Source: Phalacrocorax aristotelis
Lineage: Eukaryota > Chordata > Aves > Suliformes > Phalacrocoracidae
Length of the DNA stretch: 64,000 nt
Direction of reading: 5' to 3'
Assembly (NCBI RefSeq): GCF_949628215.1
Contig: NC_134287.1
Coordinates: forward strand, 23,567,501 to 23,631,500
A program made the translations under genes and the position numbers. Of this stretch, positions 1 through 64,000 are shown piece after piece. The notes beneath the pieces are model-generated. The model was not told where the DNA came from. It ran no database searches and saw only the letters and a list, made by a program, of their open reading frames with translations. Position 1 is the first letter of the stretch. Every line of letters begins with the position of its first letter.

Positions 1-3000
1 TTGAGATTGAGGCAGAATGCTACTGAAAGGGGGGAAAAAAAAAGACATTCTTTCCTGTCTCATCATGGGACTGAGAGAGCTGGTTCTCCCTTTTTCTCTG
101 CCACAGCCACAGTTCTGATGGTCAAGACTAATAACGCATGCACGGAAAGGTGGCATGATGCTTACCCTCTGGGAGATTAATTCTGTAATTTTTAAGATTT
201 GATTTTTGGTATAGAGTCCCTAAAATTATTTTTATCAAATCTGCAATTGTTTTTATCAAGCCTGTAATTGTTTGTACAATTCATAGATCAGTAAATCTGT
301 TAACTAGGGGTATTAACTGAGTTTTTAATTAAGAACTCTGAGTTCCTTACTCGCTTGGAATGGGTGTGTTAAAAGAGGCTGGAGATGTCAGCAAAACAAA
401 GCTATTTTAATGCACTTGATAGTAGACAATCTTACGCTTAATGTCTTTTGGAAGATCTGTATTACAAGAATAGTTCTGCTTTTTGCATGCACACAAATTT
501 AAATGTACATTATTCTTTAAAAGAGGCTGTTTATGCTTTATTTCAAAGAAGCAGTTGAGAAGTGGGGTTGAAAGGAGGGAAAAGAGCAGATAAATCATTA
601 AGCCACCCTAGAGAGAACAAAAAGTTACTAGTCAAATAGAAGTGTGTATTAGCACGCTTGTATCTTGGTTAGCCCATTGAAGTTGGTGGAAATATTTTCC
701 AGTTTCTTGAGTACCATCTTGAGCCTGTGCTGTCCGGGCAGCTGCTGTAGTAGAAGCAGCAAAATGAGTGTCGTGACTATGTCCTGCTTTTTTCTGAGTA
801 CGTGCTCTCCCATTAGTTACCCAGTTGGGCACCCTGCAGCCTTCACAGTTCTCAGGCCAAGTGTCCCAGCTTAAGGAGGCGTGTTTGCAGGGAGCGCAGG
901 AGCACACCCAAAGGCTGCATTCTGGTGACAGGTTTTGTGTACAAGACTGAAATTGAGAGCTGTGGCATGTGGCAGTTCTGAGGCTCTGGGTGTTTTCCTC
1001 GTGTCTTTGATTTTTGCAACATCTTTCTGTTACGGCAGCACCGGAATCATCAGCCTGGCTTCCTGAAAGGCTTATGCATCTGTCTCTTTCAATTGCTTCT
1101 ATTGACTGGCTTTAAATCCCATCAGCTGGTGGGAAGGCATCTGAATGAGGCACCATCATGTAAGACACCAGAGTATCCATAGGGGAGAAAACCTTTATAG
1201 ATGCTCCAACCAAGTGTCGTGGCTAAGCCACCAAGTATAAGCTTCAGAGTTCACAAGAAGATGGTTCAATTCTGGAAGCAGTCGCACTATTTTCATTCCA
1301 CTGTTTGGGCTGACGGAGACGACTACTGGAGCGTATGTTGTTTGAAAAGTTGTATTCTAGAATAGTATGCATTCAGCAGTGTGTTTCATGAAAATTTCTT
1401 CAGTGACAGTCTTATTCCAGAAACCTCTAACAGAGCTTTTATTTGCAAAAATCTATTTGAGATAAATGGCATATAATAAACTAAACTATCCTGTCGCCAA
1501 AACCTGTTAAGTCACAAAACAGAATTCCTCCCAGCAGTTTTGAGTCGTATTTAGCTATGATCGCTTTTTGAGCCCATCTACAAAAGAAGCCAGCTTATTC
1601 CAAAGTATTTGTGACCCTTGTAGAGCATGAAGGAGGAGAGCAAATGTTTTCCTTATTTCGGGGGGCTGTATCTAGTTAGGATTTTTTATGTCTGCATCAG
1701 CATCTCGCTGAGATTGAGACTTGCACAAGCCAAAGAGGCGGTGGTGGGGAGGGAGAAGCCTTATTCATTAGAGTGCAGCAAGTCAGAATGCTTCCACGCT
1801 TCTGGCCTGAAGGAAGGATGCTGTCTTATAAAAAGAAGAGCTTGCCCCACTTTATTGTATTAAATTATTACCTACAGATCATTTTGCCTGGATAACTTTT
1901 GCAGCATTTATTTTCATCTCCGTACCAGCCATTAGAAACCTGATTTGTCAAAGAAAGATCTTTGTAAACTACAGTAACTTCTTGACTGGGTGATCAGCAC
2001 TAAAGCCCTTGAAAAATTGGCAGAAGTTTTCACCCTGTGAAAATGTTCAGATCAATAAAGCAAATTGATAAATACCATTTCACAGAATATAGGCTCTCGG
2101 ATTAAATGCTCCAACACATAGCAGTAACAGATCATTCCAGGTGTGGAACATCATACTTTAAAAGCCATATAGTTAATGCTGTAAAAGGAAGGATTATATG
2201 AAATGTGATTGATTCTTATACCTTATGTCATAAAAAGTAGCTTCAGTTATGTGGGGTTCATGAGTAACGAAAGCGAGAGGTTACCAGAAAAAGTCAACCC
2301 TTAAATTGCAGACAAAGAGCTTCTCCTACCAATAGTATTACATCATTAAAATATTTCACAGACACTCAGAAATAAGCTGTACTTCTGTATGTCAGTGAAG
2401 CAGCAAATTGAATTCTCATAATATGTTTTGAAAATGAGTCTTGTTAGGTTTGATGAGGTGGAAAAGGTACTGAGATCACTGGTTTGTTCCAATACGTTCA
2501 GTACGCTTTTCTTGGATGTTTGCCATGGCTAATCTTTTTAATGGCAGTGTAGCTTGTAAACCCATTTGGTAGAAAGCTATATGTCTCAGTTTCAGAGTAT
2601 CACACCAAGTAGGGTGGTAAATAAGTTTCTCTTCAAGCATGTGAACCCTTTTGTTACAATACCAGAAATTTTATTTTAACACGCATATCATGAAAACCTC
2701 AGTGTTTCCTTTATGAATTCAGTGATGAGCAAAATAAAATGCAAATGTCATTTTAAATACACCCGCACATACATATGTAGCTAATATGCACCAGCCTTAT
2801 GTTTTTTTTCTTTGAAGATGTTTATCAAGGACAAACTTCAGTTAATTCAGGCCCAATATTCAAGAAATTGAGCCTGTGACAAACCCTCTGGATTTGTCCA
2901 AAACCGCTCGTTGGCTACTTACTCGTGCCATTTGGGAAGTGGTCTGGGAAGACAGCGGGCCTTACAGCATGATGAGCCATTGTTAAATTCAAAGTTCTGT

Positions 3001-3996
3001 CATGCCAAACGAGTGAGAACATTTGGATAAAATGTGGAAAACTTCATCCTCAGCCTCCCCACAGCTGAACCACAGGTTGCCACTTCAGGTGCTTTACACG
3101 ACTTCACCCTGTGGGCTCACACAGGCATGTTGAGTTAAAATTATTTTAGGCTGTTCTGTAGGTTAAAATAAACACCTTCTAGGCCTTTTAAAGCTAAGTT
3201 AGAATACACCGGAGATCCAATAGCAGGTTTATAATGACCCCATGGCATAACTACCAATTCATCAGCTTCTATTCCAGATGTCTTTAGAAAATAATTTACT
3301 TTTTGTTAACAAGATTTCATATAAAGGTACAGAATCTTATGCAGTCAGCATCATTTTCCTTAAAGCACATTCCCAATTCCTTGGTTCTGAAAAAATCCCC
3401 TGAAAAGCCTGCTTTCTTGTCATGTCTTCCTTTCCATCAGCCTTAGAGAAGCTGTGCAGGGTAGGTTTGTGTACAGCTGCAGAGATCCCAGTGCTCTGAA
3501 CTCCGTTTTCTGTTTCTGTTTCCTGGATAGCTGTCCTTGAGAGAATCAAGCAAAGAAATCCCATGAAATTAACCTTTTTTCCCCCAGGTTCCCTTTTTCA
3601 TCTTCCACCTATTCATTTTCCATAGTCATAGCCAGCAGCCTACTCTGTATTTGAGTTGTTGTTGAACTGATTTTCGTACTTTCCCATAGATCAATAGTCT
3701 GCTGTCTTTAAACACGCTCACGTGCAAAACTGCAAGGTAGGAGGTGAGAGTTTTGAAACAGCGTGTGTCTTAACGTGTTGGCCTAAAGAAGGATTGTAGA
3801 TATGAGAAGAGACATAGAGAAAGAGCACATGAGAAAGAAAGGGAGAGGAGAAAAGAAGGATCAGTAAGTATGAGGGATGTCCAAAAGAGCTGCTTTTTGC
3901 CAATTAAATTTTTTAATTAGCGTGGTCATCTGAGCCAGAGGTTTCAGGCTGCCTTGCAAAAAGTTGCTGATGGTTGTGATTGTGGTTTGTTTGCAG
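1..3996 (+). other. INPP5A intron sequence, no gene seen
   Basis: AT-rich sequence upstream of the first visible INPP5A exon. I looked for the preceding INPP5A exons (for example the segment ending FPPS) and found none. The short ORFs here match nothing I recognise. It is taken as part of a large intron running off the left edge. Confidence 0.7.
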
Positions 3997-4108
3997 TTAC
4001 CCATACAGTGAGGACTCTAGCCAGGGAAAGCAGTACATGAATACGAGATGTCCAGCCTGGTGTGACAGAATCCTGATGTCCCACTCAGCCAAGGAGCTCA
4101 TTCTGAAG
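3997..4108 (+). CDS. INPP5A: INPP5A coding exon (third from last)
   Basis: The exon is bounded by an AG acceptor (ttgcag ending at 3996) and the donor gtaagt at 4109. The first base completes a split serine codon; 37 whole codons follow, from YPYSED to KELILK. It contains the 5-phosphatase signature CPAWCDRIL, in which the Asp-Arg pair belongs to the active site. Differences from the human exon as I recall it are conservative. Confidence 0.94.
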
Positions 4109-7100
4109 GTAAGTACAGACCTACAGCCACCCCGCTGCCTCCGCGTTGTGTTTATCTTCAGTAAAGGTAGGGTAGGGCTGATAGACTTCTGCGTGTCCTT
4201 GAATTGTCAGTTGCCTGTAGCAAACGCTCGCCACGCTGCAGACAGCATACCATGGCAGTAATAAACTGTTATACCTCTAGTGCTTTCCACCCAAGAATGT
4301 GGATTTGTCCCACTTAACCCGTTGTCAGTTACCAAAGCACAAGCTTTCACAAACGCGTCTTCTGTTTTCTGAGCTGCCAACACTGGGTGCCTGTCATCTC
4401 TCCTGCTTCTGTACTTGTCAGTGCTGTACTGGGATGTTTGTGAACCAGACTGGGAAACTGCGCCTGCTTTAAAAAATAACAAAAAAATGCCACCCAATCC
4501 AGTCCACTATACAGTAACGTAAGTAACAGTACTGCCCTTACTAAGGATTCAGCACAGATGCAGGCGAAAGTAACCAGGAGGAGCTGCTGACTGAGGAGTA
4601 ATGCTGTTGAAAGAAAAACCTGTATAGCAACAGCTCGAGGCACCCAACTTAAAACCGTGGTAGATCTGGTTCCCTCCATTGCTGATGGCAAGAACATGTC
4701 AGGCCCTAGATGGGCCAAATCTCCTATTGGTGTCCCCTGAATGAAGACAGAGTCTTCAGCAAGTAGGCTACTAACTTCGGTACGCCAATTAAGTGCCTGA
4801 AGTTAGACATTCCATTAAAGCTTTAAAAATACCATTGTGCAACGTTCTTGAACATATAGTTCCTCCTGAAACTTCAGTGTATAGAGGTAAGGTAAACTTG
4901 GCGACGCTCTGTCCAAGGTTGAATGACAGGAATATAGTTTAGGAGCCTTCCAGTTTTCCTTCTCTCCTTCTTTCCTTCTCTTTTCTCCTTACTGCGCTCT
5001 GCCCTCCTCCTTTCCTTGGAAACACCAAACTAGGTCAGTCGGTTACATATGCCAGCTTACACTGCCTGTTTTTTCCTGTTTGCTTGTTTATGGCAACTGG
5101 AGACCCGTCCTGTTTACGCAGGCTATCAGTTACGGTTGGTCTAAAGGACTGAGAACACATCAGGAAATCGGTGTATGGTATAAGGAGATCTCACCCATGC
5201 CTTTCTGCTCTGAGCTACATTTTCCCTGCTGTGCTACCTGTGGCCATGAGTGCGATGCAAGAACGAACGTGCTGTGACTTTTCAGCACTGCTGCACTGAG
5301 GTTATCTTGCTGAACAGACTGTATGACTGTCTCATACATAACAGACTTACCAAACCCAGAATTGCCCAAAGTCATGTGTCTGTCTGTAAGGTCCTGTATA
5401 ACTAATACAGTTCAATGGGAGTGAATTGCAGAAAATAATCCTTGCATATGGATCCGTATTCTGCAGCTTCATGGCTTTTTTTTTTCCTGTTTAAATTAAT
5501 TAAACCCTTGAAACTTGCTTTCCTGAAGTTGATAACCTTCTGTTTCTCTCTCTCATCAGGGTTATTTATCTCATGATTAGACTGTTTGCTTTGCAGTATA
5601 TAACTCACTGAAAGGCTGAGAACATTTTTTCCATAGCTACTCAAATTTCAGGTTGATGTACTTCCTCATACATTTTAATGTGTAAGAAGTGTCTGTACGA
5701 TATCTTGAAGTTTCGCCCAAAATCGTAGACAATGCATGTACTGCAGTATTTAATAAAAAAATCTGTGAAGCTAAGAGGAATACAGGCTTTATAGTAAAAT
5801 TAGTAATGTCAAAATCAATGTTATTTGATATTCTTATACAGAAGTATCATATGAAAACGTGAGACTTTACCCAAAATATTACAGATAGTACTTGGCGCCC
5901 ATGAAATTCCTAAAGAACAAAGGATTAAAACCATGGAAAGAGTGGCCAATGAGGGAAGATGGTTTTTTTTAAGCTATGAATAAGGAGATAGAAGTGTACA
6001 CAAAGGCTTGAAGAGTGTAAACAGTACAGAGGGAAAGGAATTCTTTCAGATTATCTAGGGGGGCATAACTTGGATATAATGGGCGAAAATTAAACAAAGG
6101 AAAACAAAGTTAGAGCATTAAAGAAATTTGTAACTATGAGGTCACTTAGCCCAGTTCTTAGTCTCCATGGAACAGAAACCCAGTCAGCTGGATCATTCAA
6201 AGCTTACATTTTAAAAATGCATATATTTTTGTCTCTGTAGCCTTGCATTTCCAAATTACGAGCCTGAAGTTTGGGCATCTCCAGCAATGTGTATGCAAAA
6301 TTACAGACGTAGATGAGGCCAAACTGGCATGGTTGTTTAACGCAGTGAGTCTACACCAATAAAGGAGTTAGCTTATCCAACTCAAAACCAAACTGTAATT
6401 CTGGCCCATAAAACGTAATGAAGATATTCTGCAGAAAAGAATGCTGAACTGATAGAGGAGAGGGCAAAATGACCTTACAGGTTTTTGTGGTTCAACACAG
6501 TAAGCAGTGTTTGCCTTGCCATCGAGCATTTATTCCATTGCAGAGACTTACGCTCTGAAGCTTTAAAGGGAACTGTGAAGGAAGTAAATGCAAAATTTAA
6601 TTAACTGATTACCCTGTAACAAATCCTTACAATATAAATGTGTATGAATTTTTAAAGAATTTTTGGGTGTAACTAGTTATTGAAAATGCTTATGCAGGTA
6701 ATTATTTTGCAGTATTAGTTTTTTCTTATCAGCAGATAAAGGATTTCTTTCTGTCTTAGCAATTCTATACTGTACTTCAAACAAAAATTGTAGTCAATCT
6801 GCATTTTAATCCTATATTAAGACAGGATAGTATGCACAAATTACCACACTGTACAGTGTGTTCAGCTCCACAGTAGGCATTACAGATTGTACAGACATGG
6901 GGCTGTAAACAGCTTTCATGCAACATCATCTATCATGCTATGGTCGGTTACCTCACCATCATGTTATTTTATGCTTCCTGAGCCCTAAAACACCAAAGGT
7001 TGCCCACTGCTAGGGAGCTGCGTTGATGCCTGATAGCATGAAGTAATGAATGCTCAGCCAAGTGTATATTGTTTCTGCTTGTGCACCACTGTAATTTGTT

Positions 7101-9878
7101 TATCTGTCTAAAGATTATGCAGTTGAAAATCCACAATTTTATGCTGCCTTTGTAAATTATCAAGTCGCTTTTGATGAATGTATCCCCACTTCCGATGCTA
7201 GTGGCATTATGATCTTGAAATATTGGAAAGTGCTCATGCATACAATGCAGAAGGTTATGTTTTTATATTTTTGGCAGACAACCGTGCTATAAAGTAAATC
7301 TGACCTTAAGCTTCCTTACTGCATTAAAGATAATTCAGTTTTAACTTTATAGTCCTAAATGCTACTGTTTATATAAAGTTATTGCCCAGTCAAACTTGAC
7401 TGATTACAGATGAGAAAGTCTTGACTGTTTCATACAAAATAAATTAGTATTGCCAACTAGTTTAAAGCACATCTATGATTGTATTAGAGACTTGGGAGCG
7501 TGCAGATTGCAGATTTAATTAGCTTACAGGAATTCTTTAGCATAATAAGAAATCGCCGTGTACGGCAATGTATTTGTATTTATTCCCGAGGTACTGTGTG
7601 TGCTAGAGGATCAAAACAGATTCTCAAAATCAACATTTATTGCAAATGGCAGAAAGATGAGCACATTTTATTATTCATTCAGCTACAAAGGCTAAAGAAG
7701 TCCGTGTATAAGGATAAAGTTCAAGACAGAACAGTATGAAAGCAGTTTGTAATGGAGACTGGAGGAATGTCATCTTTCATTTGCTGCTGATTTCCTTAAA
7801 ATCACTTCATGCTTTTTTTCAGATGAAGAAATGTATCTCATAGAAACGGTTATACTCATAAACTGTAAATAATTCATTTGTCTCTCTGAACATTTGAAAG
7901 GAGCTATATGATGAAGTCAGATGCTCTGAGAAGGCAATGTGGATTGCCTTTAATACAAACACAACATACATCCCACCAATTAGGGGGATGTATGGTGGGA
8001 CATGCACAAAATTGTGTGTCATTCTTAAAAAAGGACTAGTCAAACATGCTGGCTGCATGTCACGGGCAAAAGGCTGGAATGCAGTCCTAAGTCCTTCGTT
8101 TCATCTACCCGAGTGTTACCCACTAAAACTCCTTGAGGTCCCAGAAGGAAGGAGTAGATGCAGTGACTTCCTGAGCTACTTTACGTGGACAAATTGCACA
8201 AATTACTGCAAGCAGTACTGGACACAGAAATTCATGCTATGTGGTCTTTCTCTGGAAAAGCCAAGCGGAGGTGTGTTAATAAAACTTCATGAAGAAACTG
8301 GTTTGAACTATTTGCGTAAATTATTTCCTTCTTTTTTTCTGTTTCTGTAATCTGAAGGATACTTGAACTGACTAGTGTTTTGCTGTGTTTTTTTAACTAG
8401 TCAGAAAATGATGAGAAGATAGTAATATACGACCACATTGGGCCAAATGTCTGCATGGGGGATCACAAGGTAATTAACCATTTCAGTATCGTATCTTCTA
8501 AGTCTTCTGTATTAGGAAGGAGAATGTATGCGCTATTTTCTCTTAATTTTACATTTAAATCAATTACATCTCTGTCCTGTTTTTAATTTAAAGCCTAAAA
8601 AATGTTTTTAAAGCTGAATCCAACTGAAATCAGCCAGCACACTAGAGTAGATACTTGTATGAAATCAAATAAAGAACAGAATGATGCACACTAAAATGAA
8701 AGCATGATACAGTACAAAGTGAAGAGGAGCAACTGTCTGTGCATTTACAACCATTCCTGTAAAACAAAAGTATTTTCATCGGGTTATCAAAATTGCTTCC
8801 AAAACATAGTTTCAGTTAATGAGGTGCCTAGCTGCGTATTGGTAAAACAACATATCGGTGGTGCCATATTTAAGCAACAAGTGAGAAAAGGGATACAGAA
8901 TTACATAGATACCACTTGTTAAAGTGAAGAAAAAGACGTGAATTTTATAAACGATCTTCTTTGCTGGATACCAGATGGAAAGCTGAGGTAGAAATAGAGC
9001 AAAACTGAGTATTTGCTTTCTTTCAAAAAAACTGATCAAGGAATAGGAGGTAACCTTTGAAAGCCTATACGAAAACTATATAAAACCCATCTAAAAACTC
9101 AGCTAGAAACTTGCAAAAACTTACGGACTGTGCAACAGCGATAACGGATCCGTCCTAGGCACAGTGCTGAGGCTCTTGAATGATAATTCAGTGATGGATA
9201 ATGGGTAGTTACATGTGTGCACGCATGTATGCCCCTAAATCCACATTCACAAAGATGCATAGCTGTATTTACTTTCACGGTCAGAGTTCTTGTGAGAGAG
9301 AGTATTGTTTTTCTAAGGAAGAATGCACTTATGATATTTGGTCCAGAATCATCCAAGTCAGATTTTAAAATACAGATGTTTACTAACTTCTCCAGTAAAA
9401 TTAAAAGTTCGGCGTGTCAGCAGCTGAAGGGCAGCCAGTTCGGAAACAGTAATTCTTGTTTCCTTTGTCGCCAGTGTAATCAACGTGAATTATTTTAGCA
9501 CGGCACTTTCAGTGGAGCTAATTCTGGGATCAAAGGGAGTTGCGTATGGAACCCAATCCTTCCCCCACAGAAATCACTGGCAAGTTTTCCCGTAGATTGC
9601 AATGGGAGCAGAGATCCGTGAGGAGCTGTTGTACTTCTCTTGTGCATTTGGTAGTTAGATGGATCCAAGAAATTATTGCGTCATTTGGTTTCCAGTCATA
9701 GAGGAATTTTTGTTGTGTTTGCTAATGACTGTTAAAAAAAAAAAAAAAAGTGTATATTTCAAACGTGTAACTTCTATTTTTCCCTGACTTGCTGCAGCCT
9801 GTGTTCCTGTCCTTTCGAATAGCTGCTGGGGCAGGTAAACCTATTGCAAATGTGCACAAGTGTTGTGTCGTGCAGTGA
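3997..9878 (+). CDS. INPP5A: INPP5A, 3' part: last three coding exons (inositol polyphosphate-5-phosphatase A)
   Basis: Type I inositol 1,4,5-trisphosphate 5-phosphatase removes the 5-phosphate from Ins(1,4,5)P3 and Ins(1,3,4,5)P4 at the plasma membrane and so ends InsP3-driven calcium release. Coding segments are 3997-4108, 8401-8469 and 9798-9878. Together they encode 86 whole codons plus the last base of a split serine codon. The 5-phosphatase signature PAWCDRIL lies in the first segment. The second ends in GDHK and the third opens with PVF, which together form the conserved (S/G)DHKPVF block. The protein ends in CCVVQ, whose CVVQ is the farnesylation box known for this isoform. The human protein is about 412 residues, so roughly the last fifth is here. 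The catalytic N-terminal exons must lie left of the window; none were found in 1-3996. All splice junctions are GT/AG. The gene converges on NKX6-2. Confidence 0.95.
4109..8400 (+). other. INPP5A intron between the two signature exons
   Basis: A 4.3 kb intron with gtaagt donor and tag acceptor. I see no further exon in it. It holds a short inverted repeat at 7965-7994 (listed separately) and otherwise ordinary AT-rich sequence. Confidence 0.85.
7965..8000. repeat. Imperfect inverted repeat in INPP5A intron
   Basis: CATACATCCC at 7965-7974 is the exact reverse complement of GGGATGTATG at 7985-7994. In addition, TCCCACCA at 7971-7978 pairs with TGGTGGGA at 7993-8000, so two overlapping hairpins are possible. 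No function is known. Confidence 0.6.
8401..8469 (+). CDS. INPP5A: INPP5A coding exon (penultimate)
   Basis: This is a 69-base, 23-codon phase-0 exon between a tag acceptor ending at 8400 and the donor gtaatt at 8470. It reads SENDEKIVIYDH followed by IGPNVCMGDHK. The two histidines in YDH and GDHK correspond to conserved catalytic and substrate positions of the 5-phosphatase fold. Confidence 0.94.
8470..9797 (+). other. INPP5A last intron
   Basis: A 1.3 kb intron with gtaatt donor and gctgcag acceptor. It contains a poly-A tract at 9734-9749. No other feature is seen. Confidence 0.85.
9734..9749. repeat. Poly-A tract
   Basis: Sixteen consecutive A bases, about 50 bases before the last INPP5A exon acceptor. 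Confidence 0.9.
9798..9878 (+). CDS. INPP5A: INPP5A last coding exon with CaaX box
   Basis: The acceptor gctgcag ends at 9797. Twenty-six codons and a TGA follow. The exon starts PVFLSFRI and ends HKCCVVQ. The CVVQ terminus is the prenylation signal that anchors the type I enzyme to membranes. It is too short for ordinary ORF calling and was found by reading downstream of the GDHK exon in phase 0. Confidence 0.95.
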   Translation, partial: PVFLSFRIAAGAGKPIANVHKCCVVQ

Positions 9879-10600
9879 TGTGGTGGTAAATATCATTTTT
9901 TTTCCTTCACGTTTATATTTTCTACATCATTTCCCCTGTGTTTATTTTTCTTTTTAAAAAAATGCCAATTCTGCAACAGGAAAAAGATGCCTACGAAATG
10001 AGAAGATTTTCCGTGAAACCACACTGTAGCAAGGAGGGGAAGGAACATGCAGCATACTGAAATACATAATCGTAACAACTGTATTGATAAATCAAGTCCC
10101 GAGTGCCACATTTTTAGACTGCTGATCGTACACTATGCTTCAGCATCTGGACTCTGTTTGAGAAAAGCCTCACATACCTCACTGTCTTGTATGTTCATGT
10201 GACATCAAGTAGAAACGTGGAATTATTTTTTATATATATGTCACAATTCTGTTGCCAAAACTCTAAATAGACAGCAGAGATGTTATGTATTTTAGATTTC
10301 ACAACTTTCAACTTTTAATAAGTGTTTGTCAATGTGGAAAAGCTATTTCGGCATATTATAAACTTTTAAAGGTGTCATGCCTAACATTATATATCTTTAC
10401 CACTTTGGGGTTTTGTACATTGGATTGTATAGATAGAGATATTGATGGTTTTAAATGGTATTTTCTTTGTTGACCAAGGCTTATGGTTTGTGTTTTAGTT
10501 TTAGTATTTTGTTTTTCATTTTTATAATTTTTTTCTCATGTTATTTACTATACTGCCATGTTACATGGTTTTTGAATCACACAGCAGCTGCTTTCTATAC

Positions 10601-10665
10601 ATGCATATATATGTGTGTGTATATATATGTATGTATGTGTATATATACACAGATATATAAATAAT
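10601..10665. repeat. TA/TG microsatellite
   Basis: Runs of alternating TA and TG dinucleotides with TATG and TGTA variants, inside the INPP5A 3'UTR. Confidence 0.85.
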
Positions 10666-10795
10666 TTATAAACCTGACCAAAACTTACGCTAAATATACC
10701 TTCCCATATGAATGCTTGAGAGTGCCATATCAGCAGTTAGTGTTGGAGTCTTAGCAGGTTTAGTTAAGTGTACCGTCGACAACCAACATTTATAT

Positions 10796-10801
10796 AATAA
10801 A
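10796..10801 (+). terminator. INPP5A: Candidate proximal poly(A) signal of INPP5A
   Basis: An AATAAA hexamer about 920 bases after the stop codon, in an AT-rich context. It would give a short 3'UTR. Not proven. Confidence 0.35.
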
Positions 10802-11549
10802 AAATATATAGCAGTGCCATCCTGGATACCAATATATAGCATACTATTTAGCACATATATTAGCAGATTCACTTTGTTACTCCTATAATCCCTTCTTTCT
10901 ATGTAATATTAAGGATCGAATGTGAAGTTCTTAGCTAGGTTTGGGTGTAACTTTCCAGAATTTTGTAAACTGTTTTTGTCTGTCTTTTGTTACTGTTTTA
11001 TGGTGCCAAGTATTCTATATTGAAACAATAACAACATGGGAGAAGAAAATAATAGTCTGCTTCATGTAGCGACTGTATTGGACACAGACTGTATTTATAC
11101 AGTGTTAAAGAAAAAAAAAAACTACTGTAAATTTTCCTGGTTAGTAGCTCAGTGCAGCCTACAATATAATCTCGTTACCAACGTTTTTCTCCCACCACTA
11201 AATACAACATTAAAAGATTATTAGGGAGCGTGTTGATGAAACACAAATGTATGTTTTATTGATTTAATTTAGAACACTACAGAGTTCATGGACTGCGCGA
11301 TGGCATTAGATTGATGCTTGATTTTGGTATAAATCACTACCATTGAAAATTATTTGATGTCTGCTTGCAGGATGTTTTCTCAGCAGTACAATCTGGGTTT
11401 ATATTAAGTACTGTTGCCCAAGGGGTGTCTGCAGCTCTGCATTGTTACCGTGCCATGTTGCATTATAACCACACAGTAATTCTATTTAAGCGAACTCAAC
11501 TCATGGTAACTTCGAAGGCCTTTAGAAACGAGTACTCTGGTTCTCAAGC

Positions 11550-11555
11550 AATAAA
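11550..11555 (+). terminator. INPP5A: Candidate main poly(A) signal of INPP5A
   Basis: An AATAAA followed within 30 bases by a GT-rich stretch (gtgaatgtggctgtgtctgt), as expected of a cleavage site with a downstream GU-rich element. This makes it the best-supported of the three candidates. Confidence 0.5.
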
Positions 11556-11816
11556 CTGATCATGGTGAATGTGGCTGTGTCTGTCCCTTCCATTTGGGCA
11601 CGGGGGATTACAGGGAAATTATTATATTGTCACATTTCTTGTTAACGAGTTACCTTTTGATCTCCTACCAATTAACAGCGTTATTTTTCACATGAAAACC
11701 TGTATAACAGAACGCAGCTCTCGTGTTAATCAAAACACAATACACACCGAGGAAAAGGCATTTAGGAGTAATACAACTTTATGAGCTATTCATGAGATGC
11801 CAATCCCCAGCAGTTC

Positions 11817-11822
11817 AATAAA
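11817..11822 (+). terminator. INPP5A: Candidate distal poly(A) signal of INPP5A
   Basis: A third AATAAA, just before the CpG-rich domain begins. A GT-rich downstream element is less clear here (ctctggttttag lies about 30 bases on). Confidence 0.3.
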
Positions 11823-11929
11823 TATGCCACCATAAACTCCTTCGTGATTATCTCTGGTTTTAGAAAAAAAAAGAAACGAAAGCACCACTGCCATTTCAAA
11901 CTCCGGCTGAAGCCTCGTGTAGATAAACT

Positions 11930-12050
11930 CACCAGAGCTATAAACTGCAGGGCCATAAATAGCCCTCATCCGCCTAGAGGCGTCAGTTACACAGGTGACC
12001 TGTCAAGGTAATTTGTTGGGAGTCTCAAATTTAACCCGCAGGAATTCATA
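11930..12050. promoter_or_regulatory. Candidate regulatory element downstream of NKX6-2
   Basis: The block contains CCATAAATAG (CArG/MEF2-like), CAGGTGACCTG (an E-box fused to a TGACCT nuclear-receptor half-site) and TCAAGGTAA (ERR/SF-1-like) within about 70 bases, at the edge of the CpG domain. This is motif reading only; conservation could not be tested. Confidence 0.3.
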
Positions 12051-12163
12051 AAACGCAACCTCGGCATCTGAAGCGAACCTGGAGGCTCCCGGGAGGCGCG
12101 GGGAGCCGGGCCGCCCCCCGACGGCGTCGCACCGCGGGGCGGCCCGGGGCGAGGGGTCCCGCC

Positions 12164-12193
12164 GGGGGGGGGGCGGGGGGGGGGGCGCGGGGG
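12164..12193 (+). repeat. G-run with quadruplex potential
   Basis: Long runs of G broken only by single C or CGC, giving several tracts of five or more guanines within 30 bases. Confidence 0.75.
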
Positions 12194-12289
12194 CTTCTCC
12201 CCGACTGACTGCGGCTGAGCCTGCCCGAGCCCGGGGCGGCCCCGGCCTGCACAGGGGGGCTCACGGCTGGGCGCAGACTGCCGACCTCC

Positions 12290-12540
12290 TCGGGGCGCAT
12301 TTCACTTAGGCAGGTACGGAAAGGAGCAGGTGTGAATAATCCGACTTTCAAGTGCGCGTGGGGTTTTTTTATCCTGTTGTCATTTTCCCTTAGGAGCCAG
12401 GAAAACGGCTCCGGTTCTTCGCTGCTGTTCCAGCGTCGTGTCTCGGTACGTTCAAAGCCGGGGCGAAGATTAATTTCTAAACTTGATTTACTCCGTCTGT
12501 AACCGTGGTACAACTCGAGTGAGGTCTCGCCAACCCACCG
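12290..12540. promoter_or_regulatory. Candidate enhancer island within the CpG block
   Basis: A balanced-composition stretch flanked by extreme GC. It holds AGGTGTGAA at 12328-12336, a T-box half-site, and TCAAGTG at 12348-12354, the core recognised by NK2-class homeodomains. It also has several AT-rich homeobox-like words near 12465-12490. Function is inferred from motifs and position only. Confidence 0.28.
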
Positions 12541-12568
12541 CTTCCAGTGAGTAGGAATTTGCAGGACT

Positions 12569-12581
12569 CCCCCCCCCCCCC
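12569..12581. repeat. Poly-C tract
   Basis: An uninterrupted run of 13 C bases in the CpG block. Confidence 0.85.
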
Positions 12582-14094
12582 TTCCCCTGCAATGAGGAGC
12601 TGCCCTGACAGCAAGGCAAGGATCTCCTCAGATCGGAGCGAAATCAATCAAAGCGAGCGACGCGCCTGGCCCGCAGTGGCGGCACCTGCAGCCCGGGGGG
12701 GTGGGGGCGCCGCTCGGGGCCGCCAGCGGCAGCGCCGGGCCGGGTCCCCCCGGGGGAGACCCCGACCCCGGCCCAGCCGCGCAGCCGGAGCCGCCGGGCC
12801 GGGCCCGCCGCCCCCTGGCGCGGCCGCCCCCGGCTGCGGGCCCCGGGAAGGGGCGGCCGGGCCCGCGGCTCCTGCGCCCCGGGGCCGGCCCCGCCGAGCA
12901 GAGCCGCGCTGCCCCATCCGCCCTCGGTGCGGGGAGCCGCGGGAGCGCCGGCCCCGCACCGCGCTGCGGAAGGCGGATGCAGGACGGGGCAGTTGCGATG
13001 CGGGAGGCATCGGGCCCCGCACCTGCCCCGGGGGGCCCGGGCTGCCGCTCCGCTGCGGGCAAGGGAAGCGGGGCCGGCCCGCAGCGCGGCCGCTGCGTTC
13101 CCCCAGGCTGCGAGGCAGGAGCTACGGCACGGAAAGAAAAGAATCTCTCATTCATTTTAAAAAAAAAAAAATGGCGAAAAAAGCGGCTTGACAAGGAAGC
13201 TGGCTTACACCCACCAGGCCTCGAATACGCCCCAGAGGAGAAAAGCAGCGCCCTGGGCAGCTGCGAGGCACCTCGACGGCTGCGTAATTACCTGGGTCTC
13301 GTCATGGGCAGGTCGTGAACACAACCTGCGGGTGCGGGCCGGGGCTGCCGCTCCCAGGAGCCCAGCTGGAAGGCGAGGGAGGGAGGTGGTGCTGTAGACC
13401 TCCGCCGGTAAGCTCGTCCAGTTCGCCCTCGATGTTCTGCAGCGGCCGGTGCCCGGGCAGCGCAGTGGGGCACGTCCCAGCCCCTGCCTCCCGCCGCCCC
13501 GTCACCACCGCAACGCCCTTCCGTGCCAGCAACCGGCGCGGCCGCGGCGCCTGCACAGGGCACGGCAGGGCTGCGCGTCCAGCCCGCCACGCACCTCTTC
13601 TTTCCGGGGCTGGGGGCGCCCCGGGTCGCGCGTTCCCCTGCGGCAGGGAGCCCCGCTCCCGGCGGTGCCGTCGGAGCAGCCGGCCTCCGTCGGGGCGCAG
13701 GGCTCGGCCGGCTCAGCCCGCCGCCCCCCGCCTCTTCCCTCGCGGAGCGGCGGCCGCCGGGGCGGGGGCTGCGGGCCCCGAGGCTGCGGCGGCGCCCAGC
13801 AGCAAGGCCCGGGGAGGCCGGTGCGTGGCCCCAGCCCGCAGCGCCGCCGGAGCCGGGGGAAGCGCCGGCCCACGGCCCAGCGGGCGGGTCGGGGGAAAAG
13901 AGCGGCCCTAAAAATTAGCGCCCTCCCCCCCCGCCTTCCACTAGTGAAGCAAAAGCCAGGAATCCCCGTGCCCCGTGTTCTCCCGGCCAAACCCAGGGCA
14001 AAGCCTCCCCCAGCTCGGCCGCGGTGCCCCGGGCACCCAGCGGGACAGGGACCGAAAGTGAGTAATGCAGGAAGAAACTCGCTCAAGGAGAAGC

Positions 14095-14681
14095 TTGTTA
14101 AATAATTTATTGATTTATACAAAGTCTGTCCAACCCGTGTGGAGACATCATTTGATCCCAATGTAAAATCAAGCATCTGTTTTTTCTCTCGTGTTTTTCT
14201 GGGTTGTTTTCTCTTGATATTATTAAGCATAAAGTCCAGAGGCAGGAGAAATCAAACTGCCAAAACACTGAGGGAGGGAGTGAAAGAAAACAGCCATTTT
14301 TACGCTAGAAATATACATCACAAAATCTGAAATTTACTATATACAAAGTGGCTGAGCTTGGATTTGGTGACCCATACAAAACATAACAAAATCTGATTGT
14401 TAGGAGCAGGAAATTGGCAAGGAAGCTTAAAGAAAGAAGGGCAAACCTTAAAGGGACACAAAACAAAAACCAAGAAGTTGGAAAAATTCCTCTGAAATTT
14501 ACATCGATGAGAAGGAAAATAATTTCATAACTTATTCTGTAAAAAATATATACATTTCACATACATCTTAGGCTGTACAACACACCACTTCAAACATCCA
14601 GTTACAATTCTCTGTCGTGGCGCCTACCACAGTGGCTCACCCAGCCGCGGCCACCCGCAGCAGCCATCGGTGCCCGTGCCC
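14095..14681 (-). other. NKX6-2: NKX6-2 3'UTR
   Basis: AT-rich sequence immediately after the stop codon, sharply different from the GC-rich flank beyond about 14090. A minus-strand AATAAA lies at 14111-14106, right at this boundary, implying a 3'UTR of about 580 bases. The left end is approximate. Confidence 0.7.
14106..14111 (-). terminator. NKX6-2: NKX6-2 poly(A) signal
   Basis: AATAAA on the minus strand (tttatt on plus), about 570 bases after the stop and at the AT/GC composition boundary. Confidence 0.65.
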
Positions 14682-16676
<1,995 letters not shown>

Positions 16677-17395
16677 TCATCAATGAACGCGGGTCCTTCC
16701 CCAAGCACGCCGGCAGCCGCTCTGTTGTAACCCCGCGCCCGAGCGCCGGCCGCGGGCGGGACGGTCTCTGCTCGCAGGATCAAAGCAACAGCAAGTACCA
16801 AAGTTTGCTGGGAGCAGGAAAACCCCGGCGCTTCTCCGCCCGCCCCCGCAGCTCGGCGCCGCGCACGGCCAACTTCCAGGCTGAAGCACGGAGACAGCCC
16901 AGTCGGGGCAGCACGGCAAGGCGGCGGAAAGGGCGTCCCGGGGAGATCAGCCCCCCGCCGGCGGCGCGTCCCCGGGCGGGCTGCGGCTCCTGCACGCAGC
17001 GCGACGGGGGGTGGGGTGGGGGGTCGGGTCGGGCCGGGCCCGGCGCGTTGGGCGCCGCGGGGCTGGGCTGGGCTCCGCGCCTCGCCTCGGCCGCGCGTCC
17101 CGGCGGCGGCAGCGGGGGACCCTCCGCGCCGCGCCCCGGGGCGCAGATAACCGCGCGGGCACCTGCGAGCTCCGCGCCCATTGGGCGGCCGCCTCCCCGC
17201 GCCGCCGCCGCGGCCCAATCGGCGAGCGGCGAGCGCCCCCACCCCGACACGTCACCGCCGGGTCGGGCGGCCCCGGGCGCCGTGGGAGCGCGCCGAGCCG
17301 CACGTGGCCGCGCCGCCGCCGACGGGACCCCCGCGCCGCGCCGCGCCCCGCCCCGCCCGCCGAGGTCAGCCCCGCCGCGCCCAGCTCCGCTCCGC

Positions 17396-17416
17396 TCCCC
17401 CCCCCGCCCCCCCCCG
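17396..17416. repeat. C-rich tract in NKX6-2 upstream region
   Basis: Two runs of C separated by one G, about 740-760 bases above the NKX6-2 start. Confidence 0.8.
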
Positions 17417-17695
17417 GCGAGGCACCGCCGCCGCCCCGGCCGCTTGCGGCGCGACCCGCCTCCGAGCCCCAGAGGGCACGGCGCTGCGGGACCCGCCCGC
17501 GCCGGCGGGGCCGGGGGGGCGGCCCGCGGGGGCCCGCCGAGCGCCGCTCAGGTGCGGGAGGACGGCGGCTCCGAGCGGGAGGGGCTGCGCCGTACTTCCC
17601 GTGGCTCGGTTGCTCTTTCGTCGGGCGACCGGTTCCGTCTTCTGTTGCGCGCCAGCCTGTCCCCTTGTATTCGAGTCGAACGTTGAAAGCCCGGT

Positions 17696-17703
17696 TATAA
17701 AAG
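17696..17703 (+). promoter_or_regulatory. Canonical TATAAAAG on the plus strand
   Basis: TATAAAAG flanked by GC-rich sequence, pointing away from NKX6-2. It resembles a TATA-box core promoter for a divergent transcript. No protein-coding exon is recognised downstream, so a non-coding RNA or a chance match are both open. Confidence 0.3.
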
Positions 17704-17830
17704 CCGTCGTACGTCCTGGGCTGCGTGGCCGCTCCGCTCGGCGGTCCTTGCCGCCGGTGCCGAAACGCACTGGCACCGGAGGGGTGCTCCCTTCGGGACC
17801 TGGCGGGGGGGGGGAGAGCCCCTCGTCTTC

Positions 17831-18480
17831 GAAGGGAAAAAAATGGCTGTTGCATCATCGCGGAACGAAGCTCGTTCGCACAAACAGAATTTCCACCGGT
17901 ATTCTTCTTAATCGAAAACAGGCTGACTTGTCAAGAAAAGAAGAATTCGGATTTGAGGTTTTTTTTGTAGAAAACAATCCTGGAAACGGGCTTTATAGTG
18001 CATTCTTTGCCTTAGAACTGCCTTCTCCTACGGTTTTGAAGCATTGCTAACCAAGGAAAATATGAACCACAACAAGTGGGGAATTAAAACTTTTCCGAGT
18101 GTTCGCAAAGTAAACATGAATCGACTGCACCACATCAGAACAATTACTAAAAGGCGCGTCCCTTTGGGTGCAGTTATGTCTACCTGCAGAACCGTTTGCA
18201 GGTGAATTAGGGTGTCGCTTAACCTGAAACAACAGCCCTAATGCCGAAGGAAGTTCGGGAACGATGACTCGGGCGCGATCAACGATCTTTATTTTCAGTC
18301 GCTGTAACAGCCTGTGTGTCTTGGTACGTGCATCCTCATAAACAGCTTAAGGTACAAACGTGAGATTAAAAAACGACGCTGCCCTGAAGAAGGTTTAATA
18401 AGCGACTTCATCGCTTTTTCCTCTCTCTATTGTAAGCGGCAGCAGCACAGAAAGCCGTAACGGGTTTACCCGGCTCTCTC
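17831..18480. other. AT-balanced gap inside the CpG domain
   Basis: About 650 bases of balanced composition between GC-rich blocks. It contains SOX/homeobox-like ACAATTACT near 18139 and the E-box inverted repeat at 18182-18203. It is a candidate regulatory interval of NKX6-2 by position. No coding signal. Confidence 0.4.
18182..18203. repeat. E-box inverted repeat
   Basis: ACCTGCA at 18182-18188 and TGCAGGT at 18197-18203 are exact reverse complements, and the symmetry continues inward (AAC/GTT) with one unpaired base. The right arm runs into CAGGTG, a ZEB/E-protein site. Confidence 0.6.
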
Positions 18481-20930
18481 GACTGAGCGCCACCAGCTCT
18501 GCCCAGTGTCATCTCTGCAACGCCTGCGTACGCCGGGAAGGAGCTGCCGGTGCCATCTGCTCTCCGCCTCCGGCGCGGCTCGGGATCGCGGAGCCGCGGG
18601 AAGGTGCTGGAGGCGGCCCGGCGGCGGGGCGCGGACGGCCCCCGGAACGCCGCGGATCCGCCGGGGGTTGCGTCCGTCTGTGGCGGTCCGTGCTTCGGCC
18701 CGGCCCGCCGCCGCGGGCGGTGCCCCCGGTGCAAGCCGGGGTAGCCGTGCCTCCTCCCGCCGGGCGCGCCGTACCCACCGCCCGCCGGGATTTCGCCTCT
18801 GAGCGCGAACTCTGCAGCACGGAGCGGTCCGGCTCGGCGAACGGGAGGGCGGCCTCTCCGCCCCGCTGCGGCGGGGGCCGGGCGCTCACCGACCGCTACG
18901 CGCAGGCAGCGGCGGCCGCCCCCCAGGAGCGGGCCCCGCCGGGACTCCGCCGCCCGGTGCAGGGGGACCGATGGAACGGGGTAAGAGCGCGGCCTCCGCC
19001 ACCCCGGCGCCAGCGGGGCAGGACCGAACCCCGCGCCGCAGCCCGGCCGCACCGACGGGCTCGTTTGCAGCCAGGCTACGGTACCGGCGGTAGGGGTGGG
19101 CCGGGGGCGCCCCGGACCCGCGCCCGCGGCGGGGCGGAGCGGAGCGCAGTGCCTAGCTGGACGGTACGGGCCTCCTGCCCGCTGCGAGGTGGCAGCGGGG
19201 AACCCGGCTCCCCCGGAGACACCGGAGTGTCGGCGTCCGCGTTCCGCCTCCCCCCCCCACCCCCGCTCCCTTGGGACGCTTCTCGGCTCCTGCGCCCGTC
19301 GCAGCCAGGACCCGACGCGCGTTCCCCCGGCTGCCGCCAGCGCCCGCGGCCGCTGCGGCGCTCTCCGGGGACCCGCCGCCCGGAGCCCCGGCCAGCGGCG
19401 GGCCTCCCGCAGCGCGGCCTCCGTGCCGGCGGCCCGGCCGAGCGAGACCCAAGGGGCAGGTCGGCAGCTTGCCTCCCGCCCCAAGTCCTCTGGGTTAGAA
19501 TTCACGCTAAAACAGTGCTCTGAGGCCGGCTGACAATTTATATCTGTCATCAGTGACGCTTGTTGCACATTACTGGTACGTTTGTCCTGTACATTGACGA
19601 CTTCTGCAGTCTAATACCCCTGTTTTTCCAGATGGAAACCTGTGGCGTTTGTCTCTGCAGACCCCGCGGCCTGATAAAACTGCTTTTGTGTCTTTTCTTC
19701 CAGCCCTCCGACGAGGGGTGGCACCGAGGGAGGCTTCCCGGCTCCGGCTCCCCGCCCCCGGGCGAGCAGTGGGTCCCCTCCTGCCCCGCCGCTCCCTCTC
19801 CCCGATGCCGCTGGATCCCCTGCTCTCGGCCGGACTGCCCCCTCCCGCCGGGACTCCAGGCTGCTCCAGGTCCAAGCGCTCCCCAAGTCGTAAGCAAACC
19901 CCGTTTCGGCTGCGGAGGCCGTGCCGCTCGGGGGCGGCGCAGCGGCAGGGTAGCCCCGCGACGGCTGCGAGGCGGCTGCACCGCGCGCTCCGAGCGCCGG
20001 TCCCGGCCCGGAGCCCCGCCCGGCGGCCGCTGCTCTCGCCCTGGGTGGTCTCGGTACCACGAGGTGGGGTTTCGCCGCTGGGAAGAGGCCGCCCCTCGGA
20101 GCCCGCTGCCCGGCGGGGTGCCGGAGCGCCGTGCTGGCGGGGCACCGTGCTCCGCCGAGTCCGCTGCCTGCGGCCGGGCGCGTTTTGGCAGAGGACTTTG
20201 TGGAGTGGAAACAAAACGGTCTGAGATGTTTCTGGTTACACGTACATCCCACTGCGGAGCGGCGCCGGATTGACCTGGGAGCGCTACAGCCCGCTCTGGC
20301 GTGCGGACGCGCCGCCTTCGCTTTGTGAGACGCCGCTTCGTGGAGGTTAATTTGGGCGGAGGAGAACGGGCACGGCCGTGGCAGCGCCGGGTCACCCGGC
20401 CGAGCCGCCCCCGCAACGGGGCCTTGCCGCAGTGGGGTGCACGGCGCGGCGGGTGTCCCTCCTGCGGGCCCGGCGGAGCGGGCCCGGCCCCCGCCGCGCC
20501 CCCCGGCCCCGCAGCGCCCCCCGCCCGCAGCGCCCCCCGCGGCGCGGCCCCCCCCCCCCGCCCCGCAGCCCCCCCCGCCCCGCAGCCCCCCCCGCCGCCG
20601 TGGCGGGCTGGCGGCGCCCCCTGGCGGCCCCGCACTCCCCGGCGCCGCCGCCGCCGCCCGAGCGCTCCCGCCGCGCTCCCCGGGGCCGCGCCGCTCCCCC
20701 GCCGGGGCGGGAGGCCGGGGCGTCGTGGCGAGCGCCGGGCGGCGAGAGGGGGCGCGGGCCCCCGGCGCGAAGGCGCGCGGGCGGAGGCCGGCAGCGGAGC
20801 TCGGGGGAGCCGCGTGGTGCCGCCGCGCCGTCCCGTGCAGCGCTCCCGCTCGCATAGCGTGGTGCGGGGAGCCGGGAGCGCCGTCTCCTTCGGCTGTGAG
20901 GCCACGGTGTGTTTCTCTTGGGCTCTCCTC
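18481..20930. other. Upstream CpG-rich block, no supported gene
   Basis: Strongly GC/CpG-rich sequence in two lobes, about 18500-19490 and 19720-20900, separated by a more balanced 200-base stretch. Overlapping ORFs of 386 to 451 codons exist in several frames and on both strands. Their composition (Ala, Arg, Gly, Pro) is what GC-rich DNA gives by chance, and none resembles a known family. It is best read as CpG island, possibly the promoter of an unrecognised transcript. Confidence 0.6.
20497..20600. repeat. C-rich minisatellite-like array
   Basis: Imperfect repetition of a unit close to CCCCGCAGC followed by six to eight C bases, about 15-16 bases long, with several degenerate copies. It has strong quadruplex potential on the minus strand. 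Confidence 0.65.
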
Positions 20931-20999
20931 GATCATGAAGGCGGCGGTTTGTCAACGCATTTGGATGCAGTTCCAGGTTGGGCAGAGGATTCATTTCTA

Positions 21000-23900
21000 C
21001 CGTTTAAAAGTAATAAGCGCTTTGTTTTGCCCCTGACATGAGTAACCTTTCTTTCAAAGGACATGGAAGCAAAACTGAGATCGGTAACATCAAAGTAATC
21101 TGAGACTTACGCACCCGACATATTCAGAATGGAGTGTTGTGATACACAGTCCAGTATTAAATGCTGCAGTACAGATAACTGCAGGCAAGTTCTGTTTAAC
21201 CTTCCAGTACTTTTTGTCATGCATACGGCTGAAGTATCCTTTCTTGCAGCTTCTGTGCAGCTGAATATGTCTGAGAGGCTAGGTACTAAAAGAAAACAAA
21301 CCCCGAATAAGAATAATCTGTGTTTTACTTTTATTGGGTGCAAATCCATGCGCTTTCCGTCTCACTTTATGGACTACAGAGAGGTCAGATGCGCAGTACG
21401 TGAAAGCTTCCCCCACTGTGCTGTTCGTTATTCAGAAGTGCAGCTGTAAATGTCCGTGTGAAAACCGAGCGATTGGGAAGGGGGAGCTCAGGGCAGCTCT
21501 CTGCACAGCCTTCTTTTTCGGAATTATTCTGCTGCTGGTGGAGTGAAGCTAGGTAGGGGAGGGAAAGCGGTATCGTTGCGTGGAGTTACAAGAGAGCAGG
21601 AAAACCCATGTTGAGGCTACAACCATGCTGCCTGCCTGTGTTCCTGACAGTATGGATGCTGCTTCTTCACAGCATACCTAAAAGAGTTCCTTGTGTTTAA
21701 AAAATGAGGGGTGTTTTGGGCTAGAAATGCAGTCGCTAGAAAACAAAGTCGTTTTAGACTAGATGATCGCTGTTGAACCATCTTCACAGGATGATGTATG
21801 TCCTGTGAAAGGCTATATTTAATAGTTTTCATTATGATCCTTGGCACAAAAAGTAGGAATATGCTAATGGTGCAGAGCTGAGAGTCCTCATTCAGTATAA
21901 AGTGGCACGCAAGAGAAACTGGATGACCTTGAGAACAGAGTAACAAAAATGTGAAGAAACATAAAAACGCAAAAATGACATTATTGCCTTAGAGTGTGGT
22001 ATAGTTATAGTATTGTACTTAGGGCAAAATATGAAACAGCATTTCATACAGCTGTGGCAGAATTCAGGCTCTTAAATTTAGGGGAGAGATTTGCAGATTT
22101 TTTTTTTTTCCCATGGGCTTGAAATTGCAGGGAATAAAAAGTCAATGATGGTGCATGCCCAACCATCTGGGCAGAGCTGGCCGTTTAGGTGCTTGGCCTC
22201 TGTCTGCTGGAGATGCAGACTAAGGTGAAGTCAAATGAAGAAAATCAGTTACATAACAAGGGATCAGATTCAACAATCTGGGAAGTCCCCTTCTCTCTCA
22301 AACTCTCATTTTCTGTTTCCCCCGCTCCTCTGCCTGCTCAGGTGCGCTGTCCTGTCCCTTCTTCCTGCTTTGGAGAGGCACCGCAGAGCCCAGGGCAGCA
22401 GAGGAGCACAGGGATGCTGTGGAGGAAATCAGCCCCTAGCAGGGGGTCCGCAGGTGGAAATCCTCTACCTAGTCGAGTATCCGGGGGCATCCACTGTGTT
22501 CGCTGTTCAGTCATACGCACCCAGTAGTTTTGACTTTTTTTTAACACTTCCAGGCAAAGTCTCATGAGGAGTCTGCCTGCAGGTGTAAGGCAGACTGCCA
22601 CACCCCCCCACCCCCACCCCCCCCGGTCACGTACTGCCAGCGTTAGCTCCGTCATATGGTCTGAACAAGGGAGAAGAGCACACGGCAGGGAGTACTGAGA
22701 GAATCCCAGGGCCGGGAGGAGTCTGTAACCTTCCCAGCTTCCCCTGCCTCTCTGATGCAAGCTGGGCATCTTTGTGCTCACAAGGTCATTTACTGAAAAC
22801 TGAATCCACTGGCAGAAAACCGTGATGAAGACCAGAATGCACAGTACAGAAATGCCACTGGTCAAGGGGTCCTTGCATGCCACAGCGAGAAGGAATATAT
22901 AAAGAAATGCCCACTGAGCGGTATAATTTAGGGATACTGTACTCTGCCATTAAAGGGGAAGCATATTTGCAGAGGAAATACATTTTGTTCTTCTTCATGA
23001 TGGCTGGTGGCTCATTCTGTTTATACACACAAAAATGTCCAATAAATAAACTTTCCAAGATTTTGTGAAAATTAATTCCTAAAAGATATGGGAAGAAAGA
23101 AAGGCAACAATGTGTCCTCACTCAAGAGTTTGTGTGCATAAGCTGCAGGGTTTTTTGTCTTCAATCTGTCATTGTGAACAAAGCAGTACAAAGTATTTTA
23201 ACAACTGTCTGGTAGTCTGCGTTTTTATAGCTTTCTAATACAATGCTCCTAGTTATATCCTTAAATTGGAGTATTGTATTACAAGGTTGCATAAATAAAG
23301 CCAGCTGAGCACTCATTTACATGGAGACTTCAATTTGTTCTTACACTACGTTTATTTTTGTAAGGCTGGAAAGAATCTTTTCCTAAATATTATATCATTC
23401 TTCTGCTTAACAATAAAGCATTGGTGTCTCGGTGTCAAAAGCTAGTTATTGCCAGTGGTGCTTAAGCCCAGAATTCCTGGTTGGCAAGTTTATAGTCTTG
23501 TGTCCTTTGCCAGTGATATTTGAGAGTCAATTTAGTGCGTTAAGAAACTGATTTGCAAACTGTGTCACAGCTGAGGGCTGCAGTTCCCCCTCCACAGAAT
23601 TCAGTCTCTGCCCCGTGCTGTAAGGTTGAAGAAATCACCCTGTAATGAAGATTTTATGTCTTGTTACCACCCTTCTGAACTGTTCCAGGACTAGGAAATG
23701 CCGCCGCACTGCAGTCAGACTACTGCTGCTGTTCGGCCGTTTCTGTGGCGGGCCCCGAGCGCCCCGAAGGCCGTGCGGGCCCTGGTCAGCCACAGCGGGG
23801 ACTGCCCTCCCCACCTCCCCACCCCTGGCCCCAGAGCCCTAAGCTCAGCCCTGGGCCTTTGCTCCTGCTGGCCTGGTTTGTGCGCTGCGGGGCTGTGCCC

Positions 23901-26760
23901 GGCCAGCGGAAACGCTGCTCGTGTTGCAGCCACCACCGGCTCCCGAGGCATCTCAGCTCAGCTCCGAGCCCGCTGCCCCTTGGCGGGCGGTCGTGCCAGA
24001 TGGAGACTGCGAAGGCCCAAGGTGTGCTGAAGAGCTTGCTGTTGAGGTAGGTCGTACCCGCCGGCATGTGGAGCAGAAGGTTGGCTGCAAGGCTAAGCGT
24101 GATTTGTTTAGCTCCAGACAAAGGATGCTGTGGCTGAAAGCAAAGTGGTGACTGTTATAAAACAAATTTGTAGGAGGAACAAAAGCTTTCCTGAGGGTTG
24201 TTCTGTCTGCAGTGCGTTTGAAGGAGGCAGCACGTTTAGTTATTTTGCCATCTAGGCACCTGACCTTTAGGATACTTTCAGAATCCAAGAAATTCACGTG
24301 TTCTATTTGGAGTATCGTCCCCTTCCGAAAGGTGTGCGATTGCTGCAGCTGGAGTGAAGGCAGCAGCTGGATGGGGCTGGTAGGAGCCTACGCATAGTAG
24401 CGCTGAGCTAAGAGCGGGTACAGGGTGAGACCTCACCTCAGGCACGCAGCAAGCTAAGTTGGACTAAATGCCGTGCTGTTTCCTCTAGGCTGTCACCTTG
24501 ACAAAGCAAACTAAGCTGGGTTGCTCTAGCACTACTGTCACGACAGTGTAGTTAACCCATTCATCAAATTGCTTCTGTCAGAAATCTTAGGTTTCTTTCA
24601 GGGCCGTCTGTGAAACGTGGTGGATAGGTTGCTGGTACACAGCAGAATTCAGGATGGTGATAGTCTTAAGGGGTGGTTGTGTCCGAAAGCTGGGGGAGGG
24701 AGCATGATGCCGTGGAGAAGGACCGCTTTTCTGTCCCTTTGGCATCCCCTTCCCAAGTGAGAGAGATTAATTCCTGAAATCACAGGCAATAGTTTCTTAT
24801 CGTACTGTTTCCTTTTTCCTGACAAGTTTCGGAGGCTTTGTGTGGTTTGCCTATTGCAAGTGAACGGTTGCGGCTGTATGAGGATGTTATTTGGCTTTCT
24901 AAGTTTTCATAGCTTCACAAAAGAGCTTAATATAAAGCTGTCAAACCAAATTTTTTTTTTTTCAAGCTCCTCTGGGCACATTTTGGCCTGAAAGTTGGAT
25001 CTACCTTTTCTGTTCCTAATCCATGCCTTCCTGGGAAGCCAGTTAACTTCAGCTATCAAGCAAGTACATGAGACTGCCTTTTAGTACTTTCTTGGACAAA
25101 CAAAAGCTGAAGGCTCAGTATGTATTACAACCTTGTGCCTTTGTTGGGTTTACTCTCTTTTTAAGTCTTTAATCTCATTTTGGAGAATTATCAGGATGGA
25201 GGGAGCTATATACATAAATCCTTTCAAAATAACTTATTTCTGCTGAAGACTAGACTGATTTTGAAAGTATAATCAGGAAGTTTTCAACAACTCTGTGAAT
25301 TCATTGGTCTGCTTTGGATTTTAAGCAACAAGTTCTTGAAGCTCTGGAAAACATGAATTAGGTTTAAGGAAAGTACTTGACATATTGAAATCGCCCACCA
25401 TTACTGTAAATATGGTCATTGGTGAAAAATAGTATGGACATAATTTTATATATATATATTTTAGGACAAGAAATGAAACAGTGCTTTTGCAGGTGAAACT
25501 TCTATGAGATTTAAGATAAGCAATCATCAGTGTTAGTTTCGTTCTATCCGTTGGGTCTCATGAGAGGCACTCTTAATGATGACAAGGTGGGCTGCGTTTT
25601 CTTGCCTTAATGTTCTTTTCAAAATGAAGGGCTCTTCCTCCCCCAGTGGAGCTCGGAGTCAGTGCAGTGCAGTTTGTGGTTGACTGGATTGCCAGTGCGG
25701 CTTCCAGCAGATCACTGGTGTTGCTGAAGTTCCCAGGCCTTCAATTACAATTCCTGGTCTACCTACCACCACCACTCTCCCACCCCCCCCATCTGGAAAC
25801 CCTCTTTTACCTGTTGCTTTTTTTCTGCCAATGGCTTATATTATTGTTAGTATTAAGAGCATTGCCTTCTTAGGTCAGGTTAGACCTGAGTGTCCACCAA
25901 CCCTCTCTCCCTTCCCTCATTCCACCAATGTTGTTTTTTTCCTACTTGTCTCCACTCTAATAGTTTATCCTTCTAATGAGAGAAGGCTACAAGTTATTCT
26001 TTCTAAGTGAGATAAGCCCTTGTGAGCTCTATTTTATCTAACCAAGACTAGGAAATCGTTTGCCCTTATTTGTATTAAACAGATGTATATACTTTACCGC
26101 AAGTCATTAGTGCTATAAAGAGATTGCCTTCCTATTGATAGCCTAGATGGGGGAATTCAGGAGTAAATTGCCAATAAATAAAGAGTGTGCTTGTAAGCAC
26201 TATTGATTCTCTCTGAGCCACAGAGAAGTGTTTTGTTAGTAAAACTCCTCCTGAATGTGCAAGCGAGGTTAAAAAAAAACCCCAAGTAATTAGTGATTAC
26301 TGAAAGCAGGACGAGGGGAGTAGGGGATGACTTGAGGTGAGAAGCTTACATTGCTTTTCTTTGAAGGGTACAGTTTGTAAAGAGAGCTGCTAAAAATGTA
26401 ACAGCAATTCTTCTGGTCACCCTCACAAATCCTGGAGGTAATAATTTAAAAACTGAAGAGCAGCACAGCATTTCCTATAACACATAACTTCAGCGTAGTA
26501 GGAGAGTTTCCCAAATCTCTGTGAAAGGAATAGAAAGGATCATTTGCATAGGAAATGAAAGATTGGTGGGATTTGAAATCTTTTTGTCCTGTTTGGGTTT
26601 TGGAACAGTCTGGAAGTTACTCTTCTGAGCTGTTTGGGGAATGCTTTAATGTACGCTGGTGGCTAGACATTAGGAGCCAATGCAGGGGCAGGTATGAAGA
26701 GGACCAGAGTGTCGTTATAAGCTGAAGGACAGCGGAGTCCTTCCAGTGGGAGCTGGCAGA
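21000..26760. other. Intergenic, no gene recognised
   Basis: AT-rich sequence after the CpG domain. A modest GC-rich patch lies at about 23700-24020 with unconvincing overlapping ORFs, and a C-rich tract at 22601-22624. No exon, RNA gene or mobile element is identified with confidence. Confidence 0.55.
22601..22624. repeat. C-rich tract
   Basis: Runs of four to eight C bases separated by single A; quadruplex-capable on the minus strand. Confidence 0.85.
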
Positions 26761-26820
26761 ACAGATTAGTCAGGACCATGGCTACTATAACCCCGGTGCT
26801 TGCTCCATCTTGTATGTTTC

Positions 26821-26896
26821 TTCCATATTCATCAAGCTCGCTGAAAATTAGTATTATTTACAGAGCTGTCTTTCTTGAAAAGACGATAGGACGGAA
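26821..26896 (+). repeat. Local duplicate unit, copy 1
   Basis: These 76 bases align without gaps to 27885-27960, with 66 identical positions by hand count. Weaker similarity extends about 40 bases upstream. Both copies lie in the same reading frame of short plus-strand ORFs that share IYRAVFLEKTIG. The family of the unit is unknown to me; it could be an old dispersed repeat or a tandem duplication. Confidence 0.75.
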
Positions 26897-27884
26897 CTGG
26901 ATGGACAATAGACAAAGCTATGCCGCAGTGCTATTCTGTGCTGAAACCGTATTCAGTGATATGATTCCCATCATCTTCAGTGCTCGTGTTCCATGATGTA
27001 ATTGATGTTTGTAAGCTGACAGGCCATTCCTTTAAGAGTATCTCAATAGAATAACAGTGATTATAATTTTACAAAATCTTTGGCAAACCTCTTAACTGTG
27101 GTTGATTAGAGGCTTCTCCCGGCGATATGCTGATCTTCACATTGATTTAGAGAAGACATAAAACAATGATAAATGCGGGGCATACAGCAACCATTTAGTT
27201 ATCTGCTACACAACACTGGAATTGCCCTGAATGTGGAGAATTAGAGCAGCTAAATAAAATTCATTTGACATGGCTGTTCTTAGTAACAAAAAAATTTTAC
27301 TGGCCTGATGCACTTCCTGTGTCTTTAGGAAACTGATTTCTTCAGACTAAATTTCTTCTGTAAGGGTGGGAATGCAATTCATCACCAAAGACTGAACACC
27401 AGGAATATATTTTTGGCAATGACAGCCATTGGAAGGCTCATTAAAAATCACAGTATGAATTCAGAAAGTATCAGATTATATGATGAATTTATCACATACT
27501 GTTTTATTTATGCATTTTTCCACATCATTAAGCCATATTACATGTGAAAAGATTTAAGAAATTATACACTATCTGTGTGTGGTTTTTTTTAATGCATATC
27601 TCGGCTTCTGTTCTGAAAAGCTCTTACAAAGTTCATTACGTATTCCCACTTCTGGTTTTATCTTCTTTTCTAGATCTCTTTCCTTCTACCCCTCTTTGTT
27701 CCTATTATCAGCGATTATGTTGTTTAAATTTTCTGTGGGAGATTTGTTAGATTTCTTCCACAGATATTTAAAAATGAATGAAGAATGGTTTTTAAAAATC
27801 AGGAGTTGTCAATAGACTCAAGAAAAGGGCCTTCCTTGGAAACAAAGCTGCTTATGCGGTGCTTTGTCTTCCTGTGTAACTTCC

Positions 27885-27960
27885 TTCCATATTCATTCAG
27901 CCTGCTGGAAATTACTAGTATTTACAGAGCTGTCTTTCTAGAAAAGACAATAGGACAGAA
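27885..27960 (+). repeat. Local duplicate unit, copy 2
   Basis: Second copy of the 76-base unit, 1064 bases downstream of the first and in the same orientation. See the first copy for the match. Confidence 0.75.
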
Positions 27961-27964
27961 TTTA

Positions 27965-30900
27965 ATTTACACCACCTGAGGGCACTCCAACACTATTTCA
28001 CTTCATTTTAAAGAAAAATACAGAAGGGTAGTGTTTGGAATGGTGTCCACATATCTTCCTCTTATGATTACTGTCAGCTTCTACAACAAGTGTACCACTG
28101 AAATGAATGAAAATAATGTAAAAAAATAGATATGTTGTTATAGGCAGGTATCTTGGAAACAAGGTTGTCCTTCTTTCATGTCATTAGTATTGTTTCCTTG
28201 TGCTTACTGTAGGATGACAGTATTTTTAAATACAACGCTATTATTATTTTAAATGATGTGTTACTAGTATGGCAGTGACCGCTGTATGCCTGGCTATGCT
28301 GCAGCTTTAGCTGCTTACATTTTTCTGCCTCTTGTCTGTATCCAGAAAAGTGCAGAGCTGCTGTAAGGTTACCAGGTTAGGATGCTGCCTTCCTGTACTT
28401 TTACCACTTAACTAGAATGTGACAAAGTGAGAAACGGGAGAAGTAAAAAGCTCCCTACGTGGGCAGTCCTGAGCTGGCTTGCTTTCTCAGTCTTGCTGTG
28501 TTTACCTTCTGTCTCTCACCTTTTCCTACATGTCCATCTCTTTTCCTTCTGCTTAACTGTTTTGCTTTCTCTAGTTTGTCTCCGTTTGTCTCCTCTCTAG
28601 TTATTTGATTTCACCATCCTGTTATTTTGTCTGCTCTCTAATGCATGGAGAAGGTCACCAAGCATAGTTCAAATAAGAAGGGCTCAGTGCAGGGCAAGAG
28701 TTTCTCTGCCAGGAGGCAGATGGGCTTCCAGACCTCGTAGCCACCAGTGCTGGTCATTGTACTCCTCCGTTCTAACAGGGAAATGGCTGAACTCGTCTAA
28801 TATACATCCAGTTAAAAGCACATCCTAGAGCCCTTTTGTTCTGTTTGCTCAGCATGAAACACAGTGAAACCTTTATGTCAGAAACTATATAGTATTTCTA
28901 ATTGTGTTAGAACAATAGCCATGTGCTCCCACCAGGAAAAAACCCCTCAGGACTGTTCGCTGAACTTAGGCGGGAGGTTTCCATAGCCCTCTTATGAGGA
29001 AAAAGGCTGTTGCGTGTGTTCTCCTTCACACTGGCTTTCTAAAACATGCGTCCAGTTGCATGATGGAAAATGATGCTGTGATTTTGTGCATTTAGACTTT
29101 GTTTTAGAGTGTAGCAACTCTAAGTGTCCATTTAAGAGCGAGTCATCAGTCCAGGTCACAGTGTTCAAGAAATTGCAGTTGCATTCTCCCAGGGGCTGCC
29201 CAAGGGGATAACGTAGCCCAGTGATGTTAGCAACACTGTATTTTTTTAGTTTGACTGTTTTAGTGATCCAGGAGTACATTCAGGAATAGTTCTATAGATG
29301 ATATAGTCTTCAGTGAACCAACTAGACTGACCTGAATAATACTTTTAATTTGTGCATGCTAATTGGCTTGACAAAGGAACGCTACTCTTTCTTTTGTACT
29401 TCAGACCAGAAGCGAATGAGCTCGACTGGTTTTTCCATAACAGGATTTCTTGGTAGCACTAATGGAAAATAAAAAGTTGTGTCAGATAAAGTAGTTTTTA
29501 AAACACACTGGAATGACTCATATTGAGAAATTATCCTGTATTAAAGAAAAATGAAAGTAATTAAAGGAGTTAAAGTTGCACATTTAAACAGAAATCTACC
29601 TTTAAAAGTCATGGTATGAACGCTGTATTAGGGACAAGAATAGCTATGTAGGTATTTAACAAATCTAAGCTCTTCCAATAAAGCAATTCCAATAAACCAG
29701 AAAAATAAAAGAATGTCTTGCATAAGTAGTCCTGTTGGATACTTAAGTATCTTGAAGCAGTGAGACGAGATTAACTTCTTGCAGAGGGCTTCCTTCCTTG
29801 AAGTCTGATAGTCCAATACATTATTTTCTCACACCAAGGTCATCAGTACGAAATACGTCTTCTACATTCCTTAAATGTGAGTAAGAAGTTACGTTTTGCA
29901 CTAGTGAGGGACTGAACTATTTTGGAGGGGACCTTTGGTATGCTGTGAAACATGAACCGTATGGGTAGAACGAAGGCTGTACCTCATTTTAAAGTCCTAT
30001 GGAAGCAGAGGTACAAAGGAAGTACTCCAGTGACTGGGATGCTACGGCTGGAGTGTGGTCGCCTGCCCAGCCTCAGTTCCTCTACTGAAACTCTGGTCTG
30101 TAGACAACTTCAAATTCTGGAAGGCTGAGAAGAAGATGAATAAGAGTGTTTTAAGGATCCCTGTGACATCTAAAAAGTTGTGCATGTTATCTCAGGGGCC
30201 TGAAATGGAACTTACTGGTGAGAACTCCCTTGGCATAAGATTTGCTTCAGTGCCTTTACATACTGGCTTTAGTTTTTTTAATTTTTAGGTTTGAGGTTTT
30301 GATGTTTTCATTTCTAGCTTTGCCTCAGTGTAGTTGGAAATCACATTATAGTATAATTTATGGGGTTAAATACAGAAATAAACTAAAACAATGAGCCAAG
30401 GATATACTTACTTGTAAAAATCACATGGAAAATGTGGAGAGAATATAACCACAAAAGCAAGAGAGGGAACCAAGGTTTAAGTCCTTATAACAGGAAGACA
30501 ATAGCCAGAGACATTCTTCCGTGCTTGCTAAAAATAAAACGTCAGCTTTTCATAAGCAGATGCTTGTTGGTGTAGTGGCAGGTATTGATACAAATGAGAG
30601 ATCCAAACGCTTTCACAAAACTCTAGAGAACTGTAGCTGAGAACAGGAAATATGAAGGTAAAGATGCAGCAATAACAGGGTCCTGTATCCTTTAATCTTA
30701 TTTCTCAGCTCCAAAAATGCTTTTAGAGGAAACACTCCATGTTCCATAGCAAATATTTATTGAATTAAAGAAATGTTAATGCAGTTTTATTCCTAGCAGA
30801 TTTTTCGATATGCGATATTAGCATATACTTGTCTTGTGATATTGTGTCAGCATGGAACATAACTTTTTCTCCCCCCACAGAGCCTCTCTATATGTAAAAT

Positions 30901-33900
30901 CACAAGGCTCACTTCACTTTAACACAATCTAATGTGCGCTTTCTATCCTCTCATGCCAAATGACCAATACCTCTTTCTTCTTCTTGCTGGCATTAATTTT
31001 TGCTTATCTGACATCCAATTTGCCAAATGAATGATGACAGTAATCCTTCTTTCTGTACTGTTGCTTCACCTTATTCCATATTATGTGTTCAGGTTTTCTG
31101 GGGTCATTCTCCCTCCCCACTGCCCCTTGTTTTGTGTTCTGTAAAGATGAAAGATTGGATTTATTTATACTGATTAAAATAATTCTGAATAGTTTTACAT
31201 TCATTTAAGTTCAGATAAACGGAATTGTAAATATTAAATGTATCTCTTAACTGCTTATGCAGACCATAAGGCTGGTATACAAAGACTCTGTATGAACTCG
31301 AGTTTGGAAGGAACAAAATCTGTCACTAGAAGAGGGGTTGAAAGAGTAAGAAGGAGTAGTTATAAGAAGGTGTGGAAAGGAGAGTTCAGGAGGACCTTCT
31401 CAAAGGCAGAAAAGATTGTGGAATGATTTTATGTTTTTTCCCCAAACATAAACACTTAGAAAATGGCTAGTTCAATAGGAAAGGTAATTAGAATGGCAAA
31501 TTAGACATCTGTAAATGTGAGGAAGGCAAAAAACTTCATGCATGTTGAAGAAAAAAATCTGTTTCCATAAAGACAATATTTCTCTTGAAATACATGAGAT
31601 ACTATTCTGTGGATAAATTAGGATATTGTCAAGTGGAAGGTGAGAGTTAACTCTCCTGCTTAGTGCATGTCTCTTAGTGCAGTTAGAGAACATGAAATGC
31701 CTTACTAAGTGTATGCATACCCAGCGTGATGTAGGAGACGCGCTCTCTGCGAGCCTGCCAGTCTACCCAGGCCAGTTCCAAGCCAGAAGTCACATACCGT
31801 GTTAATGTTAAATCAGATTAGCGAGCTCTGCTTACTAATCATTTATCAAGTTGCATAATAGGGTGAGTTTTTTTCCATGAGTTGAGGAGCTCGCTTTGTG
31901 CTGGATCTCAGTCTTATCCTGACTGTTCTGAGTGGACATCTCTCTGCGTTCATGGCAGACTGTGCTTTTTGCATCTCCCATGACCATACATGAAGGTGAT
32001 CTGCTCGGGTGCAATACTTTTGATAGAAAAGTCAGCAAGATAAGCATGGTTCTTTGCACACTGCCTTTCATTATGGCAAATTAGTTCACCCTTCGTCCTT
32101 GCATAAGAAAGGCTAATCTTGCCTCTCAACATGCATTCTCTGTACTTTTTTTCCCAAAGCGCCCATTAACAGAGGTGTGGTGGGATTTCATGAACAGGGT
32201 CCCCAGGCAGCCTAAGCTTCTCTGCAAGCTTCCTACATTCATTCTGAAGCTGTCCTTGCAATTATGGCTGTTTTGAACCTGAAGGACCGCTTAGCAGACC
32301 TCCATCTACAGTTTCGCAGTACATGACTCTTCTGGGTTCGTGATCAGCCTTGAGAGCTGCCGGCGGTTACTCCCCAAACAGCATTCTTCCAACTGTCTTG
32401 CTGGGTGCCAGGGCCAGTAGTGACTGTTGCAGTCTGTGTCACTTCCACAGCAAAAGAAGGAGGTGGTGGCGGTGGTTCTTTGGTATAGTCTTACCAATTG
32501 CCTGCATCCCATTTTTCTCTGTTAAAGCCTTGACTTAGTGGGACTCAATCTTGGTGAAAGAATTTAATGGCATTTGGCTCAGTCTACGCCTACCTTTTTA
32601 CGGGTAGCTTTTTATTTAGGGCTGCAATAAATACTTTGGTTTAAAAAAATACCTTGAACAATCTGATGCATACAGGATGTATATCTGGGGAGACATTTAT
32701 GCTGGGGAAAAAGAGAGTCACTGAACTGAGAAGTGATTGTTCTTTCTTCACGGAGCTCTATGTATGAGGTACAAGTGGCATATGGGCTGGTTTATATAGC
32801 ACCTTAAGATCAGCAAAGCAGGTTAGGGTTTTCTCTTAAAGTGGTATCTCAGAACGTGTCATTTTGTTCTCATAAGTTCTCAGCAGTAAATGCTCTTTCT
32901 ATTCCAGTACTACTACAAAAATAAAATTTCTTAGCTAAAACCTAATTCAGATGGACAAGACAGCACATAAAAGATGCTGTGGCACTAGAAAACTCCAGTC
33001 ATAGGAAATTATGAACTATATGGAAGGTGGGAAGATAATTGTGATTGACTAATTCTCTGGAAATACCTGCTTCAGCTTAAATGTAATACAGTGCATGGAT
33101 CATTGATTTCAAATAGTTAAATTATTTGGGATATAGGGATAAGCCCCATTCCACTGTGAGTAAAGTCTATTTTAATGACTTCATCTATATGGAGCTACTT
33201 TATGTATATCATTAAGATAATATCATAGTAGTGTTGATAGAAACTGGCAGCCAATACTTAGAAGTTGCTCTGTTCTTGCCATAAGTGCATAACTTCAATT
33301 ACCTAATCACTCAGAATGGTGGTTTCACTTTGGGTGTCTCTTGCCTCTATTTTTTTTGTTTTTAATTGTTTCAGCTAAAATAATCTGATTCTGACCTGAA
33401 GGTGAACATATATTACAACAGAGAAGCTGTAGAGCTTTGCCTTATAGCTTCTGCAAATTAATATGAAGTTTATCAGGGAGTCATCACCTGAATGTAGGGT
33501 TTCTTTAGCTATACTGTGTCTGCCTTGATCTGTGGCCAGCAAAAGCTGGCTAAATTTGGGCAAAGTCAGTCTTTAAAGAAAACAAATTCAATCCACACAT
33601 GGGTGTATTTCCAATTACTTCCCCCCGCCACCAACACCCTTCTCATTAGGTTAATCTCTCCTTTTCCCAAACACAAATTACAACTATTACTACCTCCATA
33701 CGTAGGAGGCAATCCTTAGGTTACCTTGCTTTAACCAGCCAAGAACAAAGCACCGTGACTTTCAGAGGAAACCTCTCGAGAAATCCCAGCATTACAATTC
33801 AGAGGCCTGATAGGCTGTCCTGCATGCAAATTCTGCTCTGAAGGACTATGTCCTGCAGGCCTATGTTCCTCTCGTACTTTACATACTTTGGACGCTGCCT

Positions 33901-36900
33901 ATCAAAAGTGGTGGTGGCTGTGGTTTTTCTGATGACTGCTCTGCTATTGCAGAAAGAGATGAAGTTATTCTTACATCTGTCCAGCTTGTAGGTACTTTGG
34001 GATTGTATTAGAAGAAAAGCACTGTGAAGTTAACTATTATTATGGTCAGCTTTTTGTTTGCATTGTGCCATGGGGGTTTTGGCCTTTGACACAGCAAATG
34101 ACGTCAAGTGGAAGGAGGGGAGATCCACTCAGGTAAATGTGTGCAGTTGCTATTCATGGGTGCTAACAGTGTGGACACCTGCTGAGTGCTGGAATGTGTA
34201 TAACCTCCTGGTGAGGACAAGAAAACAGCTGTTCTACCTTTTTTCCTCTGGTGTTAATTTTTGTGACATTAATGTATGGGCTGTTAATATGGAAGAAGAG
34301 TTTGGAGGAAATTTTTTAGGTGGCACCCTTCTACAAAATAAAACCAGAAGTTTGTCAGATACCTGATGTATAAAACCCAAGACTAAAATAGAAAAAGAAA
34401 CCCTGGATGTATTGGAAAGAAAAAAAAGTAGGGAGTACAGGGAAAGCTGAATGAGAGCACAAAACAAGCCAGAGTGAAAAACAAAGCTGACAGCAATGTT
34501 TTTCTAGTAAAAGAAAACCTAAAAGGTTTTTTAGAGCCAAAGCTCAAGTCTGTGATCTGACACCTTGAAGAGCAAGCTTCTTTCTGAGCTCACTAGCTAC
34601 GTTACCTTTTGGCTGACTGTCCTTGCCGGTGGGCCTGTTCCCGCTGCTCCACTCAGGGCAGCTCAGAAGCACGGTTTCTTCCCAGCCCCATCAGGATTCA
34701 CAGACTGGGTTGAGTCCCTGTGAGTTTTGGCAGGTTGTCCCAGTGCATCCCACCTGTGTGTGAGTATCCCTTTGTGAACTGGGAGCTTGACTCTCTTGCC
34801 CCCTGAGATGTAGCTCCTTGTACCTACCTTTTATGCAATAGCCTGATTTTGGCTTAAGATTTGGGGTCTTACTTTTGTCTTTTAGAAGTAAAAAATGAGC
34901 CTTGCCATTTATTTTCAAGAACTATGATAGACATCCATCCTCTAAAGGAGAATCTGTAAGCCTGGAGGAGGCTGGAGGAATTTTCCCACAGCTTTGAAGC
35001 AGTGCCTCAGTGTGCTGGCTGTCCTGGAAGTCACTCTCAAATGCACAACATGCCCCTTTCACTGGGTAGGGAGTACATGTGTCTAACTTGGGTCCTCAAA
35101 GCAGCTGCTGCTCCAGGAAATGGGTGTAGAAAATGTAACTTTTAGCCTCTGACATTATTTATTGGATGCAGTATAATGTATTTTGGCTTGTGGAGGGGCT
35201 TGAAACCAGCCTCTAACGTTCTGGCTGTGTAGTCAAGCTGCTGCCCAGTGACACGGGAGGTAAACACTGGACATTTGGATAATAACTTCTGGTTCATCTT
35301 AAAAGGAGGTGCTCTAGAAATATCTCCGTGTGCATCAAAGTGTCCACAACTGTATTCAGTTTGCAGAAGTGGAACTTTTGTTCATATCAGCCCTAGCTGG
35401 GGAAACCTGGCAAAGACAGTGAAACTTTCAGCTCTCTGTGGAAGAGACTGCAATTGAATATTTACTGATGGTACAGGAGAAACAGAAAAGCCAGTTTGGG
35501 TTTGTTTGGTTTTTTTTCAATTCAGACTGATTTTTTGAAAGTGGGTAAGAAAAGATCGAGATGTTTTATGTAGACTCTTGAATACTCTTAATAATATCCA
35601 CTATTACTATTTAGAGCAGAACCAGGTATTAAGTCGTGTAAGATCAAGTCAGGGTCAGCTCTTGAAGTCCCTATTTGCAATTAACTTTCAGTAATGCCTC
35701 AGTTCTTATTCTGTTAATTTCATCAATTTAATCAGAGGTTGGATGAGGTGTTTAAGCAATGAACTGAAAAATACCGCCAGGATAATGACACAGCACATAC
35801 AGGTCTTAATGTCAATAATCTGCCATCAAGTCCAGGGCTATACAGGAGCTGTCAGTAAAGGTAGATTCCGCTGTTGCTGTGAAGCAAAAAGCTTGGCTGT
35901 TTTTGTTCCTGTTGATGCTGAATTCCAGTTATTAATATTATAGTGATCTTTAGTAGGTTTTCAGAACATTTTTCAATCTCCAGCTAATCTAAGTAAGCAA
36001 AATTAATTCCAAAAGTTGAGCTAAAAATAATGAATTTTAGGGCTATGAAATAGCAGCAGAACTTTGCTAAATATAACGTATATGCTTTTGAGACCCTTGT
36101 AACCAAAACAAATTATAACATTGTTATCATTAATGAGGCTTTTTATTTCTCTGACTTGGAAACTATTATGTCTTTCAACCCTCTGAATATATTCAAATTT
36201 TTTTTTGTTGCTGTGAGACTATTTTTCTCATTCTATCTTAAGAGCAATCCTATTCAGGTCAAGTCAGAAATAAGAAAGTGTTGACTTATACAGTCTTTAA
36301 TCCTCATATGAGCTAATTTAACTATTTTATTGTATATAATGAATTTAATTTTTCACATTTTTGCAGACATGGAAGTGCTCTATTAAGGCCTAATGCAGGC
36401 ATATATAACTTTCTTAGAAAGTCTGAATAGAAATGGCCTGCAACCCTGAACTATAGCAACATCCTCACTGAGCAAACCGTGAAGATCCTGTGCAGGAGAG
36501 AATAGGCACAGCAGACTGTAAAGTCCCTCCGATGTAAAGTCCATCCCCTAAAACTAAGGGGAATAATACTGACACAAAGCCACCCTCAGTCTCACAAACT
36601 GAATAGGAATTTTGATTGGGTACATTTATAGTATATAAATGAGAAAGGCAAAATTGCAAATGTGAGTTAAGGCTTTTCTGGACCAGAAAGTGGTCTCTAT
36701 GAGGAACCTGAGAACATTCAGTACATTGCACAATCAGATCCTAATACAGCATATATCAAATCTGGATGTTGATTTGCATCTAAAGAGAGACAGGAAGCCA
36801 GTGAAGGTACATAAGTAATGAATTCAGGTTTAAAAAAAAGTACAACATGGTCTTTAACAAGTAAGGATTTTGTTAGGTAACTGCTAGCAAACCCGCTATA

Positions 36901-38290
36901 AAACTGCTAGTAGAAAGTGTAATGAGTCCTAGTATCAAGAGGTGCATTTGTGTTCAAGTAGGTAGACCTGAGGTGCTGACAAAAGCAAACATGGAGCTGG
37001 TATTTTCCCGTAAGCTATGTTCCACTACTGGAATATTCTTAAAAAGGATAGTTAAAATTAAAATTGACATAGCCGTTTGGAAGAAGTGGTGTTTTTTCTT
37101 CTTTTTTTTTTAAATCAACAGTGAAGGTTAAAAGCAGCTTCTGCTCTGTACCCTTCCTTTTCAAATATAATGAGCTTTGTTTTCACTCCCTTGCAGCCTG
37201 GGTCTTTATTTCCCTTTGTAAAGTGCAATGGTACACACAGTTATGTTCTGACTTCTGGAAACTATTACACAAAGTGGAAGGCTTGGCAAACAGGTCACAC
37301 TAGTTTTGCGTTACAAAGTTTAGTCTACTAGAATATTCTTGAAGATATATGTGGGAGGTGGCAGTTTGTTAGAACTGTGAACTGCCAGCACTGTTCAGTA
37401 CTATTTTTACTTAAAAATATAAATGAACAGGATTGAAGAACAAGAAGACAGACATCTGTGTAGCTTTGTCCGGCTTGCAAGAGCTGTTGACTTTAACAGT
37501 GTGCATACCATGTCATATTAGAAAAAATCAGATGAAACCAGGCAAGCAAAGCACTTTATTTCACATGATTTGTTCCCTGTTCTATAATCCTATCATAAAT
37601 ACTTTTAAAAAGTCCGTAAGTACTTCATGCGGTATGAAAAGAATATTTTTCTTACAATCTGGAGGCTGTACTCAGGGATGGATATGGGACTCCAGTTTCC
37701 TGAGAGTCAAACTCCTGCTGAAGCTGCAAAAAATGGCCAGCGTGACCCCCTGAGCATCCCCGTTACCCATTGACTCAGTCTTGCTGCCTTATGGAGTTAA
37801 CAGCTGGAGTCCTTTTTTTGTGTGTGTGTGATCCTCATTTGCAATTATTGCCACATGAAAGTGATGTCTAAACTTAATTTGTGCACTATAATGGACAGAC
37901 TGCCAGAGAAATGAGTGCTTGCGGTGTCATTACTCCACAGTAGCCGTCCACAGTCACTTTGTTACTAAAAGCATGCAGGAAGAAGTGGACTCCTCTGAGA
38001 GGTAAATCAGAGGTGTAAATATCAGAGGTAAATTTCGGATGACTCACATCAGCCAGAAGATAAACATGCGTATTATATACACAAAACTGTGTCCTTTTGT
38101 TTACGTATGCAACTTAGTAGTCTCACTGAGGTAAAGAGGCCTACTCGCTGTAATCAACATAAGCATTTCCTGAAGTGTTTGTGGGATCAGACCAGTGGGT
38201 TCTGATTCAAAAGGAGGGACTTCTGGTGAATTTAAGATCAGTTTTGTTTCAGGGGCTTGTGATGAAGAAGTCAAAAAGGTGCTTCTAATG
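27965..38290. other. Intergenic, no gene recognised
   Basis: About 10 kb of AT-rich unique-looking sequence. All ORFs are under about 105 codons and resemble nothing known to me. No tRNA, CR1 end or splice-bounded exon was recognised. Confidence 0.55.
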
Positions 38291-38342
38291 GGTTAATTAT
38301 GCAAGGAGTTCCAGGGATGTCAGCGGGCTTGCTTTTATTCTT

Positions 38343-38654
38343 GTGGAGTACCTATGTACGAATCTGTCGCAGAACAGGAGCCGTTCTGGTGCGATGAAGC
38401 ACTTGGCAGCGCGGGTAGCGGTGCAGTTTTGGCTCTGTGGGTTCCTCCAGGCCTTGCCCGCTAGCCAGAGAGCACTGGCAGTGGCGGAGGCAGCGGCCAC
38501 CTGTTGGGCCCCACCGCCATGTGCCCCGGTCGGGTCTGCTGGCACTGCTGCAGAGAGCACTGCTCCATGCTTCCTTCTGCCAAAACGATCCGATTTTTGG
38601 CAACACACTGACGCGATTTATGCAAATCTGGACATCTTGAAAGAAGCTTGTTGA
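38343..38654. other. Isolated GC-rich patch of unknown nature
   Basis: About 300 bases of GC- and CpG-rich sequence inside AT-rich DNA, with ORFs on both strands of roughly 100-130 codons. Read on the minus strand it starts near an octamer-like ATTTGCATAAAT and ends at an AATAAA about 38330, an arrangement reminiscent of a solo LTR or a small promoter-associated island. Terminal repeats and a target-site duplication could not be defined. Confidence 0.3.
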
Positions 38655-41600
38655 AAGGCAGTTGTATGTGCAGGTATGTCTATTAACTGGAAAAGGAAAG
38701 GCAACTTTGACAAAAAGAGTAATGACTAACCTCTCCACAAAGCTCAGAGGTGACCAGCACAGCGCATCACGCCATGCCTGGAGAGTCTTCCTTCATTTTC
38801 AGGTTTTCTTTTTACGTGATTATTTTGTCTTCTTCTTAGTTGTCTTTTTCCTATTATGTTTTTCTCATCAGAATAAGGTGATAAATTCACAAAGGAGCTG
38901 TAAAAAGACCTACAATAAGAATGAGAAAACTCTTAAGTATCTCTACATAAGAAACTAATCCTTTTAACCTTTCTGTGTGAAAATGGAGAGGAAGGGAGAA
39001 GTGGTTGTGTGGAGCTGGCAGCTTTGGCAAGGAGTGGTAGGGCTGTACTGGCCTTGATCCACTGCTCAAGGATCTCACTAAATACATTCACTTTCATAGT
39101 AGGCTCTAAATAATGATCCATTACAGGTTGTTTTAACTCCATTTTCAACTGAAATGGACTAATATTTTCAGAAAAGGAATTATTACATTTCAGATACTAG
39201 CAGTTAACCATTATGTTTTCTTTTTGAATCCCTGCCTCTTTCCATTATGAGACCTGTGCTGATTCATTGTACACTGCAAAAGTTGTGTTTGCTTGTATTT
39301 TTGAAGGAAACAGTGTTTTCATGGTAGGAAGATGCGCTGTGCAAACATTATCAAGATGACTTGCCTTGAAAGAGCACCAGTATCACTGTGGTGAGAATTA
39401 GGCATGGTTAAGGGACATTTCTTGGTGAAAGTTCTTACTGAAAGTCTTCAAAATATGGAAAATTACTTAAGAGGAATACACATTTGTATCTTTATTAAGT
39501 GACTGTTTTTGACGGTCTTTTAACGGGTCTGCATCAATCTTTCGTTCAGACTCTGTAACACTTCATTTTAATATCTTACCATAATTAAATGCAATTTATT
39601 TGCATTTATTGTTCCGCTTGCAACAAATTTCTGTTAGTGGTTAAAGCAAATGATTGGTTCACTCATAAAGATGATTGGAAACATATAATCAGGTAGAAGA
39701 AATGAAAAATGCACCAAAAGTAATCTTTGGAATGTAGCACAGTTCCAATGCATCTAACTGGGCTCATCAGACCTTCAGGTGCAGTTCTGTGCAGTTTGAT
39801 TAAATGCAGATCAGTCTCCATAGCTGAGCTTTAGATTGCTGCACCAGAGGGGCTGCAGTAAAAAGTATACCATGCCTGCTCCTCTGAGAGTGTAGTCAAA
39901 ACTAGTTAGCACCAGGCAACCTTTCTCCCTTGCAATTAGGCCCAAAACTAAACATATCGTACGACTACTTTTGAACAGAAATTGCCATCAATTTATGCCT
40001 TATCAGTAAAAAAGGTACGTTCTATGGTGTATTTCAGAGGTAAATTGCTTTATGCAGCAATAAATCTAAAAGTAAATTAAGAAAATCTGTATAAAATACA
40101 GCCTGGTGTTATAATGAGAATTTAAAATGGAAAAAAAATGAGCCTCACTAAAAGTATCATGATCCACCTCTTTATAGTGATTATTAATTTTCATGTGTTC
40201 AGGCTTCTCAAAGGACTTTTTATAGCAAAGTTACAAGCTTCATGTAAGATGATATAACCCAGTGTAAAGATACTGAAATAGTGAATATTAGGGAGGTGGT
40301 ATTGCTTTGTGTGAGGAATGTATCGGTGTATGGTGTATGAACTGGGATGGTCCAGCTGTTGTATGGCAGATCCTTTCTACTTGCGGCATGTTTCTGGAAC
40401 GTTTCTATCTAGCCTGCCAGAAGAAGCCACAGAACACCGGTAATGTTTGAGCAGCTGAATGCCTCCTGTGCCTATGCACAGTGCAGTGTGGAAAAGGGAG
40501 AAGGGACGGCTGCCAGGCCCATGGAGTAAAAAGGCCTATTTTCTCCAGTGCTTATTGCCACTGGCAGAGATTCTGCCAGGCTTTTGAAATTGCTCTTTTC
40601 TCCTGATCATAGCCTCTGTGGCAGTGGACTGTGATAAGGAACAGCTCTGACTACCCACAGAGGTACCATTATGATGGATAACTTTAGGTAAAATATATTC
40701 TTCTGCTTTACATGAAAAGATGTTCTTATTTCCAGTTTGTGTAGAAGAGACATATTAATGGCTCAGTGCTGTAATTTTATATTCTATAAAATATTTATAT
40801 AACTGTAACTGGAGAAAAGCTTAGTTATAAAATAACTTTGTGAAAATCATTTGTGTTGAACAAAATAACATCATGTTAGCCATGAGTTGGTGACCCAGGC
40901 AAGAAACTTGCTTCTCTGTTGAACAGAAAATATATTTAATAAATGATTATGATTTGCCTGCCTGATTTTGGTCAGGATATTGTGACTGAGCCCTGACTCA
41001 GCTCATTCAAGCTGCACAACAGCTGTTTGGTAGTAGCAATACTTTGGCCAGATTTTTCCAATGCACTGAGTTCCCGTTTGGGCTCCTTCATACTGCAGCG
41101 TCTGCAGGGGCTTAACTGGCTTCTTGGCTAAGCCTTGCACTTGCCACGGAAATAACTTACCTCACTGCCCAGTGTAAGCCCTGCAGCTTCTCTTCTCGTT
41201 TAGAAGCTCACTTTCTTTTGTCAGCATTGCCAATAGGAAAATTTTGGGACACAGTCATGTATATCTTTGTGCCTCTTGGCCAACTCTAGCCTGCTGTGAG
41301 CCACGATGCACAAACCAGGCTGACACCACTCCTGCCTGGGACTGTGGAGCAGCTTTAAAGGCAGAAACGTTGAACAGCCTGGTGGTCAGTTCTGTGTATG
41401 TTTTAGATTTCATTTTCTATATATTCGTGAGTGCTGACTTACAACAAAATCTAGCTGTTGCTCAGCACTTTCTAGCAGTGGAGCTAAGGCACTTCATAAG
41501 AGAGGCCAGGCTTGCTACACCGATCTACAGAAGGATAAACTGAAGCAAGAAGTTCTCCCAGAGTATTGCAAAGGTATCCTACAAGTAGACTCCTGAGACT

Positions 41601-44600
41601 GGGCTCCCGTGGGCTTTAACAGCCAGGTACTTAGTGCCAAAAGTTGTCGACAGTCTGCTCACACAAAGAAATTTGGTATTCTTCAAGCATCAGAAACCGG
41701 CTGGTTCTGTCACTGGTCTATCCATGGAATCTTATAAACAATGAGAGTGTTCCCTTCTTACTGCAGCCTAGTGCGCCCTGCAGTGACGCGATGGGTGTTA
41801 CTCCTGATCCGCTTCCCTTCCCACAAAGTGCATTTCAGAATGACAGGTCTCTCCGTGGGTCCCAGGGCAGAGGGTGATCCCTTGGAAGAGAGCTGTGAGG
41901 GTCGTTCTGAGCTATAAAGGCAAAAGGGGAAAATACTTGTGCTGGGGGGAAAGGATTTTTCATTCTGCATTAAAATTCTATGGTCACAGATTTCTCTGTG
42001 GTAAATTCATTCCCGCCTCTTTTGTGAGAAATCAGTCTTCAGTCCTTACTATGGTTTGTGTACACATGCCTGAATTAGCTTTAAACTAGGTGTTTGAAGT
42101 GCTACTGAAGTGCTATCAAAGTGCAGGATTCCAGTTATCATGGACATACCCAGGGCCCAGTTAACTGTAACCCATTGAACAGTGCTGCTGTTATTTGTAC
42201 CTGAGCTAACAAGCATATCTGTACATGCAAATACAGATTTCTCCGTTAGACTTAAGATCAGTGTGTTTTGTACATATCACTGCAGCCCTATGGAGGTTTT
42301 GAAGTTATCTTTACAGCAGTTGTTATAAATGCTTCTGGACGGGTAAAATGTTTAGAACATTTATTTTCATTTCTGGATCAGCTGAGTTAGTTGCTTTTAT
42401 TAAGAAGCAAATAACTCCTTTGCAAAGAGAGAGTGTGCTCTTATTTTCTGCAGTTGTAGGAGAGGCATCCTGGGGTCTGGTCTTTGCTCCCTGCTGGCTC
42501 CATGTGTCACCTTATTTGTTGCTTTCCTAAGATCAGTAGGGGAAAAAAACCATCCCCAGAGAATTCTCTGGGAGCCTCAGGGTGAGAAGGGCCCGTGTAA
42601 TGCCAAACATCACATTATTTTGATTTCAGCAATTACAGGTCCTTTTTCCAAGTTCCTGTAAGGACACTGGTTCAGTGTGGACGTCGCCCTCTCGTTGCGT
42701 AGCCTTTCCTTTCCACTGCACAGGAAGAAGCCAGTGTCCCACTTGCTGGCCTGAACCTCTTAGTGACAACAGCTCTGCTGACCATGGCCTGATGCGACAG
42801 AAGCCCAGGATGCAGTGCATGTGTTCGCCTAAGACAACTACATCATATAATCCCCACAGGAGTACTGACTTTTCAGTTGTTGGGGGATTACAGTAAGGGG
42901 GAAGGTAAGCAGGTGTATGGTGGAATTTAGGAGGGTTTCAGCCAGCCTCCTAGGGAGGGCTCTGTCCCCATTACTAAACAGATGTCTGCACTGGGATTGC
43001 TGCCTTTCAATCCTGGAAACAGTCCTCAGTTCTTAGTGCAACATCAGTTAAATGCATATTATAGTTTAGAGAGGAGGTAAAGTAATCACACATGAAAATA
43101 CATATGTCTGATCAAAACCTTGCCAGGAAAAAGTGACATGGCTCTAAAAGAGTAAGAACATTTATGTACGAGTTGCATCATATTCTATGCAGTATCAAGT
43201 CAGCATTCCCAGCTCTTTATGAATATCAGGAGGATATAATTCAAAATAATGGATGCAAGCCTATATAAGGTTAAATCTGCCATGTATAATTTGTGTGTAG
43301 TTGTATATGGGTACCAGAAGCTACCTGATGTACTTGTGCAGGGCAACTTACACGTTCTGGAAAGTGAGCAGGCACAAGCGATACTCTGCTGTCAGTCTGA
43401 GACCTCTCGAGCTGTGCATCCAGCCACTGTCACATAGAGGCTTTAAAATTTGTACGAAGACCAACTCTGGGTGAGGTTAACTGAACTGCATTAATAACGG
43501 AACTATCCTCCTCACCTCTCGTGTATGCTTGCTATTTCTCCCTGAATTCAAATACCTGTGTTAGCCTCTCTTCCAGAGAATGCTCAGAGATGGGAAGATA
43601 GCAAAATGTGAGGTAACATCAAGGGTTTTGCTACTAAAGCTCTCCCCTCTTTCTATACTGTGGGAGCTCAACAAACACTTTAAAAGCTCTAGATACAGGC
43701 TTAAGGGACAGACACAAGTGTCACTGACTTTCAGTGAGACCTTTGTGTCTAACTGCCCTTCATGCCTTTGAAAAATCTCCCTTGCAGTGTACAAGTTGCT
43801 GCATATAAACCTTACAAAAAAAAAAAGACAAAGCCGTAGATTTACAAAAGGCAAATAATAAGTAAAAAAGGCTTGGGCGTTGTTTTTTAAAGAGTTGTCA
43901 GTAGTTAAACTGAAGTGTGTTGATGTAAAAAGGTTTGCTGCTTTAGTGTCCTACCAGTGAACACAAGTGAAGATAGAGGAAGGTGGCTGAAGGGACAACG
44001 AACCTGCTTGCCCTTAACCAGGGAAAAATTTGAAGTGAGGGATTGTCTTTTGAGGGTCCAACGATCACATGCAACCTCACTATCGTTAAAGAGGTGGGTT
44101 AGCTGGAGCAAGAAGGAAGAGGCGTGTTTATATGGGAGCAAACTCAGGAGGAATATACAGTCCATAAAATGAAAAAAAGAAGGTTGTAAGGAAGAGCCCA
44201 AACGTGAGGTTTGTGTGGTGAAGGCCTGCCACATGTTGTAGCATCAGGATACAAAGCAGCAGTAGAGCTAGCATCACACCCAGCTACCCTTTGACTTATC
44301 TGCTCAAAAGGCCAGGTACAAATTTCAGAGCCACGCTGACAGGAGTGGGGTACAGCAGCACTCGGCGCGATGCTTACGAACTCGCCCCGGGTGGGTATTA
44401 TCATACGCGCAGCCAGTACGTTGCTGGCAAGGAACTTCTTGTGACTGGGCTGAGACTTTTGGTACCTGATAATGTCTTTGTTTCACCTTTCTGAGATTTT
44501 TTTTTTTAGATTCTACCCTAATAATTCCTCAGTTGAGAAAATAAAGGGGAGAAGTCTCTTAGTTGTACTGAACTGATGACTGTCAAATATTTTTGCTGGC

Positions 44601-47600
44601 TTCTGGTTCCTTCCTTATTTCAAGGGCAGCTGCTCCTCCTCATCCACTTTGTGGCGTGTCTCATTTAACACTGAAAAAAAGCTTTCATGTAAAAAATACG
44701 TTTTGAAAATATTATGGTGCTGTACAGCAATAGAAAAGATGGCAAAACCAAGCCCCAGTGGTCTGTAAGCCTGATGTTCCGTTTTCTACAGCAGTGGGGC
44801 CCCGAAACTTAGCACTGGCTTCAGGCATAGGTGTCAGCGGTGCGGCTGCCCTCCGAGGAGAGCAAGCCTGCGCGGGGGCAGAGCTTCTGCAGGGCAGCAG
44901 TGCTGTGGCTCAGCTCTCCCTGTGTGGTGCAGCCACTGCCTGCTTCCCTGAGCCTTTGTTGAAAGCGTAGGGCTGCAGTCATGGGAGGAAGCAGTAGGAA
45001 GGAAGTTTGTCCTTCCCACCTGGGGAACAAGATTTCTGCCAGATGTGGGAGGGATGGGCATATTTAATTGACAACTAGTCCTTGGAAAGGACAGCAAAGA
45101 CACAAATTTGTGTCCATCCTGAGGGTGGCAGAATTAAATTAGGTCTCTGCTGCTGAGAAGCCCAGAGTCACTCTGACCAGGTGAAAAAAGATATTGAATA
45201 TAGTTACTGTCGTCTTCCATGGGAGCCAAGTGAGCGCACCACATCCTGGATGAGCCTCAGTGCTTTGCATCACCATGCAGGTATCTTTTTTTTTTTTTTT
45301 TTTTTTAATATAAGGGAGTTCCATTACAGTTGTTTCCAGGATAAATTTTGACACAAGAAAATAAATGGCTGGCTCAGCTGTACTTCATCGGAGAGCAGGG
45401 TTTTTTTTCAGTTGATGCCTGCATAACTCATTTTCAAAAGCTCTCTCATGATCCTTATTCAGTGCAGCTTGTAAAAAAACATTGCTGTGAACCCAAAAGT
45501 GAAGGCTGTTTAAAATTATTTATGACACTAAATCTGTTCACCGCATTATGATATAGCTTGCTTAGAGCATTTTGTGGTAATTTTATTTGTCTGCACTGGG
45601 AATAAACATAAAATTAAGGACCACTTTTTCATGTTTTAAAATTAACTAGTGCTGAGCACTTTTAATCAGACTTTTGGACTGTTAAAGGCCTGAAATGTAG
45701 AGGGTTTTTTTTTCCTAATTATACATTAAATCTGCAGTACAGAGGAGAACAAAAGTTCTATCAGTTCCTCATGCCCAGGGTTTACCTCAAAAGGCGAGGA
45801 ATCCTGTGGATATTGTGGCTCTAAGTTCTCCCTCTGCATGGTTGTGTATTCATGATGCAAGGTTTTTTGGTGACTGTGTTGTGTGACTTATCCCTCTCCA
45901 CCTTCCCCATCTCTCCTCTCTGCAGCTGAGCACCGTACCACCAGGCTCCATCTCCATGGCCTCACCTGCATGGCTGGATCTTGGTCCTCTCTCTTGTTCT
46001 GGTTCCTGTGCTGTCAGACCCTTCTCACAGACATTCTGTCATGATACACTGATAGAAACTCCTGGATGCATTTCTTACTAGTTTTTATTAGTAGTATATG
46101 TATGGCTCCAGTGAGCTATATTTAAATATGGTGTATCTGGGGGCAAAGTGAACTTATTCAAATGGACTTTCTTCTGTGTTTGTCAAGCCATATGACTACG
46201 TTAGAGCAAGTCAGCCAAGTTCAGGTAGGAAAGAGAACAGAGCGTCGTGTTTATCACTGCTGCTCAGTAATGGCTTAAAACTCAGATGGAGATAAGCAGT
46301 ACTGAGGCTTTGATAAAAGGTCAAAACTACTAGGAACCTTGTGACTCTGGATGAAAGCTTCTTTGCTTGCTATGCAACTATTGATCTATTTGTAACTCCT
46401 GCAAATAAGTACTCTGTCATTTGCATAAGCACTTTCTTATTTTCATATATTTTGCTGAATTACTGTGGCTAGTTGCAAAATGTAACTTGTTTTAGTTGCC
46501 ATAATTCTCCTCTGAGTGGGAATGTTATAAATAAGTGATGCTTAGTTTAATGCATACATTGAATGTTTTCTTCCACATTCTCCATAGATGGAGGCACATG
46601 TGATCTTCAAATAAGTAAAGTAATAAGCAGATATTTTTTAGGCTGTGGGACTTGTGCCTGGTGATGGTTCAGGGTTGTGTCACACGGTTTTGTATTATTT
46701 GAATAGAAAGATCTATTATGTGATTGTTGGTGACAGAACAGATTCTCAATGCACAAACCCAGCCTGTATGTTCACCACACAGAAAATAGGTTAGGACTTC
46801 TCTTCCTTGCACCTTGCTCCAAAACATACTTAGTTACTGAGCATCTTTGTGGACTCTGTCCCTCAGAATTACCCAAGGGAAACAGTCAATTCCAACAAGG
46901 TAAAAGATGAGGTGATTTAAAGTATTTATCCACTGCAGACCAAGTAACGATGACTATCTTGCTGCAGGCTGCAGTATGGGAACACTGGGCCCTGAAAGCA
47001 CAGTGTGGGAGAAGGATACCCCTGCCTATGTCAGCAATTTGCTCACCTCAGCACTAATAGTGCTAGTCAGTTTGAGACTCCTGATAGAAAATCCACTAAT
47101 CAGTGATAGTCAGTGGAAGGCTTCTGTTGATCTTCATGGGACTTGACTAGAGTCTTAACTATTTCAGTGCTATACTCTGCAGGGGCTTCTCCAACCTTTT
47201 CTTCTGCTTTCCTATTTTTTCCTCTGAGATGTCTTCCTAACAAGGGATTACTTTCATAAGACCTTTTATCTGGCCTGTTACATGAAGTGTCATTAACATT
47301 TTGTCTATGAAAATAAACTTTTAAAACAATTTCAAGTTATGCTTATGTTGAAAAACAAACCTACAGACATGTGAGGAACTTCTTGTTCCTGAGGATAAAT
47401 CCTGTAAGACTCAGACAGCGAAAGATGCTTCTCAGTAGGCAGATACATAGATGTGATGTTTTGTCAAACGGCAGATGGGGATTTAGTGTTTTTCCTTTTT
47501 CCTCAGGAATATCTGGAGTAGGTGCTAACACTTACAACACCATCAATCCCACATAGTGAAATTTAGCCATGAGGGAAAAATAGACTTGGCCCCAAACAAG

Positions 47601-50600
47601 TATCAATCTGAGTTGAAGGCAAGTTAATGCTATGTTTGATTTATATCACACTAATGAGATACCATCAGCTGGGTAGTGGCTCTTACTGATTTTGTTTCAT
47701 CAGAGAATTTCTTTGGAAAACTACCTGAGGAACTGGAGGCAGACCTGGGGCTCAGACCTGAATTCAGGGTCCACTAATGTGCATAAATGTTCAAATTTGA
47801 ATTTTAAGTAGAAAGCAAGAGGTGGCCACTATTTCTCATCCATTGCTGGTTGTAAATGTCTAGCTAAACAAATGGATGTAACCAAGTGCACAAGCCAGTG
47901 GTGTGCATGCTGCCTCAGATCAGCCTCTATTTTTAGAAATTGCAAGTATATAAAGAATGTTTCCCTTATTTCAGTATCATACGTCTAGCTAGGGTTACAA
48001 GTACCACAAAAAAACTGATTCTGCAGTCTTGGTAGGAGCATGGCATAGATCTGCACCAAGCTTTCATGCACTCAGGACTCATCTCCCTTTCTTCTAGCTG
48101 TCTTCAGGACCTGCTAGCAGGCTGCTGAGTGGAAGAAATCAGTGTTACGAACTATGTGCATTTATTTTCAGCTGCATGGTGTCTCGAGTCTCTGAGGCCT
48201 GGCTAAAGTGTAGGACTCTTCTGTTTGTGGACTTCTGTGCGGCCCTGAGCAGCAGTGAGCGCTGGCCTGGGCTACCCCAGCCTGGCGCAGGAGGGTTGGC
48301 AGGGGCGCGTTTGGGTGGGAGATCCATTGCCTTCCCGGGCACTGGGCTGCGTAAGCAGGCAGGCGTGCTGATGAGTACGTGGCAAGCGGCTCATTGTTAT
48401 TCCCATATGCGTGCCTTGGACCTTAGAACATATTAAAGTACTGTTCATTGACTGTCACCACATAAGGCTACATCTGTCCTACTCAGCTACATAGGCCAGG
48501 GCACAGACTTGTGCACCAGCGTGCAAATGTTGGAATGCCTGTTCCTGACGTTTTGGGTTAGATCAGATCATGCAGACCAGGCATGCTCTGGGGCCAGCAC
48601 AGGTAGCAGGCTGTTCTCAGCCAGCAGCACGAGCAAACCTTTCCTGCTCTGAGTTGAAGACAGGATAGCTATATGGACAGATGTGCTTGTGACACTCGTG
48701 CAAGCCCTGTCCCAAATCTAGATTCTTTTTTAGGGCAGCATACACTTATGATTCAGGTTCTGATACCTACAAAAATACAAATAATAAAGAAATAAAAGAA
48801 TGACCACCAAATAAGTCACATGCTCAGCACAAACTATGAATTTCTGAACTGTAGAGCCAAAAGTACTTGGCATCCTGGATCCAAGATTTTGTCTTGGCTC
48901 ACTTTTATTGGTAAGTAGCTTTTAAGGTGGGCAACAGGGAGGAATTTGAACAAACATCTTTCATTCAGGGAACTTCAGCTTTCAGGGATATTGGGTCTTG
49001 GAGTCAAATACGGTGTAGGCCTGTTTCTAAACGAGCTAAAAATTGACTTCCCAGTGCCGGTGCAAGTCTGGCGCACACTGTAAGTCTGAATGCCGCTGAC
49101 ATTCTCGGCCTTCGTGTTTGCTTTCCTCGCCTCCACAGCTGCAATGAGAATGTGAAAAATGTCTGTATGGACTCTGTGCATCTCTGTTTGGCTTGGCAAA
49201 TGGAGCAGATCATGGTTCACAGGGACCTTGCCATAAAATTTTTTAAGTGTTGAAAAAATCAAGTTGTGCAAATGAACAGAAGATATTTGGGGTTTGGGTT
49301 GTTTCTGGGTTTTTTACTCAGTTTTTGTTGGGCACCTAATAGATCAGTGAACTTGTGATCTAAACACTTCTGAGCCTGCAGGGACTTGTCTGCTGGGTCT
49401 TTGTGTAATGTAGGACTGACTGCAGTGCTCACATAAATCTTCATTAAACCAATTTTAAAACCTGGTATCTTTTATTGTCTTCCTTGAACAAATAGTAACA
49501 ACAAGAAATTAATGTGTCTGTTGTCTTTTACCAGGAGTGTACAGCTGTAGAGTGAGAAAATGTTGCCTCTGGTGGAAGGAGAGCAAAAGTCACCTTGTGA
49601 CCTGTTACTGTTTGAGCTCTAATCATGATAAAAATTGGACTTTGCTACAAAAATTTAGTTTAAAGTTGAAAGTTGTGGAAAGAGTTTGTGATGATTATAG
49701 GAGAAATAGAGAGGGCTTTGTTTATTTTTGTTCTGCTTTTTTTTGTGCATAGAGGCTTCCTCTTGCTGCTGTTAGGTTAATTGTTCATTGCAGAGCCAGC
49801 TCAAGCCTTCCCAATGGCACAGGAAGGACTGGCTGCTGCTGTGCCAAGGATGGGGACAGATTAATTTTTGGAGGAGGTTCTTAGTTTGGTACCACTTCTA
49901 CCCTCCACATTCTTCTAGTTCCCAGCCAAGACTGACCCCAAATGCCTTTCTCCTGTTTGAGCCTGGCTGCGTTTGCTCCATCCAGAGGCCAGCCATCCCA
50001 ACGACTGCACTGCACAGTCCAAAAGCAGGACTGCACTGTGCACCCTGTTGTTGTTTGGGGCTGGCATACCCTGTGGTCACCTTACAGCCCTTTGTGCCCC
50101 ACCAGTGCATGGGAGGATGACATGGGGCGTGGCTGGCCCCGGCTGCCTGGCTAGGTGTCTCTGGTATGCCTCTACCTCTCTGGGCCAGAAAGCAATCCTA
50201 AATGTCACCTGTATATAATGCCCCCACTGCTCCTCAGTGGGATAAATCAGTGCATGCCACATATGCTTATGCAGCTGCTGGGTTAGACTCTTTACTGCAT
50301 CACCGTCTCTTTTATGTCTACGGTGTAGAAATACTCTCATTAAGCATTAAATGTCTCACAGCCAGCATTACAGAACTCAAAAGCTAGAAAACCTTCTACA
50401 TAGAATCACTCCTGAAAACCACTTACCCTTAAGATGATGGTAAGAGTCTATTTGAATACTGACTTTTAGGCTCTGATGAAACTAGTCATGGACAAGATGT
50501 CAATTTATTTATCATATTTACAGTAAGTGTAAATATAATGACAAATGCAAAGCTGCAGATTGTATTCTGACCTTAATTTCTTCAAAGGTTTGGTCTTAAT

Positions 50601-53600
50601 CAAAATACCAAGTTTGGGGCAAATGCCATATACTGTCTTCAGGGACTGCAAAATAGACAAAATTTATTTAATGTATCTAACTTTTTAAAATAATGGTTAT
50701 TAAGACTAAAGATTCTTATGTACATGATCCTCCTCAAGATAGTAGGATTTCCTGCACAATTAAGTCCTCTTTCCTCTGAACGAGGATTTCATAATAGAAA
50801 AATCCTCTTAAATAAGAAGTACCATGTGAGCAGGTTTTTTTTACTTTGAATTGCAAGGAGAATACACTGGACCACAACTCACAACAATCTTTTGGGCAAT
50901 ATACAATTTCTGAGGAAAAACAAGCCATCAAAGAGTTCTTTTGCTCATTAGAGTGACATAGTCAGCTCTTTCAATGCCTATTGTCTTTATTGCGTATTGT
51001 TACAACAACAATTTCTTTTACTGGAGTGTTAACAGATCAGTATCATGTGAAAGTAAGTGGGTGAAAAAAAAATCTGTGGAAAAACTTTCATAGTGACAGC
51101 AAAATAATTTCAGTCAGAATCAGCAAAAGTATTAAATCATTGCCTTTTACTTAACTGTTTTTACACAATGCCCAAGGAACTGGGTTTAATTGTGCTTTGC
51201 AAAACATTGTGCTATCATAAATTAAACAAAATCTTACCTGCTCAGATGAGGCCCCAAACTGCAAGATATTGTTAATATGTCTTAAGCAAATACAGCCTGC
51301 TAACAAATTGTTTCCTTTTCTGATGCTCAGTATGTGCTTTATCCCCCCACCCCACCCCCCATTTTAATTAGTTTCTTATTCATAGTTAACAGAACATGTT
51401 ATGTGTAGCTCCTAGCTTTGTTATATACTGCTGGTTACTGAAATTCCTGCAACTATGGTGGTATCTTTCCCAGTGTTGAACGCCTCTTTTGTACACAGCT
51501 TTTATCTTTTGACAAAAGGAAATCTCCACTCCCATTCTTTTGAGGAGCAAGAGAGCAAAATAATTCCTCCAAGTCACTCAAAAAGGGTGAGGACAAAATT
51601 TTTCCATTGTAATTGTTCAGTGTTTTCTGAGAACAAACTTCAAATGTGTAATTGCTGGCTTTCAGTAACTGTGAGAAAATAAAACTGCAGCTAAAAAAAT
51701 CCCAAAGAAATGGATGGAGGAAATCAGTTTAAAAACCAGGTGCCAACATCTGGGGTACTCTCTGTACAGGCACACTCACAAACTGGCCACCTAGAAACAA
51801 ATGCTTCAGTGACACTGCCTGATCAACTGGAAAAGCCCACTTGACTGATGATTTTTTGCATTGACTCTTGGATGTTCAGGCTGTTTTTCAGACGAAGTAT
51901 CCTCCCACAGAAGCTTCTGAATGGGTTATATGAAGGTACTTCACAATATCTTTATAATGTGGTACTGTACAGGAGTAACAACTCATTCCTCTGCTCCCAC
52001 TTCTGACGTAATGCTCTGAATAGTTTCGGTTTAGTCAGGCAGCAGGAGGAGAATATTTGTCTAAATTTCCAGAAGTTTCATTGAATCAAGAACTTATTTA
52101 CTACACTCAGGTTTCAACAAGTTCTAAAAGAATGTGGGCCTATATTGAGAGTAGGTAAATGAGATTAATCACTGCAGTCCTGTAACGGGGTTCTCAAGCA
52201 AAGTCTGCCATTAAGTTTGCAGGTGCTGTCCTTGAACCCCCCCAGGCATAAACAGGTTAAATGTAGCCCCCCCTCTGTGCCTGAAGCCTCTCCCCACCCA
52301 GCCAGCCCAAGGAGCCGTTGCTCTCCAGCTTCCCTCAAGGCCGCAGACTCTGCATCTGCCCACGGTGTACCCGGTTCTTCCCCACTAGCTTTCACCAGCT
52401 TTTGCAGCCTTTCTGTTGTAGCAGGCACCCGGAACCAGCGCAGCCAGTGGTCCCTTGTCAGCCGTGCAGGGGAAGTTCCTCCGGGAGGGCAGCTGGGGTT
52501 TCCCATGGCCGGGACGTGAAGGCAGCTCCCTTGTGCTGCTGCCTCTGAGCTTGCGCAGGCATGTGCAACCACAGCTTCCCTGCAGAGAGACTCGGGCCAG
52601 ACCCTCTAATTTCAGAGTGGTTTAACACAATCCATAGCAGTATCTGGCGAAGGAGAAATACCAGCTTCAGCCCAGTTACTGCCCCGGAGGCTAGATACGC
52701 TGAAGGGATGAAGTATTGATGTGTGATGGAAGCAGTCTGTGTGGGTGCATTCGGTCAGCACCATTTGCTCACAGAAATGACAAGTGCCTGAATCCCTGGT
52801 TGGTTGGGTTTTTTTTCAGAATAGAAGTCAACTTAAGGACTGGCCAGGTCAGTTGCTGAGATGGGCACTCATATATGACACAGAAGCCGGTTTGGTTGTG
52901 CCAAAAGTGGGATCCTTCACTTAAGGTTCCCACAAAACAACTGTACAATAGAAAATGCTGTTTGCTCTAATTAGATGTGACTAAACCAAATCCTGCTTGG
53001 GGACAAAGCAAATCTTTCACAATCCGTTTGAGGAGTGAAGGCCACAGCTATCATTAGGTGGCAGCATCTTGGGACTGACTGTCATGCTCAAAAGCCGAGA
53101 GAATCAATTCAAGTGCACCACTTGAAATAGCACACTGACTTTATGGTTCATTTCCCTGTTTGTGGCTTGTGGGAATGGTAAATTTGAGGCTAATTCACCA
53201 ACTGCCACATACCATTTCAGGCACCAGATTTGATCCCAGTTAGCACAGTTCTTGTCATCCTGATTTTGTCTTACAGCTGGAATTACTGTAGGCATGTTAC
53301 ACAAGTGATGTTACTTAATGTCCTTTTCACCTCACTGGCCGTACATTCCCTGCTCCAAGCAGCAGCAGTTTAACCGTAGCCTGAGGTTGCTTTATTGTCT
53401 ACCAGCTTGCCTTTTCATGTGAAGTGTTAGTCAGGAGCACCTTTGCGAAGGAGGCAAGTCATGCTTCAGTTCTGGCCAAGAGAATGAAGACTGCGATAAG
53501 TCAGATGTGTGAGATATGACAAACAGGAACTCCTTGTTTTGCATGTGCTCCAAGTTTATCGACAAACTTTCAGTATATGGAAGTCCAGGAAAAGGAATTT

Positions 53601-55600
53601 GGCACTAATGGAAAACAAAACCTTAATAAAAGGAGCTGAAGAGCTGTGATGTAATACTGGAGAACATCTGTCCCTTCAAATTGAGGCTACAAATGTGAGA
53701 TGCTCCTGTTATCTTTGTGGTCATAAGGCAATGCTTTGTCTTTCTAAAATTTTCTGATAGCGATTTCAGAAAAAAGTCTTATACCAAAATTGCAAAAAAA
53801 AAAAAAATCCATGTCTGTATTATTTGGACAAAAAAAAAAAAAAAGGCCTGCAGTGCAAGAAGGGTAGCAAATGCAGAGCAAAGTAGAAAATGCAAACCCA
53901 TGATGCTGGAAAGGCAACTGCTGTTAGTTTTAGTAAGAGAGCATGTCACAGAGAATCACTTTCAGTGATAAAGTTGACCTGCTGAAGAAGAAAAACAAGC
54001 AAAACAGGCAACCAAGACAGTATAGGAATATTTTTAAAGGATTCTAAATAAAGAGGAAGCACAAGAATCATGAGTCTTACAAACAACTTGAACAATACGA
54101 CAGCATAAACCAACAATAACTGGAACTAATAGCTATCCATTTTTTAAAGGGGTGTCAATATACTGTCAATAGATGTGTGTCTAAGAGAAGTCTAGATACT
54201 ACCTTCTCTGTTGTTTGCTAAATTCGGAGTTCTAGTTTCATTCTGACACCCACAAAAATTTAAAATCACATATAATTTCAAAGAATGTAATACTCAAACT
54301 TGATTTTAAATTTGTGGTCTTGATCTTCTGCTGTAGTATGCAGGCTGAACCATACGATACATGGACCGGATGGAGGCATTTTAATGTTGCTGTGTGTTCA
54401 TCCTTCTTTTATTTATGACACTTGGAATTTTTTAATATTCCTGTTGAATAAGTATTATTTTGTGAGTATTTTTGTTACTCAATGTGATCTGCTTAAGCAC
54501 AGTCTCTTCAGTTGAGTATATACTAACCATTTACAAATATCTTTGTTATTTTGGTTATGGTAAGGGTGGTTTTTTTTTTTAGTTCAAAATATTCTGAAGT
54601 TTTGTGATCCATAACTCTTTCTGCAAGTGTCCAGAAACCTTTTTTATTCATTCCTGCATACCAGAAGATTTTAACCTGTGCTAACAAAGTGTTTCATGTA
54701 CAAACCAAAGCAAATATAAACTCAAGGGAGTGTATGGATAGGTAGTGTTACTCGTTTTCACTCTCACTCCAGCTCCTGTTTGTTTATTCATGTGTTGTAT
54801 ATGATGTGTGTCCAAAGTGTGAACTCTCCAAGATGGAAACTGGATTACTTTTGTGTTTTGGACTCTGGTTAATACTCGGAATCTCTGATGAACCATTATG
54901 GTCCCCAAGAATTATCTCACAACACAGCTGAATGATTTCCATATTCTTGGGGTATCCAGCTTAATTTGTGGAATAATTACTGGAAGCCCTTTAGAACTGG
55001 AGTACTGGAATATCTGTCACAGTATTGTGTCAGATTAGGGTGCAGAGATGACTGAGCTACTCATCTTGGGAAATGAACACAAGTAACCCGAACTGCTAAT
55101 GATTATTAAAGAGTTCAGGTACATCCAGTCATTTTTATCATAAATATATGACTAGCTATTAATTTTCTCACTGCCTTTTGTCATGCTGTACTGGTTTTTT
55201 TCTTTTCATGTATTTACAAACTCGGATCTTTAAAATATTTTTGTGTATCTTTGAGTTTTTAGTTCTAAAGCTGCAGTTACAATCATTATGCCTTCATCAG
55301 GGATAACATCTATACTGTCTCTGATAGAAACTGAAATTCCACTGAATAACATAGTAAACACTTAATTTGGAGCTTCAGTTCTGAGGCCATAAGCTAGCCT
55401 GAGATGTGGGCAGGGGTTTATAGTGCAGTTGCGGTGCCCAGTTTACAGCTGCTGTGGTAGTCCAGTGTTGATCTTTTCAGGGCTGCCCTCCTCCAAGCAA
55501 AGAAGTCAGGTGGGAGCCTCCCCCTTGCTGTGCTCCCAGCAGCGCAGGGCATGAGGAAGATCACTCCACCCTCGCTATTAACAAAAGGAAAGCTTCATTT
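38655..55600. other. Intergenic, no gene recognised
   Basis: About 17 kb between the GC patch and the opsin. It contains GC-richer patches near 44740-45000, 48170-48380 and 52200-52580, and a 21-base T run at 45286-45306. ORFs in the patches overlap on both strands and have no recognisable homology. Confidence 0.55.
45286..45306. repeat. Poly-T tract
   Basis: Twenty-one consecutive T bases. No retrocopy or SINE body was recognised on the minus strand next to it. Confidence 0.85.
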
Positions 55601-55913
55601 TTACAGTGCTAAAGGTCAGGGAGGGATCCAAGCAAACGCTTCATTTTTCCCCACAGATTAGGGATGATCTGAAGGATATTTCAGCACTGCTGTTGGCTGC
55701 TGCAGAAGGAGGGAACCTACAGCTTCTACAGTTGGGTTTTATTACAGATCAAGACAGCTGCAGCAGGAGAGAACCAGGAGGCGACTGGCAGAGAGGAGCC
55801 GAAGTTGCTCTAAGAGATTTTCTTGCTCGTCCCTGTTCCCGTACTCACTTCACAGCACTAAACTGGGTCTGACCAAAACTTTGTTTCCTGGACTATTGCT
55901 GGGAAGCAGAAAC

Positions 55914-55964
55914 ATGGAGAATTTGTTCACATTCCTGTTGGAGGCAGCAAATTTCTCCTTTTAA
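55914..55964 (+). other. Upstream ORF before the opsin start
   Basis: A 16-codon ORF (ATG in the strong context aaacATGG, stop TAA) that ends 71 bases before the opsin ATG. If the opsin transcript begins above 55914, it would be a translated leader that lowers opsin output. Transcript start unknown. Confidence 0.35.
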
Positions 55965-55967
55965 TCC
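55962..55967 (+). promoter_or_regulatory. TAATCC, OTX/CRX-type site upstream of VA opsin
   Basis: TAATCC is the preferred core of OTX2/CRX-class homeodomains that drive photoreceptor genes. It lies 69 bases above the opsin ATG. A six-base match is weak on its own, and it may lie within the 5'UTR. Confidence 0.25.
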
Positions 55968-56035
55968 TGAGTATTATTTACAGATTAGAAACTCCAGTAC
56001 GATACAATATTATTTCTGCTAATGAGAGAGAAAAA

Positions 56036-56396
56036 ATGGATGCATTCCAAGCACCTGAAAACGGTTCGCTGTTGTCCAGTTCCTCTGGTCCTGCCAGATG
56101 GGATCCCTTCCGTCGTCCCTTGGACTCCATCCAGCCCTGGCACTTCAGGCTGCTGGCAGCAGTAATGTTGGTGGTGACCTCCCTGTCACTTGCTGAGAAC
56201 CTGGCTGTAATCCTGGTAACTTTTAAGTTCAAGCAATTGAGACAACCTGTCAATTATGTTATAGTCAATTTGTCTGTGGCTGATTTCCTGGTCTCATTGA
56301 CTGGTGGCACCATCAGCTTTCTAACCAATCTAAAAGGTTATTTTTATATGGGATACTGGGCTTGTGTGCTGGAAGGATTTGCTGTCACATTTTTTG
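56036..56396 (+). CDS. OPNVA: VA opsin exon 1 coding part (TM1 to start of TM3)
   Basis: 361 bases, ending after the first base of codon Gly121, donor gtaagc. It encodes the N-tail with NGS, TM1 (SLAENLAVI), TM2 (NLSVADF) and the start of TM3 with CVLEGF. Both its length and phase match the first coding exon of rhodopsin genes. Confidence 0.93.
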
Positions 56397-58841
56397 GTAA
56401 GCTTGATTTTGTTTGTAGTTGTATGTTCATTTCCTTCAAAAAGTCCTTCCGCGTGTTCTAGTAGCTATCCTGCAGCTTCCCATCACTGGTTCTTTCCCCA
56501 GTTACATATATTCTGTAGTGGCTCATGTGTGCGTGAATAACATGTATCACTATCTCTGTGATGTATCAGTGGCTTGTCGCATGTATACTGCTCATTGAAT
56601 GTGTTTAATATAATGAGAAACAGCTTGCTAATAGAATAACAGCATTGTGGGGTTTTTGGTAAAACAATGTTAGGAAAAAATTCACACGTGTCCCTATTTT
56701 CAAGGTTTGTATATAGGTGTGTGCATATGTGGATAAATAAGAGAGAGGAAAAGAATTAGTGGGTGCTTTTAAACTGTGGAAAATATCAGGCCACAGAAAC
56801 ATCTTACGTTAGCTATGCTCCAGTGGTTCTGAGGAACCATGACACACCTGTAACAGTCACCCCTCACACCTACATCTGTTTGTGATTCTTTTTTCTTGGC
56901 TCTGTTTTACTAACTGCACAAAAAGTACTAAAAGTACTCTAAAAGGGAAAATCCTCACCACTTAGTTCCCTATGTAAATACACCTCTGCAGAATAAATGA
57001 GAAAATAGTTTAAAAAGTGACATCTACTTACGTGAGATAGACATTCATTCCTGCATCCCTGTTCCTGATTCCAAAGCTGCATAGTGAAGACAGCCTTCTA
57101 ACCCTTGTCACTGCTCTGAACAAAACACATGGCTGATCCTCAGCCTGAAAAGGAGCCCTACAGTTGCTCTCAGCCTGGTTAAGCTGCGCAGAGGGAAGGT
57201 CGGTGAGGGACAGTGCTGCTAAATCAGTTTGTGGCATGTAATCCATGTCCTGTGGAGAAAGGTCAGGTTATTTCAAGATTTTGCTGGCCAACCAGGTGAT
57301 ATGTGCCTAATAAACTGATAATTTGATGTTGTGGGCAGTTGTAGTTTAGAGTTTTATGGCAGGCTGAAATGTAACATTTCTTGCAAAGATAAGGTTTTTG
57401 CAGATATATCTTAATTTGTTAATTTGGAAGCTACACATAATTTACAGCTTTTCAGACTAGAACCAAATTTAAAAAAAGAATTCATCATCAGTTAAATGGC
57501 CCGATTAGCTGCTTGGTTTTGTGGTCTTTATACTGTAGACTGACGAACCAGACAAATATGAAAATCTTGCGCTCTTAATAAATATGAGACTAATGTGGAT
57601 AAATTGCAAATCCTTTCACAACTTGGGTTGATGGAAAAGGTGCCTGATGTGGTGGGTGGTCAATCACTGGAATGGGTTGCCCAGAGTGTTTGTGGAGTCT
57701 CCAGCTGTGGAGATATTCAAAACCCAATGGAACTTGGTCCTGGACAAGCTTCTGTATGGACTGTGCTTGAGTGCATGTGGGGGTTGTTGAACTAGATGAC
57801 CTCCAAAGATGCCTTTCGACCAAAGCAATTCTGTGACTGTCTGATGTGCAACAGTGTTTGCTTTTGAGTGAATCTACCCAATTTTTGATGCTGACTGTGT
57901 TTTCTTACTATAGGCATTGTTGCTCTCTGGTCTCTGGCTCTGTTGGCTTTTGAGCGGTACATTGTGATCTGCCGCCCATTGGGAAATATGCGCTTGAGGG
58001 GAAAGCATGCAGCTCTAGGCATTGCCTTTGTGTGGACCTTTTCCTTCATTTGGACCATTCCACCAACAATGGGTTGGAGCAGTTACACCACCAGTAAGAT
58101 TGGAACTACTTGTGAGCCTAACTGGTAAGGCCACTTTTGCAGAGTATGGTAAGGGAATGAAACTTGCAGCTCAAGACATCTCAGGGGCAGGAATTTAAAG
58201 GAAAGGTTTATAGATGGTGTACATCTCTGCAAAAATGCATGTACAGAAAGTTGCAACAAAACTGAGCAAAATTTGCCAAACCAGATTTTAAAAAAATAAA
58301 AAATTCTAAAGGGATGCTCTTCCATCTCTAACTAAAATGACCATCCTATACCTTGTGCTTTTTGTCAGGATTCAAAGAGGACAAAGAGACAGATATTTTT
58401 CACAAGACTGGACAAAACCCTGAGCGACCTGGTCTGACTCTATAGCTGACTCCACTTTGAGCAGGAGGTTGGGCTACATGTCCCTTCCCACCTGAGCTGC
58501 CCCACTTTGTCCTGTGGCCACAGGATCCTCTCCTAGCCCACGGCCAGCGGGATGGCCCGAGGCTCCATCTGGTGATATGACTGAGGTTGTAAAGAGGCAC
58601 TTTGACTAAAGACAGTTGATAAAAATACTGGTGACAGCTTTGAGGAGCAAAATTAATACTTCAAGAAAATAGTAAGAACACATATTAGTAATACACACAC
58701 AATGTATTTTGTGTTTTATACAGGTACTCGGGAGCATATACCGACCACACGTACATTATTGCATTCTTCACCACCTGTTTTATAGTGCCTTTATCGGTGA
58801 TTTTGGTATCCTATGGAAAACTGATGCAGAAGTTAAGAAAG
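56036..58841 (+). CDS. OPNVA: Vertebrate-ancient (VA) opsin, exons 1-3, 3' part outside the window
   Basis: A retinal-binding Gt/Gi-type GPCR of the VA opsin family, expressed in the avian hypothalamus as a deep-brain photoreceptor. Coding segments are 56036-56396, 57914-58124 and 58724-58841, with GT/AG junctions and matching phases; they give 230 codons. Residue numbers coincide with bovine rhodopsin with no gap: Asn55, Asp83, disulphide Cys110 and Cys187, Schiff-base counterion Glu113, and the DRY-like Glu134-Arg135-Tyr136. An N-glycosylation site lies at Asn9 (NGS). TM1-TM5 are present at roughly 37-61, 73-96, 110-133, 153-173 and 203-225. TM6, TM7 with Lys296 and the C-tail are absent; the donor gtaaga at 58842 shows the gene continues. 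ECL2 (GWSSYTTSKIG, TTCEPNWYSG) is what points to VA opsin rather than pinopsin or a cone opsin. The start at 56036 has a strong context and gives rhodopsin-like N-terminal length. Confidence 0.92.
56397..57913 (+). other. VA opsin intron 1
   Basis: A 1.5 kb intron. Its last quarter is a CR1 fragment ending only about 70 bases before the exon 2 acceptor. The rest is AT-rich with no further feature seen. Confidence 0.88.
57640..57842 (+). mobile_element. CR1 LINE 3'-end fragment
   Basis: Plus-strand sequence with the usual avian CR1 tail order: GGTTGCCCAGAG, then a GGAG.TATTCAAAACC block, then TTGAACTAGATGACCTCCAAAG, and the terminal ATTCTGTGA-type repeat. It is 5'-truncated, diverged and non-coding. 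The left limit is approximate. Confidence 0.85.
57914..58124 (+). CDS. OPNVA: VA opsin exon 2 (TM3 to ECL2)
   Basis: 211 bases between the acceptor ttactatag and the donor gtaagg. It reads IVALWSLALLAFERYIVICRPLG early on and ends within Trp191 after TTCEPN. It carries the ERY triad and Cys187. A donor-like gtaaga inside it at 58094 would truncate ECL2 if used. Confidence 0.93.
58125..58723 (+). other. VA opsin intron 2
   Basis: A 599-base intron, gtaagg to cag. No other feature is seen. Its position, inside codon 191, differs from the rhodopsin intron after codon 177. Confidence 0.9.
58724..58841 (+). CDS. OPNVA: VA opsin exon 3 (ECL2 to TM5 end)
   Basis: 118 bases after the acceptor ttatacag. 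It completes Trp191 and continues YSGAYTDHTYIIAFF through TM5 to GKLMQKLRK, then donor gtaaga. Retention of the following intron would add 26 residues and stop at 58920-58922. Confidence 0.93.
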
Positions 58842-60772
58842 GTAAGAAGAAGCATTATAAGTAAACTTTTAAAATGTGTAGGTATGCAAACATTTGGAAT
58901 TTTTGTGTTTAATTTTCTGTAAAGATCAGCCATAAGCAGATCAAATTTCCAGTCAGCAAATGCACTCACTTATCAGCCTTTCTTAGATAATTATCCTTAC
59001 ACACAAATTCATGCCATGGTTAGAAAATGTTTCTTCAAAGTCTGCATCACTTATCAGTACATCTCATTAACCAAACATCATACAAATGAAAGCATGTCTG
59101 CCTCATAAAGAAACTGGATCGCCTGATACTGGTTTATTTACAATTGTACTTCAGTTCAACAACATTTCTTAAGACTCAAACCAGGTAAATCAGAATTTAG
59201 CTTAAAATTTTAAGAGTGCTGGCTAATACTCTATAACACAGGCAGAATAAGATGTAGCACTTGTAAATAATATAATGCTGTTTAGTAAATAAAATATTAG
59301 ATTGTCCAGGAAAATTTAAAATTTAAATTTAAAATAAAATAAAATTTTATTTAATGATTATGTTGACCTGATCCAAAAAAGAACCTGCCAAAAGTGAAAA
59401 AGAATAAGAAAATAAAATAGGAAAACTCCTATTTGGGACAGGATTTTTGGACAATATTTTGGGACAATGTTGTCATTTCTATTTACTGCAAAGCTGCCTT
59501 GTCTTGTTTCATTGTTGCAGTAGTAAGTTCAGTAAATTTCTTCAACTTACTGATGTTTTTAAAGTATTTGGAATAGTCAAATGCTTGTATCTATTCTGAG
59601 TGTCGTTCTCTCTAAAACAAAACAGAAGGGAAAGGCAAAAAATACTTTATTTTCATGTTCAAAAATACAGATTGGTACATGCATACTTCAGGTAACATCG
59701 TGATTCCTCTAAATGGATTTTTCTTGATTTCCTCCAGGATGCATTATGGGGAGAGAAGGTTAAATGTCTGGGGGAGGTTGATTTCAGTATTAAACACAAG
59801 AAATTTCCCAAGTTGAATGTCAGCTGCAGCACAGGTGCATCGCTGCTCACAGTGAGGTAGCAGAGTGTCTGTTGATGTGAGGGTGGGAGACGAAGGTGTG
59901 GAGATGCTTGAAGAAAATAATTGTTCATGATTCAGAATCTCCTAAGATAACTTGTAAAACTATGATTCTGTTATTCCAAATATCGGGAACTTTTATGAGT
60001 ATTTTATTTTCCCCTGTCCTAACCTACCTGCAGAGGAAAAGGAATGAAGAGAGAGAGCAGGGGAGCCAGACCTCCCTGCTGCTGATGCAGCCCTCGCTGC
60101 TGCCTGGGCAGGCGATGCAGCCCTTAGGGAAGGAGCTCTGCTGCTTGGCTTGGGAGGGTGAGGACAGCAACCCCAGAGCAGCCACATCTCGGGGCTCCGG
60201 CTGCCTGGGACCACCCCCGCTGGGGGCATGCACAGCGGGTGGTAGGTGTCCCTCCCCACAGACGGGCGGTCACAGCACGGCCCCATCCTGCGGGGTGGGA
60301 AAGGGCCACCTCCAGGAGGCCGTCCCTGGGAGGAAGCCCATGGGTGGCCTGGCATGAAAAGAAGGGACATTAACCCAAAGGAGGGGGTATGGAGGAAACA
60401 AGACCACTTGCCAAGCATCCAGCACCGTGATGCGCCTGCCCAAGCTGTGCCTAATGTGCTACTCAGACGCTTCAGGAGGTGCACAAATAGGGCCATTTCC
60501 TTCCCTCACAGCCACTTAAGAGGCTGGAAGGTTAAACTAAGCAGGTGAGATGAGGAACAAGGAAGGCTACGAAGGAAAATGTCACCGTCAGTCACAGCAG
60601 AAGCCTGTGAATTCTCCGTCTTGCCGTTTGGGTGAGGTCAGGATGTCTTCTGGAAGACTGATCTGTGCCATGTCGTAGGTTCCAGCATTGACTTGGAGCC
60701 ACGGTGGTGTGATCTTGCTAGGCTGTCTTTCTCAAACCTCCCTCTGTTATCCAGAAAGAATAGCAGTAATGT

Positions 60773-60790
60773 TAAAAAAAAAAAAAAAAA
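60773..60790. repeat. Poly-A tract
   Basis: An A run after gtaatgtt, with a T run about 20 bases downstream, giving a small A/T inverted pair. Confidence 0.75.
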
Positions 60791-61741
60791 GAGAACCACG
60801 ATTTTTTTTTTTCAAGTGGTGTGTTTCACACTGCCCTTGCAGCTCAGTGACCTAGCACCACACAGCCAGGAAACGCTGGGGCAGCCTCAGGGCACCTCAC
60901 CACAAATGATTTAGCCGTAGCTATCTGGCTTGTGCCAGTCCTTGCCGTTGGCTTTTATAGAGAGATTGTCTGAGTTGGCCTCTATTACATGTAACAGCTT
61001 AAAACAGTCTGACATAGAAAAGCTAACTGGCTGTGATATGTTCTGTAAATTTATAATGAATTGCCATAAGACTATATTTCACAACTAAGCTAGTTTTTAA
61101 AAACCTGACTACAGTGAACAGGGAGAGACCCAGGCACCAGAACTGGGGTCTTACTGTTCTCAGCCAACCCTCTGCCTGGATTTTGACTGCCATGTCTCAT
61201 GGTTGCCCCAGTGCAGACTTTGTCCTGAGTGGCACTGTTTTGTCTTAAAGGCTGCTAGTCCCTGTGACCCCAGCTTTACAATGCCAATAGGAGCTTTCAC
61301 TATATCTGCAAAACTAATGAAAGAAATTAATCTTTAGGAAAAGATCTTATTAACAGTTTACAATGGAAAGAAATTATTATGGCAGCATTCCTTTGTTTGT
61401 AAGATAAAGCACCAGCACATGGTTCCTAATCAGTTTCATGTTCCCAGATATAGAGAGAGAAAGGAACCTACTGCCGTCCACAAAAAGCCATGGCTGAGAA
61501 AAGGGCCAGGCTGGTATGAGACAAAGATGAAACTGTTGAAAGCACAATCCAGGAGATTTTGTTCCTTCCCCAAGGTGATTGCACTTCTGCTGGAAGGGAG
61601 CCTGGGCTACTCTCTCTGTAGGTGCAGAGTATGTGAAGAAATGCTGTAGAAATGTCATATATTGGCAGGGAATATCTTAGCTTTGCTCAGTACCTAACAC
61701 AGCCTTCACTGATGTCTAGGAACTTGTAGGTATTATGACAA

Positions 61742-61782
61742 CTTATTATCATTATTATAATCATCATTATTATTTATTAACG
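61742..61782. repeat. ATT-rich microsatellite
   Basis: Repeated TTA/ATT triplets with CAT interruptions. Confidence 0.75.
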
Positions 61783-63178
61783 TTGTATTTTTTTTGTTAA
61801 AAATCGACATGAATTACAACTTTCTACAGAGGTAAGGACACACACACCCCTCCCCAGGAGGCACTTCTATACCTCTGTAAGTACTAAATATGTTAAATTA
61901 TCTGAGTGCAGTGCAAGGTTTATTAGGGAAAATGTCTCCATTCAGTTCTAATGTTACTGTGGAAAGCTAAAAGGCCAGATTACACCAAAAGTTCTTACTT
62001 TATTAGCATGTATTATTGCAAGACCTGCATCAGGTTTATCTTGAGCCATACAGAGCTATCATTAGTAACTTCCCATGTAAGCTAACATTGCGTAGCTGTG
62101 CTTTGTTTCACTAAATCGTCAGAAACAAAACAAGGATGTTTGCCAGAGACACATTGTTTGACATCACATAATCTCTGTTTCAACAGCTCTACCTAAGATG
62201 CTTGCATGATGAATGAGGGGAAGAGGGGAAGCATTCCTGCTTTAGATCTGGTGTCATTAGGTCATAGATGCTCTTCTGGTGAAGGCCATAAAGCACCACT
62301 GAGCTTGACGGGCTCTGCTGGTCGCTGCTGCTTAGTCTGGTCTAAATTCACCTATGGCAAGGAGGTTCCACAGCCACAGCAGAGTACCTGTATTGGACAC
62401 CTAGCTGTCTGCAAAGACTGTATGAAAAAGAAAGCGTTTGAATTCAGGCTCACTGTCTGCTTACGACTCACCAAGATGATCTTCTTTTTCAGTATTTAAG
62501 TCACAATCGTGCCTTCCGTTAAATCATTGCAATTACTGTGGGTAGGCATAATGGCAGGGGTAGACTGGGAGTTGGCTGAAAACTTCTCAAAAGGTTAGCC
62601 AAAGCTGACTTGTTACACACTGTGGATGTGGTGGTTAGAGGCTGGTCAGGGCTCAGGAACACCAAGAAGAGGCTGCAGGAGAGTGCTGGGGAGGCCAGCT
62701 TAGCATGAAGCCTTGGGAGCAGGTTGGGGCTTGGGTGCTGGTGGGGGGACAGGGACAGCTCAGCCTCCTTTCCTGCACCACCTCGCTTGGGGTTATTTCC
62801 CCTCTGCTGATGCGACCACAGCAGCCGTGAGCCTGTCTTTCCAAATTTCTGGCAGAGAAGAGTCTGGTCCAAGGCAAGAGCTTTTACTTAAAGCCAGCCC
62901 CTGACAGTGGCCTGAATGAGAACTTGGAAGAGATCTGAAACTGCTGACTTGTAAAAAGATCTCATAAGGACAATGCTGTGCTTGGGCCAACTGGTACAGA
63001 AGACAGTTTTGTAGGTAAGATTAAAGTTGGTTGGCTGTAAGACTGGTTCAAAGGTATATTTGCTTGTCATATCTGCCTTGTTACAGAATTGTGCTTTCCA
63101 TTATATTTTGCTGTACATTAACTGCTTGTCAGGACAGCAGCAAATGTATTTCACAAAAAGACCGGAAAAAGGGAAGAG

Positions 63179-63290
63179 AATCACAGAATCATAGAATCTC
63201 AGAACAGTAGGGGTTGGGAGGGACCTCTGGAGATTATCTCGTCCAACCCGCCCTGCTTGAGCAGTGTGCTCCTACCAGTAGAGACAAAAT
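63179..63290 (-). mobile_element. CR1 LINE 3'-end fragment, minus orientation
   Basis: It begins with the CR1 terminal repeat in reverse complement (AATCACAGAATCATAGAATC), followed by GGTTGGGAGGGACCTCTGGAGATTATC and GTCCAACC, the hallmark of avian CR1 tails. It is short and 5'-truncated. The right limit is approximate. Confidence 0.88.
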
Positions 63291-64000
63291 GTTCTCTAGC
63301 CAGCTTTCCTGCAAGCCAAGAAGTCTAGCTTTATGTGCAGATCCAGAGCTGCTGTAAGCTGAGGTAGCTCCGTTGAAGTTAGTGGTGCATGGCAAGTTGT
63401 ATCACCCAAAAATGTAGCCCTAATTTCTGTTTCTTTTATTTTAGAGGTAACTTATTGTTATCAGATGCTGTCAGTTGCTCATTCTGTTAGGGTCATTGTA
63501 TTCTGTTAGTTGGTATTCTAAATAGAGGCCAAACATTGTCTCTGATTTGACTAAAATAATTAGGATTACTTTTCTCACAAATGGAATTTAAAGGTATTTC
63601 TGCCCTGCCTTGGGGCACACTGCTGCAGCACAGATGAGGTTACCTGAGCTAAATTAACTTTTGTAAGGCTGGACAGCAAATGTGTGCTGTCACTTTGCTC
63701 TTCATGACTTGGCTGAAGCTACCTTGGGAGTGTCTCTACAGGCTGCAGTAATGCCTGACTGCAGTTAGATATCTACACAGTGATTGCTGTACTAATTGCT
63801 TTTTGCTCTCACTTTGACAATAAAAATATAAAGATACTTAAGCAAAGGAAAATTTACAGTATACAGTAATTCATGTTCATGAGCAGTAACATTAACACCT
63901 TGTGGTCGAGTAACAGCATCCTTATGCGCTGTCATACTCAAGAAGAGTAGGTTTTTCCGTCTAGCATGGCAGAATATTAGCCTGCTCACCAAATTCACTG

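Follow-up and report, generated by a model that had tools for sequence, protein, structure and literature searches.

An intact vertebrate ancient opsin gene in the avian gene order of Phalacrocorax aristotelis

The analysed stretch of DNA, here called the window, comprises 64,000 nucleotides (positions 23567501-23631500) of contig NC_134287.1 (C12) of the Phalacrocorax aristotelis genome, which is assembled into 352 contigs with a total of 1.28 Gb. Three exons of an opsin gene lie on its plus strand. Exon 1 (56036..56396) opens with the first ATG of its frame and runs through codons 1-120 and the first base of codon 121; it encodes the protein from the N-terminus to TM3, including Cys110 and Glu113, and it is open up to the donor TTG/GTAAGC (a slash marks the exon border). 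Exon 2 (57914..58124, acceptor TATAG/GCA, donor CTG/GTAAGG) contains codons 121-191 with the ERY motif, TM4 and the ECL2 with Cys187, and exon 3 (58724..58841, acceptor TACAG/GTA, donor AAG/GTAAGA) contributes codons 191-230 with TM5. Spliced together, exons 1-3 give 690 bases without a stop and a 230-residue opsin. Joining and translating them confirmed what an earlier note on this DNA had described, namely three exons at these coordinates with GT/AG borders and an uninterrupted frame of 230 residues. Intron 3 fills the remainder of the window (58842..64000) and ends at window-equivalent position 64048; near 63190 there is what we take to be a CR1-type repeat. The last two exons were read from DNA fetched downstream of the window. 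Exon 4 (window-equivalent 64049-64288, plus strand) starts 49 bases beyond the window end, is open and carries Lys294, and exon 5 (window-equivalent 65860-66090, plus strand), likewise outside the window and open, completes the frame. The five joined exons encode a complete protein of 386 amino acids followed by a stop, and all four introns are of the GT/AG type. The donor of intron 4 (CAG/GTACTG) is a poor match to the consensus and worse than the other three (GTAAGC, GTAAGG and GTAAGA).

The similarity of the encoded protein to opsins is far beyond chance. Its first 230 residues match the Pfam family 7tm_1 with an E value of 7e-37, and the closest PDB sequence among the best 60 of 577 matches is 9upm, a long-wave opsin construct (E 1.9e-51). 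The translation of exons 1-3 has C at residues 110 and 187, E at 113 and ERY at 134-136, so that Glu113, the pair Cys110-Cys187 and Glu134-Arg135-Tyr136 stand where the earlier note had placed them. Exon 4 supplies the retinal lysine Lys294 within FFSKTATVYNP, and the NPxxY motif is also kept in the full-length protein. All features looked for in an opsin (retinal lysine, Glu113, Cys110 and Cys187, ERY and NPxxY) are present, and the sequence thereby shows the components of a functional photoreceptor: the lysine, the counterion, the disulphide cysteines and the ERY and NPxxY motifs. The numbering had been said to match that of bovine rhodopsin exactly. Against a provisional bovine sequence, this holds to about residue 196 but not thereafter, where two ECL2 residues are absent; the bovine counterpart of residue 230 is residue 232 and that of Lys294 is Lys296, and the absence of the two residues explains why the retinal lysine is found at 294. 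The same slip of two residues is seen in the alignment to PDB chain 1f88 (query 14-226 versus chain 14-228). Site 181 of opsins serves as a counterion position. The protein has serine instead of glutamate at this site, which leaves Glu113 as the sole acidic residue at the two usual counterion positions.

With E 0.01 as the upper limit, a search of the genome for opsin-like sequences listed 133 matches, including the three window exons of the gene itself. Of the other opsin loci, nine (L043 to L054, three in two pieces) were examined. Those labelled pinopsin, RH1, RH2, SWS1, SWS2, two TMT types and OPN3 are all located elsewhere in the genome; we assume that these labels, and that of melanopsin, are correct. 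No row recognised as LWS occurred among the 133 matches listed, from which we do not claim that LWS is absent. Two of the loci have peculiarities of their own. Exon 1 of the SWS1-like locus L048 (C1:217961500-217970500, minus strand) reads RQPSTTSWVNIS at a point where RH1, RH2 and pinopsin have PLNYIL. This patch seemingly reflects two one-base run-length differences that are about 15-20 bases apart and cancel each other, and its origin may lie in a faulty assembly or in a genuine local frameshift. In the RH2-like opsin L044, exon 1 is followed by an apparent GC donor (G/GCAAGT), as read by eye.

The same search bears on the integrity of the gene. A decayed or non-expressed copy of vertebrate ancient (VA) opsin at this locus has a negligible probability: open frames in all five exons, GT/AG borders at all four introns and the retention of the functional residues that were checked speak against a pseudogene, and no second VA opsin copy is found among the 133 matches listed.

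For comparison with the window gene, hand-made models were built for eight of the nine examined loci, the melanopsin-like L054 being left out; these models lack exon 5, and those of SWS2, the TMT types and OPN3 are partial. Core identity to the opsins of the same genome was 52% for pinopsin (over 271 positions), 48% for SWS2, 45% for SWS1, 44% for RH2 and 38% for RH1, and 36-38% for OPN3 and two TMT rows, one of which consists of a single fragment and was used in the identity table but in neither tree. The values for pinopsin, RH1, RH2, SWS1 and SWS2 indicate that the window gene belongs in the wider group of pineal and visual opsins, and to this extent they favour the reading that it is another member of that group, be it pinopsin, parapinopsin, parietopsin or a cone opsin. 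Identity to a provisional VA opsin row from salmon amounts to 70% over 312 positions, and no other row exceeds 52%. The LWS sequence of PDB 8iu2 is only 38% identical, which argues against an LWS opsin.

Two trees were calculated. When provisional rows for salmon VA opsin, chicken pinopsin, catfish parapinopsin and bovine rhodopsin were included, the window gene grouped with the salmon VA opsin (support 100/99), and pinopsin and the visual opsins formed a separate group (94/95). Since these four reference rows are provisional, we regard the VA grouping as a lead rather than as a full test. Without them, support for a position of the window gene outside the pinopsin, RH1, RH2, SWS1 and SWS2 of its own genome and the LWS of PDB 8iu2 is moderate (83/86). 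Of the placement expected for a VA opsin as opposed to pinopsin or a cone opsin, the separation from pinopsin and the visual opsins therefore stands with moderate support, and the grouping with VA opsin depends on the provisional salmon row.

The position of intron 2, judged visually from the splice sites, also differs. It lies at codon 191 in the window gene, at codon 177 in RH1, RH2, SWS1 and SWS2 of the same genome and at codon 182 in pinopsin, and hence tells the window gene from pinopsin and the four visual opsins inside one genome. As none of the 12 papers listed, out of 752 found in a literature search on printed intron positions, named VA opsin, we take this position to set the window gene apart from the other types and not as a tested hallmark of VA opsins. 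A text search of the literature for the ECL2 peptides of the window gene returned no papers. The pinopsin of the same genome (L043) is the closest paralogue of the window gene, with the 52% identity given above, but differs from it in its locus on contig C18, in the position of intron 2 and in having glutamate at site 181. Pinopsin is rejected on these grounds, namely the tree, the intron position and the separate pinopsin-like gene on C18, and the visual opsins are rejected by the tree and, in the case of RH1, RH2, SWS1 and SWS2, by their separate loci with intron 2 at codon 177. For parapinopsin, the rejection comes solely from the provisional catfish row in the tree and from print; according to PMC4595237, parapinopsin and parietopsin were found in none of 48 bird genomes. 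Together with a gene order that belongs to another gene, this makes any of these other pineal or visual opsins a very improbable identity for the window gene.

The strongest evidence for the identity as VA opsin is the gene order. Upstream in the window, an open frame on the minus strand (15576..16676) contains an NKX6-2-like homeobox exon (Pfam Homeodomain, E 2e-10). In the PDB it is most similar to homeodomains of engrailed and DLX, and the best 60 of 72 matches include no NKX6 chain; the NKX6 label is our assumption and fits the printed order of neighbours. The surrounding region (12000-21000) is very GC-rich, and both of its strands contain long open frames that are probably due to chance. 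On the other side of the opsin, a Pfam model search of the genome reported a CFAP46_N exon on the same contig (C12:23738332-23738475, 32.4 bits at a cut-off of 27), 107 kb beyond the window end, as the sole match for that family. Between 66.1 and 104 kb, no CFAP46 exon was recognisable by eye among the best 45 of the composition-ranked open frames. A TCTN exon follows (C12:23756328-23756471, 37.7 bits at a cut-off of 22), and this family has two further matches on C15. Both placements consist of one exon match each, and the TCTN match does not separate TCTN3 from TCTN1 or TCTN2. In birds, CFAP46 is described as flanked by ALDH18A1 and TCTN3 on one side and by OPNVA, NKX6-2 and INPP5A on the other (PMC10445033). 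The order NKX6-like homeobox, opsin, CFAP46 and TCTN agrees with this printed order of the avian OPNVA region, with TCTN, CFAP46 and the homeobox gene in the expected places, and this agreement is independent of the provisional reference sequences. Gene order, tree and the position of intron 2 all support the interpretation as VA opsin that the earlier note had put forward. We conclude that vertebrate ancient opsin (OPNVA), an opsin of the ciliary type, almost certainly has its bird orthologue in this gene.

VA opsin has been reported in birds (PMC4595237) and is described as absent from mammals in PMC2781857 and PMC5800076. By analogy with its family, the protein would bind 11-cis retinal and absorb near 490 nm like chicken VA opsin, for which a peak of 490-491 nm is given in PMC3297396. 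Upon illumination it might activate a transducin-type G protein in neurons of the hypothalamus, in keeping with the ability of VA opsin to signal via transducin noted in PMC12145941, and the resulting hypothalamic signal could take part in the seasonal control of reproduction. The same paper states that a knock-down of VA opsin in birds raised GnRH1 and accelerated gonadal growth and the photoperiodic response. A faster response upon knock-down implies that it would be an oversimplification to describe the protein as a light sensor driving breeding. The gene is intact, complete and not novel, and it is orthologous and syntenic to an avian opsin that has been well studied. Our findings leave the current knowledge of VA opsin unchanged and provide a complete gene model, including exons 4 and 5, of a photoreceptor of the deep brain that is present in birds and was lost in mammals.

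The poor donor of intron 4 raises the question of isoforms. With intron 4 left in the transcript, the frame would run on for 20 residues and stop at 330 amino acids, compared to 386 amino acids in the spliced form, whose tail comprises 76 residues after residue 310. Retention might give rise to a short-tailed form of 330 residues, comparable to the short isoforms that VA opsin has in chicken and fish. SWS1 and SWS2 of the same genome have poor donors at the corresponding intron 4 as well, and so the donor of the VA opsin gene only hints at retention. It is conceivable, if rather doubtful, that this donor makes the intron-retained form the main product and so leaves the receptor in the hypothalamus without the tail of 76 residues. 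In protein blots of chicken hypothalamus, only the short isoform cVAS was detected (PMC3297396), and the short isoforms of fish are said to arise by intron retention (PMC2781857). According to PMC3297396, the short form of chicken failed to regenerate when produced in cells.

Compared with known systems, the gene resembles chicken VA opsin (OPNVA; cVAL and cVAS) in its neighbourhood, which PMC10445033 prints for the OPNVA of birds, and in its isoforms: chicken VA opsin has a long and a short form (PMC3297396), and both tails are readable in the window gene. The length differs, with a chicken open reading frame of 323 amino acids in PMC2781857 versus the 386 (spliced) and 330 (intron 4 retained) found here. 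Whereas the neighbouring CFAP46 has been deleted in galliforms, and also in geese and four other named birds (PMC10445033), the neighbourhood of the window gene has a CFAP46 exon. The VA and VAL opsins of teleosts belong to a different vertebrate class, the provisional salmon VA row sharing the identity of 70% over 312 positions. The zebrafish VAL tail of 74 amino acids (PMC2781857) is close to the 76 of the window gene. Salmon VA opsin was first given as absorbing at 460-480 nm (PMC2781857), and absorption at 505-510 nm is stated for VA pigments outside the birds, compared to 490 nm in chicken (PMC3297396).
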